A DNA stretch of 64,000 nt from Paragemmobacter amnigenus (lineage in GTDB: Bacteria; Pseudomonadota; Alphaproteobacteria; Rhodobacterales; Rhodobacteraceae): the NCBI RefSeq assembly GCF_009908265.2, contig NZ_JAAATX020000005.1, positions 248,001-312,000 of the forward strand. Reading direction: 5' to 3'. This document shows, piece after piece, positions 1 to 64,000 of this stretch. Under the pieces are notes generated by a model that did not search any database, was not told the DNA's origin, and was given only the letters and a program-made list of their open reading frames with translations. How positions within the stretch are numbered: the stretch's first letter is position 1; each line of letters opens with the position of its first letter. The position numbers and the translations under genes are program-made.

Positions 1-737
1 GCTCGGCCATCTGCCGCAATGGTTTCGGCGCCCGACATGATCGACCGCGTGCGCGAGCGGACGAAGCTTGACGGTTCCGATGCCGACCGGTTCTGCGGAT
101 CGGGCAGGACGGCGGCCAGACGGGCGGCCTGTGTGGGGGACAGATCGCGGGCATCCACACCGAAATGGTGCTGTGCCGCGGCCTGTACGCCAAACACGCC
201 CTCGTCGAATTCCGCTACGTTCAGATAGACTTCGAGGATCCGCCGCTTGGTCCAGACCGTCTCGACCACAGGGGTCAGCGCAGCCTCCATCGCCTTTCGC
301 AGCCATGACCGCCCGTGCCACAGAAAGACATTCTTCACCATCTGCTGGCTGATGGTCGATGCGCCGCGGTTCGATCCCTTTTCGACCGCCTCGCGGATCG
401 CGGCCATGTCAAAGCCCCAGTGCAGGCAGAAATTCGCATCCTCGGCCGCCACGGCCGACCGCGCCATGACGGGGGCGATCTCTTCGAAGGATACCCAGTC
501 CTTCTCGATCCCGCCCAGACGCGCCACCTCGCCCAGCTGGTAGAAGTTGATCGGCGGCGGCAGGAAGGAAAAGAGCAGGATCAGCACGGCATAGACCGCC
601 CCCACCCCCGCCAGCCCGCGCCCTGCCCAGCGCAGCGCGCGCCTGCGCCACGGCGGTGCCGGTGCGGGCTCGGCCTCGGCGGCCTTGACCGCGGATTTGC
701 GCGGCTTGCGGGCGGGTTTCTCGGGGCTGTCGGTCAT
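1..737 (-). CDS. mtgA: Monofunctional peptidoglycan glycosyltransferase MtgA (3' end outside window)
   Basis: Polymerises lipid II into glycan strands at the periplasmic face of the inner membrane. The visible 245 residues begin with a basic, Pro/Ala-rich cytoplasmic tail, then one membrane segment (about residues 41-60), then a GT51 domain. GT51 hallmarks are the AAEDANFCLHWGFD block with catalytic Glu99, GASTISQQ (125-132), the KNVFLWHGRSWLRK block and KRRILEVYLN. There is no penicillin-binding transpeptidase domain, and the length already matches the family, so only a few C-terminal residues are likely missing. The ATG at 735-737 is the only good start upstream of the membrane segment. It is transcribed in the same direction as gltB, beyond the gltB terminator. 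Confidence 0.93.
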   Translation of the reverse strand, partial: MTDSPEKPARKPRKSAVKAAEAEPAPAPPWRRRALRWAGRGLAGVGAVYAVLILLFSFLPPPINFYQLGEVARLGGIEKDWVSFEEIAPVMARSAVAAEDANFCLHWGFDMAAIREAVEKGSNRGASTISQQMVKNVFLWHGRSWLRKAMEAALTPVVETVWTKRRILEVYLNVAEFDEGVFGVQAAAQHHFGVDARDLSPTQAARLAAVLPDPQNRSASEPSSFVRSRTRSIMSGAETIAADGR

Positions 738-778
738 GGCGGCGAACATAGCCACGAAATGCCGTGGCCGCAAAGGTC

Positions 779-806
779 GAAGGCCCCCGGTTTCGCGGGG
801 GCCTTC
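779..806 (-). terminator. Hairpin terminator after gltB
   Basis: Ten-base perfect inverted repeat (GAAGGCCCCC / GGGGGCCTTC) with an 8-base loop, 8 nt after the gltB stop and before the mtgA start. The T-tract on the minus strand is short, so termination may be incomplete and some transcripts may run into mtgA. Confidence 0.6.
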
Positions 807-813
807 GGTCAGA

Positions 814-3800
814 TCACTCGGCCGGAACCTTCTGTGCCTCGTCCGAGAGCGGATGGGGCAGGCGGCTCACCATCTCCTTCGGGCAGACCTGCAGGAAGTT
901 GCGCTTCTCTGCCTCCCAGTCACCCAGAATCCGCGCCCCGATCCGCGAGCCCGTCTCGGCCACATGCGCCTCGATCAGACCCTTGAGCTGTGCTTCCCAA
1001 TGGGGATGCCCGATGCCGCAGGTCAGGATCGACTCGAGGTTCATGAACTCTTCCGCCACTCCGTCGGGGTCATAGACATAGGCCATGCCGCCCGTCATGC
1101 CCGCGCCGAAGTTCGCGCCGATCCGGCCAAGGATCACCGCGACGCCGCCGGTCATGTATTCGCAGCCGTTCGACCCGCAGCCTTCGACCACCACCTTGGC
1201 GCCCGAGTTCCGCACCGCAAAGCGTTCGCCCGCGCGGCCCGAGGCGTAAAGGAAGCCGTCGGTCGCCCCGTAAAGCACGGTGTTGCCGATGATCGTGTTC
1301 TCTTCCGCCTTGAGCGGCGAGGACATCAGCGGACGCACGGTGATCGTGCCGCCCGACAGGCCCTTGCCCACATAGTCATTGGCGTCGCCCTGCACCTCGA
1401 TCTTCAGACCGCGGACAGAGAAGGCGCCCAGCGACTGCCCGCAGGAGCCGGTCAGTTTCACCGTCAGGTGGTCGGGTTGCAGGCTGTTCCGCATCCCGAA
1501 TTTCTTGACGATGTGCGACGAGGCCCGCGTCCCGATGGTCCGCAGCGTGTTCCGCACGGCATAGGACAGCTGCATCTTTTCGCCATCTTCAAAGAAGCGG
1601 TGGCCGTCCTTGATGATTTCGGCATCCAGCGTATCCGGCACGGCATTGCGCGGCTTTGACCGGTCGTAGGTGATCTTGGACGACCCGTCGACCGTGATCA
1701 GCAGCGGGTTCAGGTCCAGATCGTCCAGATGCGCGGACCCGCGGCTGACCTGCGTCAGCAGATCGGCACGTCCGATGATCTCGTCCAGACTGCGCGCGCC
1801 GATGGAGGCGAGGATTTCCCGCACTTCCTGCGCGTAGAAGGTGATCAGGTTCACCACCTTGTCCGCATTGCCCGTGAACTTCTGGCGCAGTGCCTCGTTC
1901 TGGGTGCAGACGCCGACGGGGCAGGTGTTGGACTGGCACTGGCGGACCATGATGCAGCCCATCGCGATCAGGGCGGCGGTGCCGATGCCGTATTCCTCGG
2001 CCCCCATCATCGCGGCCATGACGATGTCGCGGCCCGTACGCAACCCGCCATCGGTCCGCAGCGTCACCCGCTCGCGCAGGTTGTTCATCGCCAGAACCTG
2101 ATGCGCCTCGGTCAGGCCCATTTCCCACGGGAGCCCAGCGTATTTGATCGAGGTCGCGGGCGATGCCCCCGTGCCGCCATTGTGGCCCGAGATCAGGATG
2201 ACATCGGCCTTGGCCTTGGCCACGCCCGCCGCGATTGTGCCCACGCCCGAGGCCGACACCAGCTTCACCGTGACCTTGGCGCGCGGGTTGATCTGTTTCA
2301 GGTCATAGATCAGCTGCGCGAGGTCTTCGATGGAATAGATGTCATGATGCGGCGGGGGCGAGATCAGCGTGACGCCCGGCGTCGAATGGCGCAGCCGCGC
2401 GATCAGCGCCGTCACCTTCATCCCCGGAAGCTGGCCACCTTCGCCGGGCTTGGCACCTTGGGCCACCTTGATTTCCAGCTCCTCGCAGGCGTTCAGGTAT
2501 TCGGCGGTGACGCCGAAGCGGCCCGACGCCACCTGCTTGATCTTGGCCGACGGGTTGTCGCCGTTGGGTTCGGGGGTGAAATGCGCCGGATCCTCGCCGC
2601 CTTCGCCCGAGTCGGATTTCGCGCCGATGCGGTTCATGGCGACGTTCAGGGTCTTGTGCGCCTCGGGGCTGAGCGCACCCAGCGACATGCCGGGGGTGAC
2701 GAAGCGTTTGCGGATCGAGGTGATGGATTCGACTTCCTCGATCGGGACGGGTTTGCCCAGCGGCTTGATGTCCAGAAGGTCGCGGATGTGGATGGGCGGG
2801 TTCGCCCGCATCGCGGCGGAATACTGCTTCCACAGGTCATAGCTGGCGCGGTCGCAGGCCGATTGCAGCATGTGCATCGTCTGTGCTTCCCATGCGTGCT
2901 TTTCGCCCGAACGGCGGGCCTTGTAGAAGCCGCCGATGGGCAGGACATCCGTCCCGCCCAGCCAACCCTTGGCGTGGACTTCCTCCAGCTTCTGTTCGAT
3001 GCCGTGCAGGCCGATGCCGGAGATGCGCGAATGCATGCCGGGGAAGTATTCGGCCACCATGGCGCGGGACAGGCCCACCGCTTCGAAGTTCAGGCCGCCG
3101 CGGTAGGAGGAGATGACCGAAATGCCCATCTTGGACATGATCTTCAACAGCCCCGCGTCGATGGCGTCGCGGTAGCGGCGCATCGCGTCGGTCAAGGTGC
3201 CGTCCAGCAGGCCGCGGCTGATGCGGTCGGCGATTGAGTCCTGTGCCAGATAGGCGTTCACCGTGGTCGCGCCGCAGCCGATGAGGACGGCGAAGTAATG
3301 CGGGTCGATGCATTCCGCCGAACGGACGTTGATGGAGCAGAAGGTCCGCAGGCCCTTGCGCGTCAGCCAGCTATGCACGGCAGAGGTGGCAAGGATCATG
3401 GGCATCGGGACCCTGTCCGGCCCCTGATGCTGATCCGTCAGCACAAGGTGGCCCGCGCCGGAGCGGACGGCATCCTCGGCCTCGGCCCGGATGCGTTCCA
3501 GCCCGGCGCGCAGGTCGTCCAGACCCGGGGTGGCGGGGAAGGTGCAGTCGATGAAGGCCACCTGATCGCCGAACTGTTTGACCATCACGTCAAACTCGGC
3601 ATTGGCGATGAAGGGGCTTTCCAGAACGAGGATTTCGGTCTGGCTGCTGTTTTCATCCAGCACGTTCCGCAGGTTGCCGAAGCGGGTCTTGAGCGACATG
3701 ACCCGACCCTCGCGCAAGCTGTCGATGGGTGGGTTCGTGACCTGGCTGAAGTTCTGGCGGAAGAAGTGGCTCAGCGGGCGATAGACCTTGGACAGCACCG

Positions 3801-5352
3801 CCGCAGGCGTATCGTCACCCATCGAGGCGACCATTTCCTTGCCGTCCTCGGCCATGGGCGCCAGAACCTGCTCCAGCTCCTCGACCGTGTAGCCCGCCGC
3901 GATCTGGCGGCGGCGAAGCTCGGCACCGGTGAACATCGCGGCTTCCGGCACGTCGCGCAGCAGGCTGTTCAGGTCGACGATCTTTTCGATCCAGTCGCCA
4001 TAAGGCTGGCTGGCGGCCAGTTTGTCCTTCATTTCGGCGTCGTGGTAGAGGCGGCCTTCGGCCATGTCGACGGCGATCATCTGGCCGGGGCCAAGCGCCC
4101 CTTTCTCGCGGATGGTGGTTTCATCCACGGGAACCATGCCCGCCTCGGACCCCGCGATCAGCATCCCGTCGCCGGTGATGACATAGCGCATCGGGCGCAA
4201 CCCGTTGCGGTCCAGCCCGCCGCAGACCCAGCGGCCATCCGTCATGGCCAGCGCGGCGGGGCCGTCCCACGGTTCCATGACCGAGTTGCAATAGGCATAC
4301 ATGTCCGCCCATGCCTTGGGCATGTCGGTCGTGGTCTTGGACCATGCTTCCGGCACCAGCATCGTCTTGGCCATGGGGGCCGAGCGACCCGACCGCACCA
4401 GCACCTCGAACACCGCATCCAGCGCGCCCGAGTCCGACGTGCCCGACGGGATGATCGGCTTGATATCCTCGGCCGCGTCGCCAAAGTTGGCGGAGGCCAT
4501 GCGGATTTCATGGCTGCGCATCCAGTTCACGTTGCCCTTCAGCGTGTTGATCTCGCCGTTATGGGCCAGCATCCGGAAGGGCTGCGCCAGCCACCATTGC
4601 GGGAAGGTGTTGGTCGAATAGCGCTGGTGGTAGATCGCGAAGGAGGATTCGAAACGGTCATCCATCAGGTCGGGGTAGAAGACCGCGACCTGTTCGGCCA
4701 GCATCATGCCCTTGTAGATGATCGACCGGCAGGACAGCGAGCAGAGATACAGCCCCTGAATCTGCGCGGCCAGCGCCGCCTTTTCGATCCGGCGGCGGAT
4801 GATGTAAAGCTCGCGCTCGAACTGTTCCTGATCGATGTCCTTTTCGCAGCGGATCAGGATCTGTTCGATTTCCGGTCGCGTTGCGTTCGCCTTATCCCCC
4901 AGAACCTCGGTGTTCACCGGAACGTGGCGCCAGCCATAGATGTAATGGCCCATGCGCAGCACTTCGGTTTCCACGATCGTGCGGCAGCGTTCCTGCGCGC
5001 CGAAATCGGTGCGGGGCAGAAAGACCTGACCCACGGCGACCAGCTTGTTCAGGTCGGGCTCGTGCCCCGTGCGGCGGATCACGTCATAGAAGAACTTGAC
5101 GGGGATCTGCACATGGATGCCCGCGCCATCCCCCGTCTTGCCATCCGCATCCACCGCGCCCCTGTGCCACACGGCCTTGAGCGCGTTGATGCCGTTTTCA
5201 ACGACCTTGCGCGACGGCTTGCCGCTGATCGACACGACCAGACCCACCCCGCAAGAGGCGTGTTCGTCATCTTCCTTGTACAGGCCGTTCTCGTGCAGCC
5301 ACTGCCGCTTTGCCTCTTCGGCCTTCACCCAGGCTTCATCATAGATCGTCAT
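814..5352 (-). CDS. gltB: Glutamate synthase (NADPH) large subunit
   Basis: Alpha subunit of NADPH-GOGAT (1512 residues, normal length). It transfers the glutamine amide nitrogen to 2-oxoglutarate, and with glutamine synthetase forms the main ammonium assimilation route. The sequence shows the N-terminal class-II amidotransferase domain, whose nucleophile is Cys34 in HASCGVGLVV, so the first 33 residues are a propeptide to be removed. The central FMN domain contains the 3Fe-4S cysteine cluster around residues 1131-1149 (CIMVRQC...TCPVGVC). The C-terminal Gly-rich beta-helix domain follows. It is the last gene of the minus-strand run gltD - exported protein - gltB. The ATG at 5352 gives the expected propeptide length. 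Confidence 0.98.
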   Translation of the reverse strand: MTIYDEAWVKAEEAKRQWLHENGLYKEDDEHASCGVGLVVSISGKPSRKVVENGINALKAVWHRGAVDADGKTGDGAGIHVQIPVKFFYDVIRRTGHEPDLNKLVAVGQVFLPRTDFGAQERCRTIVETEVLRMGHYIYGWRHVPVNTEVLGDKANATRPEIEQILIRCEKDIDQEQFERELYIIRRRIEKAALAAQIQGLYLCSLSCRSIIYKGMMLAEQVAVFYPDLMDDRFESSFAIYHQRYSTNTFPQWWLAQPFRMLAHNGEINTLKGNVNWMRSHEIRMASANFGDAAEDIKPIIPSGTSDSGALDAVFEVLVRSGRSAPMAKTMLVPEAWSKTTTDMPKAWADMYAYCNSVMEPWDGPAALAMTDGRWVCGGLDRNGLRPMRYVITGDGMLIAGSEAGMVPVDETTIREKGALGPGQMIAVDMAEGRLYHDAEMKDKLAASQPYGDWIEKIVDLNSLLRDVPEAAMFTGAELRRRQIAAGYTVEELEQVLAPMAEDGKEMVASMGDDTPAAVLSKVYRPLSHFFRQNFSQVTNPPIDSLREGRVMSLKTRFGNLRNVLDENSSQTEILVLESPFIANAEFDVMVKQFGDQVAFIDCTFPATPGLDDLRAGLERIRAEAEDAVRSGAGHLVLTDQHQGPDRVPMPMILATSAVHSWLTRKGLRTFCSINVRSAECIDPHYFAVLIGCGATTVNAYLAQDSIADRISRGLLDGTLTDAMRRYRDAIDAGLLKIMSKMGISVISSYRGGLNFEAVGLSRAMVAEYFPGMHSRISGIGLHGIEQKLEEVHAKGWLGGTDVLPIGGFYKARRSGEKHAWEAQTMHMLQSACDRASYDLWKQYSAAMRANPPIHIRDLLDIKPLGKPVPIEEVESITSIRKRFVTPGMSLGALSPEAHKTLNVAMNRIGAKSDSGEGGEDPAHFTPEPNGDNPSAKIKQVASGRFGVTAEYLNACEELEIKVAQGAKPGEGGQLPGMKVTALIARLRHSTPGVTLISPPPHHDIYSIEDLAQLIYDLKQINPRAKVTVKLVSASGVGTIAAGVAKAKADVILISGHNGGTGASPATSIKYAGLPWEMGLTEAHQVLAMNNLRERVTLRTDGGLRTGRDIVMAAMMGAEEYGIGTAALIAMGCIMVRQCQSNTCPVGVCTQNEALRQKFTGNADKVVNLITFYAQEVREILASIGARSLDEIIGRADLLTQVSRGSAHLDDLDLNPLLITVDGSSKITYDRSKPRNAVPDTLDAEIIKDGHRFFEDGEKMQLSYAVRNTLRTIGTRASSHIVKKFGMRNSLQPDHLTVKLTGSCGQSLGAFSVRGLKIEVQGDANDYVGKGLSGGTITVRPLMSSPLKAEENTIIGNTVLYGATDGFLYASGRAGERFAVRNSGAKVVVEGCGSNGCEYMTGGVAVILGRIGANFGAGMTGGMAYVYDPDGVAEEFMNLESILTCGIGHPHWEAQLKGLIEAHVAETGSRIGARILGDWEAEKRNFLQVCPKEMVSRLPHPLSDEAQKVPAE

Positions 5353-5365
5353 GGCTTGGGTCTCC

Positions 5366-6076
5366 TTACGACTTGGGCGGGAACGGCAACGACGACATCA
5401 CGGCGTCGCAGTCGAAGATGGGTTGCGTGCTGGCGAAACCGGGTTCGCCGGGGAAGATGAACTGGACGGGGCTGCCGTCGATCGGGACGTAATTGCCGTC
5501 CCCGCCGTCCCATTCCGACGGGCCGGAAAAGAACAGCCGCCATTCGGGATGGATGTATTCGTTCCCGCGCGACCGGCGCAGGACGTTGCCGTCAAGGTCG
5601 GTCTCGGTGAAGTTGAAGGCCGTTTCCTGCAGGGTGATGCCGTCGATCACCACCTGCTTGCCGGTCAGCGTATCGCTGCCCCGCACGCGGGTGCGCTCGC
5701 CCGTGTCATCCGACAGGCCGAAGATATAGTTGTCGCGCCCCGTGGACAGCAGGTCCGAGAAGGAGGCGGGGTCGGACGGATTGGGGTCCAGAACCTGCCG
5801 CACCGGCGGGTTGATCTCGAAGCTTTCGACCCACTGCGCCTCGACATCGATGCGGGACGAGAAGAAGGGGCCTTCCTGATCGAAATCGGTGCGCCACTGG
5901 TCGCCCTTTGCGTCACCCTCGCAGGTGAAATGGTTGGACACGCGGCATCCCTTGGCCTGCACCGTCAGGAAGGTCGTGCAGCCTTCGGGCGGGGTGAAAT
6001 TCCCCGCCACGGCAGGCGCGGTCAGGCCAAGGCCCGCCGCAGCCGTCACCACAAACAGGCGGCCCAGCCCGACCAT
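5366..6076 (-). CDS. Exported protein of unknown function between gltD and gltB
   Basis: A 236-residue protein I do not recognise. It begins with a hydrophobic signal-peptide-like segment (residues 1-24, ending AVAG), so the product is probably periplasmic. Four cysteines cluster in the first third (EGCTTF, KGCRV, FTCEG) and near the C-terminus (FDCDA), compatible with disulfides. The rest is acidic and beta-rich in appearance, with no transmembrane segment after the signal. It starts 4 nt after the gltD stop and ends 13 nt before gltB, so all three are almost certainly co-transcribed. A larger frame continues upstream into gltD; I chose the ATG at 6076 because it gives a clean signal peptide. 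A link to glutamate synthesis rests only on position. Confidence 0.75.
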   Translation of the reverse strand: MVGLGRLFVVTAAAGLGLTAPAVAGNFTPPEGCTTFLTVQAKGCRVSNHFTCEGDAKGDQWRTDFDQEGPFFSSRIDVEAQWVESFEINPPVRQVLDPNPSDPASFSDLLSTGRDNYIFGLSDDTGERTRVRGSDTLTGKQVVIDGITLQETAFNFTETDLDGNVLRRSRGNEYIHPEWRLFFSGPSEWDGGDGNYVPIDGSPVQFIFPGEPGFASTQPIFDCDAVMSSLPFPPKS

Positions 6077-6080
6077 CGCC

Positions 6081-7517
6081 TCACTCCGCCGCGACTTGCG
6101 CAGGCTGCGCGAGGTAGTCGAGGATGGCATCCGCCGCCTCGCGCCCGTCGCGGATGGCCCAGACCACAAGGGACGCCCCGCGCACGATGTCGCCCACGGC
6201 ATAGACGCCCGGCAGGCTGGTCGCATGGCTGCGGAAATCGGCCTTGATCGTGCCCCAGCGGGTGACGGCCAGTTCCGGCACGCCCCAGAGCGTGGGGATC
6301 TCCTCGGGCTCGAATCCCAGCGCCTGCACCACCAGATCGGCGGGTTCGACGTAATCCGCGCCCTCGATGATCTCGGGCGACTGGCGGCCGGTGGCATCCG
6401 GCGCGCCCAGACGCATGCGCTGCACCACCACGCCCTCGACCGACTCGCCGCCGGTGAATCCCTTGGGCGCGGTCAGCCAGACGAAATCGACGCCTTCTTC
6501 CTCGGCGTTCTGAACCTCGCGCTGGGAACCGGGCATGTTGGCCTTGTCGCGGCGGTAGAGGCATTTGACGCTGGTCGCGCCCTGACGGATCGCCGTGCGG
6601 ACGCAGTCCATCGCGGTGTCGCCGCCGCCGATGACCACGACGCGCTTGCCCATCGCGTTCAACTCGCCCGAGTCGAATTCGGCCACATCGTCGCCAAAGC
6701 TCTTGCGGTTCGACGCGGTCAGGTAGTCCAGCGCCTTGACGATCCCCTTGGCGCCGACGCCGGGGGCCTGGATGTCGCGCGCCTTGTAGACGCCCGTGGC
6801 GATCAGCACCGCGTCATGCTGGCCGCGGATGGCGTCAAAGCTGATGTCGACGCCCACGGTGCAGTTCAGCACGAATTGCACGCCCGCCTCGGCCAGTTGG
6901 TCGATGCGCTGCATCACGACGGGCTTTTCCAGCTTGAAGCCGGGGATGCCATAGGTCAGCAGCCCGCCTGCGCGGTCATAGCGGTCATAGACCGTGACCT
7001 GCACGCCCTTGCGGCGCAGCGCGTCGGCGGCGGCAAGGCCGCCCGGGCCCGCGCCGATGATGCCGACGGATTCCGTGCGTTCGGTCGCAGGGCGGATCGG
7101 CTGGACCCAGCCGTTTTCCCATGCCGTGTCGGTGATGTATTTCTCGACCGACCCGATGGTGACTGTGCCGTGGCCGGATTGTTCGATCACGCAATTGCCT
7201 TCGCACAGACGGTCCTGCGGGCAGATGCGGCCGCAGATTTCAGGGAAGGTGTTGGTGGCTTGGCTGATCTCGTAGGCTTCCTGCAACCGCCCCTCGGCGG
7301 TCAGGCGCAGCCAGTCGGGGATATTGTTGTGCAGCGGGCAGTGCGACTGGCAATAGGGCACGCCGCACTGGCTGCACCGGCCTGCCTGTTCGGCGGCCTT
7401 TTCGGCGGCATATTCGCGGTAGATTTCATGGAAATCCTGCGCGCGCAGGTTTGCCGGGCGCTTCTCGGGCATCTCCTTGGCGACGGTCACGAACTGGAGC
7501 ATGCGGTTGTTTGCCAT
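6081..7517 (-). CDS. gltD: Glutamate synthase (NADPH) small subunit
   Basis: Beta subunit of GOGAT; it oxidises NADPH on FAD and passes electrons through Fe-S clusters to GltB. The N-terminal cysteine motifs CSQCGVPYCQSHCP and CGRICPQDRLCEGNC bind two 4Fe-4S clusters. The FAD site GAGPGGLAAADALRRKG and the NADPH-side motif GGGDTAMDC are clear. Two in-frame ATGs exist, at 7532 and 7517. I chose 7517 (MANNRMLQF) because a GAAAGGG ribosome-binding stretch precedes it at normal spacing and the product then starts where family members start. First gene of the glt operon; the upstream 7518-7681 interval is AT-rich and presumably carries the promoter. Confidence 0.96.
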   Translation of the reverse strand: MANNRMLQFVTVAKEMPEKRPANLRAQDFHEIYREYAAEKAAEQAGRCSQCGVPYCQSHCPLHNNIPDWLRLTAEGRLQEAYEISQATNTFPEICGRICPQDRLCEGNCVIEQSGHGTVTIGSVEKYITDTAWENGWVQPIRPATERTESVGIIGAGPGGLAAADALRRKGVQVTVYDRYDRAGGLLTYGIPGFKLEKPVVMQRIDQLAEAGVQFVLNCTVGVDISFDAIRGQHDAVLIATGVYKARDIQAPGVGAKGIVKALDYLTASNRKSFGDDVAEFDSGELNAMGKRVVVIGGGDTAMDCVRTAIRQGATSVKCLYRRDKANMPGSQREVQNAEEEGVDFVWLTAPKGFTGGESVEGVVVQRMRLGAPDATGRQSPEIIEGADYVEPADLVVQALGFEPEEIPTLWGVPELAVTRWGTIKADFRSHATSLPGVYAVGDIVRGASLVVWAIRDGREAADAILDYLAQPAQVAAE

Positions 7518-7681
7518 GAGGCGCCCTTTCATCCGGGTTGTCTCGGGTGTGCGCCTTCATACTTTGCACCTCGGGGGAATAAAAGTCAGTATAGTTTACC
7601 TAATACGATGTTTTTGTCCGATTGGGTCGCAAATCCTGCCCTGTTGGCGGAAAAATAGGTCAGCACACGTTCCGATGCTTG
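7518..7681 (-). promoter_or_regulatory. AT-rich upstream region of the glt operon
   Basis: This 164-base gap separates gltD from the 3' end of uppP. It is noticeably AT-richer than its surroundings around 7575-7625 and holds TATACT on the minus strand near 7590. I found no well-spaced -35 partner, so this is a promoter region by position and composition, not a defined promoter. Confidence 0.4.
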
Positions 7682-8482
7682 TCAGAACCCCAGCGAAAGC
7701 AGCCCCAACGCCACCGAACCGACGATGATTCGCCACCAGCCGAAGATGGCAAAACCGTTGCGGCTGACGAAATCCAGCGTCCAGCGCACGACCAGCACGG
7801 CGGAGATGAAGGCCAGCGCAAAGCCCACGCCGATATCGACCACGGCGGAGAAATCCAGCACATGGCGGCTTTTCCACAGGTCATAGGTGAAGGCCCCCGC
7901 CATGGTGGGCATCGACAGGAAGAAGGAAAACTCGGCCGAGGCACGCTTGCCCACGCCCAGCATCCGCGCCCCCACGATGGTGGCACCCGACCGGCTGACC
8001 CCCGGCACCATGGCGAGGCATTGGATGAGGCCGACCGCCAGCGCCTTGCGGAAGGGCAGGGCCATCGCATCGTCATGCACGGGCGGGGGCGCCACGCGGT
8101 CGATCACCAGAAGGACCAACCCGCCAAGGATCAGCATGACCGCGATCAGGACGGGCGTTTCGAACAGTACCGTCTTGATGATGTCATGCACCAGCACGCC
8201 GATGACGGCGGCGGGAAAGAAGGCCAGCAGGACGGAAACGACGAAGCGCGCCGATTTCGGGTCGCTGTGCATGGTGGACGCCACCTGCCACAGCCGCCCC
8301 GCATAGACCGTCAGGATCGCCAGCACCGCGCCAAGCTGGATCACCACCTCGAAGGTCCGGCCGGGGCTGTCGAACCCCAGAAAATGCCCCGCCAGCAGCA
8401 GATGCCCCGTAGAGGAGACGGGAATGAACTCCGTCAACCCCTCGATCAGGCCCAGAAGGCCCGCGACCAGCGTGTTTTCCAT
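7682..8482 (-). CDS. uppP: Undecaprenyl-diphosphatase
   Basis: Integral membrane phosphatase (266 residues) that dephosphorylates undecaprenyl diphosphate, recycling the lipid carrier for peptidoglycan and polysaccharide synthesis. The family signature [15 protein letters not shown] lies near the N-terminus and the second signature [10 protein letters not shown] in the middle; multiple hydrophobic helices fill the rest. It follows the diheme cytochrome gene by 3 nt and is the last gene of a three-gene minus-strand operon. Also known as BacA because overexpression gives bacitracin resistance. Confidence 0.97.
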
Positions 8483-8485
8483 GCC

Positions 8486-9373
8486 CTACCGCCCGCGATA
8501 GCGCGTGGCGAGGATGCTGCCATCCGGCTGCACTTCGCCCCGCATCTCGGCTTTGCCACCGATGCCCGGCACGTCGTCCAGCCGCGTGCCGCCATCCACG
8601 GCGAACCGTGCCCCATCGATTTCGTTTTCACCCGTGACCGCGCCCCGCAGACGCACCCGCGCGCCCACGGGAAGCGGGGCAGGGGTACCATCAGCGGCGC
8701 GGGCACCCTGCGCGATCCAGTCGCGGATCAGGCGGACGTCATCCTCGGGCAGCCATGGCGGACCGTCAAAGGGCATCCGCGGATCGGACAGGCCGGTGAT
8801 GCGCCGCCAGATTTCGGACATTTCCGGATTGCCGGGCACCACCGCCACCCGTTCATCCGCCGCCAAGGCGTGTTCATAGCTGTCCAGCCGCAACCCCTCG
8901 GGCGGGCCGCCCACCTTGGAATTGTCGGAATGGCACTTGGCGCAGACCTTCAGGAAGATCGGCTCCACATCCGGCCAAAGCACATCCTCGCCCGGCGCGG
9001 GGCGCACCCGTTCGGGCAGGGCGGCAAAGGTCGCCGCCCCTTCGGGCATCCCCGCCGCGACCCAGTCCGACACCAGCGCGATTTCGGCCTCTGACAGGAA
9101 GGGCGGGCCGTCCAGCGGCATCCGCGGTTCCGCCTCGCCCCGCAGACGCTGCAACAGGGGGCTGGCCATGTCGCCCGCGATGGCGACCGGCCCGTTCTCG
9201 CTGCCCGCCATCACGCCTGCATGGCTGTCCAGATGCAGGCCAAGGGGCGCGTCGCTGCCCGAATGGCACATCACGCAACGTTCCTGGAACAGCGCGCCCA
9301 CCTGCGCGAAATCCGGTCCCTCCTGCGCCGATGCGGCACCGGCCATCAGCAAAAGGGCCAGCGCCGCCCGCAT
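8486..9373 (-). CDS. Periplasmic diheme cytochrome c-like protein
   Basis: 295 residues starting with a signal peptide (MRAALALLLMAGAASAQ). There are two c-type haem motifs, CVMCH near residue 33 and CAKCH near residue 144. Each is followed by a similar stretch (RMPLDGPPFLSEAEI and RMPFDGPPWLPEDDV), so the protein is an internal duplication of a roughly 110-residue cytochrome module of the kind called planctomycete-type cytochrome c. A C-terminal beta-rich domain of about 70 residues follows. The longer upstream frame was rejected because the ATG at 9373 places the signal peptide correctly. Electron partner unknown. It sits 5 nt after the NDUFA9-like gene and 3 nt before uppP. Confidence 0.82.
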   Translation of the reverse strand: MRAALALLLMAGAASAQEGPDFAQVGALFQERCVMCHSGSDAPLGLHLDSHAGVMAGSENGPVAIAGDMASPLLQRLRGEAEPRMPLDGPPFLSEAEIALVSDWVAAGMPEGAATFAALPERVRPAPGEDVLWPDVEPIFLKVCAKCHSDNSKVGGPPEGLRLDSYEHALAADERVAVVPGNPEMSEIWRRITGLSDPRMPFDGPPWLPEDDVRLIRDWIAQGARAADGTPAPLPVGARVRLRGAVTGENEIDGARFAVDGGTRLDDVPGIGGKAEMRGEVQPDGSILATRYRGR

Positions 9374-9378
9374 GACGG

Positions 9379-10365
9379 TCACGCCTTCCGCAGGTTCTTC
9401 GCCGATTCCTTGATCGCGGCATATTGCCCCGACGGACGGTAGCGCCACAGGTATTCCGGCAGGACCGGACCCATCGCGGTGGGCACGATCCCCAGATCGG
9501 CAAGACCGCGCGCGCCCGCCGACACGACATTGTCACGCTTCAGGTTGCGGACCTGATCGCGGGTGATCATGCCGTTCCGGAATAGGCCCAGCGTTACCGC
9601 CTGCAACAGGTCGAACGCCCCGCCCATGATCGACGCCACGAAGAAGGGCACGTTCACCACCAGACGCCGCCGCCGGATCACGGCCAGCATCTGGCGCATC
9701 AGGTCGCGGAAGGTCGCCACATCCGGCCCGCCCAGTTCGTAGATGCCGGGTGCCGCCGTGCCGGTCACGCCCTTGACCGCGGCCTGCGCCACGTCATCGA
9801 CATAGACCGGCTGGAATTTCGTGCCCGCACCCACCACCGGCAGCACCGGCCCGAAGCGCGACATGGCGGCAAAGCGGTTGAAGAAGCCGTCCTCGTTGCC
9901 GAAGATGATCGAGGGGCGCAGGATCACGGCCGAAGGGAAGGCCGCCAGAACTGCCGCCTCGCCCGCAGCCTTGGTGCGCTGGTAGTCCGAGTCGCTGTCC
10001 GCATCCGAACCGATTGCCGAGATGTGGACAAGGTTCACCACCGCTTCCTCGGCCGCGATCCGCGCGATGCGGCCCGCGCCTTCGGCCTGCACGGCGTCAA
10101 AGCTGTTCTTGCCAAAGCCGTTCAGGATGCCCACGCAGTTCACCACCGCATCCGCGCCTTTCATCACCGCGCGCACGCTTGCATCGTCGCGGATGTTGCA
10201 GGCCACGGGTTCCACCTGACCCACCACGCCATAGGGTTTGACGAACAGCGCGTCATTCGGGCGGCGGACGGCCACGCGGACGCGCCAGCCCTCCTTGGCC
10301 ATGCGCCGCGCGATGTAGCGGCCGACAAAGCCCGAACCGCCGTAGATGGTGACAAGCTTGTTCAT
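9379..10365 (-). CDS. NDUFA9-like NAD(P)-binding epimerase/dehydratase family protein
   Basis: 328-residue atypical short-chain dehydrogenase. The Rossmann motif [19 protein letters not shown] opens the protein, and the active-site region contains [18 protein letters not shown], a YxxxK-like element. It resembles the NDUFA9 accessory subunit of mitochondrial complex I; bacterial relatives are usually annotated as complex I NDUFA9 subunit family protein. A role in respiratory complex assembly or quinone-linked chemistry is plausible but not shown here. First gene of an operon with the diheme cytochrome and uppP. The ATG at 10365 directly precedes the nucleotide-binding motif. Confidence 0.85.
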
Positions 10366-10488
10366 GTCCGGTTCCCCATTCTTTCGTTGCGCCGTGATTA
10401 CACCCTTCCCCCCCGAAGGCCAAGCACCCGCTGTGCCGCAGCTTTGCCGGTCCGCGACGGGCGGCGAAAGATTCTTCAATCCGGCCCG

Positions 10489-10517
10489 TTGACACTGCCC
10501 GACGGCTTCTTTACATC
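10489..10517 (+). promoter_or_regulatory. Promoter of tRNA-Leu
   Basis: TTGACA (10489-10494), 17-base spacer, TACATC (10512-10517). Initiation would fall near 10524, about 10 nt before the mature tRNA. The perfect -35 box is typical of a strong stable-RNA promoter. Confidence 0.75.
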
Positions 10518-10534
10518 GCCCTCCATCGACTTGG

Positions 10535-10619
10535 GCCCAGATGGCGGAATTGGTAGACGCACTGGTTTCAGGTACCAGCGCTGCAAGGCGTGGAGGTTCG
10601 AGTCCTCTTCTGGGCACCA
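10535..10619 (+). tRNA. tRNA-Leu (anticodon CAG)
   Basis: Class II tRNA with a seven-base acceptor stem (GCCCAGA / TCTGGGC), discriminator A and encoded CCA (10617-10619). The anticodon stem CTGGT/ACCAG encloses loop TTCAGGT, giving anticodon CAG. The long variable arm and GGTTCGAGTCC T-arm are present. It reads CUG, the dominant leucine codon in this GC-rich genome. Confidence 0.97.
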
Positions 10620-10740
10620 TGTCGATCTTGCCAAAAGGGCGCGGGGAAACCTGCGCCCTTCGGCGTTTCCGGACCCCTTTCCGTTGACCCCCGCGCGGGC
10701 CGCCGCTAATGCAGCGCAAACCCCGCCGAAAGGACGCGCC

Positions 10741-11355
10741 TTGGCCATCTTCCTGTACCAGAACGACCTGCCCGACGGGCTGACCCTTGGCCCCGTGGTT
10801 GCGATCGACACCGAGACGATGGGGCTGGACCCCCGCCGCGACCGGCTGTGCGTGGTGCAACTGTCGGACGGGGACGGGAACGCGCATCTGGTGCAGATCG
10901 CGCGCGGCCAGACGCGGGCCCCGAATCTGGAGCGGCTGCTGACCGACCCCGCCACGCTGAAGCTCTTCCATTTCGGCCGCTTCGACATCGCCGCGCTGAA
11001 GAATGCCTTCGGCGTGACCACCGCGCCGGTCTGGTGCACCAAGATCGCGTCGAAACTGATCCGCACCTTCACCGACCGGCACGGGCTGAAATACCTGCTG
11101 CTGGAACTGGTGGGGGTGGACGTGTCCAAGCAGCAGCAGACGTCCGACTGGGGGGCCGAGGTCTTGACCGAGGCTCAGAAGGAATATGCGGCGTCCGACG
11201 TGCTCTATCTGCACGCGCTGAAGGACGCGCTTCAGGCGCGTCTGGTGCGCGAAGGCCGGATGGACCTCGCCCAGCGCTGCTTCGACTTCCTGCCCACGCG
11301 GGCAGAGCTGGACCTGCTGGGATGGGAAGAACCCAATGACCTCTTCCACCACTGA
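10741..11355 (+). CDS. rnd: Ribonuclease D (short alphaproteobacterial form)
   Basis: 204-residue DEDD-family 3'-5' exoribonuclease acting on tRNA precursors and other structured RNA. The catalytic acidic residues are visible in [10 protein letters not shown] (exo I), [10 protein letters not shown] (exo II) and YAASDVLYL (exo III, tyrosine type). The HRDC domains of E. coli RNase D are absent, as in short alphaproteobacterial homologues. I chose a TTG start at 10741 because GAAAGGA lies 6 nt upstream, whereas the frame open further upstream runs through tRNA-Leu. The 3' end overlaps kdsD by 20 nt. Confidence 0.9.
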
Positions 11356-12301
11356 TTTCCTGTCGACCGCCCGCCGCGTCATCCGCCGCGAGGCCGAGGC
11401 GCTGGGCATGCTGGCCGACAGTCTGGACGGGGCCTTTTCGGCGGCGGTGGACCTGATCCTGAAATCGCAGGGGCGGGTGATCGTGTCGGGCATGGGCAAG
11501 TCGGGCCACGTCGCGCGCAAGATCGCTGCGACGCTCGCCTCGACCGGCACGCCCGCGCAATTCGTCCATCCGGCCGAGGCGAGCCATGGCGACCTTGGCA
11601 TGGTGATGCGGGGCGACGTGGCGCTGGTCCTGTCAAACTCGGGCGAGACGCCGGAACTGGCCGACATCATCGCGCATACCCGCCGCTTCGACATTCCGCT
11701 GATCGGCGTGGCGTCACGGGCCGAGTCGACGCTGCTGCGGCAATCCGACGTTGCGCTGGTCCTGCCCCCCGCGCCCGAGGCCTGCGAGCAGGGGATCGTT
11801 CCGACCACCTCGACCACCATGACGCTGGCGCTGGGCGATGCGCTGGCGGTGGCGCTGATGGAGCACCGCGCCTTTACCCCCGACCAGTTCCGCATCTTCC
11901 ACCCCGGCGGCAAGCTGGGCGCGCGGCTGTCGCGGGTGCGCGATCTGATGCATCCCGACGCGCCGCTGGTGAACCATGACGCGCCGATGGGCGATGCGCT
12001 GCTCATGATGTCGGCCAAGGGCTTCGGCGTGGTTGGCGTGACCGATGCGGACGGCTACCTTCAGGGCATCATCACCGATGGCGACCTGCGGCGGCACATG
12101 GCGGGACTGCTCGACCTTGCGGCGGGCGACGTGATGACCGCCGCGCCGCGCACCATCGGGCCCGACGCCCTTGCCGAAACCGCGGTCCGCATCATGAACG
12201 ACAAGAAGATCACCTGCCTTTTCGTCGTCGATCCCGAAGGCAGCCAGACCGTGGCGGGCCTTCTGCACATCCACGACTGCCTGCGCGCCGGAATCGCCTG
12301 A
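11336..12301 (+). CDS. kdsD: D-arabinose-5-phosphate isomerase (KpsF/GutQ family)
   Basis: Converts ribulose 5-phosphate to arabinose 5-phosphate, the first step of Kdo synthesis. The 321-residue protein has an N-terminal SIS domain ([30 protein letters not shown]) followed by two CBS repeats (from [12 protein letters not shown] and from VMTAAPRTI). It overlaps rnd by 20 nt and shares one base with lptC, so it heads the LPS transport genes. The partner Kdo gene kdsB lies about 10 kb away at 21940. KpsF-type paralogues that serve capsules cannot be separated from KdsD by sequence alone. Confidence 0.93.
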
Positions 12302-12915
12302 TGGCACGGCGGGCGGCGCTTGACGGCTGGTCGCGGCTGGTCGCCTGGCTGAAGGTGCTGCTGCCGCTACTGGCGCTGGGCTTGTTGTCCACGCTCTTCC
12401 TCGTCTCCAACCGCGTGGACCCCGAGGATGCGATCCCCTACGCGCAGGTGGATGTCGAAGAACGTCTGCGCGAACCGCGGATGACCGCCCCCACCTATGC
12501 CGGTACCACCCGCGACGGGGCCGCGCTGGAACTGCGCGCCGACGAGACCCGCCCCGCGACGGCCGACGGACAGGGCCAGACCGCCAAAAAGGTGAATGCC
12601 CGCCTGTCCACGCCCGATGGCGCCGTCACGGACCTTGCCGCCGATGCCGCGGTGATGGCGCCGGACGGCAACGAGGTGACGCTGACCGGCAATGTCACCT
12701 TCAACAGCAGCACCGGCTACGATCTGGTGACCGAGGCGTTGACCGCCCGCCTTGACGAAACCGCGATCCGCAGCACCACGCCCGTCCGCGCGACCGGCCC
12801 CGTCGGGCAGATCACCGCCGACCGGATGGAACTGACGCAGCGCGGGGATGGCGGAGCGGGTTATCTTCTGGTTTTCAATGGAAGCGTGAAGCTGGTATTC
12901 CAACCGGCGAAATGA
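12301..12915 (+). CDS. lptC: LPS export protein LptC
   Basis: 204-residue bitopic protein linking the inner-membrane LptBFG transporter to LptA. One membrane helix lies near residues 14-34 (LKVLLPLLALGLLSTLFLVSN), followed by a periplasmic beta-jellyroll domain. The alphaproteobacterial LptC is divergent, so identification rests on topology plus position directly between kdsD and lptA-lptB. Its ATG overlaps the kdsD stop by one base (TGATG), implying translational coupling. Confidence 0.88.
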   Translation: MARRAALDGWSRLVAWLKVLLPLLALGLLSTLFLVSNRVDPEDAIPYAQVDVEERLREPRMTAPTYAGTTRDGAALELRADETRPATADGQGQTAKKVNARLSTPDGAVTDLAADAAVMAPDGNEVTLTGNVTFNSSTGYDLVTEALTARLDETAIRSTTPVRATGPVGQITADRMELTQRGDGGAGYLLVFNGSVKLVFQPAK

Positions 12916-12937
12916 TTGCTCTGGTCTGGGGATTGAA

Positions 12938-13435
12938 ATGGCAGCGGCCCTGCGCGCATCACTGCTTACTGCGGCGCTTCTGGCCCTGACGACGCCCCTT
13001 TCGGCACAGACGGCGATCAACCTGACCGGGCTCCGGCAGGACACCTCCCTTCCGGTCGAGGTCGCGGCAGACAGCCTTGCCGTGGACCAGACGGACGGGC
13101 AGGCCACCTTTTCCGGCAATGTGAAGGTCACGCAGGGGGACATGACGATTCAGGCGGGCGAGGCGCGCGTCGAATACACCCCCGATGGCAAGGGGATCGA
13201 CCGTATCCTGTTGTCCGGCCGTGTGCTTTTCGCCAGCCCCACCGATGCCGCCGAGGCGGACGAGGCGGTCTATACCATCGACACGGGCGTGGTCGTCCTG
13301 ACCGGTGACGTCCTGCTGACGCAAGGCTCCACCACCATTTCCGGCGGACGTCTGGTCTATGACCTCGATCAGGGCACCGGCAGCATGGAGGGGCGGGTGC
13401 AGACCGTGTTCACCCCCGGCAAGGCGCAGCCGTGA
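12938..13435 (+). CDS. lptA: Periplasmic LPS transport protein LptA
   Basis: 165-residue OstA-domain protein forming the bridge that carries LPS across the periplasm. A signal peptide (residues 1-23, ending LSAQ) is followed by a repetitive beta-rich jellyroll with motifs such as ATFSGNVKVTQGDM and VVVLTGDVLLTQGS. It lies 22 nt after lptC and its stop overlaps the GTG start of lptB. Confidence 0.93.
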   Translation: MAAALRASLLTAALLALTTPLSAQTAINLTGLRQDTSLPVEVAADSLAVDQTDGQATFSGNVKVTQGDMTIQAGEARVEYTPDGKGIDRILLSGRVLFASPTDAAEADEAVYTIDTGVVVLTGDVLLTQGSTTISGGRLVYDLDQGTGSMEGRVQTVFTPGKAQP

Positions 13436-14196
13436 AGGATGGCGCCCCCGGACTGACCGTGACCGAAGGGTCGGCGGGGCTGGCCATCCGGTCGCTGCGG
13501 AAAAGCTATCGCCGCCGCCCCGTGATCCGCGACGTGTCCATGCATCTGAACCGGGGCGAGGTGGTGGCGCTGCTCGGCCCCAACGGATCGGGCAAAACGA
13601 CGTGCTTCTACGCCATCGCCGGTCTCGTCTCGCCCGAAGGCGGCGCGGTGCTGATCGACGGGCGGGATGTGACGGCGCTGCCCATGTATCGCCGCGCGCG
13701 GCTGGGCATCGGCTATCTGCCGCAGGAAGTGTCGATCTTCCGCGGCCTGTCGGTCGAGGACAACATCCTTGCCGTTCTCGAAATCACCCATTCCGACCGC
13801 CACAAGCGGCGCGAGCGGCTGGAGGAGTTGCTGTCGGAATTCTCCATCACCCACCTGCGCCGCGCGCCCGCGCTGGCGCTGTCGGGCGGGGAACGGCGGC
13901 GTGTGGAAATCGCGCGCTGTCTGGCGGCGGACCCGAAATACCTGCTGCTGGACGAACCCTTCGCCGGCGTCGATCCCATCGCCGTGGGTGAAATCCGGCA
14001 TCTGGTGCAGGACCTGAAAAGCCGCGGCATCGGCGTGCTGATCACCGACCACAATGTCCGTGAAACGCTAGAGATCGTGGACCGCGCCTATATCCTGCAC
14101 GACGGCAAGGTGCTGATGAGCGGGACGACGGACGAGGTGGTGCGCGACGAAACCGTGCGCCGCGTCTATCTGGGCCAGAACTTCCGAATCGGCTGA
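13432..14196 (+). CDS. lptB: LPS export ABC transporter ATP-binding protein LptB
   Basis: 254-residue ATPase powering LPS extraction from the inner membrane with LptFG, which are encoded elsewhere. Visible motifs: Walker A GPNGSGKTT, Q-loop GYLPQEVSIFRGL, signature LSGGERRRVEIARCL, Walker B YLLLDEPFAGVDP and the switch His in ITDHNVRE. The start is GTG at 13432, overlapping the lptA TGA, which fixes it well. The usual neighbour rpoN is absent; hpf follows after a 249-base gap. Confidence 0.97.
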   Translation: MKDGAPGLTVTEGSAGLAIRSLRKSYRRRPVIRDVSMHLNRGEVVALLGPNGSGKTTCFYAIAGLVSPEGGAVLIDGRDVTALPMYRRARLGIGYLPQEVSIFRGLSVEDNILAVLEITHSDRHKRRERLEELLSEFSITHLRRAPALALSGGERRRVEIARCLAADPKYLLLDEPFAGVDPIAVGEIRHLVQDLKSRGIGVLITDHNVRETLEIVDRAYILHDGKVLMSGTTDEVVRDETVRRVYLGQNFRIG

Positions 14197-14253
14197 TCCC
14201 CGCCTGCGCCAAGCGCAGCGCAACGCGCTTTGCATCCCATCCCTACGACTCTG

Positions 14254-14284
14254 TTGACAAGCGCCCGCCTGCGGATGCCAAATA
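14254..14284 (+). promoter_or_regulatory. Candidate promoter before hpf
   Basis: A perfect TTGACA (14254-14259) lies in the lptB-hpf gap. The best -10 candidate, CAAATA, comes after a 19-base spacer, so the match is one-sided. The leader would be about 155 nt, and a strong GGAGGAA ribosome-binding site sits just before the hpf ATG. Confidence 0.4.
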
Positions 14285-14445
14285 TCCGTAATGCGTGTGC
14301 AAATCGCCATGTCCGTTCCTGCCGATGCCGCCGCCAAGACGGCCAGCGGTCTTGCGGGAACGCCCCCCCGAACCCAAGTCAGATTCAAGAGGGTCCGCCC
14401 GCCCCAGTAACGGCGGCCGGATCGAATTCACGCGGAGGAAGCACC

Positions 14446-15024
14446 ATGCGTTACCAGATCAGCGGCAAACAGATCGACATAGGCGAGGCGCTCCAGACGC
14501 ATGTGAAGGCCGAACTCGGCGAGGTGGTGGAAAAATACGCCCAGCGCCCGACCGATGCCGTCATCATCTTCTCGCGCGCCGCGCATGAATTCGTCTGCGA
14601 GGCGACGATCCACCTGTCGACCGGTCTGTCGGCGCAGGCCAAGGGCCATGCCTCCGAAATCTATGCCGCTTTCGAATCCTGCCGCGAGAAGATGGACAAG
14701 CAGCTCCGCCGCTACAAACGCCGGTTGCGCAACCACCACAGCGCGCGGACGGCCCCTGTTGAATTCGCCGAAGGCTCCGCCTATATCCTCGCGCCAACCG
14801 AAGAACCCGAGGAAGACGACCACGACGATCTGCCGCAACCCATCGTGATCGCCGAGATGGAGACGAAGATTCCTTCGATCACCGTCGGCGAGGCGGTGAT
14901 GCAGCTGGAACTGGGTGGCCAGAAAATGCTCGTGTTCCGGAACGAAGGACATGGTGGGGTGAATGTCGTGTACCGTCGTGATGACGGCAACATCGGCTGG
15001 ATCGACCCGCGCAACAGCAAATGA
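14446..15024 (+). CDS. hpf: Long-form ribosome hibernation promoting factor
   Basis: 192-residue ribosome-associated protein. The N-terminal S30AE domain (MRYQISGKQIDIGEAL...) binds the 30S decoding site. After an acidic linker (TEEPEEDDHDD), a C-terminal domain (SITVGEAVMQLELGGQ..., GNIGWIDP) mediates 30S-30S contact in 100S dimers, as in long HPFs. An in-frame extension upstream exists, but GGAGGAA 5 nt before the ATG at 14446 and the family N-terminus decide the start. It pairs with ptsN downstream, a common order linked to stationary-phase and nitrogen-PTS control. Confidence 0.95.
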   Translation: MRYQISGKQIDIGEALQTHVKAELGEVVEKYAQRPTDAVIIFSRAAHEFVCEATIHLSTGLSAQAKGHASEIYAAFESCREKMDKQLRRYKRRLRNHHSARTAPVEFAEGSAYILAPTEEPEEDDHDDLPQPIVIAEMETKIPSITVGEAVMQLELGGQKMLVFRNEGHGGVNVVYRRDDGNIGWIDPRNSK

Positions 15025-15061
15025 CGCCGGCCTTGGCACGGCACAGGAACGAACGCGGCTG

Positions 15062-15526
15062 ATGGAACTTTCCAAGCTACTCATTCCGGGGGCCGTACGG
15101 GTCGTCGGTCAGTTGACCAGCAAGAAGCGGCTCTTCCAGGAACTGGGAGAGCTGGCCGCAAGCGCCTATGGCATGAGCGGGGCCACCGCCATCGACGGCC
15201 TTCAGGAACGCGAAAGCCTTGGTCCCACCGGCGTGGGCCATGGCATCGCGCTTCCCCATGCGCGGCTGGAAGACCTGCGCGAGATTCGCGGGGTCTTCAT
15301 CCGTCTGGAAAAGCCGCTGGATTACGACAGCGTCGACCGCCAGCCCGTCGATCTGGTCTTCGGCCTGTTCGCGCCCAAGGATTCGGGGGTGGACCATCTG
15401 AAGGCGCTGGCGCTGGTCAGCCGCACGATGCGGGATCAGGCGGTGGTGTCCAAGCTGCGCGCCAACAGCGACCCTGCCAAGATCTACGCGATCCTGACCG
15501 AATCGCGCACCACGCAGGCGGCCTGA
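15062..15526 (+). CDS. ptsN: Nitrogen-regulatory PTS protein EIIA(Ntr)
   Basis: 154-residue EIIA of the fructose/mannitol type, terminal phospho-acceptor of the Ntr phosphorelay (EI-Ntr, NPr), which regulates potassium uptake, envelope and carbon/nitrogen processes rather than sugar transport. The phosphorylated histidine is His66 in GHGIALPHARLE. The ATG at 15062 (MELSKLLIPGAV) gives the exact family length; the frame is open further upstream into hpf but that part is unlikely. It ends 3 nt before the convergent sulfotransferase gene. Confidence 0.95.
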   Translation: MELSKLLIPGAVRVVGQLTSKKRLFQELGELAASAYGMSGATAIDGLQERESLGPTGVGHGIALPHARLEDLREIRGVFIRLEKPLDYDSVDRQPVDLVFGLFAPKDSGVDHLKALALVSRTMRDQAVVSKLRANSDPAKIYAILTESRTTQAA

Positions 15527-15529
15527 GCG

Positions 15530-16921
15530 CTAGCGTCTGGCGGTAAAGCCGAAGCCCATGTAATCGCGCTGATAGGCATCGCGCGCAGCCTCTTCCAGCT
15601 CGCCGTCGCGGATGGTGTCCAGCGCGTCGTCGCAGGCGTCGCGGGGCAGGGCGGGTGGCGGTGCCGTCACCCCCACCTCGGCGCAGAGGAAGGCCAGCCC
15701 CTCGGCCAAACTCTCCTCGCGCAGGATCAGGTCGGGCGGCTGGAACTGGGCAAAGCCTTGCAGGACGGCGGTCTGGCTGGCCCATGCGGCATCGGTGCGG
15801 AACCCCGTCTGCCCCGCCAGATTGCGTTTCAGGAACCGCAGGAAGGCAAGAAAGGACGCGCGCCGCGTGTCACGGTCCAGCACCTCGCCCGCGCGCGGCA
15901 GGGTGACGCCATGCACGCGGGACAGGATGTTGCGCTGCTCCTGCTGCATCCCGCCGCCCTGTTCCAGCGCCCAGAAGGCGCGGTGGGCGCGGTCCAGCGG
16001 ATGGCGCAGCACGGTAAAGGCGCGGTGTCCGGGATGCGCCCGCTTCCACTGGCGCAGGGTCTTGTGCGTGAAGTCGCCCTCGACCCCGCCCAGACCGGCC
16101 AGCCAGTCCGCCACCGACGGCGCGCCCTTGACCGGCATGAACACAAGCGGCACCTCGCGCCCCGCGACATAGCCGGGGATCGCCGCATTGCGCCGTGGTT
16201 CGAAATTCGGCGTGCGCGACAGGTTGAACCGGTCCAGCCGCGCCAGCGCCTGTTCCATCGCGGCGGAATTGACGACTTTCTGCTCCAGCGGTTCGGGGTT
16301 CTGCACCGTCAGCGAGGAATCGACCGACTCCAGCCGCCCCTCGATCCCCAGAAACGCCGCCAGCCCGTTCAGCACATCCAGATCGGGGATGTCGTCATAG
16401 TCGATGTAGAAGGCCGTCTGCCCCCGCGCCTGAAGCGCGCGCATCAACCGGACCTGAAACGCCTGCACCCCGTCCAGATGTTCGGTGAATTCCAGCGCGT
16501 CGAACCGCGCCTTGGCCTGCTTCAGGTTCTTGGGGTTGGTCAGCTTCCACTGCCCCGTCGCCTGCGCGATCTTCAGACTGACATAACTTTCGATCGGGTT
16601 GCGCGTCAGCACGATCTTGGCGCAGCGCGGATCGTCCAGTACAAGGTCAAACACCCGCGGATCATGGTCGTGGAAATAGCGGAACCCCGCCATCCCCGGC
16701 GTACGCTCGCGCAACCGGCGCAAGAGCAGGGCGGGGTCCGCCTCGCGCTCGGCCAGCGTGACGCCGAACATCTCGGTCTGGTCCTTCTTGCCGATGAAGA
16801 CGGGATTGAACACCTCGCCATGGCAGGTCACGCCCGGCATCGCGTTCAGGTTGGCCTCCAGAAAATTGGAGCCTGTCCGCATCTCTGCGAACATCACGAA
16901 GGAATCGAACCGGACTGTCAC
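15530..16921 (-). CDS. Two-domain sulfotransferase (NodH-like)
   Basis: 463 residues. The N-terminal half is a sulfotransferase of the Stf0/NodH type: the PAPS 5'-phosphosulfate loop is EMRTGSNFLEANL (Arg15-Asn19) and the 3'-phosphate motif is LTRNPIESYVSLKIA (Arg107-Ser112). The C-terminal half looks like a second, degenerate sulfotransferase fold, with VFMPVKGAPSVADWL (260-274) replacing the usual loop and TVLRHPLDRAHRAFW (303-317) as a 3'-phosphate motif. No signal peptide, so it would sulfate cytoplasmic glycan intermediates. It is the last gene of the minus-strand glycosyltransferase run, 4 nt after the branching-enzyme gene. Acceptor unknown. Confidence 0.83.
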   Translation of the reverse strand: MTVRFDSFVMFAEMRTGSNFLEANLNAMPGVTCHGEVFNPVFIGKKDQTEMFGVTLAEREADPALLLRRLRERTPGMAGFRYFHDHDPRVFDLVLDDPRCAKIVLTRNPIESYVSLKIAQATGQWKLTNPKNLKQAKARFDALEFTEHLDGVQAFQVRLMRALQARGQTAFYIDYDDIPDLDVLNGLAAFLGIEGRLESVDSSLTVQNPEPLEQKVVNSAAMEQALARLDRFNLSRTPNFEPRRNAAIPGYVAGREVPLVFMPVKGAPSVADWLAGLGGVEGDFTHKTLRQWKRAHPGHRAFTVLRHPLDRAHRAFWALEQGGGMQQEQRNILSRVHGVTLPRAGEVLDRDTRRASFLAFLRFLKRNLAGQTGFRTDAAWASQTAVLQGFAQFQPPDLILREESLAEGLAFLCAEVGVTAPPPALPRDACDDALDTIRDGELEEAARDAYQRDYMGFGFTARR

Positions 16922-16925
16922 CGCG

Positions 16926-18659
16926 TCACTTCACCAGATAGGGCCGCCCGCGGCGGGCCTCCGCAGGCTGCAGGTCTCCACCCGCAGGGAAGTCGCCCAT
17001 CAACACCGGCTGCATCCCCTGATTGCGGAGATTCTGCAGGAACTGCCCGAATCCGGCAAGGTCCGTCATGCGCGGCGCCTCGGTCAGGCGGCGGAGCGAG
17101 CGGGGGCTGATCTCGTCCACGATGGTCTGCAGGGGTTCCATCGGGTTCTCGATGAATTCGGCCAGCGTCCAGATGCGGATGCGCGCCTTGGCCGAGGAAT
17201 GGCGCAGGATCGCCAGATGGTCGATCTCGATCTTCTGGAGCCTTGCAGCCTCGCGCCGGATGTCGGCGAAGTTGCGGTTCGATTTGAAAAGAGGGATCGC
17301 CCAAGCGCCCGATATGACGGAAATCTGCGCGTTGCCGTCCAGCGCCATGAACCAGTTGAGCGTCTGGTTATCCGCCGGTCCGAACTGGAAAGACTGCCGC
17401 TCGCCCCGCGTGGCCCAGATCAGATTGGCAAGGAAGGATCGCGGGTTGTAATCGCGCAGCGCCGCGCTGTCGGGAATGGCGCCGTTGAACACCGCCTCGC
17501 CCCCCGCGAATTCCACGCGGTCGGGCGCGAAAAGGTGGCCATGCACCCGCGTGCCGGTGACCTTGCCCAGCCAGCCCTCGAAATTCTCGAACACGTCGGT
17601 GAATCCCTGAAACACCGAATAGGGCGCCGCGGTGCGCCCGTTTTCCCAATCCGCATTGGGAAAGCGGCTTTGCATGTAAAGCCCGGGCCGCCCCTTCACC
17701 CGCCGTTCCACCGCCTTGGAAAACAGCCGGTCGATCTTGCCCGGATTCGGTTCCCCCCCCGCCTGCGCGGTGGCGTCGTCGGACAGGAAGGTGGCATAAA
17801 GCCGGTTCGCGTTCGGCCAGATCTTGCGCGCCACGAAACAGTCCGACCGCCGCAGCAGTTGCAGGTGGTCGTCATAGAAGATGTGCGGCTTGCCCTGGAA
17901 ATCGAACTTGGACAGCGTCAGCGACCGGCTTTCCACATTCCCCGACACCTGCCGCACCAGCGTCTGGAAATAGCTTTCGTCCGGAATCCAGACGCGGCGG
18001 AAATAGCGGTCATAAAGCGTCCGGTCCGGCCCCTGAAGGATGGCCGAAAGCGTCTGGCGGGTCAGACACCACCACTGGCTGCCCAGATGCGGGACGATGC
18101 CGTTGGGGATCGTGCGGCGGAACCCCACGCGCCGTTGCAGGGCGACATAGCGGTCGAACAGCCACCTTTGCGTGCGCCACGAAAAGGGGAAGCGCAGGGT
18201 GAAACGTTCCATGTTCAGTCCGCCGATGGTCCAGCCGACCTCTTCGGTGGTGACGGATTCGATGAAATCGGTGCGCGGGCGTTCGTCCAGATAGGCGATC
18301 AGTTCCTTGACGGGGCGCAGCGGCAGGCAGGACCCCGAGGCAAGGTAGACATGCCGGACCGAGGGGAATTCCTCCAGCATCACCTCGGCCGCCTTTTGCG
18401 TGGCGGCGACGATGCCCCAGGTGCCCCATTCGCAGTTGAACCGTTCGGAAAACCGCACATTCGGCAGGTCCGACAGGTCGGCCATGAATTTGTCATAGCT
18501 CCACCGTCCGACGCGGCGGTCGACATGGATCACCACCGGACAGCCGCGTTCGGCCCAGTGCCGCGCCGTTTCCGCCGCGCGGTGGAACGCCGTATGGCAC
18601 AGCATGACAAAGCCGAGCGGGCCGTTCGGTGCCACAAGGGCCGAGGAGGGACCGCTCAT
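16926..18659 (-). CDS. Core-2/I-branching-like glycosyltransferase with C-terminal extension
   Basis: 577 residues. The first 270 resemble Core-2/I-branching beta-1,6-N-acetylglucosaminyltransferases (GT14, Branch family): GFVMLCHTAFHRAAE, VVIHVDRRV, VYLASGSCLPLRPVKELIAYL, GSQWWCLTRQTL and VWIPDESYFQTLVR. The remaining ~300 residues form a domain I cannot assign, with a nucleotide- or sulfation-like phrase at QSRFPNADWENGR; relatives in this order carry a domain of unknown function there. The start (ATG 18659) overlaps the stop of the preceding GT2 gene by 4 nt, so translation is probably coupled. An upstream in-frame extension reads through the GT2 gene and was rejected. Donor and acceptor unknown. 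Confidence 0.8.
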   Translation of the reverse strand: MSGPSSALVAPNGPLGFVMLCHTAFHRAAETARHWAERGCPVVIHVDRRVGRWSYDKFMADLSDLPNVRFSERFNCEWGTWGIVAATQKAAEVMLEEFPSVRHVYLASGSCLPLRPVKELIAYLDERPRTDFIESVTTEEVGWTIGGLNMERFTLRFPFSWRTQRWLFDRYVALQRRVGFRRTIPNGIVPHLGSQWWCLTRQTLSAILQGPDRTLYDRYFRRVWIPDESYFQTLVRQVSGNVESRSLTLSKFDFQGKPHIFYDDHLQLLRRSDCFVARKIWPNANRLYATFLSDDATAQAGGEPNPGKIDRLFSKAVERRVKGRPGLYMQSRFPNADWENGRTAAPYSVFQGFTDVFENFEGWLGKVTGTRVHGHLFAPDRVEFAGGEAVFNGAIPDSAALRDYNPRSFLANLIWATRGERQSFQFGPADNQTLNWFMALDGNAQISVISGAWAIPLFKSNRNFADIRREAARLQKIEIDHLAILRHSSAKARIRIWTLAEFIENPMEPLQTIVDEISPRSLRRLTEAPRMTDLAGFGQFLQNLRNQGMQPVLMGDFPAGGDLQPAEARRGRPYLVK

Positions 18660-19666
18660 GCCCAGTTCCCCTTGGACATCAGCCCCAGAATTTCCAACTG
18701 GCGCCAGTTGATGTATTTCTCCGACCACTTGCACCACAGGTCGGGGTGGGTCTTCAGCCCGTCGCGATAGGCGCGGTATTCGGCGCTGTTGGCGTAATGC
18801 TGCCCGCGCTCCAGTTCCTCGTCGGCCTTGGCGGCGAAGGTATCCAGGAACTTCGCGTGCAGCAGACAGCCCGACGCCTTCTCGCCCCCCCATTCATCAT
18901 AGGTCAGGTTCAACCCGCGCGGCAGCAGCATGTGGGTCGAACTGGCATAGGCATAGGCGCGGTGCCATTTCACCAGTGGGATCTTGTTCAGCGCGGGCGC
19001 GGCCTTGGGCCGGTCGCGGAAGAAGACCCGCGCGCGTGGGCCGCCCTGCACCCACAGGTTGCCGTCACCGGGGTTGCGCTTGACCGAATAGTTGGCGCTG
19101 TCGAACCACTGCGCGATCTCGAAGGGATCCTGCCCCTCGCGATAGGGTTGGGCGTCCATCGGCCCCTTGGGATACATGTCCAGCAACATGGCCGAGAAGG
19201 AGCGTATCCCCGACGTCTCCAGCCAGTCTGTCAGCGCGCGCAGGGGGCGCGTCTCGCAAAAGGGGTAGACGAGGAATTCGTCGGGATCGACCACCAGCGT
19301 CCAGTGCCCGTGGCAGTATTTGCGTTGCAGCGCCGTGATCCAGTCCATCCCGAAGCGCGACGCCTTATAGCTGCCCGTCGCCACCCAGAGCGATACGTCC
19401 GACTGCTGTTGCAGGTATTCGCGCGACCCGTCATCCGACCCGTTGTCTACGATGAGGAAGTGGTTGACCCCCAGATCACGGTAATAGCGCAGGAAATAGG
19501 GCAGGCGGACGCGTTCGTTCCGCAGGGTGGACAAAAGCAGGATGGAATCGCCACGGATCGCCCCCGTGCGATTGACCACGGCTGTCATCTCGCGACGTTT
19601 CAGCCATGCGCGCAGGTGAAGCCGCCTGCGACGCAGCCTCAACCGATATGCACCGACAATCCCCAC
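18656..19666 (-). CDS. GT2-type glycosyltransferase, copy A
   Basis: 336 residues with a GT-A fold: STLRNERVRLPYFLRYYRDLG, VDNGSDDG (residues 73-80) and the metal-binding VDPDEFLVYP (126-135). It is clearly paralogous over its entire length to the gene at 19876-20898 (shared AYRLRLxRRRL, SYKASRFGMDW, MLLDMYPKGP/MMLDLYPKGP, GLMSKGNW/GLMSRGGW). The homology extends to the N-terminal AYRLRL block, which supports the GTG start at 19666. Heads the sub-operon GT2-A, branching enzyme, sulfotransferase. Sugar specificity unknown. Confidence 0.83.
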   Translation of the reverse strand: MGIVGAYRLRLRRRRLHLRAWLKRREMTAVVNRTGAIRGDSILLLSTLRNERVRLPYFLRYYRDLGVNHFLIVDNGSDDGSREYLQQQSDVSLWVATGSYKASRFGMDWITALQRKYCHGHWTLVVDPDEFLVYPFCETRPLRALTDWLETSGIRSFSAMLLDMYPKGPMDAQPYREGQDPFEIAQWFDSANYSVKRNPGDGNLWVQGGPRARVFFRDRPKAAPALNKIPLVKWHRAYAYASSTHMLLPRGLNLTYDEWGGEKASGCLLHAKFLDTFAAKADEELERGQHYANSAEYRAYRDGLKTHPDLWCKWSEKYINWRQLEILGLMSKGNWA

Positions 19667-19875
19667 CTGTCCGCCCGTCCCCTACGGTTTCGCCATCTCC
19701 CTGCGAAAGCCGTGCCACACTGGTTAATTCTCGCCTCGGTCTTTCTGCCGCCCTGCCATCCGTAAGGATATCAGAAACGATTTTGCGCCAGTTTAGTAAG
19801 TGACCCGTCCCAAGTAAACAATTCCTCGCCAAAAGTATAATTGCAGGAACAATTTGCTGGCAAATCCGGCGGTCG
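19667..19875 (-). promoter_or_regulatory. AT-rich gap between the two GT2 paralogues
   Basis: 209 bases, much lower in GC than the flanking genes, especially 19740-19866. It holds a weak minus-strand promoter candidate (TTGTTT, 17-base spacer, TACTAA) and a short inverted repeat ATTTGC/GCAAAT at 19852-19865. A promoter here would let the downstream three genes be controlled apart from galU and GT2-B. Confidence 0.4.
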
Positions 19876-20898
19876 TCAGACCCATCCGCCGCGCGACATC
19901 AACCCCAGCGATTCCAGTGCACGCCAACAAGTCAACCGGCGCGATTGCGGTATCCAGAAATCGGGGTTTTCGGCCAGCGCGTCGTAATAGCGGTCATATT
20001 GCGCGGAATTGGAAAAATGCTCGCCCCGCCGCTTTTCCTCGGCCGCGCGGTCCACGACCGTGTGCAGGAATTTGGTGTGCAGCAAAAGGCCCGAGGGCGC
20101 CTCGCCCCCGTCGGTGTCGTAAATGCGGTTCAGCGGGGGCGGCAGCAGCGAATGGGTGGAATTCACATAGGCATAGCGCCAGTGCCATTTCACCAGAGGC
20201 ACCTTGTTCAGCGTGGGCGCGCGGCGGGGTTCCTGTGCAAAGAACATCCGCCCGCGCGGGCCGCCCTGTATCCACAGGTTACCCATCGGTTCCTGCACAC
20301 GGATGCCATAGCCTGACGGATCGAACCATTCCAGCACCGCCAGCGGATCCTCTCCCGCGCGATAGGGATGCGCGGCCACCGGCCCCTTGGGATAAAGGTC
20401 CAGCATCATCGCGCCGAACATGCGCCGCCCCTGACCGTCCAGCCAGCCGGTCAGCGCGCGCAGGTCGCGGCTGTCCCAGTGGGGATAGATCAGCAGCTCG
20501 TCCGCATCGACCGTCAGGCACCAGTGCCCGTGGCCGTATCGCGCCAGCAGCAGGACCATCCAGTCCATCCCGAAGCGCGACGCCTTGTAGCTGGCCTGCG
20601 TGGACCATAGCGACACGTCCGGCTGGGCGCGCAGGAATTCGGTGGTGCCGTCGTCGCTGCCATTGTCCACGATCAGGAACTGAGCCACGCCCAGCCTGCG
20701 GTGATGGTCCAGAAACCATGGCAGTCGCACCGCCTCGTTCCGGACGGTGGCAAAGCACAGGATGTCGTCGCGGCGGATCGCGGCGGTCCGGTCGCTCACG
20801 GGCGTCAACTCGCCCCGCCGCCGCCACGCCTGCCACAGCAGCCTGCGCCGTTTCAGGCGCAGGCGGTAGGCGTCAAGAAGACGGGCGGGAGTTTCCAT
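19876..20898 (-). CDS. GT2-type glycosyltransferase, copy B
   Basis: 340-residue paralogue of the 18656-19666 gene. The GT-A motifs are VRNEAVRLPWFLDHHRRLG, VDNGSDDG (77-84) and VDADELLIYP. It starts 13 nt after the galU stop, so it is most likely co-transcribed with galU. No membrane segment or signal peptide. Like its twin it probably adds a residue to a surface glycan on the cytoplasmic face; donor unknown. Confidence 0.83.
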   Translation of the reverse strand: METPARLLDAYRLRLKRRRLLWQAWRRRGELTPVSDRTAAIRRDDILCFATVRNEAVRLPWFLDHHRRLGVAQFLIVDNGSDDGTTEFLRAQPDVSLWSTQASYKASRFGMDWMVLLLARYGHGHWCLTVDADELLIYPHWDSRDLRALTGWLDGQGRRMFGAMMLDLYPKGPVAAHPYRAGEDPLAVLEWFDPSGYGIRVQEPMGNLWIQGGPRGRMFFAQEPRRAPTLNKVPLVKWHWRYAYVNSTHSLLPPPLNRIYDTDGGEAPSGLLLHTKFLHTVVDRAAEEKRRGEHFSNSAQYDRYYDALAENPDFWIPQSRRLTCWRALESLGLMSRGGWV

Positions 20899-20911
20899 CC
20901 GCCCGTCCGGA

Positions 20912-21805
20912 TCACTGCGCCGCTTTCTGGAGCGCGATCATGTCGTGCAGATAGGCCGAGAATTCGTCGCGCAGATCGGGCCGCGACAGGCCGAAGGCGA
21001 CGGTCGCCTGAAGGAACCCCGCCTTCGACCCGCAGTCATAGCGCTGGCCGCGGAAGCGATAGCCGAAGATGCCCTCGCCCTCGGCCTCTTGCGCGATGGC
21101 GTCGGTCAGCTGGATCTCGCCGCCCGCGCCCTGCTTGACCTTGTTCAGGTTGGTCAGAACCTTGGGCGACAGGATGTAGCGCCCGATCACCGCCAGATTC
21201 GACGGCTCGGTCCCCGGGGCGGGCTTTTCGACCATGCCCTTGGCCTTGACGATGGCCCCCATATCCTCGCCGATGTCGAGGATGCCGTAGGACTTGGCCT
21301 TTTCGGGCGCGACCTCCATCGCGGCGACCATGTTGCCGCCGGTCTGCTCATAGGCTTCGACCATCTGCTGCAGACAGGGCTTTTCCGCCGCGATCACGTC
21401 ATCGGGCAGCAGCACGGCAAAGGGTTCGTTCCCGATCAGCCGCCGCGCGCACCACACGGCATGGCCCAGACCCATGGGCCGGTTCTGCCGGATATAGGCG
21501 ATGGCGCCCGAATCCATGTTGGTTTCCTTGAGGATTTCCAGCAGCTCGTCCTTGCCGGATTTCCGCAGGCTGCTTTCCAGCTCGGGCGCGTGGTCGAAGT
21601 AATCCTCCAGCGCGGATTTTCCGCGCGAGGTCACGAAGATGAACTCCTTGATCCCCGCCGCGCGCGCCTCGTCGATGGCGTACTGGATCAGGGGCCGGTC
21701 AACCAGCGTCATGATCTCTTTGGGAATGGACTTCGTGGCCGGAAGGAAACGTGTCCCCAGACCTGCCACCGGAAAGACGGCCTTGGTGACCTTCTTGACT
21801 TTCAT
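20912..21805 (-). CDS. galU: UTP-glucose-1-phosphate uridylyltransferase
   Basis: Makes UDP-glucose from UTP and glucose 1-phosphate. The 297-residue protein shows the nucleotidyltransferase motif GLGTRFLPATKSIPKEI near the N-terminus and the UDP-sugar site region GLGHAVWCARRLIGNEPFAVLLPDD. The ATG at 21805 (MKVKKVTKAVFPVAG) gives the typical length; a longer frame adds an unlikely 21 residues. Immediately upstream of GT2-B, it supplies an activated sugar for the glycan block and for LPS. Confidence 0.96.
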   Translation of the reverse strand: MKVKKVTKAVFPVAGLGTRFLPATKSIPKEIMTLVDRPLIQYAIDEARAAGIKEFIFVTSRGKSALEDYFDHAPELESSLRKSGKDELLEILKETNMDSGAIAYIRQNRPMGLGHAVWCARRLIGNEPFAVLLPDDVIAAEKPCLQQMVEAYEQTGGNMVAAMEVAPEKAKSYGILDIGEDMGAIVKAKGMVEKPAPGTEPSNLAVIGRYILSPKVLTNLNKVKQGAGGEIQLTDAIAQEAEGEGIFGYRFRGQRYDCGSKAGFLQATVAFGLSRPDLRDEFSAYLHDMIALQKAAQ

Positions 21806-21939
21806 TTCTCGCACCCATGCTGAACCGGAAATACGCCGGCCCTTGCTGTCCCATAACGGATATCGCATGCGATCTTCAATCGCGCGCCGATCACAGGCAG
21901 GATATCAGCGATTTGCCACGCATGGAACGTGACGCGGCG

Positions 21940-22728
21940 TCAGACCATCGCCGCCATCATTGCCTCGATCACCGGCACGTCCGAGGGGTTGTTCAACTCC
22001 CAGAACTGCCGCCCCTTGGCGCTCACCTCGACGCACAGCACGTTCCGCCCGTTTTCAAGGAAGCGGAGCTGTTCCAGCCCTTCCAGCCGCTCCAGCGGGC
22101 CGGTGGGCCAGCGGGGATAGGCCGCCAGCGCGTCGGGGCGATAGGCATAGACGCCGACATGGTGGAAGACGGGCGTCGGCTCCTCGGCCCCGTAGTCGCG
22201 GCCGGTATAGGGAATCACCTCTTTCGAGAAATAAAGCCCCCGCCCCCCCGCGCCGAAGACGGCGGTTGTCCCGCCCACGCGCCCGTTGCGGCGATCCTCC
22301 AGCAGCTTGGCCAGCATCGCCCCCTCGCAGCGCAGGACGGGTGTGGCGATTTCCGCGCCGGGATCGGCGCGCAGGCCCGCGACCAGATCCTCGACGAACC
22401 ACGCAGGCGTCAGCGGCGCGTCGCCCTGAAGGTTCACCACGATGTCGAACCCCGGCAGCTTTGCCGCCACCTCTGCGCAACGCTCCGTCCCGTTCTGGCA
22501 GTCGGACGAGGTCATCACCACCTCGGCCCCGAAGCCCATGGCATGGTCGCGGATGCGGTCGTCATCTGTCGCCACCACCACGCGGTCCGCGCCGCGCACG
22601 GCCATCGCGGCCTCCCATGACCTGCGGATCAGGGTCTTCTTCCCGTCCGGCCCGTTCAACTCCACCAGCGGCTTGCCGGGATAGCGGGTGCTGGCATAGC
22701 GGGCGGGAATGGCGATCAGGACACTCAT
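21940..22728 (-). CDS. kdsB: 3-deoxy-manno-octulosonate cytidylyltransferase (CMP-Kdo synthetase)
   Basis: Activates Kdo as CMP-Kdo for lipid A core or capsule linker. 262 residues with the family N-terminus VLIAIPARYASTRYPGKPL, DRVVVATDDDRI, NGTERCAEVA and VNLQGDAPLTP. The start ATG at 22728 overlaps the cysQ stop (ATGA). With kdsD at 11336 two Kdo-pathway genes lie in this window. Rhodobacterales KdsB proteins are somewhat divergent from E. coli, so a closely related CMP-sugar synthetase is a remote alternative. Confidence 0.9.
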   Translation of the reverse strand: MSVLIAIPARYASTRYPGKPLVELNGPDGKKTLIRRSWEAAMAVRGADRVVVATDDDRIRDHAMGFGAEVVMTSSDCQNGTERCAEVAAKLPGFDIVVNLQGDAPLTPAWFVEDLVAGLRADPGAEIATPVLRCEGAMLAKLLEDRRNGRVGGTTAVFGAGGRGLYFSKEVIPYTGRDYGAEEPTPVFHHVGVYAYRPDALAAYPRWPTGPLERLEGLEQLRFLENGRNVLCVEVSAKGRQFWELNNPSDVPVIEAMMAAMV

Positions 22729-23519
22729 TTCCGCAGCTCCACCCCGGGGGCAAAGGCGATGAAATGCGGGTTGTCCCAGCCCGGCTTGCCATAGGCCAGG
22801 GCCTCGTGCGTGTCGAAGCGGACGACATGCCCGCCCGCCCCGCGCAACACGGCATCGCCCGCCGCCGTGTCCCATTCCATCGTGCGCCCGATGCGGGGGT
22901 AAAGATCGGCCTCGCCCGTGGCGACAAGGCAGAACTTCAGGCTGGACCCCGCACTCTTGGCATCCTTGACCGAATATTTGCCGATATAGTCATCCGTCGC
23001 CTGATCGCGGTGCGATTTCGACGCTACCACCATCAGCGCGGCATTGTCGGGGGTCGACACGCGGATCGGCGTGACCTTGCCAGCGCGTACCTTGTCGAAG
23101 GGCGCTGCCTCCTCGACCGCCGTGCCGTCGGGCAGGGTATAGAACAGCCGCCCCTTGGCCGGCGCATAGACCACGCCCCGCAGCGGCACGCCGTCCTGCA
23201 CATAGGCGATGTTCACCGTGAAATCCCCGCGCCGCTGCACGAATTCCTTGGTCCCGTCCAGCGGATCGACGATCAGGAAGGTCCGCGCCGTCAGGGCGTG
23301 GCTGTCCGCCTGCTCCTCGGTGATCAGCACCACATCGGGAAACTCCGCCCGCAGCCCGGCCGAGATATGGGCATCCGCCGCCTCGTCCGCCTCTGTCACG
23401 GGGGATGCGTCCGACTTGGCCTTCACCTCGAAATCCGGACCGTCATAGATGGCCATGATGCGGTCGCCCGCCTCCAGTGCAAGGCGGCGGATCACAGGGA
23501 TCAGGTGTTCGAAATCCAT
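22725..23519 (-). CDS. cysQ: 3'(2'),5'-bisphosphate nucleotidase CysQ
   Basis: 264-residue inositol-monophosphatase-fold enzyme hydrolysing PAP (3'-phosphoadenosine 5'-phosphate) to AMP, thereby relieving product inhibition of PAPS-using enzymes. Metal-binding motifs: ITEEQAD, VDPLDGTKEF and MEWDTAAGDAVLRGAGG. It overlaps kdsB by 4 nt and starts the minus-strand run. Its proximity to the sulfotransferase at 15530, which would produce PAP, suggests a functional link (inference). Confidence 0.94.
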   Translation of the reverse strand: MDFEHLIPVIRRLALEAGDRIMAIYDGPDFEVKAKSDASPVTEADEAADAHISAGLRAEFPDVVLITEEQADSHALTARTFLIVDPLDGTKEFVQRRGDFTVNIAYVQDGVPLRGVVYAPAKGRLFYTLPDGTAVEEAAPFDKVRAGKVTPIRVSTPDNAALMVVASKSHRDQATDDYIGKYSVKDAKSAGSSLKFCLVATGEADLYPRIGRTMEWDTAAGDAVLRGAGGHVVRFDTHEALAYGKPGWDNPHFIAFAPGVELRK

Positions 23520-23660
23520 CACGTCTCCGGAAAGGACAGGCAGCGCGCAGGGCCGCAGTTGAAGTCGGTCTCGGCCCGACTTATCATCCGGCCTTGTAAA
23601 AACGGCAAGCAGTCCCGGCAGGGCAAACCGCTCTGCCGCATCGGGTGCGAGGGTCACGAA

Positions 23661-24485
23661 GTGCGGTTCCACGCCGAAGTCAGGCGCACAAAGGCGCGCA
23701 CCGCCCTCGGGATGCTGGAACTGGTGTTCCACGGCGCCGTGCACAATGTCCGCATGTCCCATACCAGCGCGGTGATCGGCCTTGTGCTGAACGTGATCCA
23801 GTCCTCGCTGATGGTCTTGGGTTTTTACATCATGTTCACCTTCACCGGCGCGCGTCCCAACGCGATCCGGGGCGACTACATCCTGTTCCTGATGTCCGGC
23901 GTGTTCATGTACATGACGCATGTCAAGACGCTGAACTCGGTGATGCGGGCGGACGGGCCGACATCGGCCATGATGAAACACGCGCCGATGAACACGCTGA
24001 TCGCGATCATGTCCGGCGCGCTCGGCGCACTTTATCTGCAGGTCTTCTCGGCGGCGATCATCCTTTACGTCTACCACGCCGTCCTGTCGCCCATCAGCTT
24101 CCACCAGCCGGTCGGTATGATGGCGATGCTGCTTCTGGCCTGGGGAACGGGCATTGCGGTCGGGCTTCTTTTCCGTGCCGCCATGCCATGGCAACCGCGG
24201 GTCTTCGGCATGGTGGCGCAGCTTTACATCCGCCTGAACATGATCGCCTCGGGCAAGATGTTCGTGGCCAATGCCATGCCGACCGCCGTTCTGGCCTTTT
24301 TCGACTGGAACCCGCTCTTCCATGTCATCGATCAGGGCAGGGGGTTCATTTTCCTGAACTACCACCCCCGCTATTCCAGCATCGAATATCCCGTCTACGC
24401 GATGTTCGCGATCCTCGCGCTGGGCCTGATCGGGGAATACTACACGGGCAAGCGCGTCTCGCTCAGCTGGTCGATGGGGAAATAA
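23661..24485 (+). CDS. Polysaccharide export ABC transporter permease (KpsM/RfbA type)
   Basis: 274-residue ABC-2 membrane protein with six predicted hydrophobic segments (for example SAVIGLVLNVIQSSLMVLGF, YILFLMSGVFMYMTH, MMAMLLLAWGTGIAVGLLF). The C-terminal WNPLFHVIDQGRGFIFLNY is typical of polysaccharide/polyol-phosphate exporters. I chose GTG at 23661 because GAGGG lies about 8 nt before it and it gives the short cytoplasmic N-terminus of the family; the frame is open further upstream. No cognate ATPase or other capsule exporter gene adjoins it. It overlaps the convergent alkB gene by 23 nt. Confidence 0.85.
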   Translation: MRFHAEVRRTKARTALGMLELVFHGAVHNVRMSHTSAVIGLVLNVIQSSLMVLGFYIMFTFTGARPNAIRGDYILFLMSGVFMYMTHVKTLNSVMRADGPTSAMMKHAPMNTLIAIMSGALGALYLQVFSAAIILYVYHAVLSPISFHQPVGMMAMLLLAWGTGIAVGLLFRAAMPWQPRVFGMVAQLYIRLNMIASGKMFVANAMPTAVLAFFDWNPLFHVIDQGRGFIFLNYHPRYSSIEYPVYAMFAILALGLIGEYYTGKRVSLSWSMGK

Positions 24486-25080
24486 CCCCCTCGTCCACCA
24501 CCCGCAGCGTCAGGTTGATCCGCCCACCCCCCGCCAGCAGGCGCGACGAGCCAAAGCGCAGCCGGTCGATACCATGCCATGCCAGCCGCGCCGCGCCGCC
24601 CATGACCACCACATCGCCCGACCGCAGCCAGACGCTTTCCGTTCCGTCCTTGCGCTCCACGCCCCCCATGCGGAACAGCGCCTCGTCCCCCAGCGAGATC
24701 GACACGACCGGAAAGCTGAAATCGCCCTCGTCCTTGTCCTGATGCAGGCCCATCTTGGCCCCTTCGCCGTAGAAATTGACCAGACAGCAATCCGGATCGC
24801 GCGCAAGTCCCGTCACCTGCCGCCAGACCGCAAGGACCGATGCCGGAATCGGCGGCCAATCCCGCCCCGACGGATGCCGCGGCTCATAGCGGTATCCCCG
24901 CCGGTCGGTGATCCATCCCGCCCGTCCTGCCGCCGTCATCCGCACGCTCATGGCCCGCCCGCCCGGCGTCACCGGCGACAGCAACGGCGCGGCGGCCACC
25001 ACGGCGCGCAGATCGCCCACCATCGCCGCCTGCGCCGCCCCGTCCAGAAGGCCCGGCCAATAGGCAAAGCCCCTGATCAT
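24463..25080 (-). CDS. alkB: AlkB-type DNA alkylation-repair dioxygenase
   Basis: 205-residue Fe(II)/2-oxoglutarate dioxygenase that oxidatively demethylates 1-methyladenine and 3-methylcytosine. The iron ligands appear in LHQDKDE (H-x-D) and in the later WHGIDRL; the 2-oxoglutarate-binding arginines are in RINLTLR. YEPRHPSGRDWPPIP and CLVNFYGEGAKMG also match AlkB proteins. Start ATG at 25080 has GGAG a few bases upstream; longer frames run into the dnaK promoter. It is divergent from dnaK and its 3' end overlaps the permease gene tail to tail. Confidence 0.93.
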   Translation of the reverse strand: MIRGFAYWPGLLDGAAQAAMVGDLRAVVAAAPLLSPVTPGGRAMSVRMTAAGRAGWITDRRGYRYEPRHPSGRDWPPIPASVLAVWRQVTGLARDPDCCLVNFYGEGAKMGLHQDKDEGDFSFPVVSISLGDEALFRMGGVERKDGTESVWLRSGDVVVMGGAARLAWHGIDRLRFGSSRLLAGGGRINLTLRVVDEGVISPSTS

Positions 25081-25139
25081 CACCGCTCCGCCCATGCGCC
25101 ATTCCTTCGGATTGCCAACGAATTCCACCCTGAGGGGCG

Positions 25140-25168
25140 CTTGCAGCCCCCCGATGCCCCCCTTATAT
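25140..25168 (+). promoter_or_regulatory. Heat-shock (RpoH-type) promoter of dnaK
   Basis: CTTGCAG (25140-25146), 14-base spacer, CCTTATAT (25161-25168). This fits the alphaproteobacterial sigma-32 pattern (CTTG, then CCCCATNT-like) and has the same -35 heptamer and spacing as the clpB promoter at 61773. The predicted leader is about 107 nt. Confidence 0.7.
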
Positions 25169-25282
25169 ACACGCCAAGCCGGGATCGGGCGGGCCGCCTG
25201 CCCCGGATGCACTTGGGATCGGGGCTGGATGCCTTGCAAGGGTCCAACCCCAAAACATCGCCGGAAGAAGAGGTAGCATATC

Positions 25283-27190
25283 ATGGCCAAAGTCATCGGG
25301 ATTGACCTCGGGACGACCAACTCCTGCGTTGCCATCATGGATGGCTCGCAACCCCGCATCATCGAAAACTCCGAAGGCGCGCGCACCACGCCGTCCATCG
25401 TCGCCTTCACCGAAACCGAACGTCTGGTGGGCCAGCCCGCCAAGCGTCAGGCCGTGACCAACGCCGCCAACACCGTCTTCGCGGTGAAGCGTCTGATCGG
25501 CCGCCGCCATGACGATCCGGCGGTGACGAAGGACCAGAAGAACATCCCCTACAAGGTGGTGAACGGCGGCAACGGCGACGCGTGGGTCGAAGTGCGCGGC
25601 GAGAAGTATTCGCCGTCGCAAATCTCTGCCTTCATCCTGCAGAAGATGAAGGAAACGGCCGAGTCCTATCTGGGCGAGACGGTCACGCAGGCCGTCATCA
25701 CCGTTCCCGCCTATTTCAACGACGCCCAGCGTCAGGCAACCAAGGACGCCGGCAAGATCGCCGGTCTGGAAGTGCTGCGCATCATCAACGAACCCACGGC
25801 CGCCGCTCTGGCCTATGGGCTCGACAAGAAGGAAACCCGCACGATCGCGGTCTATGACCTTGGCGGCGGCACCTTCGACATCACCATCCTGGAAATCGAC
25901 GACGGCCTGTTCGAGGTGAAGTCGACCAACGGCGACACCTTCCTCGGCGGCGAAGATTTCGACATGCGCATCGTCAGCTATCTGGCCGACGAATTCAAAA
26001 AGGAACACGGCGTCGACCTGACGCTGGACAAGATGGCCCTCCAGCGCCTGAAAGAGGCGGCGGAAAAGGCCAAGATCGAACTGTCGTCCAGCCAGCAGAC
26101 CGAGATCAACCAGCCGTTCATCTCGATGGACAAGAACACGGGCCAGCCGCTCCACCTCGTGGTAAAGCTGACGCGGGCGAAGCTGGAATCGCTGGTCGAC
26201 GACCTCATCAAGAAGTCGATGAAGCCCTGCGCCGCCGCGCTGAAGGATGCGGGTCTCTCCACCTCGGACATCGACGAAGTCGTCCTCGTCGGCGGCATGA
26301 CCCGTATGCCCCGCGTGATCGAGGAAGTGACCAAATTCTTCGGCAAGGAACCCCACAAGGGCGTGAACCCCGATGAAGTCGTCGCCGCCGGCGCCGCCAT
26401 CCAGGCGGGCGTGCTGCAGGGTGACGTGAAGGACGTGGTCCTTCTGGACGTGACGCCCCTCTCGCTGGGGATCGAAACGCTGGGTGGCGTCTTCACCCGA
26501 CTGATCGACCGCAACACCACGATCCCGACCAAGAAGTCGCAGATCTTCTCCACGGCCGAAGACAACCAGAACGCCGTGACGATCCGCGTCTTCCAGGGCG
26601 AACGCGAAATGGCCGCGGACAACAAGATGCTGGGCCAGTTCAACCTTGAAAACATCCCGCCCGCCCCGCGCGGCATGCCGCAGATCGAGGTGACCTTCGA
26701 CATCGACGCCAACGGCATCGTGTCCGTCAGCGCGAAGGACAAGGGCACCGGCAAATCGCAGCAGATCACGATCCAGGCTTCGGGCGGCCTGTCCGACGAC
26801 GACATCGAAAAGATGATCAAGGACGCCGAGGCGAATGCCGACGCGGACCGCGCGCGCAAGGAACTGGTGGAAACCAAGAACCAGGGCGAAAGCCTGCTGC
26901 ATTCCACCAAGAAGTCGCTGTCGGAACATTCCGACAAGGTCGATCCCTCCACCGTCGAAGCCATCGAATTCGCCATGTCTCCGCTGGAAGAGGCGCTGAA
27001 GGGCGAAGACGCGGGCAAGATCAAGGGCGCGATCCAGAACCTGACCGAAGCCGCGATGAAGCTGGGCGAGGCGATCTACAAGGCCAGCCAGTCCGAAGCC
27101 GACGGCAAGGACGAGGATGCCCCGCGTCCGGTCGACGACGACATCGTCGATGCCGACTTCGAGGATTTGGGCGAAAACAAGCGGAAGTGA
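25283..27190 (+). CDS. dnaK: Chaperone DnaK (Hsp70)
   Basis: 635-residue ATP-driven chaperone that binds hydrophobic peptide segments together with DnaJ and GrpE. ATPase motifs are [14 protein letters not shown] at the N-terminus and [14 protein letters not shown]; the linker and substrate-binding domain begin near [16 protein letters not shown]. The acidic tail ends with [18 protein letters not shown]. Preceded by an RpoH-type promoter and an AGAGGTAG ribosome-binding site. dnaJ follows after 77 nt; grpE is not in the window. Confidence 0.99.
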
Positions 27191-27209
27191 CACCGCACGG
27201 ATCGGAAAG

Positions 27210-27237
27210 GGGGGCGGTTCGGCAACGGACCGCCCCC
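27210..27237 (+). terminator. Hairpin between dnaK and dnaJ
   Basis: GGGGGCGGT (27210-27218) pairs with ACCGCCCCC (27229-27237) around a 10-base loop. No T-tract follows, so it more likely attenuates read-through or stabilises the dnaK mRNA 3' end than terminates fully, which would lower DnaJ relative to DnaK. Confidence 0.5.
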
Positions 27238-27267
27238 ACCCGGTTCTGAAAGGGGATTTTGTCCCAG

Positions 27268-28422
27268 ATGGCAAAACGTGATTACTACGACGTCCTCGGT
27301 GTCGCGCGCGGCGCTTCTGCGGAAGAGCTGAAGAAAGCCTATCGCCAGAAGGCGAAAGAGCTGCATCCCGACCGCAACTCCGACAACCCGAACGCCGAGG
27401 CGCAGTTCAAGGAAGTGAACGAAGCCTATGACGTCCTCAAGGACGCCGACCGCAAGGCCGCCTATGACCGCTTCGGTCACGCGGCCTTCGAAGGGGGCGG
27501 CGGCGGGCGTGGGCCACAGGGATTCGGCGGCGGGGCAGGCAATGCCGATTTCGCATCAGCCTTCTCCGATGTGTTCGAGGACCTGTTCGGCGATTTCATG
27601 GGCGGCCGCGGCGGCGGCGGGGGCCGGTCGCGCGCGCAGCGCGGGTCCGACCTGCGCTATAACCTGCGCGTCTCGCTGGAAGAGGCGCATCAGGGCGTGC
27701 AGAAGACGATCAACGTGCCCACCTCGGTCGCCTGCGACACCTGTCGCGGCACGGGGGCCGAAGGCGGCGCCGAACCCGTCACCTGCCCCACCTGTTCCGG
27801 CATGGGCAAGGTCCGCGCGCAGCAGGGCTTCTTCACCGTCGAACGCACCTGCCCGACCTGCAACGGCATTGGCCAGATCGTCAAGAACCCCTGCCGGTCC
27901 TGCGGCGGGGCGGGGCGCACCGAAAAGGAACGCTCGCTCTCGGTCAACATCCCCGCAGGGGTGGAAACCGGCACCCGCATCCGCCTTGCGGGCGAGGGCG
28001 AGGCGGGGCTGCGCGGCGGCCCGTCGGGCGATCTCTACATCTTCATCGAGGTGAAGGATCACCCGATCTTCCAGCGCGACGGCGTCCACCTCTACTGCCG
28101 CGTCCCGATCAGCTTTACCACCGCCGCTCTTGGCGGCGAGGTGGAGGTTCCCACGATCGACGGCGGCCGCAGCCGCGTGAAGGTCCCCGCCGGCAGCCAG
28201 ACCGGCAAGCAGATGCGCCTGCGCGCCAAGGGCATGCCCGCCCTGCGGGGCGGCGGCGTGGGCGACATGGTGCTGGAACTGGCGGTGGAAACCCCCGTCA
28301 ACCTGACCTCGCGCCAAAAGGAACTGCTGGTCGAATTCGAGAAGCTGTCCGAAGAGAACAACCCCGAAGGCAAGACCTTCTTCTCCAAGGTCAAAGGCTT
28401 CTGGGACGGCATGAAAAGCTGA
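27268..28422 (+). CDS. dnaJ: Chaperone DnaJ (Hsp40)
   Basis: Co-chaperone stimulating DnaK ATPase. 384 residues: J domain with HPD in [11 protein letters not shown], a Gly/Phe-rich linker ([16 protein letters not shown]), four zinc-finger repeats ([32 protein letters not shown]) and the C-terminal substrate-binding domain. An ATG at 27268 ([11 protein letters not shown]) matches the family start; a TTG three codons upstream (27259) is better spaced from the AAAGGGGA and could be used. Confidence 0.98.
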
Positions 28423-28447
28423 CCGTTACCCCGCAAGGGCACGGCGC

Positions 28448-28471
28448 AGGGCCACCCCCGCGGGTGGCCCT
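28448..28471 (+). terminator. Hairpin after dnaJ
   Basis: AGGGCCACCC / GGGTGGCCCT, a perfect 10-bp stem with a four-base loop, 25 nt after the dnaJ stop. It lacks a T-tract but is strong; the pseudouridine synthase gene begins 23 nt later, so some read-through is expected. Confidence 0.55.
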
Positions 28472-28494
28472 ACGGACCGCCGGAAAGGGATGTG

Positions 28495-29229
28495 ATGGCC
28501 AAGACCCCGACCTCGCGCATCGACAAGCTTCTTTCTTCCATGGGCTATGGCTCGCGGAGCGAGATGGCGCGGCTGGCCAAGGCCGGGGGCATCACGCTGG
28601 ACGGGACCGAACTAGCCGACGTCTCGGCCCGCATCGCCCTTGCCCCCGACCTGCCCGCGCGGATGCGGATCGACGGCGAACCGCTGGACCCGCTGCAGGG
28701 ACTGGTGATCCTGCTGAACAAACCGCTTGGCATGACCTGTTCGCACAAGGAAGACGGACCGCTGGTCCACGACCTCTTGCCCAAGCGCTGGCGCAGGCGG
28801 GATCCGGCGATTTCCACCATCGGGCGGCTGGACAAGCAGACTTCCGGCCTGTTGCTCCTGACCGATGACGGCGACCTTCTGCACCGCGTCATCAGCCCCC
28901 GCCGCCACGTCGCCAAGACCTATCGCGCAAGGCTCGCCCGCCCCCTGACGGGGACCGAGGGCGCGCTCTTCGCATCCGGCACCCTGATGCTGGAGGGCGA
29001 GGAGAAACCGCTCGCCCCCGCCGCGTTGCAGGTGCTGTCGGAAACCGAGGCGCTGCTGACCGTGACCGAAGGACGCTATCATCAGGTCCGCCGCATGTTC
29101 GCCGCCGCCGGAAACCATGTCGAGGCGCTGCACCGCGAAAGGCTGGGCGGGCTGGCCCTGCCCGACGATCTGGCCGCAGGCCAGTGGCGGCTGATGAGGC
29201 CGGACGAGATCGCGCTGATCTTTGCCTGA
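28495..29229 (+). CDS. rsuA: RsuA-family 16S rRNA pseudouridine synthase
   Basis: 244 residues. An N-terminal S4 RNA-binding domain (RIDKLLSSMGYGSRSEMARLAKAGGI) is followed by the pseudouridine synthase catalytic domain with the motif GRLDKQTSGLLLLTDDG (catalytic Asp) and the C-terminal EGRYHQVRRMFAAAGN. RsuA modifies U516 of 16S rRNA; the RluB/RluE relatives modify 23S rRNA, and the precise target cannot be read from sequence. GGAAAGGGA precedes the ATG at 28495; a GTG directly before it is also in frame. Confidence 0.88.
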   Translation: MAKTPTSRIDKLLSSMGYGSRSEMARLAKAGGITLDGTELADVSARIALAPDLPARMRIDGEPLDPLQGLVILLNKPLGMTCSHKEDGPLVHDLLPKRWRRRDPAISTIGRLDKQTSGLLLLTDDGDLLHRVISPRRHVAKTYRARLARPLTGTEGALFASGTLMLEGEEKPLAPAALQVLSETEALLTVTEGRYHQVRRMFAAAGNHVEALHRERLGGLALPDDLAAGQWRLMRPDEIALIFA

Positions 29230-29281
29230 CGCCCAGACCTGCGTTAACCCCCCGTTCACCCTTGCCCGCCATCATGGCGGC

Positions 29282-30055
29282 ATGACACGCACCGGCCACC
29301 TGCACGAATCCGCCCTCCCCCTCTTTCCGCCACAGGCGGAGGAGGACGAGGTTGCCGTCACCGCCCCCCTGTCCGGCCGCCTGCCCAGCTATATCAGCGA
29401 CCACCGCAAACGCCTGCGCGACCGCTTCACCGAAACGGCGGGGCAGGGGGTGGCGGATTACGAATTGCTGGAACTCATCCTCTTCCGCGCCATCCCGCGG
29501 CAGGATGTCAAACCACTGGCCCGTCGCCTGCTGGACACCTTCGGTGATCTGGCGCGCGTCGTGTCCGCCCCGCCCGCGCGCCTGCTGGCCGTGCATGGCG
29601 TGGGCGAGGCGGTGGTGCTGGAGCTGAAGGTGATCGAGGTGGCGGCACAGCGCATGGCGCGCTCGCGCGTGATCCAGCGGCCCGTCCTGTCGTCGTGGAA
29701 CGCGCTCTTGGACTACTGCCACACGGTCATGGCCCATGCCGACCGCGAACATTTCCGCATCCTCTTCCTTGACCGCAAGAACGTGCTGATCGCGGATGAG
29801 GAACAGTCGAAAGGCACCATCGACCACGTCCCCGTCTACCCGCGCGAGGTGGTGCGGCGCGCGCTGGAACTCGGCGCTTCGGCGCTGATCCTTGTGCACA
29901 ACCACCCGTCAGGCGACCCAACGCCATCGTCGGCCGATATCGACATGACCCGCCAGATCGCGCAGGCCTGCGCCGTGCTGGGCATCACGCTGCACGACCA
30001 CCTGATCATCGGCAAAAGCCGCGAGGTCAGTCTGCGCTCGGAACGTCTGATCTAG
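29282..30055 (+). CDS. radC: RadC-family JAB-domain protein
   Basis: 257 residues. An N-terminal helix-hairpin-helix-like region (DYELLELILFRAIPRQDVKPLARRLL, VHGVGEAVVLELK) is followed by the JAB/MPN metalloprotease-like domain with zinc motif VHNHPSGDPTPSSADI. Once linked to DNA repair, the RadC role remains uncertain. The ATG at 29282 gives the usual length. The last 29 nt overlap the convergent OmpA-fusion gene. Confidence 0.93.
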   Translation: MTRTGHLHESALPLFPPQAEEDEVAVTAPLSGRLPSYISDHRKRLRDRFTETAGQGVADYELLELILFRAIPRQDVKPLARRLLDTFGDLARVVSAPPARLLAVHGVGEAVVLELKVIEVAAQRMARSRVIQRPVLSSWNALLDYCHTVMAHADREHFRILFLDRKNVLIADEEQSKGTIDHVPVYPREVVRRALELGASALILVHNHPSGDPTPSSADIDMTRQIAQACAVLGITLHDHLIIGKSREVSLRSERLI

Positions 30056-31538
30056 CGAAATCCGGCCGCAGCCACAGCTCCACCCGCCGGTTCAGCCGCC
30101 GCCCCGCCGCCGTCTCGTCACAGGCCATGGGCAGCGCCTCGCCAAATGCCATGACCTGCGGCAGGCGGGCCGCATCCACCCCCGGCGCGGCGGCGCGCAG
30201 CGCGGCCAGCACCGCCCCCGCGCGTTCCCCCGACAGCGCCAGATTGTCCGCCGCCGCCCCCGACCCGTCGGAAAACCCCGCAAGGATCAGCGATTGCCCC
30301 TTGAACCCGTCCACCTCCAGCAGTCGCGCCAGATCGGCCAGATTGCCCTGCGACTGGGCGTCCAGCGTGCTCGACCCGTCCTCGAAGCGGAAGGTCAGCG
30401 ACAACCGGTCCGCCCCGTCCATCACATCGACCAGCCGCTTCAGATCGGCCAGCGTCGTTTCCTCGCCCGCGCCCTGAATGGCGTTGATCAGCCGCAGCCC
30501 GTCCGCCGTCATCGGCTGCACCTCCGGCGCGCGGTCAACATAGCCCGCCGCCGCGATCACCGCCTGCGCCTGCGGCAGGGCCAGAAACTCCAGAAACTCG
30601 CGCGCCATCAGCGGCAGCCGCCGCCGCGGCGTCAGCAGATAGAGCGGCAGCGACAGCGGATAATCCTCGGCCTTCACGGCCAGCGTCGTGGGCAAGAGCG
30701 GAAAACCGCACCGGTCGGTCAGCGTGACGGGCTTTGCCGCCCCCGCCATCGCCCGCCCCGTCACCGCCAGCGCCCAAGGGTCGCGCGCCACCGCCGCGGC
30801 AAGCGAGGCAAGGTCCGGATGCTCTTCCGCCACCGCCACATCGCGCCCCAGACGGTCGGCCAGCGCGCGCTGCACGCCAGTGCCGGCAGCCAGCCCGTGC
30901 AGCACCAGCGGCATGTCCGGCCCGCCGATCTCGGCCCAGTTGCCGACCTCGCCCGACAGGGCGCGCGCAAGATCGGCGGTGGAAATCTGCGCCACCGGAT
31001 TGTCCGCCGCCACCACCGGCACCAGCGCATCCAGCGCCAGCGGACGCGCGCCCAGATCGGGCTCGGTCCCCGCTGACAGGATCAGCTCGGCCCGCCCCGA
31101 TATCAGCGCCGCCCGCGCCGCCTCTTGCGGCATGGCGGCAAAGCCGAACTCGGCCAGAACCTGCCCGCTGCCCGCGTCGCTCAGCCGGATCAGACCATCC
31201 GCGCCGGTGTCGTGCCGCAGCCCCCGCGCCTGTGCAAAGGCCGCGACCAGCGGCGCGACCAGCGCCTTGCCCGCCTCGCCCTCGCCCACGATCCGGACGG
31301 GGATTTTCGGCGCGATCAGGTCGGGGCAGGCCGGCCCCTCGCAGATCACGCCCTGACCGTCCACCGTCAGCAGGCCATAGGATGTGTCGATCCGGTAGAA
31401 TTCGCCGTCCCAGCCCTGCAAGGTGCCGGTCAGCGCCAGCCCGCCATCGCGGGCGGTCAGCGTCACATCCTGCGCCGCGGCCCCGCCCAGCGGGACCAGC
31501 ACGGCCAGAACCGCCGCGCAGCATGACCTGAACCGCAT
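30027..31538 (-). CDS. Periplasmic binding-protein domain fused to OmpA-like domain
   Basis: 503 residues in three parts. A signal peptide (1-22, GGAAAQ) leads to a short beta-rich segment (DVTLTARDGGLALTGTL) with a Cys pair. Residues ~75-340 resemble a PstS-type phosphate-binding protein (VRIVGEGEAGKALVAPLV, ALDALVPVVAADNPVAQIS, LPLYLLTPRRRLPL). Residues ~385-495 are an OmpA/MotB peptidoglycan-binding domain (LILAGFSDGSGAAADNLALSGERAGAVL; RRLNRRVELWL). The protein would be tethered to the cell wall while binding a ligand. No phosphate transporter genes are nearby. It lies 16 nt after the exported protein at 31555-32268, and its tail overlaps radC. Confidence 0.82.
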   Translation of the reverse strand: MRFRSCCAAVLAVLVPLGGAAAQDVTLTARDGGLALTGTLQGWDGEFYRIDTSYGLLTVDGQGVICEGPACPDLIAPKIPVRIVGEGEAGKALVAPLVAAFAQARGLRHDTGADGLIRLSDAGSGQVLAEFGFAAMPQEAARAALISGRAELILSAGTEPDLGARPLALDALVPVVAADNPVAQISTADLARALSGEVGNWAEIGGPDMPLVLHGLAAGTGVQRALADRLGRDVAVAEEHPDLASLAAAVARDPWALAVTGRAMAGAAKPVTLTDRCGFPLLPTTLAVKAEDYPLSLPLYLLTPRRRLPLMAREFLEFLALPQAQAVIAAAGYVDRAPEVQPMTADGLRLINAIQGAGEETTLADLKRLVDVMDGADRLSLTFRFEDGSSTLDAQSQGNLADLARLLEVDGFKGQSLILAGFSDGSGAAADNLALSGERAGAVLAALRAAAPGVDAARLPQVMAFGEALPMACDETAAGRRLNRRVELWLRPDFARSDVPSAD

Positions 31539-31554
31539 GTAACCCCGCTGGACA

Positions 31555-32268
31555 CTATTCCGTGGCGGCGAGTTTCATGTTCCCGACCGGATTGTTCAAG
31601 ACCACAAAACCGCCCCCCGCGTCACAGTCGGGCAGGGCGAGCGACAATTCCTGAACCGTGGCTTTCCCGCCATCCGACAGGATCAGCTCTCCCAGCACCT
31701 CGCGCCCGCATCGGCTGTCCGTCACCTCTGCCTCCACCACGACCTCGGCCCCGTCGGCCAGCGTGGCGACCTGCGCCACCATCCCCGCCGGCACGGTGCC
31801 ATCACCCAAAGCCACGATCCCGACATCCCCGCTCAGGGCCAGCCCGTCCTCGGCCATGCCCTGCACGGCCAGACGCTGCATCAAGGACAGCTCCTCGACA
31901 GGGGCCACCGCCTCGGCCGCTGCACCATTGTCAAACCGCGCCTCGATCCGCCCCGTCGCGTCCAGCGCCGGAATGTCACCGAACAGCGATCCGGTTGCCG
32001 TCGTCCGGTAGGTGACCGCCAGCCCGCCATGCCGCAGGACGACCCGCTCGTTGGGATAACAGGGCGCGGTCAGGGTAAAGGACAGCACCGCCCCCAGATC
32101 GGCAAAAGCATCAAGCGTCACGGGGCAGGCATCGGCCAGCGCCTCCGACACTGCCCCCGCCAGCGGGGCGGCCTCTGCAGCCCATGGCGCGCCCGTGGCC
32201 AGCCCCGATATCCCGAAGGCCGACAGGGCGATGCCTCCGACCAAGACCAACCTGCGCCTGCGTTCCAT
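31555..32268 (-). CDS. Membrane-anchored or exported protein of unknown function
   Basis: 237 residues, not recognised. A basic start (MERRRRLVLVGGIALSAFGISGLATG) forms a signal or membrane anchor. The rest is probably periplasmic and carries four cysteines (DACPVT, APCYPNE, DSRCGRE, LPDCDAG), compatible with two disulfides. I chose the ATG at 32268 because AGGGG precedes it; an in-frame upstream start would hide the signal sequence. Lies between secA and the OmpA-fusion gene, all on the same strand. Confidence 0.7.
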   Translation of the reverse strand: MERRRRLVLVGGIALSAFGISGLATGAPWAAEAAPLAGAVSEALADACPVTLDAFADLGAVLSFTLTAPCYPNERVVLRHGGLAVTYRTTATGSLFGDIPALDATGRIEARFDNGAAAEAVAPVEELSLMQRLAVQGMAEDGLALSGDVGIVALGDGTVPAGMVAQVATLADGAEVVVEAEVTDSRCGREVLGELILSDGGKATVQELSLALPDCDAGGGFVVLNNPVGNMKLAATE

Positions 32269-32355
32269 GGCAAACCCCTGACGAACCGTTACCGACCTGC
32301 GGGATCGCAGGCGAAACGGGCGCGCCAAGGGCGGGATTGTGGCATTTGCGGAAAC

Positions 32356-32378
32356 GGTGCGCCGCGATGCGGCGCACC
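32356..32378 (-). terminator. Hairpin terminator after secA
   Basis: GGTGCGCCGC / GCGGCGCACC, a perfect 10-bp stem with a 3-base loop, 5 nt after the secA stop. The T-tract is weak (GTTT). Confidence 0.6.
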
Positions 32379-32382
32379 TGTT

Positions 32383-35091
32383 TCAGTCGTTCGCGCCGTG
32401 GCAGTGCTTGAACCGCTCGCCCGAGCCGCAGGGGCAGGGGTCGTTGCGCGACGGGTTGCCCCATGTGCTGCGGTCATTCGCGTCAAAGGCCACGGCCCCC
32501 GCACCGACCGCCACCGCCACAGGGGCTGCCGCCTTGGCCGCCGCCGCCTCTTGCGCGGCGCGCTGCTGGGCGACGATCTGGGCCATCATCGCCTCTTGCT
32601 CTTCCTTGGTGATCGGGCGGATCTGCGCCAGCTTCTGCGTCACGTCCTGCCGCAGCGAATTCAGCATGGATTCGAACAGCGTGAAGGCCTCGGTCTTGTA
32701 TTCCGACAGCGGGTCGCGCTGGGCATAGCCGCGGAAGCCCACGACCGAACGCAGGTGCTCCAGCTTCAGCAGATGCTCGCGCCACTTGCCGTCGATCGCC
32801 TGCAACAGCACCTGTTTCTCGATGTTGCGCATCGTCTCTTCGCCAAAGGCGGCGGTCTTTTCCGCCATCATCGCCTCGGCCCGTTCCATGATCCGCTCGC
32901 GCATGGCGTCCTGATCCACGCCCTCTTCCGCCGCCCAGTCGGTGACCGGCAGGTCAAGGTTCAGCTTCTCGAGTACACCGGCCTTCAGCCCCACGGCATC
33001 CCACTGGTCGGCATAGGTCTTGGGCGGCATGAAGAAATCGACCAGATCGTCGATCACCTGCTCGCGCATGTCGGCGGCGATATCCCCGATCTCCTCGGTC
33101 TCCATGATCTCCAGCCGCTGGCCGAAGATGGCCTTGCGCTGGTCGTTCATCACGTCGTCGAATTTCAACAACTGCTTGCGGATGTCGAAGTTGCGCCCCT
33201 CGACCTTGGCCTGCGCGCGTTCCAGCGACTTGTTCACCCACGGGTGGACGATCGCCTCGCCTTCCTTCATGCCCAGCTTGGACAGGACGGAATCCAGCCG
33301 TTCCGACCCGAAGATCCGCATCAGGTCATCTTCCAGCGACAGGAAGAACACCGACCGGCCCGGGTCGCCCTGACGGCCCGAACGGCCGCGCAGCTGGTTG
33401 TCGATGCGGCGGCTTTCATGCCGCTCCGTGCCCAGCACGAACAGCCCGCCCGCCGCGATGACCTTGGCCTTTTCCTCGGCATGCTCGGCCTCGATGCGCG
33501 CGCGCACCTCGTCGGGGTGCAGATGCGGGTCGGCGGTGATCGCCTCCAGCACCTTCATCTCGACATTGCCGCCAAGCTGGATGTCGGTGCCGCGACCGGC
33601 CATGTTGGTGGCGATGGTCACCGCGCCCAGACGGCCCGCCTCGGCCACGATCTTGGCCTCCTGCTCGTGGTGGCGGGCGTTCAGCACGTTATGCGGCACG
33701 CCATCCGCCTTGAGCATCGAGGACAGCAGTTCCGACTTCTCGATCGAGGTGGTGCCGACGAGGATCGGCTGGCCCTTCTCGTGCGCTTCCTTGATCGTCT
33801 TGACGATGCCCGCGAATTTGTCGCCTGCCGTGCGATAGACCTGGTCATGCTCGTCCAGACGCGCCACGGGCCGGTTCGTCGGCACCTCGACCACGCCCAG
33901 ACGGTAGATTTCCGCGAATTCCTCGGCCTCGGTCTGGGCCGTGCCGGTCATCCCCGCCAGCTTTTCATAAAGCCGGAAGTAATTCTGGAAGGTCACGCTG
34001 GCCAGCGTCACGTTCTCGGGCTGGATCGCCACGCGCTCCTTCGCCTCGATCGCCTGATGCAGCCCTTCCGACAGCCGCCGCCCGCGCATCATACGGCCGG
34101 TGAATTCGTCGATCAGCATCACCTCGCCGTCGCGCACGATATATTGCTGGTCGCGGTGGAACAGCTTGTGCGCCTTGAGCGCCTGCGTGACGTGATGCAC
34201 CAGCGTGGTGCTTTCCGGATCATAGAGCGACTGCCCCTCGGGCAGCAGGCCGGCGGCCTGCAAAAGCTGCTCGATATGTTCGTTGCCATCCTCGGTATAG
34301 GTGACCGACCGCGCCTTTTCGTCGATCTTGTAATCCTCGTCGCGCAGCGACGGGATCAGCGCATCCACCTTCTGGTACAGGTCGCTCCGGTCCTGCGACG
34401 GGCCGGAAATGATCAGGGGCGTGCGCGCCTCGTCGATCAGGATGCTGTCCACCTCGTCCACGATGGCAAAGTGGTGGCCGCGCTGGGCCATGTCGTCCTT
34501 CGACATCTTCATGTTGTCGCGCAGATAGTCGAAGCCCAGCTCGTTATTCGTCGCATAGGTGATGTCACAGCGATAGGCCGCGCGCTTCTCCGCCTCGGGC
34601 TGATAGGGGTAGACCACGCCGCAGGTCAGGCCCAGTTGCGCATAGACCTTGCCCATCCATTCCGCGTCGCGCTTGGCCAGATAGTCGTTCACGGTGACGA
34701 CATGCACGCCCTTGCCCGTCAGCGCGTTCAGATAGGCCGGCAGCGTCGCCATCAGCGTCTTGCCTTCGCCCGTCTTCATCTCGGCGATGTTGCCCTGATG
34801 CAGGAAGATGCCGCCCTTCAGCTGCACGTCAAAGGCCCGCAGCCCCAGCGCGCGGCGCGCGCCCTCGCGGCAATTGGCAAAGGCTTCGGGCAGGATGTCG
34901 TCAAGGCTCTCGCCCTTTTCCTGCACGCGCTTCTGGAATTCGGCGGTCTTGGCCTTCAGGCCGTCATCGCTCAGCGCCGCGAACTCCGGCTCCAGAGCGT
35001 TGATCTTCGCCACGATGGGACGAACCGACTTCACCTTGCGGTCATTCGGCGTTCCGAAGACCTTCCGCGCAAGCGTTCCAAGACCCAGCAT
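32383..35091 (-). CDS. secA: Preprotein translocase ATPase SecA
   Basis: 902-residue motor that pushes unfolded preproteins through SecYEG. Walker A lies in [17 protein letters not shown], the DEAD-type Walker B in [23 protein letters not shown], and the second RecA fold in [16 protein letters not shown]. The C-terminal zinc motif [14 protein letters not shown] binds SecB and lipids. Normal length. Divergent from the parvulin gene across a 179-base gap that must hold both promoters. Confidence 0.99.
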
Positions 35092-35270
35092 GTTTTCTCC
35101 GCCTACCTGACATCATCGTGTGAGGCTGTGGCCTTGCCCGCCCCCAACGCCTTCCATAGAAGAGCCAAGTGGACCGGCCGGCCCCGTCGCACGCGACCCC
35201 CGCGAAATAAGGGACGCACCGCCCATAGTCAACGTCGCTCAGGGAAGCGGCCCGATCAGGAGAAGGTGAG

Positions 35271-36125
35271 ATGGCGAAACATTACGGACTTTGGGCAGGT
35301 GTTGTCCTCGCCTGCGGCATGGCCCTTCCGGCGCTGGCACAGGATGACGCGCCCACCGCCGACACCGTCGTTGCCACCGTCAACGGGACCGAGATCACCT
35401 TGGGCGAACTGATCATCCTGCGCGAGAAGCTGCCCGCCCAGTATCAGGCGCTTCCCGATGACATGCTGTTCAAGGGGCTGATCGATCAGGCCATCCAGCA
35501 GACCGCGCTGGAACAGTCGGTGGCCGACACCGCGACCAAGCGGGACGAACTCTGGATGCGTACCGACCAGCGCAGCTATCTGGCGGGCAAGGCCCTGCAG
35601 GCCGTGGTTCAGGCCGCCGTCACCGACGAGGCCCTGCAAAAGGCCTATGACGAGAAATACGCCAACGCCCCCGCGGCCAAGGAATACAACGCCCAGCACA
35701 TCCTCGTGGACAGCGAGGAGAAGGCGAATGAACTGAAGGCCCAGATCGACGGCGGCGCCGATTTCGCCGAACTGGCCAAGGCGAATTCCACCGACACCGG
35801 TTCTGCCGTCAACGGCGGCGATCTTGGCTGGTTCGGGCTCGGCATGATGGTCGCCCCCTTTGAAGAGGCCGTCGTCGCCGCCACCCCCGGCACCGTGACC
35901 GCGCCGGTCAAGACCGACTTCGGCTGGCACCTGATCAAGGTGAACGAAGTCCGCGACGCGACCAAACCCGCCATCGACGAGGTGCGCGACGAACTCGCCG
36001 CCGAAATCGAACAGGCCGCGGTCGAGGCGCATGTGACCGGCCTCACCGGCGGGGCCGAAATCACCCGCCCCGGCGAAGGGCTTGACCCCGCGCTGCTGCG
36101 GGATGCATCACTCCTCGACAAGTAA
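35271..36125 (+). CDS. Periplasmic parvulin-type peptidyl-prolyl isomerase
   Basis: 284 residues: signal peptide (1-23, LPALAQ), a helical chaperone-like N-terminal region (TEITLGELIILREKLP...), then a parvulin domain (KEYNAQHILVDSEEKANELKAQIDGGADFAELAKANSTD; NGGDLGWFGLGMMVAPFEEAV; TDFGWHLIKVNEV) and a helical tail. It would catalyse proline isomerisation and assist folding of exported proteins, fitting its place across from secA. Relatives include PrsA/SurA-like foldases. argJ follows after 18 nt. Confidence 0.9.
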   Translation: MAKHYGLWAGVVLACGMALPALAQDDAPTADTVVATVNGTEITLGELIILREKLPAQYQALPDDMLFKGLIDQAIQQTALEQSVADTATKRDELWMRTDQRSYLAGKALQAVVQAAVTDEALQKAYDEKYANAPAAKEYNAQHILVDSEEKANELKAQIDGGADFAELAKANSTDTGSAVNGGDLGWFGLGMMVAPFEEAVVAATPGTVTAPVKTDFGWHLIKVNEVRDATKPAIDEVRDELAAEIEQAAVEAHVTGLTGGAEITRPGEGLDPALLRDASLLDK

Positions 36126-36143
36126 GGGCAGGGAGACGGGCCG

Positions 36144-37502
36144 ATGGCAAAGACCGATTGGAAATCCGAGGCGAAATCGCTGAAGAAAAAGGTCAAAAAG
36201 CTCAAGGCCCGCGTCATGGGCACCGAAATCGGGGCGGCCACCGCCGCCGCCCCCAAGGCAAAGAAGGCCAAGCCCGTCTCGCCCCTCGCCCCCAAGGGCG
36301 GCTTCCCGAAACTTCCCCTCATCGCGGGCGTCGAATTCGCCGCGGTCGAGGCGGGCGTGCGCTATCAGAACCGCAAGGACGTGATGTTGGTCCGCCTTGC
36401 TCCCGATACTGCCGTGGCGGGGGTCTTCACCACTTCCTCCACCCGGTCCGGCTGCGTGCGGGACTGCCAGACGAAACTGGCTGCGAAGGTGCCTGCGGGG
36501 ACAGGGGCCGCGATCATCGTGAACTCGGGCAATTCCAACGCCTTCACCGGCAAGGTCGGCGATCAGGCCGTCGCCGCCGTCACAGGCAGCGTGGCCGAGG
36601 CGCTGGGCATCCCCGCAAGCCGCGTCTTTTCCTCCTCCACCGGCGTGATCGGCGAACCCCTGCCCTATGAGAAGATCACCGCCCGCATCCCCGATCTGGT
36701 GGCCGCCCTGCGCGAGGATGCCATCGAAATGGCCGCCCACGCCATGATGACCACCGACACCTTCCCCAAGGGCGCGGCGGCAACGGTGCAGGGCGACGGC
36801 GGCCCGATCCACATCGCGGGCATCGCCAAGGGGTCGGGCATGATCGCCCCCGACATGGCGACAATGCTGGTCTACATCTTCACCGACGCCAAGATCGCCC
36901 CCGCCGCGCTGCAGAAGATGCTCTCGCGCAATGTGGGCGCCACCTTCAACTCCATCACCGTGGACAGCGACACCTCCACCTCGGACACTCTGCTGCTGGC
37001 GGCCACGGGCAAATCGCCCGCCGCCCCCGTGACCGGCGCGGTCGCCAAGGCGTTCGAATCCGCCCTGCGCGACGTCATGCGCGACCTTGCCCATCAGGTC
37101 ATCCGCGATGGCGAGGGCGCGACGAAATTCGTGGAAATCCGCGTCACCGGCGCGCGGGACGATGCCGATGCCGCCCGCGTGGCCTTTGCCATCGCCAATT
37201 CGCCGCTGGTCAAGACCGCCATCGCGGGGCAGGACCCGAACTGGGGCCGCATCGTCGCCGCCATCGGCAAATCGGGGGCCGAGGCCGACCGCGACCGCCT
37301 GACGATCCGCTTTGGCGACATCCTCGTCGCTGAGAAAGGCTGGCGGAACCCGAAATACCGCGAAGAGGACGGCGCCGCCTATATGCTGGGCGAGGAACTC
37401 GTCATCGCCGTCGACCTTGGCCTTGGCCGCGCGAAACGGTCCGTCTGGACCTGCGACCTGACCAACCGCTACATCGAAATCAACGCCGATTACCGGTCGT
37501 GA
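36144..37502 (+). CDS. argJ: Bifunctional glutamate N-acetyltransferase/N-acetylglutamate synthase
   Basis: Transfers acetyl from N-acetylornithine to glutamate, recycling the acetyl group in arginine synthesis. The autocleavage site lies in GSGMIAPDMATMLVYIFTDA, where Thr240 becomes the N-terminus of the beta chain and the nucleophile. At 452 residues it is longer than usual: a lysine-rich head (MAKTDWKSEAKSLKKKVKKLKARV) precedes the usual start near VSPLAPK. The ATG at 36144 has a good GGGAG site; the in-frame ATG at 36216 would remove 24 residues. mutT overlaps the stop. Confidence 0.95.
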   Translation: MAKTDWKSEAKSLKKKVKKLKARVMGTEIGAATAAAPKAKKAKPVSPLAPKGGFPKLPLIAGVEFAAVEAGVRYQNRKDVMLVRLAPDTAVAGVFTTSSTRSGCVRDCQTKLAAKVPAGTGAAIIVNSGNSNAFTGKVGDQAVAAVTGSVAEALGIPASRVFSSSTGVIGEPLPYEKITARIPDLVAALREDAIEMAAHAMMTTDTFPKGAAATVQGDGGPIHIAGIAKGSGMIAPDMATMLVYIFTDAKIAPAALQKMLSRNVGATFNSITVDSDTSTSDTLLLAATGKSPAAPVTGAVAKAFESALRDVMRDLAHQVIRDGEGATKFVEIRVTGARDDADAARVAFAIANSPLVKTAIAGQDPNWGRIVAAIGKSGAEADRDRLTIRFGDILVAEKGWRNPKYREEDGAAYMLGEELVIAVDLGLGRAKRSVWTCDLTNRYIEINADYRS

Positions 37503-37900
37503 CGAAGATCATCCTCGTCTCTGCCGTCGCCCTGATCGACACCGAGGGTCGCGTCCTTCTGGCCCAGCGGCCCGAGGGCAAGTCGCTGGCCGGCCTGTGG
37601 GAATTCCCCGGCGGCAAGGTCGAACAGGGCGAATCGCCCGAAGCCGCCCTGATCCGCGAACTGCACGAGGAATTGGGCATCGACACATGGGCAAGCTGCC
37701 TTGCCCCCCTGACCTTTGCCAGCCACAGCTATCCCGACTTCCACCTTCTGATGCCGCTTTTCGCCTGCCGCCGCTGGAACGGCATCCCGCAGGGGCGCGA
37801 GGGGCAGCGTCTGGCATGGGTCCGCGCCCGCGATCTGAAAGATTACCCGATGCCGCCCGCCGATATCCCCCTCATTCCGATCCTGCGCGACTGGCTCTGA
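37499..37900 (+). CDS. mutT: MutT-like 8-oxo-dGTP diphosphatase (NUDIX)
   Basis: 133 residues. The NUDIX box is GGKVEQGESPEAALIRELHEELGI, preceded by AQRPEGKSLAGLWEFPGGK as in MutT. It sanitises oxidised nucleotides to prevent G-to-T mutations. The start is GTG at 37499, overlapping the argJ TGA by 4 nt, indicating translational coupling; argJ-mutT adjacency is common in this order. Confidence 0.93.
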   Translation: MTKIILVSAVALIDTEGRVLLAQRPEGKSLAGLWEFPGGKVEQGESPEAALIRELHEELGIDTWASCLAPLTFASHSYPDFHLLMPLFACRRWNGIPQGREGQRLAWVRARDLKDYPMPPADIPLIPILRDWL

Positions 37901-38004
37901 CACGGGCACAAGAAAAATGCGGGAATCGCCCCTTTGGGGCAACTTTTCGCTTTGCATCCCTGCCGCGCAGGTTAACCTGTCCTAGTCTTCGGGGGGAGAA
38001 AACG

Positions 38005-38145
38005 ATGATCAGGACAATCACCATCGGTAGCTGCGTATCCGTGCAGGGCGTTGTCGTGGGCCAGTTGGCCGATGGCAAGGTCATGGTCCGCGTGGACGAG
38101 AAAACCTTTGTCGGCTATCCGGTGCAGGCCGCCCGCGCCTCCTGA
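38005..38145 (+). CDS. Small protein of unknown function (46 residues)
   Basis: MIRTITIGSCVSVQGVVVGQ is followed by a short basic/acidic stretch ending VQAARAS. It has a near-perfect ribosome-binding site (GGGGGGAG, 6 nt before the ATG) and a strong bidirectional terminator just after it, so it is likely translated. The sequence looks like one small beta-barrel or SH3-like repeat (GQLADGKVMVRVDEKTFVGYPV). A larger frame upstream overlaps mutT and was rejected. Function unknown. Confidence 0.65.
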   Translation: MIRTITIGSCVSVQGVVVGQLADGKVMVRVDEKTFVGYPVQAARAS

Positions 38146-38164
38146 TCTTCCGACCCGTCACGCA

Positions 38165-38194
38165 AAAGGGCCGGGCATCGCTGCCCGGCCCTTT
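38165..38194. terminator. Bidirectional terminator between small ORF and infB
   Basis: AAAGGGCCGGGCA / TGCCCGGCCCTTT, a 13-bp perfect stem with TCGC loop. On the minus strand four Ts follow, so it serves infB; on the plus strand it also closes the 38005 gene. Confidence 0.85.
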
Positions 38195-38213
38195 GTCATT
38201 CTGTCCGACCGGA

Positions 38214-40799
38214 TCAGGCCAGCGTGCGCTGGACTTCCTCGCGCTCGAAGATCTCGATCACGTCGCCCGCGCGGATATCCTCATAGCGTTCGAAGGCCAT
38301 GCCGCATTCCTGACCGGACTGCACTTCCTTGACCTCGTCCTTGAAGCGCTTGAGCGTCTTGAGCGTCCCTTCGTGGATGACCACGTTGTCGCGCAGCAGA
38401 CGCACGCCCGCCGACCGCCGTGCCACCCCTTCGGTGACCAGACAGCCCGCCACGTTGCCCACGCCGGTGATGCGGAAGACCTCCTGGATCTTCGCGTAAC
38501 CGATGAAGTTCTCGCGCACTTCGGCCTTGAGCAGGCCGGAGGCCGCTTTCTTGATGTCGTCGATCAGGTCGTAGATGATCGAGTAATAGCGGATCTCGAC
38601 GCCCTTCTGCTGGGCCGAGTTCCGCGCCGTCGCATTGGCGCGCACGTTGAAGCCGATGATCGGCGCACGCGACGCCTCGGCCAGACCAACGTCCGAATCG
38701 GTGATCGCGCCGACGCCGTAATGCAGCACGCGCACGCGCACCTCGTCGTTGCCGACCTTCTCCAGCGCCTGCACGATGGCCTCGGCAGACCCCTGCACGT
38801 CGGCCTTCACCAGCACCGGCAGTTCCGACACGTCCAGATCGGCCTTGGCCTTCGCCATCAGCTGCTCCAGCGTGGTCGCAGCACCCGCCGCGGCGCGCTT
38901 GTCCTTGGCGGCCTTCTCGCGGTAATCCGCGATCTCGCGCGCCTGCGCCTCGGTTTCAACAACGTTCAGCACGTCACCGGCTTCCGGCGTGCCGTTCAGA
39001 CCCAGCACCTCGACCGGCACCGACGGACCGGCTTCCGCCACCGTCTCGCCCTTGTCGTTGATGAGCGCGCGGACCTTGCCCCACTTCTCGCCCACGACGA
39101 AGATGTCGCCGCGCTTCAGCGTGCCGTTCTGCACCAGAACCGTCGCCACGGGGCCACGGCCCACGTCCAGCTTGGCCTCGATCACCGCACCCGACGCCGC
39201 CCGATTCGGGTTCGCCCGCAGTTCCAGGATTTCGGCCTGAAGGGCGATGGCTTCCAGCAGGTTGTCCAGACCCTTGCCCGTCTTGGCCGAAACCTCGACG
39301 TCCTGCACTTCACCCGACATCTGTTCGACGACGACTTCATGCTGCAGCAGGTCCGTGCGCACCTTCTGCGGGTTCGCATCCGGCTTGTCGCACTTGTTGA
39401 TGGCGACGATCATCGGCACCTTCGCCGCCTTGGCGTGGTTGATCGCCTCGATGGTCTGCGGCATCACCGCGTCATCGGCGGCCACCACCAGCACCACGAT
39501 ATCCGTCACCTGCGCGCCACGGGCCCGCATCGAGGTAAAGGCCGCGTGGCCGGGCGTATCCAGGAAGGACACCAGCGCGCCATTGGGCGTCTTCACCTGA
39601 TAGGCGCCGATATGCTGCGTGATCCCGCCCGCTTCGCCCGACACGACATTGGCCTTGCGGATGGCGTCCAGCAGCGAGGTCTTGCCGTGGTCGACGTGAC
39701 CCATGATCGTGACGATCGGCGGGCGCGGCTGCAGGTCCTCGTCGCGGTCCGCGACCGTCTCGATGGCCTGTTCCACGTCCGAATCGGACACGCGCACCGC
39801 GCGGTGGCCGAATTCCTCGATCACCAGTTCGGCGGTATCGGCGTCGACGGTCTGGTTCATGGTGACCATCATGCCCATCTTCATCAGCGCCTTGACCACA
39901 TCGGCGGCGCGTTCCGCCATCCGGTTCGCCAGTTCGCTGACCACGATGGTTTCGGGCAGCTGCACGTCGCGCACCTGCTTTTCGGCCTTCTGGCCAAAGC
40001 CCATCGCCTTTTGCCGCGCCTTTTCCTGCTTGCGCTTCATCGCGGCAAGCGACCGCTGGCGGCCGCCTTCGTCGGAAATCGCATCCGACAGGGTCAGCTT
40101 GCCCGCGCGGCGGCCATCGTCGCCCTTGGTCTTGCCACGGTCACGATCCGTTGCCCGTTCGTCCCGCTCGCGCTCCGACTTGCGGGGCGCAAGGGCGGGG
40201 CGCATCGTGCCACCGCCACGGGTTTCCTCGCCCGGGGCCGCAGGGGCCGCCGACGGTTCCGCCTTGGCAGTCGCGGCAGGGGCGGGGGCAGCGGCGGATT
40301 TCGGGCGGGTGCCCAGAATCTCGGCCTTGCGCGCGGCGGCAGCGGCGGCTTTCGCCTCCTCGGCCGCGCGGGCGGCGCGTTCCTCTTCCTCGGCCTTGGC
40401 GCGCAGGGCGGCTTCGCGCTCGCGATCCTCGCGCTCCTTGGCTTCCATCTCTTCGCGGCGGCGCTGGCGATCTTCCTCGCGGGCGCGCTCTTCCTCGGCG
40501 CGGCGAAGCGCGTCTTCCTGCTCGCGCGCCTTGGCGGCCTTCAGGGCCGCCAGACGGCGCTCCATCTCGGCATCCGAAATGCCCGCGGGCCGCTTCGAGG
40601 GATCGCCCAGATGCGGGCTAGCCCCGGCGGCCCCGCCAGCACCTGCGGCACCGGGTTTGGTCGGAACCACCACGCGCTTGCGCTTGACCTCAACAGCCAC
40701 GCTTTTGGTGCGCCCGTGGCTGAAGCTTTGCTTCACCTGTCCGGGACCACGCGCGCCGCCACCCAAGCCAAGGGGTTTCTTGCCGTCAGTATCGCTCAT
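38214..40799 (-). CDS. infB: Translation initiation factor IF-2
   Basis: 861-residue GTPase that brings fMet-tRNA to the 30S subunit. After an alphaproteobacterial IF2-associated head ([32 protein letters not shown]) comes a highly charged Ala/Glu/Arg coiled-coil-like linker (residues ~75-170). The G domain follows with [22 protein letters not shown] and NKCDKP, and the C-terminal fMet-tRNA-binding domains complete the protein. Its start overlaps the ylxR stop (ATGA). Last gene of the rimP operon. Confidence 0.98.
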
Positions 40800-41428
40800 G
40801 CCGTCTTCGTATCCTCTCCGGCGGAAATCCCGCCGACATGCCCGCGGACTCCCGCAAGCCTTGCCGCTTCCTCTACAACACGCTGTCCGAGTCCACCAGC
40901 CGCAAGCGCGGCGTGTATGGCACGTTCGCGCCCGAATGCCAAACCCAATTCCCCCGAGGAAAGACAGCCGATGAAGCCGCCCTCGCCTTCGGGTGGATGC
41001 AGCTTGGTCTTGCCGCGTTCCGACCCGTCACTCGCCTGGATCAGGACACGCGCCCGACCCTTCACAAGCCATTCCTTCACCTTCTCGTATCCGGTGACCG
41101 CCTCGCCCGCCTTGCGTGCCATCGACAGCGTGTCCAGCACCCGTCGCAGCAGCTGCGCCTCGATCAGGTCCGACAGCCCGTCGGGTGCCTTCACCGGCTG
41201 GCGCGCGGCGCGGGAGAACAATCCCTTCGCCGCCGCCTTGTCGATCGCCTTGCGGTCCGCGGCGACATACATGCCGCGCCCCGGCAGACGTCCCAGAACA
41301 TCGGGCACCACCATCGCGTCGGGCCCGACCACGAACCGGATCAGCCCGCCCTTGGGCTGGCTCTCGCCGGAAACGATGCACTTGCGTTCCGGTTCGTCCT
41401 GATCCTTTTCCCGGCCACCCCGCGTCAT
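40796..41428 (-). CDS. ylxR: YlxR/L7Ae two-domain RNA-binding protein
   Basis: 210 residues. The N-terminal YlxR domain ([39 protein letters not shown]) is fused to an L7Ae-like RNA-binding domain ([34 protein letters not shown]). In Firmicutes these two domains are separate genes (ylxR, ylxQ) at the same locus; alphaproteobacteria carry the fusion. Probable role in ribosome or RNA metabolism; YlxR has been described as an RNase P modulator in other bacteria. The ATG at 41428 has GGGAGAG upstream. It lies 25 nt after nusA and overlaps infB by 4 nt. Confidence 0.88.
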
Positions 41429-41453
41429 GGGCGCGCTCTCCCGAGGCCTGCGA

Positions 41454-43070
41454 TCAGGCCTCGGCCTCCTCGTCTTCGCCCTCGACCTCTTCCGCATCGG
41501 CCTGGGCGAGTTCGGTGGGATCGACCCAGCCCAGCATGACGCGTGCGGTCATGATCAGGTGCTGCGCCTCTTCCAGCGACATGTCGAACTTCTCGAGGAC
41601 GCCTTCGTCCTTCTTGCGCTGGCCGTTCTCGGTCGTCCAGCCGCCGGCCAGTTCCCAGTCGGCGCAGGTGGCGAAATCTTCCAGCGTCTTGATGCCGTCC
41701 TTCGCCAGTGCCTCCACCATCTGGGGAGTGAGCCCCTCGAAGTCAATCAGGCTGTCCTCGACACCCATCGCGCGGGCGGCTTCCAGCGCCTTGCGGTTCT
41801 GCTCTTCCAGGAAGTCGCGCGCACGGGCCTGCAACTCGCCCGCCGTATCCTCGTCAAAGCCGTCGATGGACAGCAGTTCGTCCACATCGACATAGGCCAC
41901 TTCTTCCAGATTGGTGAAGCCTTCCGCGACCAGCAGTTGCGCCATCATCTCGTCCACGTCCAGCGTGTCCATGAACAGCTTGGTGCGTTCCGCGAATTCG
42001 GCCTGACGGCGCTGCGATTCCTCGGCCTCGGTCATGATGTCGATGTCCAGACCGGTCAGCTGGCTTGCCAGACGCACGTTCTGGCCGCGACGGCCGATGG
42101 CCAGCGAAAGCTGCTCGTCGGGCACCACGACCTCGATCTTGCCGGCTTCCTCGTCGATCACGACCTTGGACACCTCGGCCGGTTGCAGCGCGTTCACAAG
42201 GAACGTCGCCTGATCCTGGTTCCACGGGATGATGTCGATCTTCTCGCCCTGCAACTCGTTCACCACGGCCTGCACGCGGCTGCCGCGCATACCGACGCAG
42301 GCGCCGACCGGGTCGATGGAGTTGTCATAGGAAATCACGGCGATCTTCGCGCGCGAACCGGGGTCGCGGGCGACGGCCTTGATCTCGATGATGCCGTCGT
42401 AAATCTCCGGCACTTCCATCTTGAACAGTTCCGCCATGAATTGCGGGTCGGTCCGCGACAGGAAGACCTGCGGACCCCGCGCCTCGCGCCGCACGTCCTT
42501 GATATAGCAGCGGATGCGGTCGTTCGGGCGATAGGCTTCGCGACCGATCTTCTCGTTCCGACGCAGGATGCCTTCACCGCGGCCGATGTCGACGATGATG
42601 TTGCCGTATTCCTCGCGCTTGACGACACCGTTGATGATGCTGCCCTTGCGGTCCTTGAATTCCTCGTACTGGCGATCCCGCTCGGCCTCGCGGACCTTCT
42701 GCAGGATCACCTGCTTGGCCGACTGCGCGGCGATCCGGCCCAGATCGACGGGCGGAACCTCGTCGATCACCTCGTCGCCCACCTTGGGGTCGGCCAGATA
42801 GGATTTCGCCTGCTTCACCGTCAGCTGCGCGTGGTGATTCTCCAGCGCCTCATCCTCGACCACGGTGCGGATGCGGGCAAAGGTCGCGCGGCCCGTCTTG
42901 CGGTCGATCTTCACGCGGATGTCCAGCTCGGACCCGTAGCGCGACTTCGCGGCGCGGGCGAGGCTCTCTTCCATCGCCTGGATCACCAGATCCGGGTCGA
43001 TCATCTTCTCCCGCGCCACGGCCTCGGCCGTTTGCAGAAGTTCAAGCTGGTTCGCAGAGGTGATTGCCAT
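41454..43070 (-). CDS. nusA: Transcription termination/antitermination factor NusA
   Basis: 538 residues: N-terminal RNA-polymerase-binding domain ([19 protein letters not shown]), S1 domain ([24 protein letters not shown]), two KH domains ([38 protein letters not shown]...[13 protein letters not shown]) and a C-terminal helix-hairpin-helix plus acidic extension ending EGEDEEAEA. Controls pausing, intrinsic termination and rRNA antitermination. It is 16 nt after rimP; the operon leader upstream carries a possible attenuator that NusA itself could act on. Confidence 0.98.
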
Positions 43071-43086
43071 GATGGCCTCCGGCTGG

Positions 43087-43704
43087 TCAGTGTTTCGTCT
43101 CGGGCGCGTCGGGGGCGGTGTCGCCCTCGTCCTCGCCTTCGAATTCTTCGATGTCGGTGAACTTCGTCTCGTCGATGACGCCCGATGCCTTGCGCTGGCG
43201 CAGCATCTCGGCGATCAGCTCGTCGGTCAGGATCAGCTTGGCGTCCGACAGCCAGTCGAACTTCAGCCCGATCGTCACCGCCTCGCCGCCCTCCTCGATC
43301 TCGATCAGGACCTCGTCGCCCTCGGTCCCCTGCAGCACGCCCTTGAACCGGCGGCGCCCGTCGATCAGTTCGGTCGTCTCGATGCGGGCCTCGTAATCCA
43401 CCCACATGTCGAAATCCTTCAACCGCGTCAGAGGCCGGTCGATGCCGGGGGACGACACCTCAAGGACGTAATTCTCCTCGATCGGGTCTTCCACATCCAG
43501 AACGGCGGACACGGCGGTGGAAATCGCGGCGCAGTCGTCCACCTCGATCCCGCCTTCGGGACGGTCGGCCATGATCTGCAACACGCGCGTCCGGCCGCCC
43601 ATCAGACGGATACGGACCAGCTCGAACCCCAGCCCCTCGATGACGGGGCCGACGATGTCCGCAAGGCGGCGGTCGATGGCGGTCTTGGCGATCAGATCGG
43701 TCAT
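43087..43704 (-). CDS. rimP: Ribosome maturation factor RimP
   Basis: 205-residue protein needed for 30S subunit maturation. Family features: [28 protein letters not shown]-like [29 protein letters not shown] and the C-terminal SH3-like domain ([22 protein letters not shown]). The tail is longer and more acidic than in E. coli. First gene of rimP-nusA-ylxR-infB. Only a weak GGAA lies upstream of the ATG at 43704. Confidence 0.95.
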
Positions 43705-43716
43705 GGGTTCCGTGCG

Positions 43717-43745
43717 AAAACAAAAAAGCGGGCACAGCGGCCCGC
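43717..43745 (-). terminator. Intrinsic terminator in the rimP leader (attenuator candidate)
   Basis: On the minus strand GCGGGC (43745-43740), six-base loop, GCCCGC (43733-43728), then TTTTTTG and TTTT. It lies about 13 nt before the rimP ATG and inside its transcribed leader, so it would cut off rimP-nusA-infB unless antiterminated. The loop plus adjacent base is complementary to the 5' part of the leader (43783-43789). Confidence 0.65.
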
Positions 43746-43797
43746 GTGTCAGGTTCGGTGGGGCCGGGTTTGGACCCCGACACCGCTGTTGCAGGGG

Positions 43798-43826
43798 GAT
43801 ATACGCACGGGGGGCCGAGTCTGCAA
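43798..43826 (-). promoter_or_regulatory. Promoter of the rimP-nusA-infB operon
   Basis: Minus-strand TTGCAG (43826-43821), 17-base spacer, TATATC (43803-43798). Initiation near 43791 gives a leader of about 87 nt containing the attenuator-like terminator. Confidence 0.7.
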
Positions 43827-43845
43827 GGGTTATTGCAGGCTGTGC

Positions 43846-44823
43846 CTACCGCCCCAACCCGCGCAGGTTGTCCATCGCCCGCACCAGCCCCTCGCTGATC
43901 CCCGGTTCCGACAGGGCATGTCCCGCCATCGGGATCAGCCGGATCTCGCAGGCATCCCAGCCCTGCGCCAGTTTCCACGCCGCCAGCGGCGGGCAGATCA
44001 TGTCATAGCGGCCCTGAATGATGGTCGCGGGGATATGCTTGATCCGCGCCTTCTCGCGCAGGATCCAGCCGTCCTCCTCCAGAAAGCCGCCATTGTGGAA
44101 ATAATGGTTCTCCAGCCGCGCGAAGGCGCGGGCATATTCCGCCGGGCTTTCCCCCATCGCGCCGTCATTGTGGATCGAGGCCAGCGCGTTTTCCCAGTTC
44201 GCCCAGATACGACCGAAGCGCGTCTCTTCCATCACGTTGCCGGAAAACAGCCGCCGGTGATAGGCCGCGATCAGATCACCCCGCTCGTCCGACGGAATCG
44301 CATTCACGAACCGCGCCCAGAGCTCGGGGAAGAACGCCCCCGCGCCGCCGCCATAGAACCAGTCCAGCTCCGCCCGCGTCATCAGGAACACGCCGCGCAG
44401 CACCATGGCCGACACCCGCTCGGGATGTGAGATGGCATAGACCAGCGCCAGCGTGGCCCCCCAGCTTCCGCCAAAGCAGACCCAGCGGGAAATCCCCAGT
44501 TCCTTGCGGATCACCTCGATATCCGACACCAGATGCCACGTCGTGTTCTGGATCACGCTGGCATGGGGCCGCGACCGCCCGCATCCGCGCTGGTCGAACA
44601 GGATCACGCGGAACGCGGTCGGGTCGAAATACCGCCGCATCGCGGGGCTGCACCCGCCCCCGGGCCCCCCATGCAGCACGACGACCGGAATCCCTTCCGG
44701 ATTGCCGCATTGCTCGACATAGATGCGGTGACCGTCGCCCATGTCGATGACCCGCTGATCGAACGGGTCGATCGGCGGGTAAAGAAATTCGACTGCGCGC
44801 TTTTGGCCTGATCTGTGATCCAT
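43846..44823 (-). CDS. pip: Proline iminopeptidase
   Basis: 325-residue alpha/beta-hydrolase (peptidase family S33) removing N-terminal proline from peptides. Oxyanion/HGGPGGG motif in [22 protein letters not shown], nucleophile in [12 protein letters not shown], Asp in GRYDMICPP and catalytic His in [10 protein letters not shown]. The ATG at 44823 lies 8 nt after a good -10 box, so the mRNA should have almost no leader. Divergent from ubiG. Confidence 0.95.
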
Positions 44824-44831
44824 CGCTGCCC

Positions 44832-44860
44832 TATATATCGCGCATCGACGCATGTTCCAA
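44832..44860 (-). promoter_or_regulatory. Promoter of pip
   Basis: Minus-strand TTGGAA (44860-44855), 17-base spacer, TATATA (44837-44832). Initiation falls about 2 nt upstream of, or at, the pip ATG, predicting a near-leaderless transcript. Confidence 0.65.
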
Positions 44861-44879
44861 AGTCAAACGAGAGGCAGCC

Positions 44880-45617
44880 ATGACGATCACCACAGTCGAC
44901 CCGTCCGAGGTCGCCAAATTCGAGGCGATGGCCGCCGAATGGTGGGACCCCAACGGCAAGTTCAAACCGCTCCACATGCTCAACCCCTGCCGTCTCGACT
45001 ATATCACACGGCAGATCGCAGCGGAATTTGACCGCGACCTGACGCAGCCGCAGCCCTTTGCGGGCCTGCGGATCCTCGACATCGGCTGCGGCGGGGGGCT
45101 TCTGTCCGAACCGATGGCGCGGCTTGGCGCCGATGTGGTGGGGGCCGATGCCGCGCCCCGCAACATCCCCGTGGCCCAACTCCACGCCGCGCAATCCGGC
45201 CTGACCATCGACTACCGCCACACCACCGCCGAAGACCTCGCCGCCGCCGGAGAGCGATTCGACGTGGTCCTGAACATGGAGGTGGTCGAACACGTGGCCG
45301 ACCCGCAGGCCTATCTGACCGCCTGCCAGACGCTTCTGAAACAGGGCGGGCTGATGGTCTGCTCCACCCTGAACCGGAACCCCAAGAGCTTCGTCATGGC
45401 GATCATCGGCGCGGAATACGTGATGCGCTGGCTGCCGAAGGGCACGCATGACTGGTCGAAATTCATCACCCCGGACGAGCTTTACGCCCTGATCCGCAAC
45501 GCGGGCCTCGACCCCGTCGACCGCAAGGGGATGGTCTTCAACCCCGTCTCCTGGTCCTGGTCCCTGTCCTCGCGCGACCTGTCCTGCAACTACGTCACGG
45601 CCAGCGTGAAACGGTAG
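44880..45617 (+). CDS. ubiG: Ubiquinone biosynthesis O-methyltransferase
   Basis: 245-residue SAM-dependent enzyme performing both O-methylations of ubiquinone synthesis. SAM motif [26 protein letters not shown], and the UbiG-typical [22 protein letters not shown] and [23 protein letters not shown] precedes the ATG. Divergent from pip. Confidence 0.97.
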
Positions 45618-45640
45618 ATGCCCCACCCGCGACGGGACAC

Positions 45641-45670
45641 TTGAAAATATGCTCTCAGGGGCATATTTTC
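45641..45670 (+). promoter_or_regulatory. Promoter and operator of the toxin-antitoxin pair
   Basis: TTGAAA (45641-45646), 17-base spacer, TATTTT (45664-45669). Overlapping both boxes is a perfect 10-bp inverted repeat, GAAAATATGC (45643-45652) and GCATATTTTC (45661-45670), with an 8-base spacer. This is the layout expected for autorepression by an HTH antitoxin. Initiation would be at the toxin ATG (45676), making the mRNA leaderless. Confidence 0.75.
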
Positions 45671-45675
45671 CCCGC

Positions 45676-46035
45676 ATGTGGAGTATCGAGTATACCGACG
45701 AATTCGCGGAATGGTGGGCGACCCTGCCCGAAGCGGGACAGGAAGACATCGATGCCCATGTCCAGCGGCTGGAGGTGCGGGGGCCCAACCTTCCCTTTCC
45801 CTGCAGCAGCGGGATCGCGGGCAGCCGGCACGACGATATGCACGAACTCCGCGTGTAAAGTCAGGGGCATCCGCTCCGCATCTTCTATGCCTTCGATCCC
45901 CGCCGCTCGGCCATCCTGCTGATCGGCGGCGACAAGACGGGGGATGACCGTTTCTACGACCGCATGATCCCGATTGCGGACGACCTGTATGACCAGCACC
46001 TGCGCGACCTCAAGGACGAAGGATTGATCGAATGA
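45676..46035 (+). pseudogene. RelE/HigB-like (Gp49 family) toxin interrupted by a nonsense codon
   Basis: The reading frame encodes 60 residues (MWSIEYTDEFAEWWATLPEA... to MHELRV), meets TAA at 45856-45858, and then continues without shift for 58 more (SQGHPLRIFYAFDPRRSAIL, DKTGDDRFYDRMIPIADDLYD) to a TGA at 46033. Both halves together match a phage Gp49-like RelE/HigB toxin of about 119 residues; the first half alone lacks the catalytic basic region. A CAA-to-TAA transition at a glutamine codon (VQSQG in place of V-stop-SQG) explains it. The end overlaps the antitoxin ATG by 4 nt. Toxin activity is probably lost unless the stop is read through or is a sequencing error. Confidence 0.82.
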
Positions 46036-46361
46036 CCGGACGCACCCCCTTTTCCGAACTCCGCGCCCGCATGTCGCCTGCGTCGCAGGCCCGCGCCACG
46101 GCGAAATCCGGCCTTCTGGAACAGGAGATGGCGCTCGCCGAACTCCGCCGCGCGATGAAACTGTCGCAGGAAGAGATCGCCGCCGCCCTGAACATCAATC
46201 AGGCCTCCGTTGCCCGCATGGAAAAGCGGACCGACATGTATATCGGCACGCTCCGCCGCTTCGTGCAGGCGATGGGGGGCGAGTTGGACATCATCGCCCG
46301 CTTTCCCGACCGCCAGATCCGGATCGACCAGTTCCGCGACCTTGCCGCGCCCGAAGGCTGA
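46032..46361 (+). CDS. XRE-type HTH antitoxin
   Basis: 109 residues with a helix-turn-helix in the middle (ALAELRRAMKLSQEEIAAALNINQASVARMEKRTDMYIGTL), the usual architecture for antitoxins paired with Gp49-like toxins (toxin gene first, as here). It should bind the inverted repeat at 45643-45670 and repress its own operon. The gene is intact although its toxin is broken, so it may survive as a plain regulator or as an anti-addiction element. Confidence 0.88.
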   Translation: MTGRTPFSELRARMSPASQARATAKSGLLEQEMALAELRRAMKLSQEEIAAALNINQASVARMEKRTDMYIGTLRRFVQAMGGELDIIARFPDRQIRIDQFRDLAAPEG

Positions 46362-46368
46362 AACGCAA

Positions 46369-46398
46369 AAGGGGCGGCCCCTGCGGACCGCCCCCCTT
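46369..46398. terminator. Bidirectional hairpin between antitoxin and GMC gene
   Basis: GGGGCGG (46371-46377) pairs with CCGCCCC (46388-46394); flanking A's and T's extend the stem and give U-tract-like ends in both directions. It closes the convergent antitoxin and GMC dehydrogenase genes. Confidence 0.6.
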
Positions 46399-46416
46399 CG
46401 TCCCTTGCGGAACGTG

Positions 46417-47985
46417 TCAGATGTTGCCGGCGCTCATCTCGCGGGCGATGTAGTCGGCCTGACGGATCGCCAGCGCGACGATGGTCAGCGTCGGGTTTTC
46501 CGCCGCGCCGGTGGTGAACTGCGACCCGTCCGACACGAACAGGTTGCTGATGTCGTGGGTCTGGCCCCACTTGTTCACCACGCCATCCTCGGGCTTTTCC
46601 GACATCCGGTTGGTGCCCAAGTTGTGCGTCGACGGGTAGGGCGGCGTCGGGAAGGCGCGGGTGGCCCCCACCGCCTCGTACATCGCGATGCCCTGCTTGT
46701 AGGCATGGTTCCGCATCGCCACGTCGTTCGGGTGGTCGTCGAAATGGACGTTCGCCACCTTCAACCCGTACTGGTCCACCGCATCCGACAGGGTGACGCG
46801 GTTGGTCGCCTGCGGCATGTCCTCGCCCACGATCCACATGCCGGCCATGTTTTCGTAATGGTCCAGCGCCGTGGTGAAGCCGCGGCCCCAGCCGCCGGGG
46901 TTGAGGAAGGCCGCCATGAAGGGCAGGCCCAGCGACAGCGTCTCCAGCTCGTAGCCACCGACGAACCCGCGCGACGGGTCGTGCCGCGCCTCGTCCTGCA
47001 CGATCCCGGCCATCGTCGTGCCGCGCCACATGCGGACCGGCTTGTCGAAGATCGCATAGACCGAACCGGTCGTGTGGCGCATGTAGTTCCGCCCCACCTG
47101 ATCGGACGAGTTCGCAAGCCCGTTCGGGAACATGCTCGACGCCGAATTCAGCAGCAGACGCGGCGATTCAAAGCTGTTGCCTGCCACCGAAACGATGCGC
47201 GCCTTCTGGAACTGCAGGTTGCCGTCGGCGTCGAAATATTCGACCCCCGTCACCTTGCCCTCGTCATTGTGCAGGATGCGTGCGGCGTGGCACTTCTCGC
47301 GCACTTCCAGATTGCCCGTCGCCTCGCCGCGCGGAATGTCGGTATAGGCGGCCGACCACTTCGCGCCCCACTTGCAGCCCTGGAAGCAGAAGCCGGTCTG
47401 CTGGCAGGCCATCCGGTCGTCATAATCGGCCGAGTTGATCGCCATGCGGCCGGTATGCACTTCCTTGTAGCCCAGCGCCTTGGCGCCCTTTTCGAAGACG
47501 AGGTAGTTGTTGTTGCCCGGCAGCCCCGCACGGTCGCCCGTCCGCGTCACGCCCAGCTTGGCCTCGGCCTTTTCGTACCACGGCGCCATTTCGGCGGCGT
47601 CGATCGGCCAGTCCAGAAGGTTCGCCCCCTCGACCGCGCCATAGGTCGACAGCGCCTTCCACTCATGCTCCTGGAACCGGATCGAGGCGCCCGCCCAGTG
47701 GGTGGTTGTGCCGCCGACGGCCTTCACGATCCACGCGGGCAGCCCCGCGAAATCCTTGGCCACGCGCCAGGACCCCGACGTGGTCCGCGCATCCAGCCAT
47801 GCCAGCTGGGTGAAGCTTTCCCATTCGTCGTTGATGTAATCCTCGGGCAGGTACCGCCCGCCGGATTCAAGCGCCACGACCTTGACGCCCTTCTGCGCCA
47901 GTTCGTTCGCCAGCACACCGCCGCCCGCGCCGGTGCCGATGATGACGACCACGGAGTCGTCGTTCAGGTCGAATTTCGCAACCAT
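46417..47985 (-). CDS. GMC-family FAD-dependent dehydrogenase, large subunit
   Basis: 522 residues. FAD-binding motif VVVIIGTGAGGGVLANELAQKGVKV at the N-terminus; GGTTTHWAGASIRF; catalytic His/Asn region STHNLGTNRMSEKPEDGVVN and C-terminal NPTLTIVALAIRQADYI. The set CQQTGFCFQGCKWGA resembles the Fe-S or cysteine motif of sugar/alcohol dehydrogenases such as gluconate 2-dehydrogenase and FAD glucose dehydrogenase. It lacks a signal peptide but would be carried out as a hitchhiker with the Tat-signalled small subunit encoded 15 nt upstream. Substrate not known; the cytochrome c subunit normally third in such complexes is not next to it. Confidence 0.88.
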   Translation of the reverse strand: MVAKFDLNDDSVVVIIGTGAGGGVLANELAQKGVKVVALESGGRYLPEDYINDEWESFTQLAWLDARTTSGSWRVAKDFAGLPAWIVKAVGGTTTHWAGASIRFQEHEWKALSTYGAVEGANLLDWPIDAAEMAPWYEKAEAKLGVTRTGDRAGLPGNNNYLVFEKGAKALGYKEVHTGRMAINSADYDDRMACQQTGFCFQGCKWGAKWSAAYTDIPRGEATGNLEVREKCHAARILHNDEGKVTGVEYFDADGNLQFQKARIVSVAGNSFESPRLLLNSASSMFPNGLANSSDQVGRNYMRHTTGSVYAIFDKPVRMWRGTTMAGIVQDEARHDPSRGFVGGYELETLSLGLPFMAAFLNPGGWGRGFTTALDHYENMAGMWIVGEDMPQATNRVTLSDAVDQYGLKVANVHFDDHPNDVAMRNHAYKQGIAMYEAVGATRAFPTPPYPSTHNLGTNRMSEKPEDGVVNKWGQTHDISNLFVSDGSQFTTGAAENPTLTIVALAIRQADYIAREMSAGNI

Positions 47986-48000
47986 CTGTCCGATCTCCCC

Positions 48001-48525
48001 TTACAGCCAGTCGATGTCGTTGAAGCCGCGCTCGATATAGCCACCCTGGCTGAAGCTCTCGCCCTGGTAGCCGAAGATCGGCCAGACTTCTTTCTGGTTG
48101 TAGAGACCGGTCACCAGACCTGCCCGCACCGTCTGGAAGAAGGCCCCGCCCTCGATCGCCTTCAGAACCGCCACGCGGTCCTCTTCCCAGCCGATCGACA
48201 GGTAATCGGCATGGCCCGCCGCCTGCGCCGCCGCGTTCAGCTCGGCGATTCCCGCCTCGACCTTTTCCGCATTCTCGGCGCTGTCATAGCCCTTCACGGC
48301 CACGGCGTAATACTGGTCCGGCACCTGATCGTGCGGATAGATGTCCCGCGCCATCTGGATCAGCGTCGCCATCGATTCGGGCTTCACGGCCGTCGTCTCC
48401 AGCGCCCATGCCGCATTCCCCGATGCGACAAAGCCGGCACCGACGACCATGCTCGCGCCCGCAACTGCCGACATCGACAGAAGCTGGCGCCGCGTCAGGC
48501 CCCGGCTTTTCAGTGGTTGTGTCAT
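48001..48525 (-). CDS. Gluconate 2-dehydrogenase subunit 3-like protein with Tat signal
   Basis: 174 residues. The N-terminus carries a twin-arginine signal (LTRRQLLSMSAVAGASMVV) followed by a domain typical of small (gamma) subunits of membrane-associated dehydrogenases (SMATLIQMARDIYPHDQVPDQYYAVAV, GIAELNA, GGAFFQTVRAGLVTGLYN). It should carry the GMC subunit across the membrane as a folded pair. GGGAGGAG precedes the ATG at 48525; upstream in-frame extension rejected. Confidence 0.87.
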   Translation of the reverse strand: MTQPLKSRGLTRRQLLSMSAVAGASMVVGAGFVASGNAAWALETTAVKPESMATLIQMARDIYPHDQVPDQYYAVAVKGYDSAENAEKVEAGIAELNAAAQAAGHADYLSIGWEEDRVAVLKAIEGGAFFQTVRAGLVTGLYNQKEVWPIFGYQGESFSQGGYIERGFNDIDWL

Positions 48526-48592
48526 AGTCTCCTCCCTGAGCAAGACAGTGTTGGGTGCGCGGGCGGCTCCTCCCCCCGCCCACGCAGGGCGA

Positions 48593-48988
48593 TCACAGAT
48601 AGCGACCGCCACGTTGAAGGACCTCGATCTGGTAACCATCGGGGTCCGCGATGAAGAAGAAGCGCGCGATCACCGTGCCGCCGGGGGCGAAATCCACCAG
48701 CTTGCGCGGGGCCAGACCGGCTTCGGTCAGGCGGGCATGTTCGGCATCCAGATTCTCGACCGAGAAGGCCAGATGGCCATAGCCGTCGCCAAGGTTGTAG
48801 GGCTCGGTCCGGCCCTTGTTGATCGTCAGTTCAAGCTCGAATCCCGTCTCGGCATTGGACAGGTAGACAAGGGTGAACGACTCGAAATCCAGCCGCTCCG
48901 CAACCTTCAGCCCGAAAGCCTGATCGTAGAATGCAACAGACCGCGCCTCGTCGAGGACGCGGATCATCGAATGGATCGCCTTGGCCAT
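48593..48988 (-). CDS. gloA: Lactoylglutathione lyase (glyoxalase I)
   Basis: 131-residue VOC-fold protein converting the glutathione hemithioacetal of methylglyoxal to lactoylglutathione. Metal ligands are in the AIHSMIRVLDEARSVAFYD, FELELT, GYGHLAFSV and YQIEVLQRGG motifs. A promoter candidate lies directly upstream, with an inverted repeat over the start site. Confidence 0.92.
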   Translation of the reverse strand: MAKAIHSMIRVLDEARSVAFYDQAFGLKVAERLDFESFTLVYLSNAETGFELELTINKGRTEPYNLGDGYGHLAFSVENLDAEHARLTEAGLAPRKLVDFAPGGTVIARFFFIADPDGYQIEVLQRGGRYL

Positions 48989-48995
48989 GAGCCCT

Positions 48996-49032
48996 CCAGA
49001 ACTTCTCTATTCTGGTAAGGTTATCAGACCAA
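48996..49032 (-). promoter_or_regulatory. Candidate gloA promoter with inverted repeat
   Basis: Minus-strand TTGGTC (49032-49027), 17-base spacer, TAGAGA (49009-49004). The initiation point falls inside an inverted repeat CCAGAA / TTCTGG (48996-49001 and 49010-49015), which could be an operator or a leader hairpin. Confidence 0.4.
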
Positions 49033-49068
49033 TTTCCGGCGTTGGTAGTAACGCCGTACTACAGCCCC

Positions 49069-49374
49069 TTATTCTGCGGCGAATCTTTCCCGGCCAGAAA
49101 TCTGCGGAACGCGCTCCAGTTCGCCCAGATAGATCGTGCAGGCACAGCGCAGCAGGGACGTGAAATTCACTGCTTCTCCATGCTGTTGCAGGACTTCCGA
49201 GTGCAGCCTGGAAAGGAAGGCAGGCGTGGTGCTGTCCTCGTTCCGCGCCATCTGGTCAAGGATACCCCAGAACGCGCGTTCCAGACGGATACTGGTGGAC
49301 TGGCCGTTCAGGCGCAGCCGTCTGGTCACCGATTCGTACCGGGCAGGATCCTGCCCCGCAAAGACCTGGCACAT
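49069..49374 (-). CDS. Ribbon-helix-helix domain regulator
   Basis: 101 residues. RRLRLNGQSTSIRLERAFWGILDQMARNED is a ribbon-helix-helix DNA-binding segment of the RHH_4 type, followed by SRLHSEVLQQHGEAVNFTSLLRCACTIYL, the family's C-terminal half. Proteins of this kind are widespread and mostly uncharacterised in alphaproteobacteria. GGGAGG lies 7 nt before the ATG. A palindrome right at its predicted start of transcription suggests autoregulation. Confidence 0.82.
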   Translation of the reverse strand: MCQVFAGQDPARYESVTRRLRLNGQSTSIRLERAFWGILDQMARNEDSTTPAFLSRLHSEVLQQHGEAVNFTSLLRCACTIYLGELERVPQISGRERFAAE

Positions 49375-49421
49375 GGGTGTAACCTCCCTGCTGCAAGCTC
49401 GCCGGGAACCTCCGGCTGGCG

Positions 49422-49464
49422 TGGTCTATTGACCATTAAAGGCCGCAGGGGGGGCTTTAGGCAA
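49422..49464 (-). promoter_or_regulatory. Promoter and palindrome upstream of the RHH gene
   Basis: Minus-strand TTGCCT (49464-49459), 18-base spacer, TTTAAT (49440-49435). A palindrome TGGTC-TATT-GACCA (49422-49435) begins at the end of the -10 box and spans the expected start site. Candidate operator for the RHH protein. Confidence 0.45.
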
Positions 49465-49532
49465 CCCTGCAAAGGTATGAGACGGATCGCAATTCCGCGA
49501 TGTGACCGGATATGCCGCCTGTCCGCCAATGA

Positions 49533-49563
49533 AAAGGCCCCTGCCATCATGGCAGGGGCCTTT
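49533..49563 (-). terminator. Terminator after petC
   Basis: AAAGGCCCCTGCC / GGCAGGGGCCTTT with a 5-base loop; on the minus strand the stem is followed by a U-rich end. It closes the petABC operon. Confidence 0.85.
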
Positions 49564-49587
49564 CCGCTTGATCACGCCGATGGGGTG

Positions 49588-50433
49588 TCAGGCGACCTTC
49601 TTGCCCTTCACACCCGCCCAGATGCGCTTGTTGGTCAGATAGAGCAGCGAGCCGAGGATGATCAGGAAGACCACCGCCTTGAAGCCCGCTTCCTTGCGAC
49701 CCATCAGCTTGGGCTCTGCCGCCCACATCAGGAAGGACGACACGTCCGCCGACATCTGGCTGACCGTGGCCGCCGTGCCGTCGGCATAGGTGACCTGGTC
49801 ATCGGCCAGCGGAGGCGGCATCGCGATCCAGCTGCCGGGCACGGTGGAAACGCCATGCTCGTCCTTGCAGCTGTCCGGAACGCCCCCGTTCGGGAACGAG
49901 GTGTTATAGTAGAAGCCGTCGATCCCGTCCGGCGCGCATTCGGGGTTTTCCTCGTAATGCGTCAGGATGGAATAGATGTACTCCGGCCCGCCCATACCGT
50001 TGAACAGCTGGCTCAGACCCGTGCCATAGGGCCCGTGAAAGCCCGCGCGGGCCTTGGCCATCATCGACAGGTCCGGCGCGCCTTCCATCCCCGACACGGG
50101 GAAATGGTCGGTCGGCTTGCCTTCGCGGTCCTCGCCCGTCTCCTCGTCGGTGACGGTGAACTGGGTGGCATAGGCGCGCACCTGATCCTCGGGCAGCTGC
50201 GGGCCGCCTTCGTCGGACAGCGTGCGGATCGGGACATATTTCAGCCCGTGGCACGCCGCGCAGACCTCGGTATAGACCTGCAGCCCGCGCTGGAGCTGGA
50301 ACTGGTCGAACTTGCCGAACGGCCCTTCATGGGCAAAGGCATAGTCGGTCAGCTCCGCATGGCCACCCGCGGCCATCGCCGCGCTGGCCGAAATGGCCAG
50401 CGCCGAAGCGGTGAGTGCGATTTTCCTGAACAT
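49588..50433 (-). CDS. petC: Cytochrome c1 of the bc1 complex
   Basis: 281 residues. Signal peptide ([22 protein letters not shown]), haem motif CAACH in [20 protein letters not shown], Met ligand region downstream, and a C-terminal membrane anchor ([15 protein letters not shown]). It passes electrons from the Rieske protein to cytochrome c2/cy. I chose ATG at 50433, as AAAGGGA is 9 nt upstream and the signal peptide is then normal. 17 nt after petB. Confidence 0.97.
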
Positions 50434-50450
50434 GTTGGTAAATCCCTTTC

Positions 50451-51773
50451 TCACTCGGCCGGATGGGCTTTGGCGCCGTAGTGGGCATTGAAGTCATCCT
50501 CGATCGTCGCCGGCTGCGGCAGCGGCTTCTCGATCACGCCAAGCAGCGGCAGGATCACGAGGAAATAGGCGAACCAGTAGGCCGACGCGATCAGCGAGAT
50601 GGTCGCATAGGGCTCTTCCGCCGGCATCGCACCGACCCACATCAGGACGATGAAGTCGACCACCAGCAGCGCGAACCACCACTTGAACATCGGGCGATAG
50701 CGGCCCGACCGCACCGAAGACGTGTCCAGCCACGGCGCCAGCGCCATGACCGCGATCGCCCCGAACATCGCCAGCACGCCGAAGAACTTGGCGTCCACGA
50801 TCCCGAAGGTGATCCATTCGGCCGCGATCACGACCCAGACGTCGGCCGTGAAGGCGCGCAGGATCGCGTAGAAGGGCAGGAAGTACCATTCCGGCACGAT
50901 ATGCGCGGGCGTCGCCAGCGGGTTCGCCTCGATATAGTTGTCGGGGTGGCCCAGATAGTTCGGCATGAAGCCCACGATGGCGAAGAACACCGCCAGGATC
51001 ACGGCCAGCGCGAACAGGTCCTTGATCACGTAATAGGGCCAGAACGGAACCGTATCCTTCGCCGCTTCCTCTTTCGAGGTGCGCCGCACGTCCACGCCCG
51101 TCGGGTTGTTGTTGCCCGTGGTGTGGAAGGCCCAGATGTGCACGGCGACAAGACCGGCGATCACGAAGGGCAGCAGATAGTGCAGCGAGAAGAAGCGGTT
51201 CAGCGTGGCATTGTCCACCGCAGGCCCGCCCAGCAGCCAGGTCTGGATGCTCGGCCCGATGCCGGGGATGGCGCCGAACAGGCCGGTGATCACCGTGGCC
51301 CCCCAGAACGACATCTGGCCCCAAGGCAGCACATAGCCCATGAAGGCCGTGCCCATCATCAGCAGGTAGATCAGCATGCCGACGATCCACGTCACCTCGC
51401 GCGGGGCCTTGTAGGACCCGTAATACAGACCGCGGAAGATGTGCAGGTAGACCGCGACAAAGAACAGCGACGCGCCGTTCATGTGCAGGTAGCGGATCAT
51501 GTAGCCGCCATTGACGTTGCGCATGATGTGCTCGACCGACGCAAAGGCGTAGTCCACATGCGGCGTGTAATGCATCACAAGGATGATGCCCGTGACGATC
51601 TGCAGCGCAAGGCAGAAGGTCAGGATGATGCCCCAGATCCACATCCAGTTCAGGTTCTTGGGCGTGGGGATCATGATCGTGTCATACAGCAGCCCCGCGA
51701 TCGGCAGGCGCTTGTGCAGCCACTTCTCGGCCGAGCTCTTGGGCTCGTAATGGTCGTGCGGAATTCCGGCCAT
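50451..51773 (-). CDS. petB: Cytochrome b of the bc1 complex
   Basis: 440-residue membrane protein with eight hydrophobic helices carrying the two haems and the Qo/Qi quinone sites. Features include [28 protein letters not shown] and [20 protein letters not shown] (the haem-ligating His pairs) and the Qo [14 protein letters not shown] motif. Middle gene of petABC. Confidence 0.98.
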
Positions 51774-51785
51774 CTGTCTGTTTCC

Positions 51786-52346
51786 TTACCCGAGCTTGAT
51801 CGTGGATTCGTCTTCGAAGGCCGCCACCGGCACCGGCAGGTTGCGCGGCGCGGGCCCTTTGCGGATGCGGCCCGACGTGTCGTAGTGCGACCCGTGGCAG
51901 GGGCAGAACCAGCCGCCGAACTCACCGGCGCCATCGCCCAGCGGCACGCAGCCCAGATGGGTGCAGACGCCCATCATCACCAGCCACTCGCCCGCCTCGT
52001 CCAGCGTGCGGTTCTCGTCCGATGCATCGGCATCCGGCTTGTTGGCATTGTCGGCCAGCGGGTCCGGCAGCGCGGCCAGATCCGTGTTGCGCGCCGCCTC
52101 GATCTCTTCCGGCGTGCGGCGACGGATGAACACGGGCTTGCCCAGCCACTTCACCGTCAGCTGCGTGCCGACCTCGACGCCCGAGACGTCGACGAAGATC
52201 GACGACAGCGCCTGCACGTCAGCCGAGGGGTTCATCTGGTTGACCAGCGGCCAGACAGCGGCGCCCGTGGCAACCGCCCCGGCCCCGGCCGTCGCGTAAT
52301 ACAGGAAATCCCGCCGGGTACCTGCGTTGTCTTCAGCGTGGGACAC
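51786..52346 (-). CDS. petA: Rieske iron-sulfur protein of the bc1 complex
   Basis: 186 residues. A Tat-type start ([30 protein letters not shown]) doubles as the membrane anchor. The 2Fe-2S cluster ligands are in [10 protein letters not shown] and CPCHGSHYD. First gene of petABC; 12 nt before petB. Start at 52346 gives the normal length. Confidence 0.98.
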
Positions 52347-52677
52347 GAGACCTTCTCCCTTCCAAGGGCGCGGTTTTCCCGCGACCCATAAATGGTGGGG
52401 CCGCGGTCACCCGCAGCCTTGCCGGGCGGCTTTTAGACAAGGCGCGCCGGATCGTCCAGCGGACAAACGGGCGCAGACCCGCCCGGAAGCCCCGGAAAAT
52501 CGCGGTCTGTGGCCGTTCGGGCGCGCCGGCATGGAAAGAAGGGTGGAACAGCCCGTCCCGCCTGCAAGTCCCTGCGACAAGTCGGCGCGCAGCCCGCCCC
52601 GATCGGCCCCCGCGACGGCAGGGTGCCAGAATCATGCAAATCAGGTGAATCCTTTGCCCGCGCCCGGATGCCCGCGC
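52347..52677. other. 331-base gap upstream of petABC
   Basis: No gene I can support. On the petA side there must be a promoter, but I see no convincing -35/-10 pair. Short open frames on the minus strand here have no ribosome-binding site or recognisable sequence. Composition is slightly less biased than coding sequence, with a small AT island near 52387. Confidence 0.5.
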
Positions 52678-53295
52678 TCAGACGGGGCGGGTGGCCTGCA
52701 TCGACGGGCGCGCCGCGAAACCCGCATACCACGCCGCCAGATGGGGCCGCCCCGTCCGCCATCCCCGCGCGTCGTGGCGGAAATCCAGATAGCCCAGCGC
52801 ACAGCCCACCGCGATCTGGCCCGCATCCAGCGGCCCCTCCAGATGCGCCATCCACCGCGTCTCCAGCGCATCCAGCGCGCGCTCGACCTTGGCCCACTGC
52901 CCCTCGACCCATGGGGCATAGCGCAGCTCCTCTGGCCGGATGCGCACCTCGTAGATCATCAGCAGCGCCGCATCCAGGATGCCGTCCCCCGTCGCCTCGA
53001 CCGTCAGCGTATCCCAAAGCCGCGCGCCCTGCGGGTAAAGTCCCGCACCGGCCCCGTCCCCGGCGCGCGCGTCCAGAAACTGGCAGATGACGCGGCTGTC
53101 ATAGAGCGCGGGCCCGTCCGGCCGCTCCAGCGCGGGCACCTTGCCCAGCGGGTTCGCCTCCAGCGGCGCCGTGCCGGGATCGACCGGATTGCCCGACCCG
53201 CTGACCAGTTCCACATCGGCAAACTGCCCTGTCTCGCGCAAAAGGACCGTCACCTTGCGGACATAGGGAGAGGTGGGGGAGTAGTAGAGGCGCAT
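52678..53295 (-). CDS. Glutathione S-transferase family protein
   Basis: 205 residues. Thioredoxin-like N-terminal domain (MRLYYSPTSPYVRKVTVLLRETG, NPLGKVPALERPDGPALYDSRVICQFLD) with the conserved cis-Pro and DSR glutathione-binding motif, followed by the helical C-terminal domain (LEGPLDAGQIAVGCALGYLDFR). The ATG at 53295 has GGAGA upstream. The hairpin cluster at 53353-53471 lies directly upstream. Confidence 0.92.
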   Translation of the reverse strand: MRLYYSPTSPYVRKVTVLLRETGQFADVELVSGSGNPVDPGTAPLEANPLGKVPALERPDGPALYDSRVICQFLDARAGDGAGAGLYPQGARLWDTLTVEATGDGILDAALLMIYEVRIRPEELRYAPWVEGQWAKVERALDALETRWMAHLEGPLDAGQIAVGCALGYLDFRHDARGWRTGRPHLAAWYAGFAARPSMQATRPV

Positions 53296-53352
53296 GTCGA
53301 ATGTCTCCTGCCGGTTGCCCGCGACCCTAGGCCCTGCCAGCCCGCCCGAAAA

Positions 53353-53471
53353 GCGGTTTGTGACGCACAAACCGCGCCGGAATTTGACGCAAATTCCGGC
53401 CCCGCCCCGTCCCGCGGCTGCCGGGCGATTTCTGCGTCAGAAATCGCCGCGAAGTTTGCGTCAAACTTCGC
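53353..53471. repeat. Cluster of four hairpins with a conserved TGACGCA core
   Basis: Four perfect palindromes in 119 bases. Hairpin 1: arms GCGGTTTGT/ACAAACCGC, loop GACGC (53353-53375). Hairpin 2: arms GCCGGAATTT/AAATTCCGGC, loop GACGC (53376-53400). Hairpin 3: arms GGCGATTTCT/AGAAATCGCC, loop GCGTC (53424-53448). Hairpin 4: arms GCGAAGTTT/AAACTTCGC, loop GCGTC (53449-53471). Loops 3 and 4 are the reverse complement of loops 1 and 2, so on one strand or the other each reads T-GACGC-A. Arms differ in sequence but stay fully paired. Hairpins 1-2 and 3-4 abut without spacer, the pairs 23 bases apart in opposite orientation. No T-tract, and no gene in 53296-53506. Confidence 0.9.
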
Positions 53472-53506
53472 CTGCGCCCGAAACACGGGCCGCACCGCAG
53501 CCCCCC

Positions 53507-54112
53507 TCAGCCCAGCGCCCGCATCATCCCCGCGATCTCTGCCGCCAGCCCGCCCTGCGCCTCCAGCGCCGCGATCACGCCCGCCCGCGCCTCGGGCGTC
53601 TTGTTCTGGCCCAGCTTCCACGTCCCCTGCACGTCCGTCACCTCAAGGCGAAAGGGCAGGATGCCCCGCATCATCCGCTCCATCACGCCCGCGCCCATCT
53701 TGTGCTTGGTCCAAGGCCGCTTGCCCGCGATCCGCCCCTCGAACTCCGCCGACAGCGCATCCACCTGCGGCTCCAACTCCGCGCCCGCCATCGGCGACAG
53801 CACCCCCCGCAGATGCACCGCCACGTAATTCCATGTCGGCACCTGATCCGGCACCCCGTACCAGTCGGGCGAGACATAGGCATCCGGCCCCTGCACCGCC
53901 AGCAGCGCCGGCGCGGGAAGCCCCGCCCGCGCAATCGCGTTGGACCGCGCCAGATGTACCTCCACCACCCGCGCACCCGCCATCACAAAGGGCACATGCG
54001 CCGCGACCGGCCCGCCCTCGCCGTTGATGCACAGCATCCCGAACCCCCGCGCCGCGGCAAAGCGCAGGTTCGCGTCCTCGGGCGTGTCGCGGAAGGCGGG
54101 ATTGGGATGCAT
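53507..54112 (-). CDS. PaiB-like FMN-binding protein
   Basis: 201 residues, the FMN-binding split-barrel fold of Bacillus PaiB: MHPNPAFRDTP, RGFGMLCINGEGGPVAAHVPFV, NAIARAGLPAPALLAVQGPDAYVSPDWY, VPTWNYVAVHLRG and KMGAGVMERMMRGILPF are family blocks. Annotated in relatives as an FMN-binding negative transcriptional regulator, but no DNA-binding domain is visible and the role here is unknown. Same strand as the GST, separated by the hairpin cluster. Confidence 0.9.
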   Translation of the reverse strand: MHPNPAFRDTPEDANLRFAAARGFGMLCINGEGGPVAAHVPFVMAGARVVEVHLARSNAIARAGLPAPALLAVQGPDAYVSPDWYGVPDQVPTWNYVAVHLRGVLSPMAGAELEPQVDALSAEFEGRIAGKRPWTKHKMGAGVMERMMRGILPFRLEVTDVQGTWKLGQNKTPEARAGVIAALEAQGGLAAEIAGMMRALG

Positions 54113-54282
54113 GACGGGCGCTCCAAACGATTCGCGGCAACAGGGTTAACTGACCGCCACCGTTCGCTGCGTGCTGACAGGGTGCGGCACAACCCGCGGC
54201 ACAGGTTACGGTACACCCCGTTCCGCCCATATCGCCAGATTTACAAGGCGTTCCGGCCACTTGCCCCCGCGCCAAAGCAAAA

Positions 54283-54301
54283 GGCCGCCCGATGGGCGGC
54301 C
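54283..54301 (-). terminator. Terminator after rpmJ
   Basis: GGCCGCCC / GGGCGGCC with a 3-base loop; on the minus strand the stem is followed by TTTTGCTTT. It lies 27 nt after the rpmJ stop. Confidence 0.8.
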
Positions 54302-54327
54302 CTGCACTCCGGTTTCCCGGAAAGTCC

Positions 54328-54453
54328 TCAGCCCTGACGGGCCTTGTACCGCTTCTGCGTCTTGTTGATCACATAGACGCGGCCCTTGCGGCGCACGACC
54401 TGGCAATCGCGATGACGCGTCTTGAGCGAGCGGAGCGAGTTCGCAACCTTCAT
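54328..54453 (-). CDS. rpmJ: 50S ribosomal protein bL36 (41-residue form)
   Basis: Forty-one codons, [20 protein letters not shown] then a basic segment ending RYKARQG. It is the longer bL36 paralogue form, which lacks the usual zinc-binding cysteine set (only Cys17 is present), so it is probably the zinc-independent C-minus type. Own terminator downstream, tRNA-Val upstream on the same strand; it may be read from the tRNA promoter. Confidence 0.93.
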
Positions 54454-54523
54454 CGTTCTTCTCCCATTCGCGGCGCGCAGCGCCTTGAAATCCTTGATGT
54501 TTTCCTTGCGGAAAACGGCGAAA

Positions 54524-54598
54524 TGGTGGGCGGTACTGGGATCGAACCAGTGGCCACTACGATGTCAACGTAGTGCTCTACCGCTGAGCTAACCGCCC
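54524..54598 (-). tRNA. tRNA-Val (anticodon GAC)
   Basis: 75 bases with encoded CCA (54524-54526 complement). Acceptor stem GGGCGGT/ACCGCCC; anticodon stem ACTACG/CGTAGT around loop TTGACAT gives GAC. T-arm GGTTCGATCC is present. It reads GUC and GUU. Confidence 0.97.
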
Positions 54599-54665
54599 AC
54601 GCTCCTTCGCATTTCCGCCTGTCATCAACAAAAATGACGCGGGCGGGTCCGCGTCGGTCGTCGGG

Positions 54666-54694
54666 TCTATAAAAGGAGTCGCCGCAGGGTTCAA
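54666..54694 (-). promoter_or_regulatory. Promoter of tRNA-Val
   Basis: Minus-strand TTGAAC (54694-54689), 17-base spacer, TATAGA (54671-54666). Initiation near 54659 is about 60 nt before the tRNA. Confidence 0.7.
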
Positions 54695-54700
54695 GGGGTT

Positions 54701-54728
54701 TTGGCAACTGAAAAAACACGTCTATATC
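54701..54728 (+). promoter_or_regulatory. Promoter of the N-formylglutamate amidohydrolase gene
   Basis: TTGGCA (54701-54706), 16-base spacer, TATATC (54723-54728). The ATG is at 54735, six nt after the -10 box, so the transcript should begin at the start codon (leaderless). Divergent from the tRNA-Val promoter. Confidence 0.6.
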
Positions 54729-54734
54729 TGGCAC

Positions 54735-55595
54735 ATGGACAGCGACGCCTTCACCCTGCACCTTCCGGCCGACCGGACAACCCCGTTGGTCTTCTCGTCC
54801 CCGCATTCCGGCGCGGACTATCCCGAAGCCTTTGTTTCGCAAAGCATTCTGGACCGCCATACGATCCGCTCCTCGGAAGATGCCTTCGTCGACCGCCTGT
54901 TCTCCGCCGCCCCCGCCCACGGCGCGCCCCTGCTGGCCGCCCGCATCCCCCGCGCCTATATCGACCTCAACCGCGCCGCCGACGAACTCGATCCGGCGGT
55001 GATCGAAGGCATCGACCGCGCCCCCCACAACCCCCGCGTCTCCTCGGGCCTTGGCGTCATTCCCCGCGTGGTGGCGGGCGGGCGGGCGATCTATCGCGGC
55101 AAACTGGCCCGCAACGATGCCGAATTCCGCATCCTGCGCTATTGGCATCCCTATCATTCAAGGCTGAAAACCCTTCTCGATGAAAGCCTTGCGCAATTCG
55201 GTCATGCCATCCTGATCGATTGCCACTCCATGCCGCACGAGGCGATCGAGGCCCATTCCCGCCCCGGTCACCCCCGCCCCGATGTCGTTCTGGGCGACCG
55301 TTTCGGCGCCGCCGCCGCCCGCGATGTGGTGGACCGGATCGAATCCGCCTTCGCCGCCGCGGGCCTGCGCACCGCCCGCAACGCCCCCTTCGCCGGCGCC
55401 TATATCGCACAGGCCTATGGTCGCCCCTCGCGCAACCAGCATGTCGTGCAGATCGAGATCGACCGTGCGCTCTACATGGATGAAACCCGCATCGAACCCC
55501 GCGCGGATTTCGATGAATTCCAAAGGCTTATGACCCACGTCATCGCGGACATCACCGCCCCGCAGGCGGGCAGCCTGCCCCTCGCGGCCGAGTGA
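54735..55595 (+). CDS. N-formylglutamate amidohydrolase family protein
   Basis: 286 residues. Family motifs include PLVFSSPHSGADYPEAF, SEDAFVDRLFSAAP, IPRAYIDLNRAADELD, DCHSMPH and the C-terminal GRPSRNQHVVQIEIDRALYMDE. N-formylglutamate amidohydrolase (HutG type) hydrolyses formylglutamate to glutamate and formate in histidine breakdown; no other hut genes are in the window, so the substrate is uncertain. Ends exactly where dinB ends (tail to tail). Confidence 0.9.
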   Translation: MDSDAFTLHLPADRTTPLVFSSPHSGADYPEAFVSQSILDRHTIRSSEDAFVDRLFSAAPAHGAPLLAARIPRAYIDLNRAADELDPAVIEGIDRAPHNPRVSSGLGVIPRVVAGGRAIYRGKLARNDAEFRILRYWHPYHSRLKTLLDESLAQFGHAILIDCHSMPHEAIEAHSRPGHPRPDVVLGDRFGAAAARDVVDRIESAFAAAGLRTARNAPFAGAYIAQAYGRPSRNQHVVQIEIDRALYMDETRIEPRADFDEFQRLMTHVIADITAPQAGSLPLAAE

Positions 55596-56849
55596 TCAGC
55601 GCAGGGCACGCCCCTTGATGATGGCGTCCTGACCGAACCGCGCGCGGATCGCATCCGCCGCCCGTTCCGCCTTGGCCCGCTTGCCCGCCTCCGGGTCCAA
55701 CAGGTCGCCCGACCGGTCCGCCTGATCCTCGCCCACCAGATCCGCGATCCCCACCCCGATCAGCCGGAACGGCCCCTTCGTCCCCGCATGGTCGAACAAA
55801 TCCCGCGCCGCGCGATAGATGCGGTCGGCCATCTGCGTCGCATCGCCAAGGCCCTGCCGCCGCGTAACCGTCTGGAAATCGTCGCGTTTCAGCTTCAACA
55901 CCACCGTCCGCCCCGCCAGCCCCTTGGCCTTGGCCCGATCCGACACCTGTTCCGCCAGCCGCCAGATATGCCCGTCCAGCAGGTCGGCATCGCCCGTATC
56001 CTCGTTGAAGGTCGTCTCCTTGCTGATGGACTTCGGCCGCTCGTCCCGACTGACCCGCCGCTGGTCCTGCCCCCGCGCCAGATGGAACAGCCGCTCTCCC
56101 ATCGACCCGAACCGCGCCACCAGATCGGCGCGGTCCCAGCGCAGCAAATCCGCGATGGTGCGAATCCCCGCCGCCTCCAGCGCCGCCTGCGTGGCTGTTC
56201 CCACGCCCCAGATGATCCGCACCGGTTTCGGCGTCAGGAACGCTTGCGTCTCGGCCCGCCCGATCACGGAAAACCCCTTGGGCTTGTCGAGGTCGGATGC
56301 GATCTTTGCCAGAAACTTGTTGTGGCTCAACCCGATGGACCCTGTCAGCCCCAGCTCCGTCTCCATCCGCCGCACCAGCCGCGCCAGCATCACCGCAGGC
56401 GGCGCACCGTGCAGCCGCGCCGTCCCCGACAGGTCCATGAACGCCTCGTCCAGCGACAGGGGTTCGATGTCGGGCGTCAGCTCCTCCATCATCGCCCGTA
56501 TCTTCCGGCTTTCCGCCACATAGACCGACATGCGCGGCTTCACGACCACCGCCTGCGGGCACAGCTTCAGCGCCTGGAACATCGGCATCGCCGACCGCAC
56601 GCCGGAAATCCGCGCGATATAGCAGCAGGTCGACACCACCCCCCGCGTGCCGCCCCCCACGATCACCGGTTTGTCGGCAAGCTCGGGATTGTCGCGCTTT
56701 TCCACGCTGGCATAGAAGGCGTCGCAATCCATATGTGCGATCGACAGGTCGAACAGCTCCGGATGCGCCAGAACCCGCGGGCTGCGGCAGGCAGGGCAGC
56801 GCAGGCCGGAGTCGAATGTGGTCAGGCAATCACGGCACAGGGCGGGCAT
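55596..56849 (-). CDS. dinB: DNA polymerase IV with N-terminal zinc ribbon
   Basis: 417-residue Y-family translesion polymerase. An N-terminal CRDC...CPAC zinc-ribbon-like segment (MPALCRDCLTTFDSGLRCPACRSPR) precedes the catalytic domain, as in many alphaproteobacterial DinB proteins. Palm motifs: AHMDCDAFYASVEKRDNPEL and SLDEAFMDLSG. The little-finger and C-terminal regions follow, but the tail lacks an obvious QLxLF clamp motif. I chose ATG at 56849 so that the ribbon begins the protein. Confidence 0.93.
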   Translation of the reverse strand: MPALCRDCLTTFDSGLRCPACRSPRVLAHPELFDLSIAHMDCDAFYASVEKRDNPELADKPVIVGGGTRGVVSTCCYIARISGVRSAMPMFQALKLCPQAVVVKPRMSVYVAESRKIRAMMEELTPDIEPLSLDEAFMDLSGTARLHGAPPAVMLARLVRRMETELGLTGSIGLSHNKFLAKIASDLDKPKGFSVIGRAETQAFLTPKPVRIIWGVGTATQAALEAAGIRTIADLLRWDRADLVARFGSMGERLFHLARGQDQRRVSRDERPKSISKETTFNEDTGDADLLDGHIWRLAEQVSDRAKAKGLAGRTVVLKLKRDDFQTVTRRQGLGDATQMADRIYRAARDLFDHAGTKGPFRLIGVGIADLVGEDQADRSGDLLDPEAGKRAKAERAADAIRARFGQDAIIKGRALR

Positions 56850-56952
56850 GGTTCCACTATGCGCCCGCCGCCCGCTGCCGTCCATGCCCGCCACTTGCAC
56901 CAAGGCCGCGAAACCCCCATGATTCGATAAGGTATTTCAGGAGGTATCGGGC

Positions 56953-57831
56953 ATGGGCCCTGAACTTTTCGGCGGGAACGCGGTGTTTCTGGCTGTCGCC
57001 GCCTTCATCATCCTTTGCATCTTCCTTGGCGTGCGGATCGTGCCGCAATCGGAAAAGCACGTGGTCGAACGCTTCGGCCGCCTGCGCGCCGTGCTGGGAC
57101 CGGGGATCAACTTCGTCGTCCCCTTCCTCGACCGCGTGCCGCACAAGATTTCCATCCTCGAACGCCAGCTTCCCAACGCGTCGCAGGACGCCATCACCGC
57201 TGACAACGTGCTGGTGAAGGTGGAAACCTCCGTCTTCTACCGCATCACCGAACCGGAAAAGACCGTCTACCGCATCCGCGATGTCGATGCCGCCATCGCC
57301 ACGACCGTGGCGGGGATCGTGCGGTCGGAAATCGGGAAACTGGAACTCGATCAGGTCCAGTCGGGCCGCGCGCAACTCATCGAACGCGTGCGCGAACAGG
57401 TCCGCATGATGGTCGATGACTGGGGGGTAGAGGTGACGCGCGCCGAAATCCTCGACGTCAACCTCGACGACGCCACCCGCGCCGCGATGTTGCAACAGCT
57501 CAACGCCGAACGCGCCCGCCGCGCGCAGGTGATGGAGGCCGAGGGCAAGAAGCGCGCCGTCGAACTAGCCGCCGACGGCGACCTCTACGCCGCCGAACAG
57601 GCCGCCAAGGCCCGCCGCATCACCGCCGATGCCGAGGCCTATGCCACAGGCGTCATTGCCGGTGCCATCGCCGCCAACGGGCTGGAGGCCGCGCAATTCC
57701 AGATCGCCATGAAGCAGGTCGAAGCCTTGGCACAGGTGGCCGAAGGGCAGGGCAAGCAGACCATCCTTTTGCCTGCCAACGCGATGGAGGCATTCTCGGA
57801 CGCCTTCAGGATGCTGCGGGGGAAATCCTGA
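56953..57831 (+). CDS. SPFH/stomatin-prohibitin family membrane protein
   Basis: 292 residues. A membrane segment near residues 9-27 is followed by an SPFH domain (SEKHVVERFGRLRAVLGPGINFVVPFLDRV, NVLVKVETSVFYRITEPEKTVYRI) and a coiled-coil Ala/Glu-rich tail (LNAERARRAQVMEAEGKKRAVELAA). QmcA-like; such proteins form membrane microdomains and control FtsH-type proteases. One base overlap with the NfeD-like gene, its usual partner. Confidence 0.92.
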   Translation: MGPELFGGNAVFLAVAAFIILCIFLGVRIVPQSEKHVVERFGRLRAVLGPGINFVVPFLDRVPHKISILERQLPNASQDAITADNVLVKVETSVFYRITEPEKTVYRIRDVDAAIATTVAGIVRSEIGKLELDQVQSGRAQLIERVREQVRMMVDDWGVEVTRAEILDVNLDDATRAAMLQQLNAERARRAQVMEAEGKKRAVELAADGDLYAAEQAAKARRITADAEAYATGVIAGAIAANGLEAAQFQIAMKQVEALAQVAEGQGKQTILLPANAMEAFSDAFRMLRGKS

Positions 57832-58103
57832 TGTGGTGGTCCGTCTGGTGGGTCTGGGTCGTCGCGGGTTTCCTGATCGGCGGGCTAGAGATCGTGGCAC
57901 CCGGCTACATCTTTCTGGGCTTTGCCATCGGCGCGGTGACGACGGGGGTGTTCCTTGGCCTTGGCATCCTGTCGGGCGGCCCTGCCTTCCTGCTCCTGAC
58001 CTTCGCCATCTGCTCGCTCGTGGCATGGTTCGCGTTGCGCCGGACGATGGGGGTCCGCGCGGGTCAGGTGAAGGTCTGGGACAAGGATATCAATGATAAC
58101 TGA
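57831..58103 (+). CDS. NfeD-like membrane protein (short form)
   Basis: 90 residues with two or three hydrophobic segments (WWVWVVAGFLIGGLEIVAPGYIFLGFAIGAV; AFLLLTFAICSLVAWFAL), lacking the protease and OB domains of long NfeD. Overlaps the SPFH stop by one base and the NUDIX gene by 11 nt. Partner of the SPFH protein in quality control of membrane proteins (inference from the conserved pair). Confidence 0.88.
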   Translation: MWWSVWWVWVVAGFLIGGLEIVAPGYIFLGFAIGAVTTGVFLGLGILSGGPAFLLLTFAICSLVAWFALRRTMGVRAGQVKVWDKDINDN

Positions 58104-58527
58104 CGCGGATTTCGTCGGGGCCAAGGCTGCGCTGTTCTGCGGCGATGCGCTTCTGACCTGCCTGCGCGACACGCATCCCGGCCTGCCATGGCCCGGGATG
58201 TGGGACCTGCCCGGCGGCGGGCGCGAGGGGGACGAATCCCCCGAATCCTGCCTGCTGCGCGAACTGGCCGAGGAATTCGGCCTGTCGCTGCACCCCGCGC
58301 GCCTGACATGGCGGATCGACCTGCCGTCGATGACCGACCCGTCCCGCCCGTCGCATTTCTTTGCCGGACCCATCACGCGGGCCGAACTTGCGACCATCCG
58401 CTTCGGTGACGAAGGGCAGGGCTGGGCGCTGATGCCCATCCGCGATTTCCTGACCCATTCCCGCGCGATACCGGAGATGCAGCGCCGCGTCCGCCTTGCG
58501 CTTACCGCCGGGGCAATTCCGCGATGA
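58093..58527 (+). CDS. NUDIX hydrolase
   Basis: 144 residues. NUDIX box in GGGREGDESPESCLLRELAEEFGL. Substrate unknown. Overlaps nfeD by 11 nt at its start and the convergent pyrF by 26 nt at its end. Confidence 0.88.
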   Translation: MITDADFVGAKAALFCGDALLTCLRDTHPGLPWPGMWDLPGGGREGDESPESCLLRELAEEFGLSLHPARLTWRIDLPSMTDPSRPSHFFAGPITRAELATIRFGDEGQGWALMPIRDFLTHSRAIPEMQRRVRLALTAGAIPR

Positions 58528-59197
58528 CCGCCCGCGCGGCGGCGGCAGGGTCCGCCGCCTGCCAGATCGGCCGCCCGACGACGATATGATCCGCCCCGTC
58601 CGCAATCGCCTGATGCGGCGTCGCGATCCGTTTCTGGTCGCCCGCCGCCGCCCCCGCAGGCCGCACCCCCGGCGTCACGATCAGCTTTCCCTTGGCCTGC
58701 GGCAGCGCGCGGATCATTGCGGCCTCTTGCGGGCTGGCGATGACACCATCCGCCCCCGCCTCCAGCGCCCGCGCGGCGCGTTCCAGCGTGATATCATGGA
58801 TATCGCCCGCCTTGATCAGGTTCGCGTCCAGATCCGCACGGTCCAGCGACGTCAGCACGGTGACGGCAAGGATCTTCAACCCCGTGCCCGCCTTCCCCTC
58901 GGCCGCCGCGCGCACCACCTGCGGGTCGCCATGCACCGTCAGGAAGTCGAGGTCATAGCGCGCGATCCCGCGCACCGCCGCCTCGATCGTGGCACCGATG
59001 TCAAACAGCTTCATGTCCAGAAAGACGCGCTTGCCCAACTCGCCCTTCAGCTCATTCGCCAGCGCCAGCCCGCCGCCGGTCAGCATCCCCAGCCCGATCT
59101 TGTAGAAGGACGCCGCCTCCCCGATCCGCTGCACGAGGTCCAGCCCCTGCACCACGTTCGGCACATCCAGCGCCACGATCAGGCGGTCGTCAGACAT
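58502..59197 (-). CDS. pyrF: Orotidine 5'-phosphate decarboxylase
   Basis: 231-residue TIM-barrel enzyme making UMP from OMP. RLIVALDVPNVVQGLDLV at the N-terminus, the catalytic FLDMKLFDIGATIEAAV (Asp-Lys-Asp) and VTPGVRPAG, VVGRPIWQAADP phosphate loops. The ATG at 59197 was chosen over the GTG/ATG six codons earlier because MSDDRLIVALDV matches the family start. Convergent with the NUDIX gene. Confidence 0.96.
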   Translation of the reverse strand: MSDDRLIVALDVPNVVQGLDLVQRIGEAASFYKIGLGMLTGGGLALANELKGELGKRVFLDMKLFDIGATIEAAVRGIARYDLDFLTVHGDPQVVRAAAEGKAGTGLKILAVTVLTSLDRADLDANLIKAGDIHDITLERAARALEAGADGVIASPQEAAMIRALPQAKGKLIVTPGVRPAGAAAGDQKRIATPHQAIADGADHIVVGRPIWQAADPAAAARAVIAELPRR

Positions 59198-59305
59198 CGG
59201 CGCTCTCCCAGCCAAGAAATCCGCGCCAGATGATCCGCGCAGGCGGGGCTGTCAAGCCGCACGAAGCCCGCTAATCTGGGACGAAACCGCACGGGGCGCG
59301 CGCGC

Positions 59306-60199
59306 ATGATCCTTTGTTTCGATATCGGCGGCACGCGGATCAAGGCCGCAACGTCGACGGGCGGCCGACTTACCCCGCTGGGCGACACGCCCACCCCGAC
59401 CGGCGATTTCGCGGCCTTCACTGCCGCCATTGCCCGCTATGCCACCGGTCTTGCGCCCAAGGCCGTTGCCATCTCCATCGCGGGCGTCGTCGACCCTGAT
59501 ACAGATATCCTGCGCGTCGCCAACATCCCCTGCGCCGACGGCCGCCGCCTCGGGCCCGAGTTGCAATCCGCCCTTGGCCTGCCTGTCCTCGTCCTCAACG
59601 ACGCCGACTGCTTTGCCATGGCCGAAGCATCCCAAGGCGCGGGGCAGGGACATCGCACCGTTTTCGGCATCATCCTCGGCACCGGCGTGGGCGGCGGGTT
59701 GGTCATCGACGGCAGGCTCGTCTCGGGCCCAGGCGGCTATGCGGGGGAATGGGGCCACGGCCCCGTGGCAAAGACGCAGGTGGAAGGGCTGACCCTGCCT
59801 GCCTTTCCCTGCGGTTGCGGCCTGACCGGCTGCATCGACGCGGTCGGCAGCGCCCGCGGGATGGAACGGCTGCACCATGCCATCCACGGCGAAACCGCCA
59901 CCTCGCATTCCATCGTTCGCGCATGGCAGAATGGGGAAACGCAGGCCGCGCGGACCGTGGATGTCTGGCGTGCCATCGTCGCCCCGCCCTTGGCCATGAT
60001 CCTGAACACGGTGGGCGCCTCCATCGTTCCGGTTGGGGGCGGCCTGTCCAATGTGCCCGCGCTTGTCGCCCATCTGGATGCTGCGGTCCGGTCTATGATC
60101 CTGCGCCGCACCGACGCGCCGCTTGTCGTGCCTGCCCGCTGCACCATCGAACCCGGCCTGATCGGGGCCGCCGCCGCCGCAGGGGTCGCCTTTGCCTGA
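59306..60199 (+). CDS. nagK: ROK-family sugar kinase, probably N-acetylglucosamine kinase
   Basis: 297 residues. ATP motif FDIGGTRIKAAT, NDADCFAMAEA, GTGVGGGLVIDGRLV, and the zinc-binding CGCGLTGCID. Most similar by motif to N-acetylglucosamine kinase. GlcNAc phosphorylation would feed amino-sugar recycling from peptidoglycan. Substrate is inferred. Its last 8 nt overlap cutC. Confidence 0.85.
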   Translation: MILCFDIGGTRIKAATSTGGRLTPLGDTPTPTGDFAAFTAAIARYATGLAPKAVAISIAGVVDPDTDILRVANIPCADGRRLGPELQSALGLPVLVLNDADCFAMAEASQGAGQGHRTVFGIILGTGVGGGLVIDGRLVSGPGGYAGEWGHGPVAKTQVEGLTLPAFPCGCGLTGCIDAVGSARGMERLHHAIHGETATSHSIVRAWQNGETQAARTVDVWRAIVAPPLAMILNTVGASIVPVGGGLSNVPALVAHLDAAVRSMILRRTDAPLVVPARCTIEPGLIGAAAAAGVAFA

Positions 60200-60917
60200 C
60201 ATCCTGCTCGAAGTCTGCGTCGATGATGCCAAGGGCCTTGCTGCCGCCATCCGCGGCGGGGCAGGGCGGATCGAGCTTTGTTCGGCCCTCGCGCTGGGCG
60301 GGCTGACCCCGTCGCCCGGTCTGATGCAACAGGCCGCCGCCGCCCCTGTTCCCGTCATGGCGATGATCCGCCCCCGCGCGGGCGGCTTCGTCTGGTCCAC
60401 CGCCGACATCGCGCAGATGAAGGCGGATATCGCCGCCGTCCGCGCGGCCGGATTGGCGGGAGTGGTGTTGGGCGCCTCGTTTCCGGACGGCAGGCTGGAT
60501 GCGCCGGTTCTGGCCGAACTGCTGCAGGCGGCACAGGGGATGGATACCACCCTGCACCGCTGCTTCGATCTGACCCCCGATCTTCCGCAGGCTCTCGAAG
60601 CCGCGGTTGCGCTGGGGTTCCGCCGTATCCTTACCTCGGGCGGTGCGCGCACGGCCCCGCAGGGTGTGGCGATGCTTGCCGCGCTGATGGCCCGTGCCGC
60701 AGACCGCATCACCGTGATGCCCGGCGCCGGACTCACTGCAGAAACCCTGCCCGCCATCGCCCGTCTGCCCTTGCGCGAAGTCCACGCCTCCTGTTCCATG
60801 GCACGGTCCGAGACGGCGTCCGTTGCCGCCTTCGGTTTCGGCCCGTCCGAACGGCGCGTCACCTCGGAACCCCTGGTGCGTGCGCTGGTCGCAGGGCTTG
60901 CCAGATTGGATGAGTGA
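60192..60917 (+). CDS. cutC: CutC family protein
   Basis: 241-residue TIM-barrel protein of the CutC family. ILLEVCVDDAKGLAAAIRGGAGRIELCSALALGGLTPS and HRCFDLTPDLPQAL are typical. Historically linked to copper tolerance, though its real function is doubtful. TTG start at 60192 (MPDILLEVCVD) overlaps nagK by 8 nt and has AGGGG upstream. Confidence 0.9.
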   Translation: MPDILLEVCVDDAKGLAAAIRGGAGRIELCSALALGGLTPSPGLMQQAAAAPVPVMAMIRPRAGGFVWSTADIAQMKADIAAVRAAGLAGVVLGASFPDGRLDAPVLAELLQAAQGMDTTLHRCFDLTPDLPQALEAAVALGFRRILTSGGARTAPQGVAMLAALMARAADRITVMPGAGLTAETLPAIARLPLREVHASCSMARSETASVAAFGFGPSERRVTSEPLVRALVAGLARLDE

Positions 60918-60925
60918 GGACCGCC

Positions 60926-61696
60926 GTGCAGATTACCGTGACCTATGACCGCCCCGACGAAGGCCCGCGCTCCGGCCCCGTGCAGGTGGGATGGTTTCTG
61001 GCGAATGACAAAGGCGCGGTCCTCTATGACCCGCCCGAGCGCCTCGTCTCGCGTCAGGTCAGCCGCGTCCATGCGAAAAGCGCCAGCCGCTGCCCCGCTG
61101 TCATCCAGATGGAAAGCCGTTATTTCGTCGTCAAATGCCCCTTCGACCTGCACATCGGCTTTTCCCGCGACGACAAGGGCAAGGCCGTTCTGGTCAACCG
61201 CGCCGGAACCGCCTCGCCCATCCGGTCGAACAAGCTGAACGAAGTGCTCACCCTCGTCTCCGAGGTGGAATGGCGCTATCCCGACCGCCCCACGGTGCAA
61301 TTGCACCTGCCCTACACCTTCATCGCGGACGAACCCGTCTGGATGACGCAGGTCGGAACCTTTGCCCATTACCGCAAGGACCCGCTGCCCGGCACGATCT
61401 TCGGCGGGCGGTTCCAGCTGAATCTCTGGCCGCGTCCGCTGATGTGGGCCTTCGAATGGCACGAACCGGAAAAGGACCTGATCCTGAAACGGGGCGAGCC
61501 GCTGTTCTACTGCCAGTTCGAACATGAAGGCCCCGACCGCCCCGTCCAGATGGTCGAGGCCGACAAGACCCCCGAACTGACCACCTATATGGAGCAGATC
61601 TCGGGCGTGGTGAATTACGTGAACCAGACCTTCAGCCTGATGAAGGACGCTGAACGCCTGCGCCCGCCGAAACTCCTCAAACCCAAGGACCGCTGA
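60926..61696 (+). CDS. Protein of unknown function downstream of cutC
   Basis: 256 residues, not recognised. No signal peptide or membrane segment. It contains blocks such as GPVQVGWFLANDKG, MESRYFVVKCPFDLHIGFSRDD, TVQLHLPYTFIADEPVWMTQVG, FGGRFQLNLWPRPLMWAFEWHEP and LILKRGEPLFYCQFE that look like a compact beta-rich enzyme-like fold. The start is GTG at 60926, because GAGGA lies 5 nt upstream; a GTG at 60914 overlaps the cutC TGA and would add 4 residues. Third gene of the nagK-cutC operon. Confidence 0.75.
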   Translation: MQITVTYDRPDEGPRSGPVQVGWFLANDKGAVLYDPPERLVSRQVSRVHAKSASRCPAVIQMESRYFVVKCPFDLHIGFSRDDKGKAVLVNRAGTASPIRSNKLNEVLTLVSEVEWRYPDRPTVQLHLPYTFIADEPVWMTQVGTFAHYRKDPLPGTIFGGRFQLNLWPRPLMWAFEWHEPEKDLILKRGEPLFYCQFEHEGPDRPVQMVEADKTPELTTYMEQISGVVNYVNQTFSLMKDAERLRPPKLLKPKDR

Positions 61697-61772
61697 CAGG
61701 CCGGGGCTGCAACCCTGTCGCCGCGGCGGATCGGCGCGCGCCGGAAAAGTTGACGCATCCCGCCCCGCCGAT

Positions 61773-61801
61773 CTTGCAGCAGGGCAAAACCCGTCCCATC
61801 T
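61773..61801 (+). promoter_or_regulatory. Heat-shock (RpoH-type) promoter of clpB
   Basis: CTTGCAG (61773-61779), 14-base spacer, TCCCATCT (61794-61801); seven of eight bases match CCCCATNT. Same -35 heptamer and spacing as the dnaK promoter. Leader about 67 nt. Confidence 0.75.
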
Positions 61802-61874
61802 TTCCTCCAAGGCCGGTGCGGACGTGCCTTTTCAGGGCGTCCACAGACCGGTGCTATGAAAAGGAGATATGCCG

Positions 61875-64000
<2,126 letters not shown>

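Follow-up and report, generated by a model that had tools for sequence, protein, structure and literature searches.

A family of inverted tandem-hairpin elements at gene 3' ends in Paragemmobacter and other Rhodobacteraceae

The window element and its neighbours

The window, by which is meant the whole 64,000-nt stretch of Paragemmobacter amnigenus DNA that was analysed, carries four tandem hairpins between two genes of the minus strand, as the initial annotation had it. On one side lies a paiB-like gene (53507..54112, minus strand; PF04299 FMN_bind_2), which reads towards the hairpins and whose stop codon is 35 nt from hairpin R2. On the other side is a GST gene (52678..53295, minus strand; PF13409, PF13417, PF13410), with its start 57 nt beyond hairpin F1. 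All four hairpins belong to one 119-bp element in the order F, F, spacer, R, R; the tandem pair with core TGACGCA is the F,F half and the tandem pair with core TGCGTCA the R,R half. F1 (53353..53375, plus strand; arms GCGGTTTG/CAAACCGC, core TGACGCA) falls in the covariance model match G000:C5:301353-301399 on the plus strand, and its core is 24 bp from that of F2 (53376..53400, plus strand; arms GCCGGAATT/AATTCCGGC, core TGACGCA). A spacer of 23 nt (53401..53423), a part that diverges between orthologous elements, separates F2 from R1 (53424..53448, minus strand; arms GGCGATTTC/GAAATCGCC, core TGCGTCA). R1 falls in the model match G000:C5:301425-301471 on the minus strand and is followed at a core-to-core distance of 24 bp by R2 (53449..53471, minus strand; arms GCGAAGTT/AACTTCGC, core TGCGTCA). 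A hairpin scan of the window thus recovered both the four perfect hairpins with their cores and the 23-base spacer between the facing pairs that had been described at the outset.

The arms measure 8–9 bp outside the core, or 9–10 bp if the closing T-A pair is counted. Among the perfect hairpins of the window (arms of at least 8 bp, loop of 3–8 nt), only these four have the TGACGCA core; the 7-mer itself occurs 14 times on the two strands (8 + 6), with 4 of the 14 copies inside the hairpins. Two terminator-like sites were called in 52600-54200, both at 53582-53599 inside the paiB-like gene and none at the hairpins, in line with the earlier remark that T-tracts are absent. Folding z-scores of the element are −5.1 as minus-strand RNA and −8.3 as plus-strand DNA. 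A comparison of 52600-54200 with 4227 Rfam models gave no match up to E 5, and a known RNA family was rejected on this ground. Elsewhere in the window, long perfect hairpins with AAA/TTT ends at 38165-38194 and 49533-49563 resemble ordinary two-sided terminators.

Distribution, architecture and loops of the family

The window hairpins are one copy of a chromosomal element family of ~110 bp with the layout F-F-spacer-R-R, abundant in the genus and thinner in other Rhodobacteraceae. The pattern TTTGACGCAAA occurs 30 times in the P. amnigenus genome against once for the reversed pattern, and its loci there share the identical layout with different arms. A covariance model built on 39 dimers (model R1) gave 117 matches in this genome counting both strands, many of them one site matched on two strands; about 40 elements were taken from these matches, with two weak ones (C6:83727 and C4:234046) left out of the loci used, and both halves were matched in 38 of 40. 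In a set of 61 genomes, the model matched 23: all 19 of the same genus (1 to 99 matches each from at most 101 scored candidates) and 4 of 18 others in the family, and none of 24 from the rest of the class. Most members of the genus have dozens of matches; one genome assigned to it, G004 (1.5 Mb, 96% complete), has one. A scan of 394 family genomes gave 34 with matches; 32 of these belong to other genera and have 1 to 14 matches each (at most 15 candidates scored). An exact-hairpin scan found the hairpin, among the matches listed, in Tabrizicola sp. TH137, Gemmobacter straminiformis, Rhodobacter ruber, R. kunshanensis and Rhodobacteraceae MAGs.

Distinct tandem perfect hairpins numbered 251 in 1.13 Mb of loci and 0 in 40 dinucleotide-shuffled loci; most of these loci were fetched for holding elements, the shuffles are of loci rather than of whole genomes, and loci L089-L192 were among the matches listed for CGGAATTTGACGCAAATTCCG and hence selected for one hairpin each. 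The palindromes are therefore above chance frequency by both controls and the copies are not unique to this genome, two checks that had been proposed along with the initial annotation. Plasmids, phages and viral contigs gave no match, either to an exact 19-mer in one scan or in blastn searches with the 141-bp window copy, which could miss divergent copies; carriage by such replicons was accordingly set aside. All clusters found in G007 (52) and G002 (39) lie on contig C1, which is no more than suggestive of restriction to the chromosome (chance 0.0007–0.0024 for G007 and 0.03–0.08 for G002, with rounded genome sizes). Clustering along the chromosome was rejected, as positions are uniform (KS p 0.83 for G007 and 0.93 for G002). 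In the literature, judged by title and abstract opening of the best matches, no paper deals with these elements.

The arrangement of the hairpins is strongly directional. Among 144 clusters of three or more hairpins, each admitted at 6 or more of 7 pairs, 103 have the order FFRR and none the order RRFF. A 24-bp period holds in both halves of 100 of the 103 FFRR elements, and the spacer runs from 2 to 123 nt, commonly 15–30. At the level of model matches, 44 of the 52 clusters of G007 are plus-minus and none minus-plus, and in G002 the corresponding numbers are 21 of 39 and 1, with 13 single matches. The loop is TGACGCA in 392 hairpins, TGGCGCA in 69, TGACACA in 32 and TGCACGCA in 22, with few others. 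Towards the loop, the stem reads approximately C G R W W Y Y. Of 412 hairpins, 407 have C-G as stem pair 2 and 407 have G-C as stem pair 3; the middle pairs are variable yet paired. With the loop and C-G base in common, 318 hairpins have 73 different 8-nt 5' arms.

Other genera, at loci mostly chosen with the same model, show hairpins in which the closing pair is altered on both sides (CGACGCG, CGGCGCG) and others with different loops (TTTGAAA/TTTCAAA, TGCCAAA); a stop codon abuts 19 of 37 of their tandem groups, the halves of one element being counted apart. A 400-kb stretch of G021, taken blind, holds two such tandem groups. Further tandem types were seen in passing. L195 at about 3195-3240 and L149 from 2468 have perfect tandem hairpins with TTCGAA centres, those of L195 just upstream of a gene start and not behind a stop codon, and L206 has tandem hairpins with CTGGCG centres from 1251, a class counted three times among the distinct tandem groups.

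Gene ends, pairing of the stems and copy dynamics

In P. amnigenus, 15 of 40 elements lie between convergent genes, 21 between same-strand genes and 4 between divergent genes. Across the genus, 93 elements divide into 36, 47 and 10 in the same order, counted with genes from our own codon-usage gene caller; the remaining 10 of the 103 FFRR elements had short flanks or uncalled genes and were left out. The convergent share exceeds that of gene pairs in the window (36/93 against 7/59, p 0.0004). A stop codon falls within −12 to +15 nt of a hairpin in 73 of the 93 elements, at both ends in 15, and a gene that reads into an element meets F hairpins first. At 15 gene ends, the stop codon sits at −11 and is the TGA of the loop; at 12 others, at −1, it shares the first base of the hairpin. 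The window copy is looser than the family, with the paiB-like stop as far away as noted above. Ten proteins encoded in the window and at element-bearing loci are of unrelated families. The initial annotation had offered attenuation of GST expression as one option, and a GST-specific attenuator finds no support because across the family the elements are associated with gene 3' ends and adjoin unrelated genes; against that, the window element is both upstream of the GST gene and behind the paiB-like gene.

Such a location would also suit an element that works in RNA at the 3' end, as tandem hairpins directly behind the stop codon, and this is the main rival to the DNA boundary proposed below, though less likely than not. 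The hairpins could act by blocking 3' exonucleases after Rho-dependent termination, by aiding termination in both directions with no U-tract, or by stalling ribosomes at termination. Ribosome stalling has been reported for REPs that lie within 15 nt of a stop codon (PMC12306157). The closeness of stop codons, the convergent excess and the strong folding of the RNA all speak for this account; RNA-level elements show the same gene-end and convergent location, which to that extent counts against a boundary in the DNA. Against it, the stems are followed by no U-tract, T being raised only over the three bases next to the elements (0.30, 0.41 and 0.35 against about 0.15, partly from stop codons), and none is present at the window hairpins, so identity with U-tract terminators was rejected. 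Nor are U-tract hairpins depleted beside the elements, being present at 19 of 100 gene ends with an element and 48 of 306 without (p 0.44), which argues against both the RNA account and the elements as terminator substitutes. A plain barrier, moreover, has no need of a constant asymmetric loop.

The pairing of the stems bears on the same question. In alignment A1, the dimers of which were chosen for pairing (at least 6 of 8 pairs), 98.0% of cells are paired and the covariation score is 0.584 against 0.178 in shuffles. Partner hairpins that were not chosen for pairing, four loci of other genera among them, have 2438 of 2544 cells paired (GT 16, AC 15, other 75), and most of the unpaired cells fall on the second hairpin, at its outermost pair. 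A comparison of orthologous sites gave 738 identical stem pairs, 60 changed on both sides and 14 unpaired in one partner, as counted in 29 of 55 comparisons (13 of 22 sites); the other 26 were dropped because recognition of all four hairpins failed in one partner. Spacer identity between orthologous elements is 0.28–0.86. Of the 60 double changes, 25 exchange A-T for T-A, the most frequent kind and one with no wobble intermediate. The covarying arms and the conservation of the elements in relatives bear out the original proposal that hairpin shape and loop sequence are kept while the arms differ.

Mismatches in the 103 elements, under the same admission of hairpins at 6 or more of 7 pairs, are G-T 12, A-C 10 and other 8 in 2884 cells, and in the sense strand of 63 U-tract hairpins from the same loci they are G-T 17, A-C 3 and other 13 in 567 cells. 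Wobble thus does occur in the U-tract hairpins, at a G-T rate of 3.0% against 0.4% in the elements (p 3e-7). The G-T to A-C ratio differs between the two (p 0.047), as it does between U-tract hairpins and the unselected partners (p 0.018). In same-strand contexts, where the sense RNA is defined, G-U is seen 3 times and A-C 10 times (p 0.0007); these p values are optimistic, being based on few mismatches in partly related sequences. The proximal half in such contexts has 695 of 700 cells paired, and the distal half is equally well paired at 689 of 700, in favour of the boundary in DNA. The equal rarity of G-T and A-C points to a constraint on DNA or on both strands and weighs against the RNA account. 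This pattern would be expected from constraint on DNA, from constraint on both transcripts or from template-directed repair of the arms, and would not be expected from selection on sense RNA alone. Copying from arm to arm in replication could keep the pairing with no function at the DNA level, which counts against a reading as DNA. Between the protein-bound cruciform and the RNA hairpin that had been left side by side as options, the mismatch test leans towards DNA or both strands, short of proof.

Pairing between the F and R loops (GACGC with GCGUC), so that the whole element folds as one structure, is very improbable. The inverted design does make the loops of the two halves complementary, and the outer pair F1-R2 shares loop variants 5 times against 2.2 expected (p 0.052); over the same 103 elements, however, F2-R1 gives 2 against 1.6 (p 0.51), F1-R1 0 against 2.0 and F2-R2 1 against 1.8. 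Kissing loops were rejected on this absence of clear loop covariation, with the outer pair borderline.

REPINs with RAYT transposases offer a further comparison. The elements might be a selfish or formerly mobile repeat of this kind, which we regard as unlikely; a putative enzyme, or one since lost, would have spread them, they would be tolerated chiefly at positions behind genes, and their pairing would be maintained by template switching and by exchange among copies. Copy number, inversion and location are all REP-like; L091, at a contig start of Gemmobacter straminiformis, shows local amplification of F hairpins at about 110-bp spacing, and two-hairpin forms at L162 and L122 resemble deletions between palindromes. 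Rare arms are shared in 18 of 523 within-genome pairs against 52 of 2982 between-genome pairs (permutation p 0.025; 85 of 103 elements), and for identical 47-bp dimers, where the numbers are 3 of 523 and 5 of 2982 (p 0.10), the comparison tells against spread. So do the arms, conserved at old orthologous sites where spacers have diverged, and the lack of matches among the plasmid, phage and viral sequences searched. No Y1 transposase (PF01797) passes the cut-off in the 19 genus genomes, with one weak sub-threshold hit in G008, and 5 of 14 control genomes match. RAYT mobilisation was rejected on this ground, and for the same reason the RAYT-driven form of a mobile-element seeding site, another of the initial options, is unsupported; an enzyme may since have been lost from the genus.

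Individual sites show some turnover. Where L225 has its element (3001-3108), the orthologous site L140 has from 3148 another tandem-hairpin type, two AT-rich hairpins with loops TTTGCAA and TCCGCA, as if types had been exchanged. At the site of the element of L210, no such hairpin was found in L170. Two distant elements of P. amnigenus, L203 and L204, have the F1 arm GCGGTTTG in common, and the orthologous copies seen differ, which suggests exchange between copies.

Proposed working and likeness to known repeats

Judged by sequence comparison, this is a conserved, shape-constrained, two-sided gene-end element, as indicated by its architecture, orientation, position at gene 3' ends, conservation between orthologs with double arm changes and lack of wobble tolerance. 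The likeliest working, to which a probability of roughly 40% is given, is that of a REP/BIME-like two-sided gene-end boundary read as DNA via the loop. Each hairpin would serve as one recognition unit: a putative trans-acting factor would read its asymmetric loop (GRCGC), and its stem would need to be self-complementary either as DNA (single-stranded or as an extruded hairpin) or in transcripts from both strands. Because its two tandem pairs are inverted, the element would present the same face to polymerase from either side and could therefore form a topological or transcriptional boundary that works in both directions behind genes, as has been proposed for REP/BIME elements. Stable mRNA hairpins directly behind the stop codon would be a by-product, and the boundary in DNA and the role at the RNA 3' end may both hold. 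Extrusion is favoured by negative supercoiling, which is not expected at convergent ends, and this counts against the boundary in DNA. So do the raised T next to the elements, the 10 of 93 elements called between divergent genes and, in G002, the one minus-plus cluster and the 13 single matches.

To our knowledge, REP repeats have no agreed function. A broader and rather improbable proposal is that a Rhodobacteraceae system marks gene 3' ends with DNA hairpins in loop dialects that differ by genus (GACGC, GGCGC, TTGAA-like), where a putative undiscovered hairpin-DNA-reading protein would recognise loop sequence and stem shape rather than stem sequence and some genes would use the loop TGA as stop. 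Stems that covary around a fixed loop separate shape from sequence, which allows clean variants to be used in the search for a reader. Whether such repeats act as DNA or as RNA can be tested simply by comparing the numbers of G-T and A-C mismatches, and because the elements are conserved at orthologous gene ends, deletion tests are direct.

REPs are defined as extragenic, palindromic, short and multicopy, and the definition in PMC12306157 also has their copies highly similar with a common consensus. The family here comprises ~40 elements of 23-nt hairpins that are intergenic with some overlap of stop codons. The CGTC-tagged REPs are described by Di Nocera et al. (2013, PMC3733652) as mostly alphaproteobacterial, with 8–9 bp stems and 4–5 nt loops, mainly as inverted dimers near gene 3' ends and without a dedicated transposase, and the present elements resemble that description in all these respects. 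In the same account, a CGTC REP has an unpaired CGTC tag at one end, A-T first stem pairs and a short tail that fits CCA, whereas here GCGTC/GACGC is the loop, the stems start with C-G and G-C, each half has two tandem hairpins, and CCA follows 2 of the 206 outer ends and 2 of the 206 spacer-side ends. The likeness to GTAG REPs and BIMEs with RAYT (PMC3733652, PMC2817692), and to REPINs, lies in the inverted arrangement at gene ends. Many REPs are reported within 20 bp of gene 3' ends, and the termini of GTAG REPs often supply a TAG stop (PMC3733652), as the loop TGA does here. Unlike those repeats as described, the elements have arms that vary between copies around a constant loop and occur in a genus with no Y1 transposase over the cut-off; GTAG starts the hairpin at 8 of 205 element ends and 3 of 80 in P. 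amnigenus, where those looked at are part of a TAG stop codon. With intrinsic terminators they share a place downstream of genes, and they differ in having no U-tract, no wobble tolerance and a constant asymmetric loop. The elements thus appear to be of the same broad kind as REPs but without the defining CGTC and GTAG tags, and with what seems, beside REP/BIME repeats, a novel design of constant loops and covarying arms.
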